A stretch of 24,584 nt of DNA from a virus: positions 1-24,584 of IMG/VR virus record IMGVR_UViG_3300021335_000088. One strand, 5' to 3'. The translations under genes were made by a program, and so were the position numbers. The notes beneath the pieces were generated by a model. The model did no database searches. It worked only from the letters and a program-made list of their open reading frames with translations, and was not told the DNA's origin. Of this stretch, positions 1 to 24,584 are shown one piece after another (positions within the stretch are counted from its first letter, which is position 1; every line of letters starts with the position of its first letter).

Positions 1-4
1 TTGT

Positions 5-2530
5 ATGTCAGCATTTTATACATCAGTTGTTCGTTATGGCAACTCAATGTTGTACCGTGGTTACGATGGCCACGGCAAACGTGTCTATAAAAAAGATACG
101 TTTAAACCAAAGTTTTTTGTACCATCAAAGGCTGATTCGCAGTGGAGTGGCCTTGATGGTGCTAACATTGGTCCCGTAGAATTTAATTCAATGCGTGAGT
201 CAAAACAATGGCTCGAGCAATATAGCGATGTAGGTAGCTTTAAAATCTACGGCCACTCAAATTATATTCATCAATATATTACACAGCGGTATCCTGGTGA
301 AATATTGTGGGAACGTGACAAGATCAATGTTACCACAATCGATATCGAAACTGCCTATGAAAATGGTTTTCCCGAACCAGAAATTGCCGATCAAGAAGTT
401 CTCGCTATTACTATTAAAAATAATATTGATGGCGTGTATCGAGTATGGGCTATGGGTGACTATGACACCGAAAAGGCTCTTATCAAACCAGTTAGATATA
501 TCAAATGCGATGATGAGATTGATCTACTTCTTAAGTTCCTCGATTACTGGTCAATGGCATCTGCTTATCCCGATGTTATTACTGGTTGGAATGTAAAATT
601 CTTTGACATACCATATCTTGTTAATCGTGTCAATCGTGTACTTGGTTTAGAAAGCGTTAAGAAGTTTTCTCCATGGGGTATGGTAGATCATCGTAAGGTT
701 ACTAAGCGTGGTAGAGAAGCCACTACTTATAACTTAGCTGGTATTCAGTGTCTTGATTATCTTGATCTCTTTCAAAAATTTGGCTATTCATATGGCGCCC
801 AAGAATCTTATAAACTTGATCATATCGCGTATGTAGTTCTTGGAGAAAAGAAACTCTCGTATGAAGAATCTGGCTCACTGCGCAATTTATATAAAGATGA
901 TTTCCAACGGTACGTCGATTATAATATGAAAGATGTCGAGCTAGTTGACAGACTTGAAGACAAGATGGGTCTTATCACGCTTGCTATGACTGTGGCTTAT
1001 AAAGGTGGTGTTAATTACACCGACACATTTGGTACCACTGCAATATGGGAATCAATCATATATCGTAAACTTAATTGGCAGCGTATCGCGCCAGTCGTTG
1101 GTGGCGATGAGATGCTTAAAGAAAGATTTGAAGGTGGTTATGTCAAGCCTCCTCAAGTTGGTATGCATGATTGGGTTGTTTCTTTTGATTTGAATTCTCT
1201 GTATCCTAATATTATTGTACAGTGGAATATGTCTCCTGAAACACTGCGTAAAAATCCAGAAGATAATACTAAAGGCGGTGTCGATCATTACCTTGAATAT
1301 AGTAAAAGCGATATGGATCCATTACATCCAACCATTCGCGATGATAATGTAACTGTTGCCGCAAATGGTTCTACGTATAATAAAAAGTTTGATGGCGTAG
1401 TTCCTAATATTATTGTTGACTATTATGATGAGCGTAAGTCAATCAAAAATCAAATGCTTGCTGCTGAGAAATCATATCAAAAACAAAAATCTGTAGATCT
1501 CGAAAAAGAAATTAATCGACTACATAATCAGCAAATGGCCATTAAGATTCTTATGAACTCTTTATATGGTGCTATTGGTAATCAATACTTTAAATACTTT
1601 GATCTTCGTATCGCCGAAGGCATTACGCTTACTGGTCAGTTAGCTGTGCAATGGGCAGAGCGTGCTGTTAATCAAGAAATGAATAAGCTGCTTGATACTA
1701 CTAAAGATTATGTTATTGCTATCGATACTGATTCATTATATATTAATTTTGGTCCATTGATTGATAAGCTAAAGCCAAAAGATCCAGTCAAGTTTCTCGA
1801 TAAAATTAGCGCTGAACACTTCGAGCCATGCATTGCTAAAGCATATGAAAAACTATATCATAATATGAATTGTTATAAACCTCGTATGGAGATGGGTCGA
1901 GAAGTTATTGCCGATCGTGGCATATGGACTGCAAAGAAACGTTATATTCTTAATGTCCATAATAGCGAAGGTGTTCAATACGAAAAACCAAAACTTAAAA
2001 TTATGGGTATTGAAGCTATTAAAAGTTCTACACCAGAAATATGTCGAGATAAATTTAAACAGATATTTGACGTAATCATATCTGGTAACGAAGACGATAC
2101 TCAAAACTTTATTCAACAATTTAAATCTGAGTTTAAGTCTCTACCTCCAGAACAAGTGGCCTTTCCTCGTAGTGTGACCAATATTACAAATTGGAAAGAT
2201 CGAAAAATGGTGTATAAAAAAGGTTCACCAATTCATGTGCGTGGTTCTCTTGTATATAACAAGGCTCTTAAAGAATCTGGTATGATGAATAAGTACGAAG
2301 CTATTCAAAATGGCTCAAGAATCAAGTTCGTATATATGAAACGTCCAAACGTGGTAAAAGAAAATGTTATCGCCTTTCCAGATGTGTTACCAAAAGAATT
2401 TGGATTACATAAACATATTGACTATGATAAGCAGTTTGAAAAAACATTTATTGAACCACTTATTCTTATTCTCGATTCAATTGGTTGGACCGCAGAACCA
2501 CAAAATACTTTAGAGGCATTCTTTGCATAA
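5..2530 (+). CDS. 43: Family B DNA polymerase, T4 gp43-like
   Basis: Replicative phage DNA polymerase with 3'-5' proofreading, 841 aa (T4 gp43 is about 898). Exonuclease motifs: Exo I D113-I-E115, Exo II around N196 to D201, Exo III Y306-N-M-K-D310. Polymerase motifs: A with D395 and SLYP at 398-401, [14 protein letters not shown] at 514-526, C DTDS at 574-577. All catalytic acids are present, so the enzyme should be active. The C-terminus ends NTLEAFFA, comparable in place and hydrophobicity to the sliding-clamp-binding tail of T4 gp43; clamp binding is inferred. Only four bases precede the ATG in this window, so its ribosome binding site and any upstream start cannot be judged. It is followed by a promoter and the MazG-like gene. 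The family call is very secure. Confidence 0.97.
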
Positions 2531-2535
2531 AAGCA

Positions 2536-2564
2536 TGTACAAATTGAATAATATAGTGTATAAT
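2536..2564 (+). promoter_or_regulatory. Sigma70-like promoter TGTACA-17-TATAAT
   Basis: The -35 is TGTACA (2536-2541), the spacer 17 bp, and the -10 TATAAT (2559-2564). The predicted start near 2571 gives a leader of about 19 nt containing GGAG (2580-2583) before the ATG at 2590. It lies directly after the polymerase stop codon. The same box pair and exact spacing recur elsewhere in the window. Confidence 0.75.
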
Positions 2565-2589
2565 ATACAAAATAGAAATGGAGTAAACT

Positions 2590-3012
2590 ATGAATCAATG
2601 GCATCACGATATCAATGAAATGCACAAAAAATTTGGTGTGCATAAATGGGTACAAGCTGAACTACAATCAGATAATTATGATTGGTCTCGGCTAAATAAG
2701 TTTCTTCAATTTAGAATTAATTTCTTGAAAGAAGAATTGGCCGAAACCGAAGATGCATTTAATAATAAAGATGCTGCTGAAGTTGTAGATGGTCTTATTG
2801 ATTTGTGTGTTATTGCAATCGGTACACTCGATGCATTTAATGTTGACGCACAAAAAGCATGGGAAGAAGTGCACAAGGCTAATATGATGAAAGAACGTGG
2901 CATTAAAGAATCTCGCCCTAATCCACTTGGATTGCCAGATTTAATTAAGCCACAAGATTGGGTTGGACCAAATCATGATGAAAACACCGGGAATATCAGC
3001 GACGCTTTTTAG
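2590..3012 (+). CDS. MazG-like nucleotide pyrophosphohydrolase
   Basis: 140 aa, all-alpha NTP pyrophosphatase (MazG/PRA-PH type). The metal-binding pattern ExxE...ExxD is visible as E49-x2-E52 and E64-x2-D67, followed by a helix and the typical VHKANMMKERG segment near 94-104. Members hydrolyse (d)NTP to (d)NMP and PPi. T4 gp56 (dCTPase/dUTPase) belongs to the same broad superfamily and feeds dCMP to dCMP hydroxymethylase. That substrate is attractive here because a gp42 homologue lies 1.3 kb downstream, but it is inference. GGAG sits 6 nt before the ATG, and a strong promoter lies immediately upstream. The 3' end overlaps the next gene by about 38 nt. Confidence 0.8.
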   Translation: MNQWHHDINEMHKKFGVHKWVQAELQSDNYDWSRLNKFLQFRINFLKEELAETEDAFNNKDAAEVVDGLIDLCVIAIGTLDAFNVDAQKAWEEVHKANMMKERGIKESRPNPLGLPDLIKPQDWVGPNHDENTGNISDAF

Positions 3013-3913
3013 TAGCGTCTTCGATAATAAAACTGACAAGTGTATTGAACTATCTAGCTTCGATGCACTTGAACGCGTATTGTACCAATTGTCAGAACGC
3101 GAGGTAATATCAAAGAAAAAAGCAGACCTTATATCACCAGCTATATATAATGGTGGTACTCGCGCTAATGCCAACGTTGTTGAGTGGGGTGGATGGTGTG
3201 CAGTTGATGTTGATGACTATGAATTTGAAGGTAAACTAGAAGATGCTATCATTGACAAATGTCGTAATTGGCGGTTCGTGTGTTATTCTACTGCTAGTTC
3301 CACTACTGCTGTACCGAAGTTCCGCCTTATTTTCCCACTTAAATCAAGAATACCGAATGACAAAATCAGCGCATTCAACTATGCCTTACAACATGCTCTC
3401 GGTGGTCTTGCAGATGAACAAACAAAAGACCTTGCGCGCATGTACTATATACCTGCTACTTACTTTAACGCTTACAACTTTATCTTCTCTCGCGATGGTG
3501 ATTTTATTAATCCTGAAGATCTAATGAAAGAATTTCCTTATGCTCAAAAATCAAACTCAAGTAACTTCTTCGACAGACTCCCAGACTCCATACAACAACA
3601 AATCATCCAACACAGAAAAGGAGGGATGGACAACACTAATGTGGTGTGGTCGTCCTATCGCGATTGTCCCTTCTTTCCGCGGCGCCTCGAGTCAGAATAC
3701 AGAGCAATAAGTAATACTGGTTGGTATCACAAAATGTATCAGATAATGGTAGCTCTTGCTGGCAATGCAATTAGTAAAAAGTATCCAATTACTGCAGATG
3801 AGATCTCAGTCCTTTGTCGAGAACTTGATGCTGAAACTGGTAATTGGTATGCTAATCGACCACTACAAAAAGAAGCAGATCGCGCGTTAGAATATGTTTA
3901 CAAGAACATGTAA
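2975..3913 (+). CDS. AEP-primase-like (PrimPol/VapE N-terminal type) protein
   Basis: About 312 aa from the ATG at 2975; a TTG at 2963 and a second ATG at 2978 are alternatives. GGA lies 7 nt before 2975. The region around residues 73-82 gives hydrophobics then D-V-D-D (78-81), like motif I of archaeo-eukaryotic primases. Next come a CYSTASS segment (103-109) and KFRLIFPL (115-122), then a D..R..YIPA segment near 150-165. This order resembles the AEP-like N-terminal domain of phage/plasmid VapE-type replication proteins, where the sequence is usually TxSHT...PRFRL. The usual His of motif II is replaced here by Ser, so catalysis is uncertain. T4 uses a TOPRIM primase (gp61) instead. The gene overlaps the MazG-like gene and ends just before a promoter. 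A candidate primase or primase relative; function is not proven. Confidence 0.55.
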   Translation: MMKTPGISATLFSSVFDNKTDKCIELSSFDALERVLYQLSEREVISKKKADLISPAIYNGGTRANANVVEWGGWCAVDVDDYEFEGKLEDAIIDKCRNWRFVCYSTASSTTAVPKFRLIFPLKSRIPNDKISAFNYALQHALGGLADEQTKDLARMYYIPATYFNAYNFIFSRDGDFINPEDLMKEFPYAQKSNSSNFFDRLPDSIQQQIIQHRKGGMDNTNVVWSSYRDCPFFPRRLESEYRAISNTGWYHKMYQIMVALAGNAISKKYPITADEISVLCRELDAETGNWYANRPLQKEADRALEYVYKNM

Positions 3914-3925
3914 TTATGGTATAAT
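3897..3925 (+). promoter_or_regulatory. Extended -10 promoter TTTACA-17-TGGTATAAT
   Basis: The -35 is TTTACA (3897-3902), inside the end of the preceding coding region. The -10 is TATAAT (3920-3925), preceded by TGG. The predicted start is about 3932, only about 3 nt before the ATG at 3935, so a transcript from here would be essentially leaderless. Confidence 0.72.
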
Positions 3926-3934
3926 AGGTGTATT

Positions 3935-4378
3935 ATGAAAGAATCAGTTAAAGTCCTACAAGAGTGTGCCGAACTTCAAGTGAAGAAAGGCAATGACTAT
4001 CAAAACCCGCATTCGCGGATCAAGCAAGTTGATTATTACCCACAAGGTGTTGCAACGTTGCTTGACATTGTACATGCTAAGATGCTTCGCATGCGATCAG
4101 TTATCGAAGCTATGCAATCAGATCCAAACTATAATCCTAATTTTGAATCACTCGAAGATTCAGCAAAAGATATGATCAACTATTGTTCATTCATCGTTGA
4201 GTATTCTCGTGGTAAAATGCAAGGTCAAGATCCTAATAATGATTTTCTCAATCGTCCTAAAACTAAAGTAAAATACACAGAACCTGGACCTGACGAAGTA
4301 TATCCAGCAAGAGAAGATGTACCTGCTGAACTATGGGGTAAAAACATTAAGGAAGCTCTAGCAGATGATGAATGTTAA
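3935..4378 (+). CDS. Nmad1/DUF1599-like protein
   Basis: 147 aa. The conserved block is the N-terminal 95 residues: KKGNDYQNP near 17-25, then TLLDIVHAKMLRMRSVIEA and SLEDSAKDMINYCSFIVEY. This resembles PF07659 (DUF1599, 'nucleotide modification associated domain 1'), a helical domain common in phages and without a proven activity. The C-terminal 50 residues are low complexity and Pro/Glu rich. The name fits the surrounding base-modification genes, but the family assignment is from pattern memory only. The predicted promoter start lies about 3 nt before the ATG. An AGG 6 nt upstream could serve read-through transcripts. It overlaps the next gene by 14 nt. Confidence 0.6.
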   Translation: MKESVKVLQECAELQVKKGNDYQNPHSRIKQVDYYPQGVATLLDIVHAKMLRMRSVIEAMQSDPNYNPNFESLEDSAKDMINYCSFIVEYSRGKMQGQDPNNDFLNRPKTKVKYTEPGPDEVYPAREDVPAELWGKNIKEALADDEC

Positions 4379-5021
4379 AGACGTTAGAAACTTTTTCGTT
4401 AATGAATTAAAAAACGAAAGATTTACTATAGATAAAACAGGACAAAAAACAATCGAAATGATTGGTGCGTCCTTTATCGCAGATGAAGAATCCATCTTTG
4501 GTAAACCGAATCAGGAGTATATTCAAAATGAAATCGATTGGTACCTCTCCGGATCAACAAACATTAATGACATTTATGGAAATGATCGATCACCTCCAGC
4601 AGCTTGGCAGTACTCTGCAAATCAGCATGGAGAAATCAACTCAAACTATGGATACCTCATCTTTGACGATAAGTGGTTTCGTCAATATGATAATGTCGTT
4701 AACGAGCTAACACATAATCCTGACTCGCGTCGGGCATGCATGATCTATAATAGACCAAGCATTTGGGTAGAATATTCTGAAAATGGCAAAAACGATTTTA
4801 TCTGTACTAATGCTGTTACTTATTATATTCGTAATGATAAATTACAGTCAGTGGTCCAAATGCGTTCAAACGATGTCGTGTTCGGATACAAGAATGACTA
4901 TGCTTGGCAACAATATGTTTTAGATCATGTTGCTGAAGATGTTGGTGTAGAAGCAGGACAGATTACATGGCAAGTTCAAAACTTGCACGTTTACGAAAGG
5001 CATTTTGATCTTGTCAAGTAA
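4365..5021 (+). CDS. 42: dCMP hydroxymethylase, T4 gp42-like
   Basis: 218 aa, thymidylate-synthase fold. It transfers a one-carbon unit from methylene-tetrahydrofolate to dCMP to give 5-hydroxymethyl-dCMP. Resemblance to T4 gp42 as I remember it runs the whole length (TIEMIGASFIADE at 29-41, GEINSNYG at 89-96, NPDSRR at 118-123, MRSNDVVFG at 166-174). The catalytic Cys is C147 (FICTNA). The residue equivalent to E. coli TS Asn177 is Asp178 (G-Y-K-N-D-Y-A). That Asp is known from T4 gp42 (D179) to select dCMP over dUMP. The presence of a separate ThyX downstream supports the view that this is not the thymidylate synthase. AAGGAAG lies 9 nt before the first of two ATGs. It overlaps the deaminase by about 17 nt. 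The product predicts hydroxymethylcytosine in phage DNA. Confidence 0.9.
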   Translation: MMNVKDVRNFFVNELKNERFTIDKTGQKTIEMIGASFIADEESIFGKPNQEYIQNEIDWYLSGSTNINDIYGNDRSPPAAWQYSANQHGEINSNYGYLIFDDKWFRQYDNVVNELTHNPDSRRACMIYNRPSIWVEYSENGKNDFICTNAVTYYIRNDKLQSVVQMRSNDVVFGYKNDYAWQQYVLDHVAEDVGVEAGQITWQVQNLHVYERHFDLVK

Positions 5022-5472
5022 ATGGGACCTTCGATATTTAAGTTTAGCCGAGAACATCGCTTCTTGGTCTAAAGATCCTTCAACACAAATCGGCGCAATC
5101 GCGGTTGGGGCAAAGGGACAAGTATTGTCTCAGGGTTACAATGGATTTCCTCGTGGTATTGAAGATAGAGTATCATATTATGAAGATCGCGAAACTAAAT
5201 ATAAGTATGTCGTTCATGCTGAAATGAATGTCATATACAACGCTACATATCATGGTATTTGCCTTGAAGGTAGTACCTTATATGTTACAGGGTTGCCAGT
5301 CTGCAGTGACTGTGCAAAAGGTGTAATACAAGTCGGCATAAAAAGAGTCGTTATGAAAGAACAAAATATACCGTTAAAATGGGTAGAATCATGGAAAACG
5401 ACTGCTGGTATGTTCGATCAAGCAAAAATAAATTGGGAGTTTATAAATGTCACAAGTTCAAGAACGTCATGA
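5005..5472 (+). CDS. cd: dCMP deaminase
   Basis: 155 aa zinc-dependent deoxycytidylate deaminase, dCMP to dUMP. The zinc/catalytic motif is H71-A-E73 with PVC100-S-D-C103, and SKDPSTQIGA (22-31) is the usual N-terminal signature. It follows the hydroxymethylase, and together they divide dCMP between hm-dCMP and dUMP, the latter being substrate for the ThyX encoded at 15638. The start is a TTG at 5005 or an in-frame TTG at 5011. GAAAGG at 4995-5000 leaves 4 or 10 nt respectively, so the exact start is open. The 3' end overlaps the next small gene. Confidence 0.9.
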   Translation: MILSSKWDLRYLSLAENIASWSKDPSTQIGAIAVGAKGQVLSQGYNGFPRGIEDRVSYYEDRETKYKYVVHAEMNVIYNATYHGICLEGSTLYVTGLPVCSDCAKGVIQVGIKRVVMKEQNIPLKWVESWKTTAGMFDQAKINWEFINVTSSRTS

Positions 5473-5656
5473 AGATTACATGAAGCGACGTCTCCATGAA
5501 GAAGGTATTGGTGTTAATACAGAATATACCAATATGAGACTTACAAAAGAAATTGAAGAACTTAAACATAGAATTAAAACACTTGAAACTGATATGGCAT
5601 ATACAGCATACGCTACCAGCCCAGAAGAACAACGGATATATGATTTAAAAAAATGA
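5447..5656 (+). CDS. Small coiled-coil protein, unknown function
   Basis: 69 aa, highly charged. Residues about 28-50 form a heptad-like helix (LTKEIEELKHRIKTLETDM), suggesting a short coiled coil or dimer. No catalytic motif is recognised. GGAG lies about 8 nt upstream of the ATG. The gene overlaps the deaminase end by 26 nt and the next gene by 4 nt (ATGA), so it sits in the same translationally coupled operon. Confidence 0.7.
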   Translation: MSQVQERHEDYMKRRLHEEGIGVNTEYTNMRLTKEIEELKHRIKTLETDMAYTAYATSPEEQRIYDLKK

Positions 5657-6828
5657 GTTTAGAAACAACTGAATATTATGATGACTTTATAGATTACTTT
5701 CATAAAGCGAAAGAACAACAAGTAAAGTGTAATGTTTCAGAAGAAGCTCCATATGGGATGATTCCCCATATGGAGTCTGAAATGAATGATGACTTAATGC
5801 ACTGGATTGAACTATACGATGTTGTCGAACGTAAGTATGCTGGCTTCTCACAAATCATGAATGATTGCTGGTCTGGTTGGACCGAAGATCATCCATATTG
5901 GAAGAAGATGAAAGCTGGTTTACATTGTGATCAACGTAAAGTAGTAGCAGAAAACTGGACCGGTAAACATAAAGATTTTGATTTGCCAGAATGGTTATAT
6001 CTTTTTATCCTACATCGTGTATGTGGTTCTGCTATTAACTATGCTACTAAACCATCTGGCTATCATAACACACTATTGTTTACACTTCATAAGGCTAAAA
6101 CTATTGAAGATATGATTTGGCATATGAAGAGACATACTACGCCATTTTATACTTCAGTTGGTTATCAGTTTCCTAAGTTTCCAAAAAGACCAGAAGGTTC
6201 AGACTACAAAAGAAGTGGTGATTATTACCTAGCAGAATTTGCTCCTCGTCTTGCAAGAGAAATGGCAGAGTGGTTGCAAACTTCGAATGAAAGAAAGGAT
6301 CTTCGAGAAATCGGAGAATATATGGGTAAGTGGAATGAACGAAACGGCCTCAATCGTTATACTTTTCAATATGCTGCAGTGGTTGCCGATATTTGTGATT
6401 GGTATCCACAGTTTGTTAACAAAGAATCACATTTCTATTATGGTACTAATGCTGTTGAGTGTATATCTTATTTGGCTAAGCCAACTGTAAAGATGAAGAA
6501 AGAGATATTTCTTGACAAAGTAATGGATAAGATTTATGAAGACACAAAGTCGTATCCTTATAATGCAGAAGATGTGTGTTGTGATTATATTCGATGGGTT
6601 GAAAACTATATGAGACCTGGCGCGCATTACTCGCATGTAGATATGGATAATGTCTGGTCGTCAAGTAAAATTAAAAATCATCCGTTCGGTCGACAAAAAG
6701 CAATGTTAGAATTAGGTTTAGTTGAAACATTCAATAGACGTAAGCATCATCCTTCAGATGCCACAGTATTAAACGAAGTCGGTATTTCAGTGAAAGAATA
6801 TAAAGATAGATGCGCCACGCTACACTAG
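5653..6828 (+). CDS. Putative DNA base hypermodification protein (first of pair)
   Basis: 391 aa, soluble, rich in Trp, Tyr and His. The best-defined block is near residues 117-145: a helix LYLFILHRVCGSAINYA followed by KPSGYHNTLL, then KTIEDMIWHMK. A C-terminal block has HPFGRQKAMLELGLVE near 344-359. I do not recognise it with certainty. The layout (between a dCMP hydroxymethylase and a PLP enzyme, paired with a second helical protein) recalls the predicted alpha-glutamyl/putrescinyl-thymine pyrophosphorylase and amino acid:DNA transferase (ADDT) families of phage thymine hypermodification. This assignment is inference. A perfect 11-bp inverted repeat lies inside the gene at 5747-5775. The gene overlaps the previous one by 4 nt and the next by 19 nt. 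Confidence 0.8.
   Translation: MSLETTEYYDDFIDYFHKAKEQQVKCNVSEEAPYGMIPHMESEMNDDLMHWIELYDVVERKYAGFSQIMNDCWSGWTEDHPYWKKMKAGLHCDQRKVVAENWTGKHKDFDLPEWLYLFILHRVCGSAINYATKPSGYHNTLLFTLHKAKTIEDMIWHMKRHTTPFYTSVGYQFPKFPKRPEGSDYKRSGDYYLAEFAPRLAREMAEWLQTSNERKDLREIGEYMGKWNERNGLNRYTFQYAAVVADICDWYPQFVNKESHFYYGTNAVECISYLAKPTVKMKKEIFLDKVMDKIYEDTKSYPYNAEDVCCDYIRWVENYMRPGAHYSHVDMDNVWSSSKIKNHPFGRQKAMLELGLVETFNRRKHHPSDATVLNEVGISVKEYKDRCATLH
5747..5775 (+). repeat. Perfect 11-bp inverted repeat within coding sequence
   Basis: CTCCATATGGG (5747-5757) and CCCATATGGAG (5765-5775) are exact reverse complements separated by 7 nt. Each arm contains the palindrome CCATATGG. The repeat lies about 95 nt into the 5653 gene. 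In RNA it would form a stable hairpin early in the message; no T-tract follows, so it is not a classic terminator. Confidence 0.85.
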
Positions 6829-7796
6829 AAGCATTCATTGATCAAGATGATAATTCTATTACGTATAAAAATACAATAGAACCTATATTAAAAAAAGGTA
6901 AAGTCACTAATCATTTATTAGAAAAATGGCCTCTCGAAGAAAGAATACAAAAGTTCTTCGAGTTTTGTCGTGCGTATGATGTAAGAGAAGAACCTTTACT
7001 TAAATCTAATCCACAACAATTTTCTCACCGACTGCATTGGGATGAGATGCCATATGTAGAAGAAATGAAAAATGAAAAAGATATAGAAAAGCTTTTACAT
7101 CATACTATTGTTTGGTCATTTAGTAACGAACATTGGTTAACATTTAGGGCATTAAGAGATCATGGTGTTGATGCTATGAGAAATAGATTTGTTACAGAAC
7201 GTCATGCACGATCTGACTTATTTCAAATTTATTATCCTAAAGGAACTAAGGTAAAAGAATGGCTATGCGAAACGCCACAGCGAATCGCTAAAGATTGTTA
7301 TCCGCTTCTGCAATCAAACCGTCCATTAAAAATGATGGAGTTGGCATCTAAACTCGAGAAACACACGAAAGAAAAATATGGATTTAGAAATGTTATGTAC
7401 CCTTATAAGAACTTGTCTCGTCACATCGCCATGGCAAGACCAGATCTCGTCGATCCAGAATCGTGGGTTACACCAGGAACATTATCATTCTATGGACTAT
7501 GGCAAATATTTGGTGGAAAAAACCTCTTCGGCAAAACAAAATTCGAATTAGATGAAAATGGTAACTACGAGCCAACAAATGATCAAGCAAAATTACTTGT
7601 AGAACAATTTAATACTTTAGCTTCGCATAAAGATAATCCTATGGAACGACAATATAATATCAATATCGAAGATAAAGCTTGTATGTGGTGTAAACATTTA
7701 TTTATTAAACACGGCGTTAAATCTACTACAAAGAAGATTCCTTATGAATGGATTTATCCAAGAAGTTTTTCTCTAAAAAAGAGTTTACATTCCTAG
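6810..7796 (+). CDS. Putative DNA base hypermodification protein (second of pair)
   Basis: 328 aa. The conserved-looking C-terminal half contains YPYKNLSRHIAMARP, then VDPESWVTPGT...YGLWQIFGG near 216-240, then EDKACMWCKHLF, HGVKS and IPYEWIYP. It is Trp/His/Lys rich with no known motif that I can name firmly. The style matches the helical glycosylase-like or ADDT-like proteins predicted in phage hypermodification operons (inference). The N-terminus reads TLEAFI at residues 5-10, resembling the C-terminal TLEAFF of the phage polymerase and of the 8705 protein. The start at 6810 overlaps the upstream gene by 19 nt with little Shine-Dalgarno sequence, so coupling is likely. A promoter begins at its 3' end. 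Confidence 0.8.
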   Translation: MRHATLEAFIDQDDNSITYKNTIEPILKKGKVTNHLLEKWPLEERIQKFFEFCRAYDVREEPLLKSNPQQFSHRLHWDEMPYVEEMKNEKDIEKLLHHTIVWSFSNEHWLTFRALRDHGVDAMRNRFVTERHARSDLFQIYYPKGTKVKEWLCETPQRIAKDCYPLLQSNRPLKMMELASKLEKHTKEKYGFRNVMYPYKNLSRHIAMARPDLVDPESWVTPGTLSFYGLWQIFGGKNLFGKTKFELDENGNYEPTNDQAKLLVEQFNTLASHKDNPMERQYNINIEDKACMWCKHLFIKHGVKSTTKKIPYEWIYPRSFSLKKSLHS

Positions 7797-7812
7797 TAAA
7801 ATTTGGTATAAT
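7784..7812 (+). promoter_or_regulatory. Extended -10 promoter TTTACA-17-TGGTATAAT
   Basis: The -35 is TTTACA (7784-7789), the spacer 17 bp, and the -10 TATAAT (7807-7812) with TGG before it. The predicted transcription start is about 7819, which is the A of the next gene's ATG. No Shine-Dalgarno sequence is present. This predicts a leaderless mRNA for the PLP enzyme. Confidence 0.72.
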
Positions 7813-7818
7813 AGACCT

Positions 7819-8763
7819 ATGTCACATGATAAACACGTAATCGATAATGTAAATAAAGACATAGAAGTCTTAAGTCTTGATGGGATTCAAACTCGTCAAG
7901 AAGCAAAGGAATATTATCTTAAATTAGCTGAAGGTTGGGAAGATCCTAATCCACAACCAGTTATAAAGGAATATGATGGTGTACGAGTTGTTCGAGACGA
8001 TCTCATTACAGGTAGTAAAGTACGAGGAGGAGATTTACTTATTTCTCGTATTAATCAATCTCGTCTCGTTTATGTTCAGCCTCGCACTGGTTTGGCTGGA
8101 GTCTCGCTCTTGGATGTGGCAAAGAGACACAATAAAAGCGTTAGGCTATTCATGCCCTCATCGAAAAGAATTAGTCATCATCAAGCTTGCTGTATCGAGC
8201 GCGGTGCTGAGTATGATTTCTATCGTGTGGCTGCTATGCCTAACCTCAATAGGATAGCAAATAAATGGGCACAAGACAACGACGATGCGTTTTTTATCCC
8301 GTTAGGTTTAAAGCACGAACTCGTTACGGCAGGTATCGTAAAGGTAGCATCAGCAATTCCAGCACCAAAAGAAGTATGGACCGTAGTATCTACAGGCGTA
8401 CTTCATCGCGCCTTGCAGATCGCTTGGCCAAAAGCTGAGTTTCATGCTGTTGCAGTTGCACGTAATATGAAAGAAGGTGAAGTTGGTCATAGTAATATTA
8501 TTTCTGCACCTGAACCTTTTACTAAAGAAATTAAAGAAGGACTGCCACCCTTCCCTAGTATAAACACATATGATGGAAAAGCTTGGCGATATATCCCTAA
8601 AAATTCTGGTAGGGACGTCTTATTTTGGAATGTAGGTACCGAACCGGTACTAAACGATGATACTATATACGATAGAGTTGATTCATATAGAAAGTGGAGC
8701 AAAGATGAAAAAAGTACTATTGACAGGTCTAGGACCAATCTCGAACAAAATCCATTCGCATAA
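7819..8763 (+). CDS. PLP-dependent enzyme, fold type II (ACC deaminase/cysteine synthase-like)
   Basis: 314 aa. VRDDLITGSKVRGGD (57-71) matches the PLP-lysine segment of fold-type II enzymes (RDDL..G.K.R), making K67 the likely Schiff-base lysine. A phosphate-binding-like TG..G segment follows (RTGLAGVSLLDVAKRH), then a Rossmann strand VRLFMPS, and later FIPLGLKHELVTAGIVK. Such enzymes carry out beta-elimination, deamination or decarboxylation-like steps on amino acids. PLP enzymes are known or predicted in phage thymine hypermodification operons, acting on the amino-acid-decorated base. That role here is inferred from the neighbours. No Shine-Dalgarno sequence is seen, and the promoter start coincides with the ATG. 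The 3' end overlaps the next gene by 59 nt. Confidence 0.78.
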   Translation: MSHDKHVIDNVNKDIEVLSLDGIQTRQEAKEYYLKLAEGWEDPNPQPVIKEYDGVRVVRDDLITGSKVRGGDLLISRINQSRLVYVQPRTGLAGVSLLDVAKRHNKSVRLFMPSSKRISHHQACCIERGAEYDFYRVAAMPNLNRIANKWAQDNDDAFFIPLGLKHELVTAGIVKVASAIPAPKEVWTVVSTGVLHRALQIAWPKAEFHAVAVARNMKEGEVGHSNIISAPEPFTKEIKEGLPPFPSINTYDGKAWRYIPKNSGRDVLFWNVGTEPVLNDDTIYDRVDSYRKWSKDEKSTIDRSRTNLEQNPFA

Positions 8764-9754
8764 AGCTGCACAAGCTATTATCTATGCAGATCAGTTAAAA
8801 CAAGCTGGTATGGATGTTACAATCAATTTAGTCAGTAATAAGATTACTGATTATAGTCCATTTGATGAAATTTATTTTTATCATGGATCCGATTGGAGTG
8901 GAAATCTGAATCTCTTCGGCGGTATTGAAGCATATGCTAATACAGCATATGTGTCCGCTTTGTCACATTTTAGTGGTAAAATTAAATCAATCATAGTTGA
9001 CTTTCCTGATTATGCTTCTATGTTTCTTGACCGTTTAGCTAAAAAAGATATGACATGGAATACAGTACATTGGGAAAATTTGCGTAAGCTGCAGATAGAA
9101 GCTGAGATAGTTGATCCTAACATGATTAAAAGATATCGTAAGATTGCCTTTGGTGATAGTCATGCAATCTGCATGTACCGGCCCGGGTGGGAGAATGTAT
9201 CAGTACCTTTCTCTACACTACATGGTTCTATCAATAAAGGATTTGAGACATTTGTACCAGAAAATGGTGAACCAATGAGAGAAGATAGATATGACGAAAT
9301 CGAAACATATTTTGGTAATATCGACATTCGTCATCACCTTTGTAGGTTTGATAATCCTATCGAAGAGGCACATAAATTAGCTGATAGATATGGAGAAGAA
9401 GTAGAACGCATGCGTAAATTATTTAAAGCAAATATTACCGCATGGGAACCATTACCAATTGAAGATGAAGCTCGCAAAATTCCAAAAACTGGTTGGTATA
9501 AAGGTACACCATTTTATGGAAAATGGCAACAACGTGATGAAGTTCGTAATGCTTTTACCGAAAGATTAAAGTCACATACTCAAGTTTATAATTGGGTTGA
9601 ACCACTATATAATCCTATAGGTCAGTTAGGTTATGAGGCTATGGAAAAACCACAATCAGTTCACTTATCAAGAGCATCTTATCCGCATTGGCAAGGTACA
9701 GAATGGACAGAAGAACAAGAAGAGGTATCAACACTTGAAGCATTCTTTGGATAA
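8705..9754 (+). CDS. SGNH/GDSL-like protein with clamp-binding-type tail
   Basis: 349 aa from the ATG at 8705. GGAG at 8696-8699 leaves 5 nt; an in-frame ATG at 8657 is less likely. The N-terminal half looks alpha/beta (MKKVLLTGLGP..., then an FDEIYFYHG strand). IAFGDSHAICMY resembles SGNH block I (GDS), GNIDIRHHLCR could be the block III Asn region, and VHLS near the C-terminus could supply the block V His. SGNH proteins are usually esterases or acyltransferases; the substrate is unknown here. The protein ends STLEAFFG, nearly identical to the last residues of the phage DNA polymerase (NTLEAFFA), suggesting recruitment to the sliding clamp. It sits between a PLP enzyme and a radical SAM enzyme. 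The fold assignment is moderate; the gene itself is secure. Confidence 0.72.
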   Translation: MKKVLLTGLGPISNKIHSHKAAQAIIYADQLKQAGMDVTINLVSNKITDYSPFDEIYFYHGSDWSGNLNLFGGIEAYANTAYVSALSHFSGKIKSIIVDFPDYASMFLDRLAKKDMTWNTVHWENLRKLQIEAEIVDPNMIKRYRKIAFGDSHAICMYRPGWENVSVPFSTLHGSINKGFETFVPENGEPMREDRYDEIETYFGNIDIRHHLCRFDNPIEEAHKLADRYGEEVERMRKLFKANITAWEPLPIEDEARKIPKTGWYKGTPFYGKWQQRDEVRNAFTERLKSHTQVYNWVEPLYNPIGQLGYEAMEKPQSVHLSRASYPHWQGTEWTEEQEEVSTLEAFFG

Positions 9755-10943
9755 TTTTTGTATATTACCTTGGATACACGTAAATCTAAATCCTAACGGT
9801 GATATTGCGCCATGCTGTATTACCGAAGGTAATGATACTATGGGTAATATAAATGATACACCGATCGAAGAAATATGGAACTCACGCAAATACATGGAGT
9901 TGCGTAAAGAATTTCTTGATGGTAAACAACCGCGGATGTGTAAGAGATGTTTTGATAAAGAAAAAACTGGTTCAAGAAGTAACAGACAATCCACATTTGA
10001 AAAATTTCCTAATGAGATTAGTAAAGAGCGTACAACAAAAGCTGAATTAAAGTTGAAGCATTGGGACTTTAGATTTAATAATCTATGCAATCTAAAATGC
10101 AGAACATGTGGACCCTATTGTAGTTCTTCTTGGATTCCAGACGCCAAAAAATTAAATTATAAGAATGATTTTCCTAAAATAATAAAAAATAAAAACACTT
10201 ACGATCTCATTGATAAAAATATCGATAACGTCGAGAGAATTTATTTTGCTGGTGGTGAACCTCTTTTAATGGATGAACATTGGTATATAATAAAGAAATT
10301 AGACGAGCTAGGTAGATATGATGTACGATTAGAATATAATACCAATCTTACTACTTTAAAATATAAGAATGAAAATATAATAGATTATTGGAAAAAGTGG
10401 ATTGGAAATCATCAATCTCCTGCTAGTATTGTGAACCTATGGCCAAGTATAGATGAAATAGGTGAAAGAGCAGAGATAATAAGATCAGGGACAGTTTGGA
10501 AAAAAATAGAAGATAACTTAAAAAAAGTCATCGATGCTGGAATTGATCCCCAACCATCTATAACTGTAAGCGTATTAAATGTACATAGAATACCTACAAT
10601 AGTAAATCATCTTATTGGTTTAGGAATTAGAGCAAAAAGAATATCGTATAATCTAGTTATTACACCTGAATATTATAATGTATCTGTTTTAAACGAAAAG
10701 GCAAAGCAAAAAATTAGAATTGATTTATTAAAATTTATTTTAGATACAAAAATCAAATATGGGTGGGATTATAGTCAAGGACTAGCACAAATAATGAATG
10801 AATTAAGAAAGCCCCAACGTAAAGAATTAGTTCATGCGTTTTGGGTATATTCGTGGTCTTTGGATAAAGTTCGTTCTGAAAACATATTTAATATTATTCC
10901 AGAGCTAAAAGATAATGTACAATTAGACGAGGATGTGGTATAA
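9747..10943 (+). CDS. Radical SAM protein with N-terminal twitch/SPASM-like domain
   Basis: 398 aa. The start is best placed at TTG 9747, overlapping the previous stop by 8 nt, because the conserved N-terminus begins DNFCILPWIHVNLNPNG; upstream in-frame residues look like out-of-frame translation of the preceding gene. The radical SAM cluster motif CxxxCxxC is C114-NLK-C118-RT-C121. Additional cysteines (C5, C23, C24, C65-x2-C68) resemble the auxiliary-cluster ligands of twitch-domain radical SAM proteins. FAGGEPLL is the usual GGE motif. Radical SAM enzymes are known in phage thymine hypermodification (for example in Pseudomonas phage M6), where they rearrange the base side chain; that role is inferred here. 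The last bases hold a promoter for the UvsX region. Confidence 0.88.
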   Translation: MDNFCILPWIHVNLNPNGDIAPCCITEGNDTMGNINDTPIEEIWNSRKYMELRKEFLDGKQPRMCKRCFDKEKTGSRSNRQSTFEKFPNEISKERTTKAELKLKHWDFRFNNLCNLKCRTCGPYCSSSWIPDAKKLNYKNDFPKIIKNKNTYDLIDKNIDNVERIYFAGGEPLLMDEHWYIIKKLDELGRYDVRLEYNTNLTTLKYKNENIIDYWKKWIGNHQSPASIVNLWPSIDEIGERAEIIRSGTVWKKIEDNLKKVIDAGIDPQPSITVSVLNVHRIPTIVNHLIGLGIRAKRISYNLVITPEYYNVSVLNEKAKQKIRIDLLKFILDTKIKYGWDYSQGLAQIMNELRKPQRKELVHAFWVYSWSLDKVRSENIFNIIPELKDNVQLDEDVV

Positions 10944-10944
10944 T
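10916..10944 (+). promoter_or_regulatory. Extended -10 promoter TGTACA-17-TGGTATAAT upstream of uvsX
   Basis: The -35 is TGTACA (10916-10921), inside the end of the radical SAM gene. The -10 is TATAAT (10939-10944), preceded by TGG. The predicted start is about 10951, after the ATG at 10945 of the small gene, so this promoter most likely serves uvsX rather than that small gene. Confidence 0.7.
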
Positions 10945-11124
10945 ATGCCTTACAATAAAAAATTCGATCTAACGCCGAAAGAATTAGATTTGGTTGAAAT
11001 TGCATTAATATCATACAGCGCAAAGAACGTAAAATCTAAAAAAGAAATACAAAAATTACTAGCAAAATTTCATCATCAAAAACTTTGGTATAGACCAAAA
11101 GATGAAACATATATCAGTGGATAG
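10945..11124 (+). CDS. Small basic protein, unknown function
   Basis: 59 aa, Lys-rich, starting MPYNKKFDLT and predicted mostly helical. An in-frame ATG at 10933 lies inside the upstream gene and -10 region and seems less likely. GAGG at 10929-10932 is 12 nt from the ATG at 10945, which is a poor spacing. The promoter at 10916-10944 would start transcription just inside this gene, so it is probably expressed only from upstream read-through. Lying directly before uvsX, it may be a small recombination accessory protein, but nothing in the sequence proves this. Confidence 0.55.
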   Translation: MPYNKKFDLTPKELDLVEIALISYSAKNVKSKKEIQKLLAKFHHQKLWYRPKDETYISG

Positions 11125-11136
11125 CAGGAGAAATAT

Positions 11137-12180
11137 ATGAGTATTATGGATAAACTTAAAAAGAATAGTAAAATCAAAGAGACCGAGATTCTCGCTGATT
11201 CGAAATTCTTTAATGAAAAAGATATGGTGCCAACAGCAGTGCCTATGATGAATGTTGCATTATCTGGTTCAGTTGATGGAGGTCTAGCTCCTGGATTAAC
11301 AGTTCTAGCAGGTCCATCAAAACATTTTAAAACGTCATTTGCCCTTATCATGGCAGCAGCATATATGAAAAAATATCCTGATTCTGTTATGCTATTTTAT
11401 GATTCTGAATTTGGTTCTCCTCAGTCGTATTTTACTCAATACGATATTGATACATCTCGAGTATTGCACACACCTATTGCAAATGTTGAAGAACTAAAGT
11501 TCGATATTATTGCACAACTTGAAGCTCTTGATCGTAAAGATAAAGTTATTGTTATCATTGATTCTGTTGGCAACTTAGCGTCAAAGAAAGAATTAGATGA
11601 TGCTATTAGTGAAAAGTCTGTAGCAGATATGTCACGTGCTAAATCACTCAAAGGTTTATTTCGCATGACAACTCCATATTTGAATATGAAAGATATTCCT
11701 TTGATTGCAGTAAATCATACGTATATGGAGATTGGTTTATTTCCTAAAGCCGTTGTGTCTGGTGGTACGGGTATATATTATTCTGCAGATAATATCTGGA
11801 TTATTGGTCGTCAACAAGATAAAGTTGGTACAGAGATCAAAGGTTATCACTTTGTTATTAATGTAGAGAAGTCACGATATGTTAAAGAAAAATCTAAAAT
11901 TCCTATTTCTGTTACTTGGGATGGTGGTGTCTCCTCTTATAGCGGTTTGTTGGATGTTGCTATGTCTGGTAATTATGTTGCTAAGCCTTCTAATGGGTGG
12001 TATTGTAGGGTGGATCGTACTACTGGAGAGTTGGTGGATCCGAAAGTTCGAGAAAAAGATACACTCGCAGAGGAATTCTGGACCCCGATTCTAGAAGAGA
12101 CCGACTTCAAAGATTTTATTAAAAATAAATTTATGATTGGTGGAAATATTAGCAATGAACTTGACATTGAAGAAGCATAA
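11137..12180 (+). CDS. uvsX: UvsX, RecA-like recombinase
   Basis: 347 aa strand-exchange ATPase, resembling T4 UvsX throughout. The N-terminus has SKFFNEKDMVPT...PMMNVALSG. The Walker A is the divergent UvsX form GPSKHFKTS (59-67), and Walker B is VIVIIDSVGNLAS with D142. AVNHTYMEIG and VSGGTGIYYSADNIWIIG match the DNA-binding core, and VEKSRYVKEKSK follows. It is about 40 residues shorter than T4 UvsX, lacking most of the acidic C-terminal tail, which in recombinases tunes DNA binding. AGGAG lies about 6 nt before the ATG. Likely driven by the promoter at 10916-10944. It overlaps the next gene by about 26 nt. Confidence 0.95.
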   Translation: MSIMDKLKKNSKIKETEILADSKFFNEKDMVPTAVPMMNVALSGSVDGGLAPGLTVLAGPSKHFKTSFALIMAAAYMKKYPDSVMLFYDSEFGSPQSYFTQYDIDTSRVLHTPIANVEELKFDIIAQLEALDRKDKVIVIIDSVGNLASKKELDDAISEKSVADMSRAKSLKGLFRMTTPYLNMKDIPLIAVNHTYMEIGLFPKAVVSGGTGIYYSADNIWIIGRQQDKVGTEIKGYHFVINVEKSRYVKEKSKIPISVTWDGGVSSYSGLLDVAMSGNYVAKPSNGWYCRVDRTTGELVDPKVREKDTLAEEFWTPILEETDFKDFIKNKFMIGGNISNELDIEEA

Positions 12181-12472
12181 AGAAAACGTTACTTATCAAT
12201 TAGTTCCTGGTCCAGATCATGAACAGAATTGGCATATACGTATCACTGATGGCATTTTTAATGAAACAGTTGTACAAATAGGATCTATATCATATAATGA
12301 TATAGGTGAAGACGTATTAAATTATAATTTTTTCATAGTTGAAACACCTGATAGCGAATTAACTATTGAGAACAAAGATCTCCAACAAGAAGTTGGAGAA
12401 ATTCTTGAAGAAATTATTAGAGAAGCCATTGAAAGCGGAGATGGTTCTATACAATTTAAGGAAAAAGAATGA
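12155..12472 (+). CDS. Conserved phage protein of unknown function next to uvsX
   Basis: 105 aa from the ATG at 12155 (MNLTLKKHKENVTYQLVPG); an in-frame ATG at 12137 is an alternative. The sequence predicts a beta-rich N-terminal part (WHIRITDGIFNETVVQIGSISYN) and an acidic helical C-terminus. I recall similar short proteins beside uvsX in T4-like marine phages, without known function. It overlaps uvsX by 26 nt and the kinase gene by 4 nt. A weaker TGTACA-16-TATAAT pair at 12271-12298 lies inside it, upstream of the kinase. Confidence 0.75.
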   Translation: MNLTLKKHKENVTYQLVPGPDHEQNWHIRITDGIFNETVVQIGSISYNDIGEDVLNYNFFIVETPDSELTIENKDLQQEVGEILEEIIREAIESGDGSIQFKEKE

Positions 12473-12924
12473 AGATTTTAATTTGCGGATTGCCTGGTAG
12501 TGGTAAGACTACTCTTGCAGAACCATTGGCAGAATTACTTGGTGCAGTATGGATCAATGCCGATCAAGTTAGAACAAAATACGATGATTGGGATTTTACA
12601 CCTGAAGGCCGTATTCGTCAAGCACAGCGTATGAGGTATCTTTCAGACGGTGTTGTAATGGCAGGTAAAGTTGCTGTAACCGACTTCGTAGCACCAACAG
12701 AAAAGGCACGTGAAGCCTTTGATGCTGACTATGTAATTTGGATGGATACTGTAAATAAAAGCAAATCTGTAAATGGACCAGCAGCTGAAGGTAGTACATT
12801 CGAACAGACTGATAAGATGTTTGAGAAGCCTACAGACTGTAATTATCACGTTGCAGATTGGTTTGAAGATACTCATGCACAATTATTACCAATTATTAAA
12901 AATTATATGGAAAGGAATAAGTAA
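12469..12924 (+). CDS. P-loop kinase, adenylylsulfate-kinase-like
   Basis: 151 aa. The Walker A is GLPGSGKT (7-14), followed by NADQVR and a DWDFTPEGRIRQAQRM segment, VAVTDFVAPT near 69-78, and FDADYVIWMDT. This layout resembles APS kinase (CysC) family proteins but is shorter than the usual 180-200 aa. It could phosphorylate a small nucleotide or a sulfated nucleotide. Since a hydroxymethyl-dCMP pathway also needs a kinase (T4 gp1), an hm-dCMP kinase role is possible but speculative, as gp1 is not of this subfamily. ATGA overlap with the upstream gene. It is followed, after a small gene, by a nucleotidyltransferase, which may act in the same pathway. Confidence 0.78.
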   Translation: MKILICGLPGSGKTTLAEPLAELLGAVWINADQVRTKYDDWDFTPEGRIRQAQRMRYLSDGVVMAGKVAVTDFVAPTEKAREAFDADYVIWMDTVNKSKSVNGPAAEGSTFEQTDKMFEKPTDCNYHVADWFEDTHAQLLPIIKNYMERNK

Positions 12925-13145
12925 TGGAAGTACTACTTCTAATTGCAGCTGGAGTGGCAGCTCATCAATACCTAAAAGAACCTGATATTGTAATCCCACC
13001 GTCAGAGCATAAAGTGATGGTACAAAATGAACAGGTATGGATTCCTGATGATAACTCTCTAGCTATGATTGATTGGACAAAGGCAGGTAATTTTGTTCAG
13101 ACCTCTCATCAGCATAATGTTGTATGGGTGATGATCAGTGAGTAA
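12924..13145 (+). CDS. Small protein with hydrophobic N-terminus, unknown
   Basis: 73 aa. Residues 1-15 (MEVLLLIAAGVAAHQ) are hydrophobic and could be a short signal anchor; the rest is soluble with several Trp and His. The family is unknown. It overlaps the kinase stop by one base (TAATG) and the next gene by 8 nt, with AAGG about 6 nt before the ATG. The tight packing between kinase and nucleotidyltransferase suggests co-expression. Confidence 0.65.
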   Translation: MEVLLLIAAGVAAHQYLKEPDIVIPPSEHKVMVQNEQVWIPDDNSLAMIDWTKAGNFVQTSHQHNVVWVMISE

Positions 13146-13557
13146 ATTTGACCCATTAAATCCAACAGTTCAAATGCTCGGCAGATGGCAACCATGGCAT
13201 GATGGACATACAGAGTTATTCAAACGTTGTTATGCCATGACTGGTCAAGTTGCTATCATGGTTCGTCAAGTGCCAGAAAAAAGAGAAGCAAATTCTCGAG
13301 TACCTGGTCAAGATGATAATCCATTCGATATTGAAGCTGTGACAGAAAATATTGCTGCATCTTTATTCATGCATGGGTTTACAATCGATGAAGATTATGT
13401 TATAATGGTAGTACCAAACATTGTTGACATTGGTTATGGTCGAGGTGTTGGGTATACATTTACAGAGCACGATCTTGGTAAAGCGATTCACGACATCTCT
13501 GCTACCAAGATTCGAGAACAGATGAGAGAAGAAGGTAAACTTGAAAGCAAATCTTGA
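13138..13557 (+). CDS. HxGH-motif nucleotidyltransferase (cytidylyltransferase/NMNAT-like)
   Basis: 139 aa. GRWQPWHDGH (15-24) contains the catalytic HxGH motif of the nucleotidyltransferase superfamily, and ISATKIR (120-126) is the matching C-terminal nucleotide-binding motif. Relatives adenylate NMN (NAD synthesis), sulfate or phosphopantetheine, or use CTP. The length is near archaeal-type NMNAT (about 170), so NAD salvage is one possibility; the pairing with an APS-kinase-like gene suggests another. The substrate cannot be decided. The start is GTG at 13138, overlapping the upstream gene by 8 nt. A promoter-like element (13378-13406) lies inside it, upstream of the helicase gene. Confidence 0.8.
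   Translation: MSKFDPLNPTVQMLGRWQPWHDGHTELFKRCYAMTGQVAIMVRQVPEKREANSRVPGQDDNPFDIEAVTENIAASLFMHGFTIDEDYVIMVVPNIVDIGYGRGVGYTFTEHDLGKAIHDISATKIREQMREEGKLESKS
13378..13406 (+). promoter_or_regulatory. Internal promoter candidate TTTACA-17-TGTTATAAT
   Basis: The -35 is TTTACA (13378-13383), the -10 TATAAT (13401-13406), and TGT precedes the -10. Spacing is exactly 17 bp, as in the intergenic promoters. It lies inside the nucleotidyltransferase gene about 135 bp before the helicase start, and could give the helicase its own transcript. Chance occurrence in AT-rich coding DNA is possible. Confidence 0.4.
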
Positions 13558-14917
13558 ACAGACAATCCTTAGAAATTTATTGACAGATGAGAAGTACATG
13601 CGTAAAGTACTTCCATTTATCAAACCTGATTATTTCGAAGGTATCTATCGTATATTATTTAAAGAAGCTGGTAAGTATGTAGCTAAATATAATAGGCTAC
13701 CGACAAGCGAATCATTTAAGATTGAGCTTGATTCAACAGATCGATTATCTGGTGAAAATTATACTGTTGCAGTTGACATCTTGCCACAGTTGTTTTCAGC
13801 CGAAAAGATTGATGAAGAATGGCTTATTGATACTACTGAAAAGTGGTGCCAAGATAGAGCAATCTACAATGCTATTATGGAATCAATATCAATCATTGAC
13901 GGCAAGCATGAGACAATGACTAAAGGTGCACTACCAGATCTTTTGTCTACGGCTCTTGGTGTAGCATTTGATACAAACGTAGGACACGATTATGTTGACA
14001 ACATGGAAGATCGCTTTGACTTCTATCATAAGAAAGAGTCTCGCATTGCCTTTGATCTCGATTATTTTAATCAGATTACAAAGGGTGGTGTACCTAATAA
14101 AACACTTAACATTGCCCTTGCAGGTACTGGTGTTGGCAAGTCTCTATTCATGTGTCATGTTGCTAGTAGTGCTCTGGTAGATGGTAAGAATGTATTATAT
14201 ATTACTATGGAAATGGCAGAAGAACGTATTGCAGAACGTATCGATGCTAATCTATTAAATGTGCCTATTGATCAGCTTTCTAATCTATCTAATGAGATGT
14301 TTAGAACTAAAGTTGAAGACATTGCTCGCAAAACAACTGGTCGCCTTATTGTAAAAGAATATCCAACTGGCTCAGCTCATGTTGGTCATTTTAGAGCATT
14401 GCTTAATGAACTAAAATTAAAACGTCAATTTGAACCAGATATTATTTTTATTGATTATCTTAATATTTGTTCTTCGTCTCGAATGAAAGGAATGGGTGGT
14501 GCAATTAATTCATACTCGTACATTAAAGCAATTGCTGAAGAGCTACGCGGTCTTGCGGTTGAGTTCGACGTACCGGTCTTCTCTGCAACGCAAACGACTC
14601 GTTCTGGTTATAGTAACTCAGATGTTGGGCTTGAAGATACGTCCGAGTCTTTTGGATTACCCGCTACAGCAGATCTAATGTTTGCTCTTGTCTCTACCGA
14701 AGAACTCGAGAAACAAGGTCAAATGATGGTCAAACAATTAAAGAATAGATATAATGACCCTACTTCAAATCGTAGGTTTGTAATTGGAGTAGATAGAGCT
14801 AAGATGCGACTATTCGATGTTGATGAAAGTCAGCAAGATTTGACTGATGATACTCCAGTTTTTGATAAAAGTGAAGCAAATGAAAAAATGTCGAAATTTA
14901 AGGACTTCAAACTTTGA
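13541..14917 (+). CDS. 41: Replicative DNA helicase, T4 gp41-like (DnaB family)
   Basis: 458 aa hexameric 5'-3' helicase. Resemblance to T4 gp41 extends from the N-terminus (LLTDEKYMRKVLPFIKPDYF) to the C-terminus. The Walker A is GTGVGKS (195-201), a catalytic-Glu region is YITMEMAEE (E224), and Walker B is IIFIDYLNI with D305. NSYSYIKAIAEELRGLAVE and the glutamine finger region FSATQTT follow. The short C-terminal SKFKDFKL parallels the T4 gp41 tail. The start is TTG at 13541, with GAAGG 5 nt upstream, overlapping the previous gene by 17 nt. It partners with polymerase, clamp and a primase in the replisome. Confidence 0.95.
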   Translation: MKANLEQTILRNLLTDEKYMRKVLPFIKPDYFEGIYRILFKEAGKYVAKYNRLPTSESFKIELDSTDRLSGENYTVAVDILPQLFSAEKIDEEWLIDTTEKWCQDRAIYNAIMESISIIDGKHETMTKGALPDLLSTALGVAFDTNVGHDYVDNMEDRFDFYHKKESRIAFDLDYFNQITKGGVPNKTLNIALAGTGVGKSLFMCHVASSALVDGKNVLYITMEMAEERIAERIDANLLNVPIDQLSNLSNEMFRTKVEDIARKTTGRLIVKEYPTGSAHVGHFRALLNELKLKRQFEPDIIFIDYLNICSSSRMKGMGGAINSYSYIKAIAEELRGLAVEFDVPVFSATQTTRSGYSNSDVGLEDTSESFGLPATADLMFALVSTEELEKQGQMMVKQLKNRYNDPTSNRRFVIGVDRAKMRLFDVDESQQDLTDDTPVFDKSEANEKMSKFKDFKL

Positions 14918-15432
14918 ACCGTACTAAATGGCTTATTACCCAAATAAAAAAATATGACTATAGAATTGGCGCAGAACTCGGTGTACAACTAGGTAGAAAT
15001 CTTTTTCAAATAAAAGAAGCGTTTCCTGATGAATTAATTCTTTATGGTATTGATATTTGGTCTGATAAGCAAGTTAGATTTGATGGTACCATGGATTTAA
15101 CAGATATTAAACCAAATGCTGCATGGGCAACAGTTAATAATAAATTGCAGAAACTAAAAAATCCTGATCAAGTAAAATTGATTAGAGATTTTACAAGTAG
15201 TGCTAGTAGAAAGTTTGAAGATGAATCACTAGATTTTATTTTTATTGATGCATCACATCAATACGATGAGGTTTATTTAGATATAAAATTATGGAAATCA
15301 AAAGTTCGTAAGGGTGGTTTGATTAGTGGTCATGATATACATATGAAGGGTGTAGTAAAGGCAGTTAATGAACTTTTACCTGGCTGGCAAAAAGCCGGTG
15401 GCGACAACGTATGGTTTATAAGGAAAGAATAA
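14914..15432 (+). CDS. Class I SAM-dependent methyltransferase
   Basis: 172 aa, Methyltransf_24-like. The SAM-binding motif I is GAELGVQLGRN (19-29), with the acidic residue D47 at the end of strand 2 (YGIDIW). LDFIFIDASHQYDEV (106-120) is the characteristic motif IV region, followed by KVRKGGLISGHDI. This group usually methylates sugars or small molecules. In a phage with modified DNA a base-related substrate is conceivable but not shown. The start is TTG at 14914, overlapping the gp41 stop by 4 nt. TAATG overlap with the next gene. Confidence 0.82.
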   Translation: MNRTKWLITQIKKYDYRIGAELGVQLGRNLFQIKEAFPDELILYGIDIWSDKQVRFDGTMDLTDIKPNAAWATVNNKLQKLKNPDQVKLIRDFTSSASRKFEDESLDFIFIDASHQYDEVYLDIKLWKSKVRKGGLISGHDIHMKGVVKAVNELLPGWQKAGGDNVWFIRKE

Positions 15433-15641
15433 TGATATATAAAGGTCCAGAACTTAGCACTTATTGGGGTGATGATAAATATAAAAATCGTAAAGCAACT
15501 GTTATGAGAAATAGTCATGGTTATTACGTTGACATGTGGGAATCAGATCAACTCGTTGAGACAAGAACTTTATATGAACATAGCGAAATGTATGCAGAAA
15601 ATGCTGCAGAAAATTATGTATTAGGAATTATGAATCCATGA
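15432..15641 (+). CDS. Small conserved-type phage protein, unknown
   Basis: 69 aa from the ATG at 15432, which overlaps the methyltransferase stop (TAATG); an in-frame ATG at 15411 is less likely because it lies inside that gene. AGGAAAG precedes the start. Composition is Tyr- and Glu-rich (MIYKGPELSTYWGDD, later HSEMYAENAAENYVLG) with no known motif. Small proteins of this style sit next to thyX in related marine phages as far as I recall. It overlaps thyX by 4 nt. Confidence 0.7.
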   Translation: MIYKGPELSTYWGDDKYKNRKATVMRNSHGYYVDMWESDQLVETRTLYEHSEMYAENAAENYVLGIMNP

Positions 15642-16321
15642 CAGCAAGACTTATTAGTTATTCAAAACCACCGGAGGATCTCTATGTTGGTAACGACATC
15701 CAAGAACTTATTGCGTATACAGCCCGTGTCTCGAATCCCTCAAACCAAGATAACACCGAAACCTCAGAAAAATTATTACGATATCTCATTAGAGAAAAAC
15801 ACTGGTCGCCATTTGAAATGGTTAGCGCTTGCTTAGAGATAACTACAACTCGTGATATCGCTAGGCAACTACTAAGACATAGATCATTTTCTTTTCAAGA
15901 GTTTTCTCAGAGATATGCTGATCCTACACAAGATCTTAATTTTGTCATAAGACAAGCAAGACTTCAAGACACAAAGAATAGACAGAATAGTATTGAATTG
16001 GCTGATATGATGGATAGTGATCAACGAGTTGATTTAGAATTTAATTGGTTACAAAAACAAGCGGAGGTAGTTAATGAAGCAAGAAAATCCTACGAATGGG
16101 CCATCGAAAATGGTATTGCTAAAGAACAAGCTCGTGCGGTTCTTCCGGAAGGTATTATGGAATCGAGGCTCTACGTCAATGGGACCATTAGGTCCTGGAT
16201 CCATTATGTCGGATTACGTACTGGGCACGGAACGCAAAAAGAACACATCACGCTCGCACAAGAATGCGCGCAAGCACTAGAACCTATTTTTCCTATGATT
16301 AAAGATTTTACTAATGATTGA
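15638..16321 (+). CDS. thyX: Flavin-dependent thymidylate synthase ThyX
   Basis: 227 aa. It makes dTMP from dUMP using methylene-THF, FAD and NADPH. The ThyX motif RHRxxSxxExSxRY is complete at residues 80-93 (RHRSFSFQEFSQRY). EKHWSPFEM (53-61) and the C-terminal RSWIHYVGLR and AQECAQAL segments are typical. dUMP can be supplied by the dCMP deaminase at 5005. Because this phage makes thymidylate here, the TS-fold gene at 4365 is free to be a hydroxymethylase. It overlaps both neighbours (ATGA). Confidence 0.96.
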   Translation: MTARLISYSKPPEDLYVGNDIQELIAYTARVSNPSNQDNTETSEKLLRYLIREKHWSPFEMVSACLEITTTRDIARQLLRHRSFSFQEFSQRYADPTQDLNFVIRQARLQDTKNRQNSIELADMMDSDQRVDLEFNWLQKQAEVVNEARKSYEWAIENGIAKEQARAVLPEGIMESRLYVNGTIRSWIHYVGLRTGHGTQKEHITLAQECAQALEPIFPMIKDFTND

Positions 16322-17060
16322 TTTCGATAACGAGAATTGCACTTGCGATTTTTTATCTCAAATCAAAAAGGGAACTATTGTAGAAGAACCATGGCGCCAT
16401 ATATTAGTTGATGATATATTCTGTGAATCATGTTTTGATAAAATTGTAGATTCTATCGAATCAAAAAATGACACTGTTCATACTCTCTTGAGGGATGGGG
16501 ATGATGAAGGTGCTTTACAATATATGAATAATACACATGGCGCCGCTGAAGGTGAATTTATAACCAAATTTCGTAGTGATAAACTTATTCAACAATGGCT
16601 AGATTGCGCAGAATATGTTTATGGGTTTTATCCTAATGCTAGAAAATATGATAGTGTTTATTGTTATCCATCAATATCACGTTTAAATTCTGGTATTTCT
16701 TGGCCAATTCATGATGATGCACGTGAAAAAAGTATAACTATGGTAATCTATATCCATCCAGAAAAAAATTTAGGAACTACCTTATATAGTACTGAAACTG
16801 ATTATCATCATACCACAGAATGGAAACCTAATAGAGCTAAGATTTTTTGTCCAGAACATAAAGTTACGTGGCATGGATATGAAGCTGATACTGAATCGCC
16901 AGTTATGCGAACTACAATGACATGGTTTATACAAGAAAATCTACTGCATAATAAAGAAGATTTATATGCAAAGTATGGATCTAGTGGTAAAGGTAATAAT
17001 TACTGGAAAACAGTCTTCGATTATATTTCAACAAAAAAATGTGTAAAATATTTTAATTAA
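16314..17060 (+). CDS. 2-oxoglutarate/Fe(II)-dependent oxygenase-like protein
   Basis: 248 aa. The iron triad fits H133-x-D135 (SWPIHDDA) and H187 (TWHGY), with R199 (MRTTMTWF) placed to bind 2-oxoglutarate, within a double-stranded beta-helix pattern (SITMVIYIHP...RAKIFCP). Members hydroxylate proteins, nucleobases or small molecules. The substrate is unknown; its position next to ThyX and within a base-modifying phage makes a nucleobase target possible, but prolyl-hydroxylase-like targets are equally plausible. 8-nt overlap with thyX. It ends before a promoter, with AT-only sequence and no clear terminator. Confidence 0.8.
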   Translation: MIDFDNENCTCDFLSQIKKGTIVEEPWRHILVDDIFCESCFDKIVDSIESKNDTVHTLLRDGDDEGALQYMNNTHGAAEGEFITKFRSDKLIQQWLDCAEYVYGFYPNARKYDSVYCYPSISRLNSGISWPIHDDAREKSITMVIYIHPEKNLGTTLYSTETDYHHTTEWKPNRAKIFCPEHKVTWHGYEADTESPVMRTTMTWFIQENLLHNKEDLYAKYGSSGKGNNYWKTVFDYISTKKCVKYFN

Positions 17061-17074
17061 ATGCGTTTTTACTA

Positions 17075-17103
17075 TGTACAATCCTCTTTTTTTATGGTAT
17101 AAT
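17075..17103 (+). promoter_or_regulatory. Extended -10 promoter TGTACA-17-TGGTATAAT
   Basis: The -35 is TGTACA (17075-17080), the -10 TATAAT (17098-17103) after TGG. It is followed by CTATAAAAT (17108-17116), a block repeated downstream of the promoters at 21177 and 21964. The predicted start is near 17110, with TGAGGAG at 17126-17132 serving the ATG at 17140. The whole 17061-17117 segment is closely similar to 21161-21217. Confidence 0.8.
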
Positions 17104-17139
17104 AGATCTATAAAATGAAAAAAGCTGAGGAGCTACATT

Positions 17140-17436
17140 ATGAAATTCACTGTTCATCAAATTCGCAAAGATCGTAAAGCCGAAAAAGAAGCAATCGATG
17201 CAAGATTTTTTGGTAAAGTCGCTAGCTTATTCTTTCTAACAGCATACGAAGAAGTGTGTGTTATTGAAGCAGAAACTCTTGACGAAGTATTTGAGATTGG
17301 TAACATTGGTCCTGAAGAAAAGATTGAGCGTCTTAATCGTATGCATTCTATCTCAGTTGGTGATGTCATCACTAATGAATATTCTGAGTGCTTTACAGTT
17401 GAAAGCTTTGGCTTCGGTAAAGTAGGTCAAGCATAA
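17140..17436 (+). CDS. YodL-like small protein
   Basis: 98 aa. The C-terminal half, RMHSISVGDVI followed by a short strand and ESFGFGKV, resembles the YodL domain (PF14191), a small beta-containing module found in phage and plasmid proteins, function unknown. The N-terminus is basic (RKDRKAEKEA). It is the first gene after a strong promoter, with a good Shine-Dalgarno sequence, so it is probably expressed well and early. TAATG overlap with the hydrolase gene. Confidence 0.65.
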   Translation: MKFTVHQIRKDRKAEKEAIDARFFGKVASLFFLTAYEEVCVIEAETLDEVFEIGNIGPEEKIERLNRMHSISVGDVITNEYSECFTVESFGFGKVGQA

Positions 17437-17978
17437 TGAAGACTTATCTTTTAGGAGCATGTGCGATTGCATTTCTCGGTGGTTTAATCACCGGGAAATC
17501 TGCATTTGGTGCCACAGCAGAAGCAGGATTATTGCATTCTGCACAATCTGAACAACAATGCTTAGCAGATAATATCTATTGGGAAGCTCGTAATCAAACA
17601 GGAAAAGGAATGATTGGTGTCGCTTTTGTCACTCGTAATCGTGTTAATGATAATCGTTTTCCTCACTCATATTGTGAGGTTATTAAGCAAGGACCTGAAA
17701 GACCGTCTTGGAAAAATAAAGACAATATGGTGCCATTGCGCCATCGTTGTCAATTTAGTTGGTATTGTGATGGCAAGTCTGACAATGTTCCTACTGCTGA
17801 TAATGACATCTATGAGTTTGCTCGTTCCATCGCTTTTAAAGTCTATCATGGACATCTTACAGACTTCACCAATGGCGCTACTCATTATCATGCCGACTAC
17901 GTAAAACCAGCATGGGCTTCAAGCAAAACTAAAACACTAAAAATTGATCAACACATATTTTATAGATGGGAAAAATAA
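17436..17978 (+). CDS. SleB-type cell wall hydrolase with signal peptide
   Basis: 180 aa, Hydrolase_2 family (PF07486). An N-terminal signal-like stretch (MKTYLLGACAIAFLGGLITG, then ATA) suggests export. The catalytic region is CLADNIYWEARNQ, with E50 the likely catalytic Glu, followed by GMIGVAFVTRNRV, C80EVI, CQFSWYCDGKSD and GATHYHADYVKPAW...HIFYRW. Family members are lytic transglycosylase-like enzymes that cut peptidoglycan. For a phage this suggests lysis or wall modification from the periplasm. One-base overlap with each neighbour's start or stop. Confidence 0.88.
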   Translation: MKTYLLGACAIAFLGGLITGKSAFGATAEAGLLHSAQSEQQCLADNIYWEARNQTGKGMIGVAFVTRNRVNDNRFPHSYCEVIKQGPERPSWKNKDNMVPLRHRCQFSWYCDGKSDNVPTADNDIYEFARSIAFKVYHGHLTDFTNGATHYHADYVKPAWASSKTKTLKIDQHIFYRWEK

Positions 17979-18262
17979 TGAGTAATACTATTGATTTTAA
18001 ATTTAATGAAGATGAATATATCGATGAAATTGCTGAGTATATTATGTCAACATATAATGCTCATTATTCTAAAAAGAAATTTCAGGCATCAGAATTTATC
18101 TATGATGCTGGCCATGGAACTGGATTTAATATGGGCAATGTTATGAAATATGCTCAACGTTATGGGAATAAAGGTTCAAATGAAGATGCACGTAAAGATT
18201 TAATGAAAGTTATTCATTATGCTATTTTACAATTGTATGTGCATGACACGTCACATCAGTAG
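17978..18262 (+). CDS. DUF3310-like protein
   Basis: 94 aa from the ATG at 17978 (TAATG with the hydrolase stop); an ATG at 17966 is also in frame. The block GFNMGNVMKYAQRYGNKG...EDARKDLMKVIHYAILQL (about 45-87) matches the DUF3310 pattern GNxxKYxxRxxxK...DLxKxxxY, a helical phage domain of unknown function, sometimes fused to nucleotide enzymes. It is the last plus-strand gene before the minus-strand segment. Its stop codon overlaps the short inverted repeat TAGGTGTCCACCTA (18260-18273). Confidence 0.75.
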   Translation: MSNTIDFKFNEDEYIDEIAEYIMSTYNAHYSKKKFQASEFIYDAGHGTGFNMGNVMKYAQRYGNKGSNEDARKDLMKVIHYAILQLYVHDTSHQ

Positions 18263-18392
18263 GTGTCCACCTATACATTATAAGCGATTCTATTTTTTCT
18301 TTATGATATTCACACGTATGTAAGTCTGAATATGTCAGATGATCGTACGCGTAGATTGTTGCACCTATTTGTATAATGATGGCAAATACCAA
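18222..18392 (-). CDS. Possible small exported or membrane protein
   Basis: 56 codons starting with TTG at 18392 on the minus strand, overlapping the end of the previous minus-strand gene by 28 nt and the DUF3310-like gene antisense by 41 nt. The N-terminus is hydrophobic (MVFAIIIQIGATIYA), followed by a polar part with HTCEYHKEKIESL. It fills the otherwise empty convergent gap, and its arrangement (overlapping start) matches the gene packing style. There is no recognisable family and no good Shine-Dalgarno sequence. It may be spurious. Confidence 0.35.
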   Translation of the reverse strand: MVFAIIIQIGATIYAYDHLTYSDLHTCEYHKEKIESLIMYRWTPTDVTCHAHTIVK

Positions 18393-18544
18393 AGATTGTA
18401 TCTTTCTTTAACTGATTTTGTTTTTCTTTCAAGCTCTGTTTCTTTATATGGTACGTCAAAGTTTTCAATCATCTCATAAGCATACGCGCCATAAAATACT
18501 AGTCCTATTAAGTACGTTAAGACTATTAAGAAAATATATATCAT
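18365..18544 (-). CDS. Small membrane protein, one TM
   Basis: 59 aa. The start is best placed at the ATG (18544-18542), which overlaps the upstream stop as ATGA; longer in-frame readings are Cys/Trp-rich and out of frame with the upstream gene. Residues about 2-21 (IYIFLIVLTYLIGLVFYGAY) form one transmembrane helix, followed by a charged tail (YKETELERKTKSVKERYN). The function is unknown. It is the second gene of the short minus-strand operon and probably sits in the inner membrane. Confidence 0.7.
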   Translation of the reverse strand: MIYIFLIVLTYLIGLVFYGAYAYEMIENFDVPYKETELERKTKSVKERYNLWYLPSLYK

Positions 18545-19017
18545 GATGCCATAATTGCAGCAATTAACGCTCCGCCACCCATAACAACACAACCAACAAC
18601 AATCAAAAGCATCTTCATCTGTTCCCAAAACTCTGCATCTTCTTTACGCTTTTTAATTGCAGCCTGTTTTGCAGCTTCTTTTGCTTCTGCAATTCTTTTA
18701 ATTCTTTCATCAATAATACTTTGCCAAGTTCCCGGGCCGAATCGAAGATCAACAAGAGTTCTCATCTCTTGCATTTTTTCTTCGACTAACTTGGCGTCAA
18801 TCATTTCCTTTGCTACGTTGTTTATTCCAAATTGATCTGCAATTCCAGGCTTTGACCTTTTATTTCTGTCTTTTTGTATATCTTCGTTTCCACGAAACAA
18901 CCCATCGATAGCACCAGCTATTTCGCCTACATCTTTTGCGGTGTCAATATTTGATTTTATGAAATCAACACTCGCCTTTACGAGTGAGATTCCTGCTAGA
19001 ATCTCTGCTACTGGCAT
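18541..19017 (-). CDS. Conserved phage protein with C-terminal membrane anchor
   Basis: 158 aa. The N-terminal part (MPVAEILAGISLVKASVDFI) is amphipathic, followed by KDRNKRSKPGIADQFG, a long charged helix (ERIKRIAEAKEAAKQAAIKKRKEDAEFWEQ) and a C-terminal TM segment (about 133-156, LLIVVGCVVMGGGALIAAIM). I recall similar proteins beginning MPVAEILAGI in T4-like marine phages, without assigned function. AGAGGT lies about 9 nt before the ATG on the minus strand. The gene is oriented opposite to all flanking genes. Confidence 0.8.
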   Translation of the reverse strand: MPVAEILAGISLVKASVDFIKSNIDTAKDVGEIAGAIDGLFRGNEDIQKDRNKRSKPGIADQFGINNVAKEMIDAKLVEEKMQEMRTLVDLRFGPGTWQSIIDERIKRIAEAKEAAKQAAIKKRKEDAEFWEQMKMLLIVVGCVVMGGGALIAAIMAS

Positions 19018-19102
19018 CTTGATCTACCTCTATTCTGGTTAGATAGATATAATTCAAATTTATTATGAAACTCACTCTCAGTAATATTTATATAATCTAG
19101 TA

Positions 19103-19131
19103 TGTACAACGTATTAAAAATGTGGTATAAT
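19103..19131 (+). promoter_or_regulatory. Promoter TGTACA-17-TGGTATAAT for the tmRNA
   Basis: The -35 is TGTACA (19103-19108), the -10 TATAAT (19126-19131), preceded by TGG. The predicted start is near 19138, immediately before the acceptor piece of the permuted tmRNA. TATAAATA at 19136-19143 matches the T4 late-promoter consensus and could give a second, late start. The oxygenase operon at 19478 may be co-transcribed. Confidence 0.8.
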
Positions 19132-19224
19132 ACTATATAAATAAAAAATGATTCAGTGAAACTGGATGGACGTAGACTGGACGTGGGGGCAGTACCCACC
19201 GCCTCCACCATAAGGAGTCTTATA

Positions 19225-19332
19225 ATGGATGAAGTGTTATTGTGGCAGTTTAGACAAAAATGTGTAGAATATATTTGTATCAATAACTATTCAATATATC
19301 ACGCGAGACTTTTTATGATGGGGGCGAAATAG
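19225..19332 (+). CDS. Small ORF in the tmRNA intervening segment
   Basis: 35 aa starting MDEVLLWQFRQ and ending LFMMGAK, whose stop TAG (19330-19332) lies inside the 5' region of the tmRNA coding piece. TAAGGAGT at 19211-19218 is a strong Shine-Dalgarno sequence 8 nt before the ATG, directly after the encoded CCA. The reading frame fills the whole intervening segment without interruption. If real, it would be translated from unprocessed precursor and destroyed or released by tmRNA processing. No family is recognised. The ribosome binding site and the exact filling of the segment argue for it; its small size argues for caution. Confidence 0.5.
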   Translation: MDEVLLWQFRQKCVEYICINNYSIYHARLFMMGAK

Positions 19333-19376
19333 GATCGACAGATACGAGAAGGCAGTGGAGAATCAAAAAAGTAAAT

Positions 19377-19418
19377 GCAAACGATAACTTTGCTCCTGAG
19401 ATGCGCCTAGCGGCATAA
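19377..19418 (+). other. tmRNA tag-peptide reading frame ANDNFAPEMRLAA
   Basis: Thirteen codons (GCA AAC GAT AAC ... GCG GCA) then TAA. The ANDN start resembles alphaproteobacterial tags, and the terminal LAA is the ClpXP/ClpAP degron. The tag would direct proteins stalled during infection to host proteases. Alphaproteobacterial affinity of the tag is from memory of known tags. Confidence 0.9.
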
Positions 19419-19477
19419 TCTCTGGGCCCGCAGGAGCCTCGAAACAGAATCCTGCAACTCATTCAAAGGAGAGCTTA

Positions 19478-20560
19478 ATGGCACCACGTAATCATAGCAA
19501 TTGGACTAAAACACCAAAGGTAGAATATATTAGTAGTGAATGCTATAATGATCATAGCATCTATCTACGTGAACAAGAAGAAATCTTTTCAAAGGTGTGG
19601 GTTCCTATGTGCCACATCAGTGAGATGTATAATAAAGATGATTTTCGTACTACACAAATCGCAGGTCAAAACGTAATTGCATGGAATACTGGTGATGGCG
19701 TGAAAGCAGCATATAATTTACAAATGCAATCTCCAGCTGGCAATCAAGTTGCTATCGATAGAGGCTGTGGTAAAAAACTACACTGTGAAGTCAAACATGG
19801 TGGCATGATATGGGTGACACTAGATCCTAATCCTACGCAGTCTGTAGATGAATGGACAGCAGGTGCATTCGATTGTATTGCTGATGCTATTGATACCGAA
19901 GAAATGGAAGTTTTTCATTACCATAAAGCAGTTATAGATACTAATTATAAATTATGGCATGATACTAACAGCGAGTTCTATCACGACTTTATGCACTACT
20001 TTAATCGTGTGTCAGGATTTAACGATGAATATTTCGCTAGAAAGAATATCCCTTTTGATAATGGTCATGTTAATGTTAGCAGCTTTACTGTTAACTATGA
20101 AGAGTATGACGGATTTGAAGATCGCGGGGAACTATCTTTTCCCAATCTGCCGCCCAACCAGTGGTACATGGTCGACCTCTTTCCAGGATTCAACTTTAAC
20201 CTTCGCGGGAGTGCATATCGTTCAGACTCAGTAACACCGCTTGGACCTAATAAAGTACTCATTGAATTCCGCGGTTACGGTTTACGTAAGGATACACCTG
20301 AAGAAAGACAAACAAGAATCAAACACCACAATTCTATTTGGGGACCATTCGGTCGTAACCTACATGAAGATTTGATTGGTGTTGCAGGTCAAGGTACCAC
20401 AATGAGAGAAGGTACCGAATCAAGAAACATTCTACATGGCCGCCATGAAAATTCTACAATTCATGATGAAGTTGGGATGAGACATTATTACACAGCCTGG
20501 GGTAACATGTTAGGTGTTAACCCAGCTAATCCAATGAATAAATATGAAATGGCAGCTTAA
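19478..20560 (+). CDS. Rieske-type oxygenase homologue lacking the Rieske cluster motif
   Basis: 360 aa. The C-terminal catalytic domain of ring-hydroxylating oxygenase alpha subunits is recognisable: NYKLWHDTNSEFYHDFMH near 162-179 (family pattern NWKxxxENxxExYHxxxxH), with HEDLIGVAGQG near 302-312 as the third-ligand region. The His-His spacing is three intervening residues, one fewer than usual. The N-terminal domain starts as in the family (EIFSKVWVPMCHISE...), but CxH...CxxH, which holds the [2Fe-2S] cluster, is absent. The segment between AYNLQ and GGMIWVTLDP is only about 30 residues, where 70-80 is usual. It may need another electron route or have lost redox function. AAAGGAG sits 6 nt before the ATG, right after the tmRNA. 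The substrate is unknown. Confidence 0.7.
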   Translation: MAPRNHSNWTKTPKVEYISSECYNDHSIYLREQEEIFSKVWVPMCHISEMYNKDDFRTTQIAGQNVIAWNTGDGVKAAYNLQMQSPAGNQVAIDRGCGKKLHCEVKHGGMIWVTLDPNPTQSVDEWTAGAFDCIADAIDTEEMEVFHYHKAVIDTNYKLWHDTNSEFYHDFMHYFNRVSGFNDEYFARKNIPFDNGHVNVSSFTVNYEEYDGFEDRGELSFPNLPPNQWYMVDLFPGFNFNLRGSAYRSDSVTPLGPNKVLIEFRGYGLRKDTPEERQTRIKHHNSIWGPFGRNLHEDLIGVAGQGTTMREGTESRNILHGRHENSTIHDEVGMRHYYTAWGNMLGVNPANPMNKYEMAA

Positions 20561-20781
20561 TGGCAGAAGAAAAGAAGTCTGGTGTTGTAGTTAAACAAGA
20601 CCATAATGAATTCGAGTTAATGTTAAGATTTTTAGGCAATGAATTAATTGCCATCAGATTAGCAGCAACAAACTTTAATGGTAAGTTGATTATGTGGAGT
20701 ATTGTCCTCATGATCTTTACGTTTATGATAATGGAGGTGTTCGGTCTGAGTGCAATGCTTGGATTCGGCGATAATATGTAA
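20560..20781 (+). CDS. Small membrane protein, one TM
   Basis: 73 aa. The first 40 residues are soluble and amphipathic (FELMLRFLGNELIAIRLAA), then a TM segment at about 44-63 (MWSIVLMIFTFMIMEVFGLS). The function is unknown. TAATG overlaps with the oxygenase stop and the next start show tight coupling, so it may be a partner of the oxygenase or of the secreted protein that follows. Confidence 0.72.
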   Translation: MAEEKKSGVVVKQDHNEFELMLRFLGNELIAIRLAATNFNGKLIMWSIVLMIFTFMIMEVFGLSAMLGFGDNM

Positions 20782-21137
20782 TGAGTAAATTCGGTAAACA
20801 ATTACTAGCTGGATGGATTTTTTCTATCAGCGTTATAGTATTCTGCAATGTTGCATTTGCTGGACCGGTATGGGCAGAAAAGCCAATTCAATGCGCAAGT
20901 CCAGCAGAAGTTTTCGATAGACTCGATGGCGATGGTCTCGTGCCATTATTTTCTTCTACAGGAAATGCTAGAGTAGAAAACGACATCTACACTAAAATGT
21001 ATGCTATGCTATATAATGCAGATAATGGTAAATGGGCATTTATAGAATTTTTTGATCCTGAAACCACATGCATTATAGTGGTTGGTGAAGGCGTTGATTT
21101 CGATGTAATGCCAGAAGAAACTAAAGCACCATATTAA
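20781..21137 (+). CDS. Secreted or periplasmic protein, unknown function
   Basis: 118 aa with a clear signal peptide: basic start MSKFGKQ, hydrophobic LLAGWIFSISVIVFCNVAFA, then cleavage near AFA-GP. The mature part has two Cys (QCASPAEVF and TTCIIVVGEG) that could form a disulfide, supporting a periplasmic site. There is no recognised family. It is the last gene of the unit begun by the oxygenase. An AT-only hairpin and a new promoter follow. Confidence 0.75.
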   Translation: MSKFGKQLLAGWIFSISVIVFCNVAFAGPVWAEKPIQCASPAEVFDRLDGDGLVPLFSSTGNARVENDIYTKMYAMLYNADNGKWAFIEFFDPETTCIIVVGEGVDFDVMPEETKAPY

Positions 21138-21140
21138 AAA

Positions 21141-21160
21141 AAATGAAAAAAAATTCATTT
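21141..21160 (+). terminator. Weak AT-only hairpin after the secreted-protein gene
   Basis: AAATGAA (21141-21147) and TTCATTT (21154-21160) can pair, with a 6-A loop, just after the stop at 21137. The stem is only A-T and G-C poor and the T-tract is short, so termination would be inefficient. Possibly just AT-rich spacer. Confidence 0.3.
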
Positions 21161-21176
21161 TAATGCGTTTTTAGCA

Positions 21177-21205
21177 TGTACAATAGCTCTTTTTTATGGT
21201 ATAAT
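21177..21205 (+). promoter_or_regulatory. Extended -10 promoter TGTACA-17-TGGTATAAT
   Basis: The -35 is TGTACA (21177-21182), the -10 TATAAT (21200-21205) after TGG. Flanking bases, including GCGTTTTTA upstream and ATCTATAAAATGAAA downstream, are shared with the promoter at 17075. AAGGAG at about 21224 then serves the ATG at 21236. Confidence 0.8.
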
Positions 21206-21235
21206 ATATCTATAAAATGAAAGAAGGAGCTAAGT

Positions 21236-21463
21236 ATGACTAAACCAATCTCAAATGCAGCTTATAAGCGTATGATCAGCACTCTTACACCTGATAGACA
21301 GCGTGAAAGTGTTGAGCGTATGCTTCGTGTCCTCCCAGTCTGGTTGATGGAAGAAGCAGCCCGTCCAATCCAAAACGAAAAAGTTATCAAACATCTCGAG
21401 TCTCGCCTCAAGCAAGCTCGGTTGATGATGTCTTCAATAGTTGCATGTGGAAGGGCTGTATAA
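21236..21463 (+). CDS. Small helical protein, unknown function
   Basis: 75 aa, Arg/Glu-rich and predicted all-helical (PDRQRESVERMLRVLPVWLMEEAARP, then LESRLKQARLMMSSIV). No known domain. It is the first gene behind a strong promoter and a good Shine-Dalgarno sequence, so early and abundant expression is likely; such small proteins in phages often target host functions, which is inference only. TAATG overlap with the next small gene. Confidence 0.7.
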   Translation: MTKPISNAAYKRMISTLTPDRQRESVERMLRVLPVWLMEEAARPIQNEKVIKHLESRLKQARLMMSSIVACGRAV

Positions 21464-21540
21464 TGGCTAAGTATGAGTGGATTGCTGGAGTTTTATTTGT
21501 TATCGTCGTTGCTACATTACCTATCTTGATGATGCTATAA
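21463..21540 (+). CDS. 25-residue single-TM peptide
   Basis: The ATG overlaps the previous stop (TAATG) and its own stop overlaps the next start (TAATG). The product is MAKYEWIAGVLF followed by VIVVATLPILMML: a five-residue head and one hydrophobic helix. The double coupling and clean membrane profile support it as a real micro-protein. The function is unknown; a small membrane modulator is possible. Confidence 0.55.
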   Translation: MAKYEWIAGVLFVIVVATLPILMML

Positions 21541-21782
21541 TGAAAAATCCTATTGCAAAATATCTCATGTGTGCATACGCATATTATGTGGAGGATGATC
21601 CATTAATCTCTGATGCAGAGTTTGATGAGTTGGCTAAATTTATCCATAAAAATTGGGATGCTATCGATCATCCACACAAAGATCTAATTATACCAAACGA
21701 TCTTTTAGCTGGTACTTATCTTGGTGAATATCCTTCAATGATACCTGGTGCAGTAAGGAGTTATCGTGGCACATCAAAGTGA
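21540..21782 (+). CDS. Short LigA N-terminal (Ia-like) domain protein
   Basis: 80 aa from the ATG at 21540. CAYAYYVEDDPLISDAEFDELAKF (11-34) resembles the Ia region of NAD-dependent DNA ligase (Y.YYv.D.P.isDaEYD.L), which binds the NMN half of NAD. The rest (HPHKDLIIPNDLLAGTYLGEYP) has no ligase catalytic motifs, so this is not a ligase. Similar short proteins occur in T4-like marine phages as I recall. Possible roles are NAD binding or modulation of the host ligase, both speculative. It overlaps the next gene by 17 nt. Confidence 0.68.
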   Translation: MKNPIAKYLMCAYAYYVEDDPLISDAEFDELAKFIHKNWDAIDHPHKDLIIPNDLLAGTYLGEYPSMIPGAVRSYRGTSK

Positions 21783-21954
21783 AGTTATAGAAACACGTGG
21801 CCACCATTTAGTTGGTGTCCGTTGGCCTATTAGTGGAAGTAGAGGAGATACATATCATGTCGAAATGGTCGAATACGGATTTGAGTGTGATTGCATTGCA
21901 TATCGGAAGTGTAAGCATATCAAATCTGTCGAGAAAAAAATCGCTTTTAAGTAA
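21766..21954 (+). CDS. SWIM zinc-finger small protein
   Basis: 62 aa. GTG start with AAGGAG 6 nt upstream. The C-terminal half contains C41-x-C43-x5-C49-x-H51, the SWIM zinc-finger pattern CxCx(n)CxH, after a beta-like N-terminus (VRWPISGSRGDTYHVEMV). SWIM domains bind DNA or proteins. Here the domain stands nearly alone, so it may be an adaptor. Its stop lies inside the hairpin that overlaps the next promoter. Confidence 0.78.
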   Translation: MAHQSEVIETRGHHLVGVRWPISGSRGDTYHVEMVEYGFECDCIAYRKCKHIKSVEKKIAFK

Positions 21955-21970
21955 ACTTTTTTGTTTACTT
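21949..21970 (+). terminator. 8-bp hairpin overlapping the next -35 box
   Basis: AAGTAAAC (21949-21956) and GTTTACTT (21963-21970) pair perfectly around a 6-T loop, starting at the SWIM gene stop codon and followed by a run of four T (21969-21972). It could end the upstream transcript. The right arm contains the -35 (TTTACT) of the promoter at 21964-21992. The stem is AT-rich, so strength is doubtful. Confidence 0.45.
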
Positions 21971-21992
21971 TTCCGAAAAAACAGGGTATAAT
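21964..21992 (+). promoter_or_regulatory. Promoter TTTACT-17-TATAAT
   Basis: The -35 is TTTACT (21964-21969), the -10 TATAAT (21987-21992), with no TGn. It is followed by GATCTATAAAATGAAA as at 17105 and 21207. The predicted start is near 21999, giving a leader of about 30 nt with GAGAG before the ATG at 22029. Confidence 0.7.
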
Positions 21993-22028
21993 AGATCTAT
22001 AAAATGAAATGAAAGAGAGAAATATATT

Positions 22029-22985
22029 ATGGCACATTTAGTAGAAACAATGGCATACGCAGGTGAAGTTCCATGGCATGGTCTTGGTGTACCTGTATCA
22101 AATGATTTGACACCAACTCAGATGATGCAAAAAGCTGGACTTGATTGGAATGTACGCGAAGTTGAATCATATATTGATTTTGACGGTAAGCGTATGCCAA
22201 CTGGACAAAAGTCTTTAGTGCGCGACACTGACGGTCGTATTCTTACAAACGTTGGTGAAAATTGGAATCCAGTACAAAACACAGAAGCATTTGAGTTCTT
22301 CTCAGATTATGTAATGGCAGGTGATATGGAAATGCATACCGCTGGTTCATTAAAAGATGGTCAAATGGTATGGGCTTTGGCTAAAGTCAAAGAGTCATTT
22401 GAATTGTTCAAAGGTGACCAAGTTGATTCGTATCTTCTATTCTCTAATCCACATCAATATGGTAAGTCTATTGACGTACGCTTTACGCCAATTCGTGTAG
22501 TCTGTAACAATACTCTTACTTATTCGCTCGATCAAAAAGCTGATCGCTCTGTAAGAGTTGGGCATAGAACAGAGTTCGATGCATCGATGGTTAAAGAGCA
22601 ACTCGGTATTGCAACACGTATGATGAACTCATACAAAGAAGTTGCACAATTCCTTGGTTCAAAGCGTTACACACAAGATAACGTAGTTGAATTTTTCAAT
22701 ACAGTGTTTCCACGTACAGCTGATAAGCGTGTACAAGATAAAGCACTTTCTGTTGATACACTATCTCGTAATGCTAAGTTTTGCTATGATGCGCTTGATG
22801 TACAACCTGGTACTCAGTTCGCTGAAGGTTCATGGTGGCAGGCATTTAACGCTGTAACCTTTGTAACAGATCATGTACAAGGTCGCAATGCAGATAATCG
22901 TTTGTATTCTAATTGGTTTGGTGGAAACGATATTCGTAAGCGTAAAGCAATGGATAAAGCAATTCAAATGGCTGAGGTAGCATAA
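22029..22985 (+). CDS. DUF932 / phage-plasmid-like protein (TIGR03299 type)
   Basis: 318 aa. The N-terminus MAHLVETMAYAGEVPWHGLG, then NVGENWNPVQNTEAFEFF near 75-92 and FTPIRVVCNNTL near 155-166, are hallmarks of the DUF932/TIGR03299 family found on phages and plasmids. The function is unproven; some relatives lie near plasmid maintenance or anti-defence genes. It has its own promoter and leader, so it is probably an early gene. TAATG coupling to the next gene. Confidence 0.88.
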   Translation: MAHLVETMAYAGEVPWHGLGVPVSNDLTPTQMMQKAGLDWNVREVESYIDFDGKRMPTGQKSLVRDTDGRILTNVGENWNPVQNTEAFEFFSDYVMAGDMEMHTAGSLKDGQMVWALAKVKESFELFKGDQVDSYLLFSNPHQYGKSIDVRFTPIRVVCNNTLTYSLDQKADRSVRVGHRTEFDASMVKEQLGIATRMMNSYKEVAQFLGSKRYTQDNVVEFFNTVFPRTADKRVQDKALSVDTLSRNAKFCYDALDVQPGTQFAEGSWWQAFNAVTFVTDHVQGRNADNRLYSNWFGGNDIRKRKAMDKAIQMAEVA

Positions 22986-23329
22986 TGGCTAGAGAAAAAC
23001 TATATACAGATATTTCTGGTGTAAGAATTCCGTTTAAAGCATTTTGTTCGAGGACAAAAATGAGTGATGATAAAATCCTAACAAAAGATATGTTAGGACT
23101 ATTATCTCTCAGTCCATCGCGATTATCACAAAGATCATGCTATGAGCTTATTTGTGATCGAACAAATGGAGAAGGAAAAAAGCTTATTCGTATTTACGGT
23201 GGTGGTCGTAATATTGATACTTTTGTATGTGATAATGTGATAGATACAATTATTAAAGTTGCGCATCAAAGCGGTTTAGCAAAAAAACAAAATGAAAAAC
23301 GATACGTTGAAATCTATGATGCTGCATAA
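22985..23329 (+). CDS. Hypothetical protein
   Basis: 114 aa, basic, mixed alpha/beta. Contains an SRTKMSDDKILTKDMLGLLSLS-like helical N-terminal part (broken by KI) and a strand-rich segment GEGKKLIRIYGGGRN. No known motif. One-base overlap with both neighbours places it in the DUF932 operon; it could be a partner of that protein. Confidence 0.7.
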   Translation: MAREKLYTDISGVRIPFKAFCSRTKMSDDKILTKDMLGLLSLSPSRLSQRSCYELICDRTNGEGKKLIRIYGGGRNIDTFVCDNVIDTIIKVAHQSGLAKKQNEKRYVEIYDAA

Positions 23330-23760
23330 TGTATCGCGTTAAAGGATACTTTAGAGATCATATTGTAGTTAGATATTTTATCGACCAGTATGATGCTATA
23401 GAGTTTAAAGATATTGTGGATGCTCACTATCCGCTAAAAGTTACATACGAAAAAGGAGTTTATCCAGTGAGAACATTTATAGTTAATGGTTGGAATGCTG
23501 TGATGGATGACAAACGTAATCCACTTAGTAATATTCCAGATCTTCAAGTACGACACTTAGTAATGCAAGTGTTGGCTTGGATGTGGTGTATTGTATTTGC
23601 GTTTATTGTTGGCAGTTGGACTGCGTTCGGTGTAAGTGTAATCGGACATGTTCTTTTAATTGCAGCTATTGTAATTACTGTCGGAACATTTGAAACAGCT
23701 CGTCGATCACCACAGTATTTTGGTGGATTAGGACGAGGTAATGGTGGAGAACACGAATGA
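23329..23760 (+). CDS. Membrane protein with two TM helices
   Basis: 143 aa. A soluble N-terminal domain of about 80 residues (MYRVKGYFRDHIVVRYF, later YPVRTFIVNGWNAV) is followed by two hydrophobic helices near 84-103 (LVMQVLAWMWCIVFAFIVG) and 105-124 (TAFGVSVIGHVLLIAAIVIT). The C-terminal tail is Gly-rich. The function is unknown; it may act in the host inner membrane. TAATG start; 4-nt overlap with the next gene. Confidence 0.72.
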   Translation: MYRVKGYFRDHIVVRYFIDQYDAIEFKDIVDAHYPLKVTYEKGVYPVRTFIVNGWNAVMDDKRNPLSNIPDLQVRHLVMQVLAWMWCIVFAFIVGSWTAFGVSVIGHVLLIAAIVITVGTFETARRSPQYFGGLGRGNGGEHE

Positions 23761-23984
23761 GTGTAATGCATATGAGAAGTGTAACGAGAGATACTAGGGC
23801 AATTGGTCTTGGCCTTTCTCGTGTTGAAAAAGAAATTAGTTTTTGGGAATCTAAACGAAAAGTTCGTGCAGTTAGACAACGTCTTGAACGTTTGTATACT
23901 GCACGTAAACATCTTATTGAATCACCCGAAGATTCACATTCATTGGTAGAACAGTTAAAAGGTATTCAGAATGAAAGCACATAG
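23757..23984 (+). CDS. Small basic helical protein
   Basis: 75 aa, Arg-rich, with a long predicted helix or coiled coil (SRVEKEISFWESKRKVRAVRQ, then LERLYTARKHLIE). No known domain. ATGA coupling to the upstream membrane protein and a 14-nt overlap with the following small gene. Nucleic-acid or protein binding is possible, unproven. Confidence 0.65.
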   Translation: MSVMHMRSVTRDTRAIGLGLSRVEKEISFWESKRKVRAVRQRLERLYTARKHLIESPEDSHSLVEQLKGIQNEST

Positions 23985-24150
23985 CATAGATCAGACAGCC
24001 GCTTGGGCAAAAAGTTGGGGTATGAAAGGTTTCGAACACTTGTATCCTGAGAACCGCGATAAGCAAAGGCAATATGCAGTACGCCAGTGGAATGAAAACA
24101 ATCGCGAAAAACTTAACAAAACTTTAACACAACGTGATCGTTCTAGATGA
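23971..24150 (+). CDS. Small basic protein, unknown
   Basis: 59 aa, beginning MKAHSIDQTAAWAKSWGMKG and ending LTQRDRSR, with many Arg, Asn and Gln. No motif is recognised. It overlaps the genes on both sides (14 nt and 4 nt), and the reading frame is uninterrupted with codon choice like the neighbours, which supports it despite its small size. Confidence 0.6.
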   Translation: MKAHSIDQTAAWAKSWGMKGFEHLYPENRDKQRQYAVRQWNENNREKLNKTLTQRDRSR

Positions 24151-24278
24151 TAAGTAATAGTATAGCACATTATTGGAAGTGGTTCGTCAAGTTAAAGAAG
24201 GAATATGGTGTTCTTACTGCTTTAATGTGTTTTTTGTATAACGGTAAAAACTACAACTTAGACGGAACGTACAGATGA
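24147..24278 (+). CDS. Small protein between pstS and upstream operon
   Basis: 43 aa (MISNSIAHYWKWFVKLKKEY, then GVLTALMCFLYNGKN). ATGA overlap upstream and a 4-nt overlap with pstS downstream. A weakly hydrophobic middle (GVLTALMCFLY) is too short for a sure TM helix. It may serve mainly to couple pstS translation. Confidence 0.5.
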   Translation: MISNSIAHYWKWFVKLKKEYGVLTALMCFLYNGKNYNLDGTYR

Positions 24279-24584
24279 AAAAAATCATTCTCGCAACAGC
24301 TCTTGCTCTTGTGGCCTCAAACGCACAGGCACGAGAGCAAATCCAAATTGTCGGTTCATCGACAGTTTATCCATTCGCTACAATCGTGGCAGAAAAATTC
24401 GGACAACAAGATAATAAAACACCAGTCATCGAGTCAACTGGTACAGGTGGTGGCATGAAGCTATTCTGTGCTGGTATTGGTGTTAATCATCCAGACATTA
24501 CAAATGCATCACGTGCTATCAAGTCAGGAGAAAAGGCAATGTGTGAAAAGAACGGTGTTACTCCAGTCGAGTTTGCCGTAGGTA
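24275..24584 (+). CDS. pstS: PstS-like phosphate-binding protein (partial, runs off right edge)
   Basis: The first 103 residues are visible. The signal peptide is MKKIILATALALVASNAQA, then the PstS N-terminal signature IVGSSTVYPFA, and ESTGTGGGMKLFC with SRAIKSGEKAMC, typical of phosphate ABC-transporter substrate-binding proteins. PstS captures phosphate in the periplasm for the host PstCAB transporter. pstS is a well-known auxiliary gene of marine T4-like phages under phosphate limitation. No Pho-box-like element is seen; it overlaps the upstream small gene by 4 nt and has no promoter of its own in view. The 3' end is outside the window. Confidence 0.92.
   Translation, partial: MKKIILATALALVASNAQAREQIQIVGSSTVYPFATIVAEKFGQQDNKTPVIESTGTGGGMKLFCAGIGVNHPDITNASRAIKSGEKAMCEKNGVTPVEFAVG

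Follow-up and report, generated by a model that had tools for sequence, protein, structure and literature searches.

A conserved four-gene module of uncultured T4-like phages predicted to decorate 5-hydroxymethylcytosine

Four genes that follow a gp42-type dCMP hydroxymethylase in an uncultured T4-like virus probably attach an amino-acid-derived group to modified cytosine. Their products are in part related to the enzymes with which other phages decorate thymine. The genes, encoding the helical proteins X1 and X2, a PLP enzyme, and an SGNH-fold protein, form a conserved module that is common among such viruses. They were studied in a window of 24,584 nucleotides (IMG/VR record IMGVR_UViG_3300021335_000088, positions 1 to 24,584). 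It is likely that they constitute a cytosine-hypermodification cassette, for which a post-replicative, amino-acid-derived group on 5hmC is predicted. The chances are about even for the fuller proposal that 5hmC is first aminoacylated and then decarboxylated to an amine-bearing cytosine by X1 and X2 (previously unrecognised helical families), a PLP enzyme of the M6 type, and an SGNH protein that docks on the clamp and acts on nascent DNA, that this route is widespread and uncharacterised in uncultured T4-like phages, and that in several groups of phages hypermodification enzymes are held at the replisome by tails shared with the polymerase.

The gene run (3935–10943) is tightly packed on the + strand, and every gene of the first-pass annotation was located in it. 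A family B DNA polymerase (gp43-like; 5–2530, +), named from its sequence and synteny with the T4-like phage ime09, lies upstream, and the UvsX recombinase (11137–12180, +), named from sequence, position, and the same synteny, forms the downstream border of the cassette and is kept with the module in relatives. The module thus sits between gene 42 and uvsX in the order gp43-gp42-[module]-uvsX, a slot that holds a glucosyltransferase in ime09 and a sugar cassette in RB69. Of the non-redundant contigs, 54 continue for 4.5 kb or more beyond X1, and 42 of these have all four genes; because X1 recurs with X2, the PLP enzyme, and the SGNH protein in this way, the gene run is far beyond chance. X1 is the constant gene; X2 is sometimes missing, which counts against the cassette reading. 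In a wider set of 86 non-redundant related loci, a C5-cytosine-methylase-like gene is found near the module in 11. A small coiled-coil-like protein (5447–5656, +), whose conservation is limited to close relatives, precedes X1.

The PLP enzyme (7819–8763, +) is, judged by its sequence, a member of the M6 gp52 family. It matches PHROG 7093 (E 7e-39), in agreement with the first-pass assignment to fold-type II PLP enzymes, and aligns with the M6-like PLP family in a profile-profile comparison (hhalign, 100%, E 4e-45). Its predicted catalytic Lys67 aligns with the M6 sequence SKIRG, with Lys in 64/64. M6 gp52 belongs to the known thymidine-hypermodification cluster, where it lies between ADDT and radical SAM genes; gp51 is the ADDT and gp55 carries HMUDK_hel.

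X1 (5653–6828, +), the first of two helical proteins left unassigned in the first-pass annotation, is indeed predicted to be all-helical (AlphaFold, pLDDT 86). Its fold matched two BFVD proteins (E 1.8e-39 and 3.4e-4) that carry the annotation 'Amino acid:DNA transferase domain-containing' and, more weakly than these ADDT-annotated proteins, the 5-hmdU kinases of PhiW-14 and SP10 (prob 0.91–0.92, E about 0.1); the PDB gave no match. From the model, X1 is predicted to be a DNA-base transferase or activating enzyme with an ADDT / 5-hmdU-kinase-like fold. Its partner X2 (6810–7796, +) shows a weak match to X1 (hhalign, P 0.002–0.008) and has a clamp-tail-like peptide, ATLEAFI, at its N-terminus. 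Several searches count against the cassette reading. With HMMER, neither Pfam ADDT (PF18724) nor the Pfam 5-hmdU DNA kinase (PF18723, HMUDK_hel) matched X1, X2, or their 43 X1 and 21 X2 relatives. HMM-HMM comparisons of X1 and X2 with deep alignments of 5-hmdU kinases (70 sequences) and ADDT (52 sequences) stayed at noise level, and neither protein was found in isolate phages. Between the two reference alignments themselves there is a match (P 8.5e-5). When both proteins and the same relatives were scanned with Pfam and PHROG, nothing useful was returned, leaving X2 with no family match. Matches to unrelated families, which the first-pass annotation had said would tell against it, were sought for X1 and X2; the reading survived, with the X1 link being purely one of fold comparison. 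A Walker A motif is present in 0/71 X1 and likewise 0/70 5-hmdU kinases, and a loose form in 13/67 X2. A search of bacterial genomes for X1 found only six MAG contigs.

The 8705 product (8705–9754, +) has a predicted SGNH hydrolase superfamily fold with conserved catalytic residues, making it a candidate acyl/aminoacyl hydrolase or transferase. Its AlphaFold model (pLDDT 88.6) matched a sialate O-acetylesterase in the PDB (Foldseek, E 2.5e-5, prob 1.00). G150, S152, H153, D207, R209, and H320 are invariant in 81/81 SGNH relatives, S152 being the GDS serine and H320 the C-terminal His, and N205 of the GxN-type block is present in 66/81. The earlier description of an SGNH-like protein is thus upheld by predicted fold and invariant active-site residues. 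Weak hints of a beta-glucosyltransferase identity (Pfam E 0.18, PHROG E 0.014, T4 beta-GT fold E 2e-3) were passed over in favour of SGNH because the SGNH matches are stronger and the SGNH catalytic residues are invariant. In Aeromonas phage 44RR, a relative of this protein is fused to HMUDK_hel, a 5-hmdU-kinase-type helical domain, and in another contig (L112) the SGNH family gene adjoins HMUDK_hel. Asp-type hydroxymethylases are also encoded by 44RR, phage 25, and the HMUDK_hel contig L115.

The 8705 protein ends in STLEAFFG, a peptide shared with the end of the phage DNA polymerase, NTLEAFFA. Such polymerase-like C-terminal tails occur in 24/61 SGNH proteins and 1/487 others (polymerases excluded). 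Because the two tails correspond, tethering of the 8705 protein to the sliding clamp through a putative clamp-binding-like tail is suggested. In T4, the gp45 clamp is a binding partner of alpha-GT (PMC13216743).

These features would also suit another chemistry, in which X1/X2 and the SGNH protein place a small group, for example acyl or phosphoryl, on 5hmC and the PLP enzyme makes the donor in solution. Esterases and acyltransferases are the usual activities of SGNH enzymes, and the best fold matches of the 8705 product are O-acetylesterases. Clamp-like tail peptides are carried by the SGNH protein and X2 and are absent from the PLP enzyme, whose siphophage relatives adjoin ParB/sulfiredoxin and DNA-methylase genes. 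Among loci with enough sequence, three have X1 and X2 and two have X1 and the SGNH gene, all without PLP. Non-sugar decoration of hmC has a precedent in 5-carbamoyloxymethylcytosine (PMC8670742). However, the PLP enzyme shares its family with a protein flanked by ADDT and radical SAM genes, and the X1 fold matches bear the ADDT name, so a group of other than amino-acid origin is considered unlikely.

The base that enters the pathway is indicated by the hydroxymethylase (4365–5021, +), which is assigned from its sequence as a gp42-type dCMP hydroxymethylase making 5-hydroxymethyl-dCMP. It matches PF00303 (Thymidylat_synt, E 2e-21), and its D178 occupies the specificity position, E. coli TS position 177, which is Asp in 49/49 aligned relatives and Asn in the dUMP-type enzyme of M6; the active-site Cys is present in 52/52. 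The Asp/Asn position separates modified-cytosine from unmodified contigs (PMC8670742). The enzyme is also 54% identical to T4-like gp42, and the first-pass view of it as cytosine-specific stands, as does that of the adjoining dCMP deaminase (5005–5472, +; PF00383 E 6e-19, phrog_174 E 1e-41). The deaminase and an NTP-hydrolase-like gene (3935–4378, +; DUF1599 / 'nucleotide modification associated domain 1'-like, PHROG 1485 E 7e-12, DUF1599 E 0.025, below the cut-off) are usual companions of the module. The NTP-hydrolase-like gene is a usual neighbour of the hydroxymethylase, and in 26 of 35 loci with full context it is no more than 8 kb from X1.

It is improbable that the target is instead thymine or uracil (5hmU), as in M6, ViI, and PhiW-14, with the cytosine hydroxymethylase a bystander. 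For all three families (PLP, kinase, and ADDT), the characterised relatives have, to our knowledge, substrates derived from 5hmU. The 5hmdU route is described in PMC6449724. A dCMP-type hydroxymethylase was not detected in five X1-X2 records (L052, L178, L179, L184, and L051), some of which are fragments; this, too, counts against the cassette reading. Among contigs lacking the hydroxymethylase, none has a C5-methylase as an alternative hydroxymethyl source, and a search for Tet/JBP in that role matched nowhere at all and is hence uninformative. Against a 5hmU target, an Asp-type hydroxymethylase lies within 8 kb of X1 in 27 of the 35 full-context loci, the module occupies the hmC-glucosyltransferase slot, no dUMP-type hydroxymethylase was seen in the X1-carrying phages, and ThyX is also encoded in the window. 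A precursor of 5-hydroxy-dC rather than 5-hydroxymethyl-dC is highly improbable. The RB69 gp42 homologue, encoded in the same genomic slot, makes 5-hydroxy-dCMP (PMC13390438), but the 4365 product is only 28% identical to RB69 ORF048 and has gp42-type sequence around its active site. Equally hard to credit is that these are unrelated accessory or host-takeover genes beside gp42 by chance: the role of the helical proteins is a prediction, but linkage is kept across the 86 loci, where the genes are reshuffled as a unit, and the fold and family links all indicate DNA base modification.

The radical SAM enzyme (9750–10943, +) has an N-terminal SPASM domain (PF13186 E 1e-14; PF04055 E 2e-8). Its ORF starts inside 8705, and the conserved part begins near 9750. 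The first-pass annotation was right about the enzyme itself, but its place in the pathway was ruled out as a core part because the gene is found in only 2/86 related loci and has no meaningful similarity to M6 gp53 (E 0.41). The gene is best classed as accessory, peripheral to the core module, and the lack of a radical SAM partner of the M6 type is a point against the cassette reading.

Several known systems resemble the proposed one in part. The thymidine hypermodification pathway of Pseudomonas phage M6 comprises HMUDK gp55, ADDT gp51, PLP gp52, radical SAM gp53, and TS-like gp58. Both systems share the PLP family, and in both an enzyme of the TS family has helical enzymes that act on DNA as neighbours, with the modified nucleotide made first and tailored on DNA. 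M6 starts from U/T (Asn), whereas the present system starts from C (Asp); X1 and X2 stand in place of a recognisable ADDT and kinase, and the module lacks a homologous radical SAM enzyme, has an extra SGNH enzyme, and is set within a replication block of T4-like type. T4 glucosylation of 5hmC (gp42 with alpha/beta-GT) shares the gp42-type hydroxymethylase, the slot between 43/42 and uvsX, and possibly clamp docking, but here four non-sugar enzymes replace the glucosyltransferase. In Synechococcus phage S-B43, CmoA/CmoX/CmoY form 5-glycylcarboxymethylcytosine (5gcxmC; PMC12783734), with an amino acid at C5 of cytosine in phage DNA as predicted here; that route uses carboxy-SAM and an ATP-dependent ligase and has no hydroxymethylase, PLP, or helical enzymes. 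The hmC carbamoyltransferase of environmental phages (PMC8670742) likewise adds a non-sugar group, near an Asp-type TS and dCMP deaminase, but acts as a single enzyme without PLP, X1, X2, or SGNH. ORF233 of 44RR (795 aa), the SGNH-HMUDK_hel fusion, shares the SGNH family and an Asp-type gp42 homologue, but no X1, X2, or PLP gene is near it. In the literature consulted, the first-pass statement that no characterised system is known holds for the present route and not for amino-acid-decorated cytosine in general. What would be new is the hydroxymethylase/X1/X2/PLP/SGNH route; amino-acid-decorated cytosine itself is already known by another route, 5gcxmC.

In the proposed pathway, the gp42-type enzyme, by its strong homology, would convert dCMP to 5-hydroxymethyl-dCMP, which would enter phage DNA as 5hmC. 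X1, by its fold, and perhaps X2 would be helical enzymes similar to ADDT / 5-hmdU kinases that work on DNA and activate the 5-hydroxymethyl group on DNA, replace it with an amino acid, or both. The PLP enzyme may then act at the alpha-carbon of the base-bound amino acid, most simply by a decarboxylation that leaves an amine. The SGNH protein, held on the sliding clamp by its polymerase-type C-terminal peptide, may add or trim an acyl-type group on nascent DNA. The module would take the place of the T-even hmC glucosyltransferase and presumably shield the DNA from host nucleases. The cassette reading is preferred because of the uniform Asp of the hydroxymethylases, their proximity to X1, and their presence in 44RR, phage 25, and L115; the PLP and X1 matches; the fusion or adjacency of SGNH and HMUDK_hel; the recurrence of the module in a glucosyltransferase/sugar slot; the SGNH tail with its alpha-GT-gp45 precedent; and the C5-methylase-like gene. 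The PLP, X1, and SGNH evidence also bears out the first-pass link to the thymine-hypermodification toolkit, and with the specificity of the hydroxymethylase it supports amino-acid-derived decoration of 5hmC as a predicted pathway.

If the reading is true, the on-DNA amino-acid chemistry of thymine would extend to cytosine in common uncultured T4-like phages, and a new nucleoside would be predicted in viral DNA. Four enzyme families would be named for new DNA chemistry, with use as DNA-labelling tools. The presence of a polymerase-like tail may be a rule of general use, and one that can be tested, for recognising phage DNA-modifying enzymes. The T-even sugar would be one of several exchangeable decorations in a single genomic slot. 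The reading would also account for a possible escape of such phages from restriction, CRISPR, and the 5hmC-targeting glycosylases.

Across its 24.6 kb, the viral record carries a T4-like phage replication block. Genes for a family B polymerase (5–2530), a MazG-like protein, an unassigned product, an NTP-hydrolase-like protein, a dCMP hydroxymethylase, a dCMP deaminase, and a 69-residue protein are followed by X1 (5653–6828), X2 (6810–7796), a PLP enzyme (7819–8763), an SGNH-like protein (8705–9754), a radical SAM gene, and UvsX, with a DnaB-like helicase further on. The T4-like phage ime09 has the order gp43, imm, gp42, DNA glucosyltransferase, uvsX, and gp41, and a sugar cassette fills the corresponding slot in RB69. 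Thus, the X1-X2-PLP-SGNH module occupies the T-even position for enzymes that decorate modified cytosine. Elsewhere, the window encodes a ring-hydroxylating (Rieske-type) oxygenase alpha subunit (19478–20560; PF00848, E 2e-7), here within a phage fragment, and an APS-kinase-like P-loop protein (12469–12924) and a cytidylyltransferase-like protein (13138–13557) that co-occur in close relatives only.

The hydroxymethylase is of the cytosine type by sequence. Its specificity position for dCMP over dUMP (E. coli TS 177) is Asp178, and Asp is found in 49/49 relatives, whereas the enzyme of Pseudomonas phage M6, which hypermodifies thymidine, has Asn. In a metagenome study, this position was mostly Asp in modified-cytosine contigs and Asn in unmodified ones (PMC8670742). 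RB69-type phages make 5-hydroxy-dCMP (PMC13390438); within the RB69 cassette, ORF048 is the TS-family member. The window enzyme likely produces 5-hydroxymethyl-dCMP, because it carries Asp178 and is 54% identical to T4-like gp42 versus 28% to ORF048.

The PLP enzyme belongs to PHROG 7093 (E 7e-39), which includes M6 gp52. The M6 cluster comprises gp51 (ADDT), gp52 (PLP enzyme), gp53 (radical SAM), gp55 (HMUDK_hel, a 5-hmdU kinase family), and gp58 (TS); ViI and PhiW-14 have no PHROG 7093 member. Profile-profile comparison of the window-type and M6-type families gave 100% probability (E 4e-45, 230 columns), with unrelated families at noise level, and the predicted PLP lysine is kept in 64/64 sequences. 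In Erythrobacter and Microcystis siphophages (L005, L006, L007), PLP relatives are found near the terminase, inside or next to DNA-methylase and ParB/sulfiredoxin genes, perhaps another DNA-modification context.

X1 and X2 have no Pfam match, as single proteins or as families, and neither was found in isolate phages. The predicted X1 structure (pLDDT 86) has no match in the PDB; it matches two predicted viral “Amino acid:DNA transferase domain-containing” proteins, one 62% identical (E 1.8e-39) and the other 11% (E 3.4e-4), and with less certainty the PhiW-14 and SP10 5-hmdU kinases (probability 0.91–0.92, E about 0.1). X1 lacks a P-loop, as do the 5-hmdU kinases. The model reasonably places X1 in the ADDT/5-hmdU-kinase fold group; X2, weakly similar to X1 (P 0.002–0.008), is tentatively placed there.

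The predicted structure of the 8705–9754 product (pLDDT 88.6) has an SGNH hydrolase fold, its model matching a sialate O-acetylesterase (E 2.5e-5, probability 1.00), and the active-site residues Gly150, Ser152, His153, Asp207, Arg209, and His320 are invariant among 81 relatives. In Aeromonas phage 44RR, the homologue is part of a 795-residue protein: it makes up the N-terminal half, and the C-terminal half gives a weak HMUDK_hel score (E 0.004, below cut-off). On contig L112, the gene adjoining the SGNH homologue encodes a clear HMUDK_hel protein (E 2e-9), and 44RR, phage 25, and the HMUDK_hel contig L115 encode Asp-type hydroxymethylases. Therefore, the SGNH family associates with DNA-base kinases in hmC-type phages. 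44RR is cultured, so its DNA modification could be measured. The 44RR fusion (ORF233; L002:7001–9388) adjoins a sodium/glucose-symporter-like gene, and an inositol-1-phosphate-synthase-like gene (L112:1501–2784), recognised by eye, adjoins the SGNH/HMUDK_hel pair on that contig.

Viral-contig scans returned more than 500 X1 and 400 X2 relatives. Among 86 non-redundant fetched loci, 54 include 4.5 kb or more of sequence downstream of X1, and 42 of these have X2, PLP, and SGNH genes; seven lack only X2, three have X2 only, and two SGNH only. PLP and SGNH genes swap order among loci, pointing to a functional unit and away from frozen synteny. A hydroxymethylase lies within 8 kb in 27/35 full-context loci. 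A radical SAM gene occurs in 2/86 loci, and that of the window is unrelated to M6's. Recurrent neighbours include a C5-cytosine-methylase-like gene (11/86 loci) and a small UDG-superfamily-like gene close to X1 (31/86, including L229:6481–7008); the UDG profile scored E 5e-4, below cut-off, in one member of the latter family and gave no match in L084. An HhH-GPD glycosylase-like gene recurs in the X1-X2-only group, immediately upstream of X1 (L051:7166–7963, L040:710–1522, L085:3967–4740), with no PLP or SGNH gene in the available sequence.

Five X1-X2 records (L052, L178, L179, L184, L051), most with PLP and SGNH genes, have no detected dCMP-type hydroxymethylase and no C5-methylase; L052 encodes a canonical Asn-type TS. 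Either a divergent hydroxymethylase was overlooked, or this clade makes the handle another way. A candidate LOG-like gene, recognised by its GGGPGIMAA motif, lies between X2 and PLP in members of the clade (L178:8020–8688, L179:8017–8691, L190:7968–8687).

The window polymerase ends in [10 protein letters not shown], the SGNH protein in VSTLEAFFG, and T4-like gp43 in ASLDFLFG. The pattern [ST]L[DE]x[FL][FILM], scored in the last 14 residues across related loci, is present in 16/25 polymerases, 24/61 SGNH proteins, and 1/487 proteins from the rest of the module and the replication genes (P below 1e-22 by Fisher's test, on sequences that are not independent); the X2 N-terminus bears a similar peptide. 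ADDT and kinase C-termini likewise resemble their own polymerase's in ViI (RVNLLSMM/SVNLLDRL/SVNLMSLL) and PhiW-14 (LGAFFV/LGSFFR). T4 alpha-GT binds the gp45 clamp (PMC13216743). The simplest reading of these peptides is that they would dock the enzymes on the sliding clamp, directing modification to nascent DNA. A 400-residue C5-cytosine-methylase-like protein encoded near the SGNH gene also ends in the motif (L030:12354–13559, L029:7574–8779, L218, L235, L238; the Pfam check covered L030 and L054).

In the M6 pathway, a kinase acts first, followed by glycine transfer, radical SAM isomerisation, and PLP decarboxylation. In the window, the phage DNA would contain 5hmC, X1/X2 may activate its hydroxymethyl group and/or attach an amino acid to it, the PLP enzyme would act on the base-bound amino acid, probably by decarboxylation, and the SGNH protein, at the clamp, may add or trim an acyl-type group. 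Unlike M6, the module lacks a radical SAM step, so the amino-acid-derived group is expected to remain O- or N-linked. On hmC, glucose and carbamoyl are other known decorations. Phage cytosine bearing an amino acid is already known, by way of carboxymethylcytosine (PMC12783734). No pathway that couples a gp42-type hydroxymethylase with the M6-type toolkit came up in the part of the literature that was searched. X1 and X2 are two enzyme families with unrecognised roles, and the polymerase-like tails of hypermodification enzymes in the window, ViI, PhiW-14, and 44RR could be a general clamp tag.

Follow-up and report, generated by a model that had tools for sequence, protein, structure and literature searches.

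Is a tmRNA gene that lies in two pieces in the genome of a T4-like phage a working gene, and what is carried by the DNA between these pieces? We address this question for a 24,584-nt stretch of viral DNA (the window), in which the original prediction had placed a circularly permuted tmRNA at positions 19139-19460. The locus probably represents a functional two-piece tmRNA gene, encoded by a T4-like phage and giving an RNA of about 200 nt, with an exchangeable microprotein gene nested in its spacer. The parts of this trimmed tmRNA would be a tRNA-like domain, helix 2, an A-rich linker, the tag, and one 3' pseudoknot. Permuted phage tmRNAs are already known; new, as far as our literature search showed, are the loss of the pseudoknot PK1 and, above all, the exchangeable and conserved microprotein gene inside the split. 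Neither of these features, nor the pair of promoters, formed part of the original prediction.

Identity of the locus and its relatives

The identity of the locus as a circularly permuted alpha-type tmRNA is confirmed (Table 1). When the whole window was searched with the Rfam models (cmscan), the alpha_tmRNA model (RF01849), by which the original prediction had proposed to check the locus, matched positions 19111-19459 (+) with 96.7 bits (E 1.6e-25; gathering score, 50 bits), and the tmRNA_permuted model (RF04321) matched positions 19160-19418 (+) with 91.4 bits (E 1e-16; gathering score, 47 bits). Both models find the same, single tmRNA in the window; ARAGORN reported none there. The predicted arrangement stands as well: an acceptor piece ending with an encoded CCA at position 19210 is located 5' of the coding piece, whose GGGGGCG (19320-19326) pairs with CGCCTCC (19200-19206). 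Co-folded alone, the two pieces form a 7-bp acceptor stem, a 5-bp T stem, and helix 2. According to the model used, the mature RNA comprises 61 + 140 = 201 nt, the 5' end of the acceptor piece having been deduced from the position of the late promoter box.

Table 1. Features of the tmRNA locus and its surroundings in the window.
Feature	Positions	Strand	Basis or remark
Predicted sigma70-type promoter	19103..19131	+	TGTACA, 17-nt spacer, extended -10 TGG-TATAAT; 10/12 consensus matches
Candidate T4-type late promoter box TATAAATA	19136..19143	+	Sole + strand copy in the window
Acceptor (tRNA-like 3') piece of the tmRNA	19150..19210	+	Rfam alignment, co-fold, T-stem covariation
T stem of the acceptor piece	19183-19187/19195-19199	+	
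Acceptor strand	19200-19206	+	ACCA at 19207-19210
Spacer	19211..19319	+	Between the two pieces; predicted absent from mature tmRNA
Shine-Dalgarno (SD) sequence AAGGAG of the nested ORF	19212..19217	+	Sequence; within the spacer helix
Nested microprotein ORF MDEVLLWQFRQKCVEYICINNYSIYHARLFMMGAK	19225..19332	+	Sequence, family F3; ATG at 19225, 35 codons + TAG
Coding piece of the tmRNA	19320..19459	+	Rfam alignment, co-fold; 3' end approximate
A-rich 12-nt linker, helix 2 to resume codon	19365..19376	+	Co-fold; normal place of PK1
Tag ORF ANDNFAPEMRLAA and stop	19377-19415, TAA 19416-19418	+	Sequence; 13 aa
3' pseudoknot, ACAGAA in loop	19424..19455	+	S1 GGGC 19424-19427/GCCT 19436-19439; S2 GCAGGA 19430-19435/TCCTGC 19450-19455
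Ring-hydroxylase alpha-subunit-like gene, downstream neighbor of the tmRNA	19478..20560	+	PF00848, 31.5 bits

Comparison with other phage tmRNAs supports this assignment. In 138 of 138 distinct sequences the T stem is paired, as many as four pair types being used at one position (G-C, C-G, T-A and A-T all occur at pairs 1 and 2), and the tmRNA structure can thus not be ascribed to chance. The third acceptor pair is G.U in all 138; since the search patterns partly fix the acceptor strand, its constancy is the weaker proof. This pair, G3.U70, is the identity element for alanine. Our search expression demands a tag starting with A-N-D and a near-consensus D-loop, and divergent tmRNAs would consequently escape it. 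On the evidence of these alignments, tmRNA function is likely preserved.

The original prediction also holds with respect to the phage itself: the window encodes a gp43-type DNA polymerase (phrog_262, 1012.9 bits), a UvsX-like recombinase (phrog_97, 300.4 bits), and a DnaB-like helicase (DnaB_C), all markers of T4-like phages. Among isolates, the nearest polymerase is that of Phage C48C1 (53.5%), followed by those of Synechococcus phages (about 47%). The gene directly downstream of the tmRNA is 70% identical to a gene of HMO-2011 annotated as a methanesulfonate monooxygenase. Relatives of it are encoded in at least 599 viral stretches, and 29 of the 80 that we kept from these, many of them short contigs, carry a permuted tmRNA over the cut-off (17/50 + 12/30). 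The Pfam match of this gene is confined to the catalytic domain; by eye, it seems to lack the usual Rieske cysteine/histidine motif. Elsewhere in the window, we noted a threonine-dehydratase-like gene (7819-8763), a radical-SAM-like gene (9633-10943), and, cut by the window end (about 24280-24584), the start of a gene that by eye resembles a PstS-type phosphate-binding protein.

A permuted tmRNA in a T4-like phage had been expected to be unusual. It is not a first: 53 of 133 unique phage tmRNAs are two-piece, 50 of these 53 stem from marine or aquatic phages, a two-piece ssrA was described for the Methylophilales phage Melnitz, and 17 of 47 Melnitz-cluster contigs possess a permuted tmRNA (PMC9004378). 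Our own searches of IMG/VR with three exact patterns recovered the permuted form in at least 120, at least 119 and at least 120 stretches. Melnitz (MZ577097.1), a marine isolate, resembles the window in carrying a permuted alpha-type tmRNA in a T4-like genome, in its TATAAATA box 71 nt upstream of CCACCA, and in a long spacer that holds an SD-led ORF not annotated as a CDS in the database record. It differs through a 62-nt pre-tag region that scores as a PK1-type pseudoknot, through another tag and another cargo ORF, and through a glutamine riboswitch aptamer right after the tmRNA (positions 6356-6404 of our Melnitz locus L002; 52.8 bits). An Rfam search of the window revealed no such riboswitch 3' of its tmRNA at the gathering score. 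With the permuted tmRNAs of Alphaproteobacteria (RF01849, e.g., Caulobacter) the window shares the gene order, the tRNA-like domain, the tag start ANDN and the 3' pseudoknot with its ACAGAA loop; the bacterial genes differ by the presence of PK1, by mostly short spacers, and by the absence of the late box (found in 1 of 42).

The tag was predicted to be complete and of the alphaproteobacterial type, and the 13 codons and stop at 19377-19418, with a degradation-type C terminus, agree with this. Among 100 distinct phage tmRNAs selected irrespective of their tags, 92 tags end in LAA and all 100 in AA. Differences in the tag interiors amount to 100/90/123 by codon position over 57 nearest pairs, a third-position excess so small that this test does not demonstrate translation. 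The further expectation that the tag would link the phage to a host clade did not hold: the exact peptide occurs in 87 viral stretches versus only two contigs in the collection of bacterial and archaeal genomes, and we therefore rejected the tag as a means to pin the host. In one of these two contigs (L203, from a metagenome-assembled genome of a member of the Hyphomonadaceae), the tmRNA that bears this 13-aa tag has a pre-tag region of the normal, long form (63 nt). Altogether, 93 loci with the exact tag (the window and the two bacterial loci included, and some contigs doubled under two locus identifiers) show 19 DNA spellings on three kinds of tmRNA body. With such a gene, the phage may control ribosome rescue or proteolysis, as originally proposed.

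A tmRNA body without PK1 and its candidate promoters

In the window, GATCGAC and the first tag codon are 37 nt apart, and PK1 is absent; of the canonical alphaproteobacterial architecture, the ACAGAA pseudoknot at the 3' end is present. This pre-tag distance falls into discrete classes among the 100 distinct phage tmRNAs that were selected irrespective of their tags: 27-28 nt in 6, 37 nt in 6, 42-47 nt in 39, and at least 60 nt in 49, so that 51 of the 100 have the short form (27-47 nt). Under strict patterns, the short form was found in 0 of 385 alphaproteobacterial genomes and the long form in 28 of them; under a relaxed pattern, 0 of 250 genomes had the short form, 149 the long form, and 101 neither. 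Most of the long-form alphaproteobacterial matches displayed contain the usual PK1 sequence. Co-folding places the end of helix 2 exactly 12 nt before the resume codon in 17 of 19 tmRNAs of class 37, the window included; in this folding model, PK1 is gone and the A-rich linker is kept. A pseudoknot score of at least 18 before the tag was reached by 0 of 64 short-class sequences versus 36 of 41 bacterial tmRNAs, but the simple scoring script placed only 8 of these 41 above all 12 of their shuffles, which makes the score weak evidence by itself. The classes thus differ, yet the contrast to shuffled sequences is poor, and the argument for the loss of PK1 consequently rests on the spacing and the genome counts.

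This loss is compatible with function, since E. coli tmRNA continues tagging when its PK1 is swapped for single-stranded RNA or a hairpin (PMC4236655). In a comparison from 2005, PK1 was missing only from Oenococcus oeni and one partial chloroplast sequence; the same compilation gives 350 nt as the typical length of a tmRNA and 250 nt as that of the shortest one with a tag (PMC1168896). If our reading is right, naturally PK1-free tmRNAs in quantity bear on the old question of the purpose of PK1.

The 3' pseudoknot has been retained. Applying the requirement of stems S2 of at least 5 and S1 of at least 3 pairs, we found a post-stop pseudoknot with an ACAGAA loop in 8/8 (27/28 nt), 7/7 (37 nt), 33/35 (42-47 nt) and 47/68 (at least 60 nt) distinct phage tmRNAs, and in 30 of 40 bacterial ones. 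All 7 distinct sequences of class 37 and all 8 of class 27/28 share its design, with compensatory changes in S2; among close relatives, S2 varies on both strands (GCAGGA/TCCTGC, GCCGGA/TCCGGC, GCCAGA/TCTGGC, GCCACTT/AAGTGGC). The median distance from the stop codon to the loop is 31-34 nt in the phage classes versus 75 nt in bacteria, so that the phage form is about 40 nt shorter there.

Two types of candidate promoter precede the gene. The 571-nt stretch inspected contains four promoter-like sites versus 2.2 expected, and the sigma70-type match is hence weak by itself; a separate extended -10 element recurs, however, in 18 of 20 tmRNAs of class 37 and in 9 of 12 of class 27/28. T4-type late promoters consist of a box at the start site and need a phage sigma factor and the clamp. 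The octamer TATAAATA is not enriched in the window (two copies on both strands versus 3.5 expected), and the weight of the late box derives from its near-constant position. Of 147 distinct phage tmRNAs, 123 are preceded by the sequence NATAAATA (by class, 12/12, 20/20, 35/40 and 56/75); the same holds for 1 of 42 tmRNAs from bacteria and for 197 of 2940 upstream sequences after shuffling. In the phages, its end lies 24-42 nt 5' of the GGAC in the acceptor piece, with a spread of a few nucleotides per class. A separate TATAAT is located nearby upstream in 29 of 32 members of the short classes; in the other classes, the box is often the -10 element of a TTGACA promoter as well (58/115). Early expression was inferred for the ssrA gene of Melnitz (PMC9004378); the late box, as a sequence element, argues for tmRNA expression late in infection besides such an early phase.

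The spacer as a probable site for microprotein genes

The ends of the spacer pair over 11 bp (19211-19221 with 19305-19315), thereby extending the acceptor stem and covering the Shine-Dalgarno sequence of the nested ORF. A spacer-end helix of at least 7 bp can be formed in 129 of 137 long phage spacers, versus 37.9 when the ends are re-dealt among spacers; as judged from these sequences, the spacer ends covary. The last codons of the nested ORF and its TAG fall inside the coding piece, within the tRNA-like domain. This ORF possesses both a start preceded by an SD sequence and codons under purifying selection: its family, F3, has 14 distinct members with a pN/pS of 0.25, differences of 561/331/1032 by codon position over 91 pairs, and 10/7/24 variable columns.

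Such ORFs are common in long spacers. We collected 274 distinct phage spacers, 137 of at least 95 nt and 137 shorter. An ATG-initiated, SD-led ORF of at least 22 codons occurs in 84 of the 137 long spacers versus 7.3 expected from shuffles, and in none of the 137 shorter ones (1.8 expected); under this rule, the remaining 53 long spacers contain no ORF. As several of these sets were chosen by spacer length, the prevalence of long spacers cannot be read from them; in a sample not chosen in this way, 16 of 27 tmRNAs have spacers of at least 95 nt. For bacterial permuted tmRNAs, a spacer length of 75-125 bp is stated in PMC2704228; by our own measure, 40 of 44 distinct bacterial spacers are at most 61 nt long, the four longer ones having been inspected by eye. 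By blastp (E<=1e-3, composition correction off, which makes the number of groups a rough one), the 84 ORFs fall into 18 families. In the six with at least four members, pN/pS is 0.13, 0.32, 0.25, 0.28, 0.29 and 0.24, values derived from pairs that are not independent. F1, F2, F3, F5, F6 and F8 display a third-position excess; the variable columns of F4 (5/5/7 by codon position) do not clearly do so. Searches of PHROGs with nine microprotein queries yielded no match of known function. In the 388-nt spacers of two further tmRNAs (L224 and L263), two different small ORFs are present within one spacer.

The content of the spacer is exchanged on a nearly constant tmRNA body. Class-37 bodies with 0-13 differences from the window over 211 positions contain as spacer a 29-nt empty hairpin, an ORF of family F3, F7 or F15, or an insert of 267 nt with an ORF resembling F8. 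Conversely, F3 is found on bodies with pre-tag lengths of 27, 28, 37, 62 and 65 nt. For eight of the 18 families, one or more copies lie outside tmRNA spacers: F1, F2, F11, F14 and F15 are among these, and F3 and two others have such copies at a single locus only. The window itself offers two cases: its ORF at 20560-20781 (73 aa, membrane-type, likewise without a PHROGs match of known function) is a free gene 67% identical to the F15 ORF in the tmRNA spacer of L225, and its ORF at 24147-24278 (43 aa) matches the ORF in the L129 spacer with 58% identity across 36 residues. From these comparisons, we read the spacer as an exchangeable site for microprotein genes; homologous recombination via the conserved flanks would be the simplest means of exchange.

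Genes nested in tmRNA genes have precedents. There are tmRNA genes with group I introns that encode homing endonucleases, one permuted tmRNA has a tRNA-Ala gene in its intervening sequence, and another a repetitive element (PMC11915505). The intron-borne genes and the tRNA-Ala gene share with the window the nesting of a gene in a part of the tmRNA gene that is absent from the mature RNA; in the window, by contrast, no intron is involved, the permutation spacer serves as the site, and varied microprotein ORFs make up the cargo. A literature search by titles and the starts of abstracts, with few subscription papers or preprints among its sources, returned neither protein genes in the spacers of permuted tmRNAs nor PK1-free phage tmRNAs.

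Alternative explanations and a model for expression

An ordinary alphaproteobacterial permuted tmRNA might have been acquired by the phage, its short form and spacer ORF being meaningless drift. The RNA families, the tag grammar and the 3' pseudoknot are indeed the same as in bacterial genes, and phage permuted tmRNAs are already published; the recurrence of short forms in phages versus none in the 250 sampled alphaproteobacterial genomes, pN/pS values of 0.13-0.32 in six spacer-ORF families, and a late box at near-constant distance nevertheless render this explanation unlikely. We consider it very unlikely that the phage RNA is a decoy that titrates host SmpB or competes with the host tmRNA, a role suggested for tag-less tRNA-like RNAs such as that of mycobacteriophage DS6A (PMC4131195). 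The DS6A tmRNA, restricted to the tRNA-like domain, is also phage-borne and reduced, but it is tagless; the window has a full tag. A decoy needs neither tag frame nor stop nor C-terminal AA, yet all three are preserved in each of the 100 distinct tmRNAs selected irrespective of their tags, although the first tag codons are required by our search expression. The compact form would suit a decoy, as would the lack of an SmpB family match in the 21 phage records searched, most of them incomplete.

That the spacer ORF is untranslated and its pattern reflects the structure of the precursor RNA appears distinctly improbable to us. In the window, the SD sequence lies within the spacer helix, which could block initiation, and the variable columns of F4 fit this explanation; it is at odds with the third-position excess in six families, with unrelated ORFs at the same site, and with the eight families that have a copy outside tmRNA spacers, F15 at 20560-20778 among them. 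Another reading, which we regard as improbable, treats the spacer as an mRNA built to lose its stop codon, whose product would be tagged and removed by the tmRNA released. In the window and 40 of the 84 counted ORFs, the frame is open up to the start of the coding piece, and the spacer would become a non-stop message once this piece is cut free. Because the 3' end of the spacer is conserved, about 40 open-ended ORFs among 84 may be due to chance and the count itself lends no support; the frame bias (29 of 40 in one frame) stems in part from the same conserved end, and we dropped this as the main reading. If true, the microprotein would be stable only when made from the uncut precursor, and its level in infection would be tied to tmRNA processing or the ribosome-rescue load.

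Returning to a working tmRNA gene with a nested microprotein gene, we propose the following course, in which every step from transcription through processing and charging to tagging, like the translation of the ORF and any part played in infection, is inferred. The acceptor piece, the spacer and the coding piece would be transcribed together into one RNA, early by the host sigma70 polymerase and later by the phage late transcription complex. The paired spacer ends would lengthen the acceptor stem, and host tRNA-processing enzymes would excise the two tmRNA pieces, which would stay paired and, with G3.U70 kept, be charged by the host alanyl-tRNA synthetase. Host SmpB would be needed as partner of the charged phage tmRNA, since no SmpB was found in the 21 phage records searched. 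The spacer has an SD sequence and ATG of its own, and a small phage protein would be made from it, either on the precursor or on the fragment after its release. If this model is right, microprotein genes overlooked by annotation would commonly dock in the split tmRNA genes of marine phages, as ARAGORN missed the tmRNA of the window and the record of Melnitz lists no coding sequence in its spacer.
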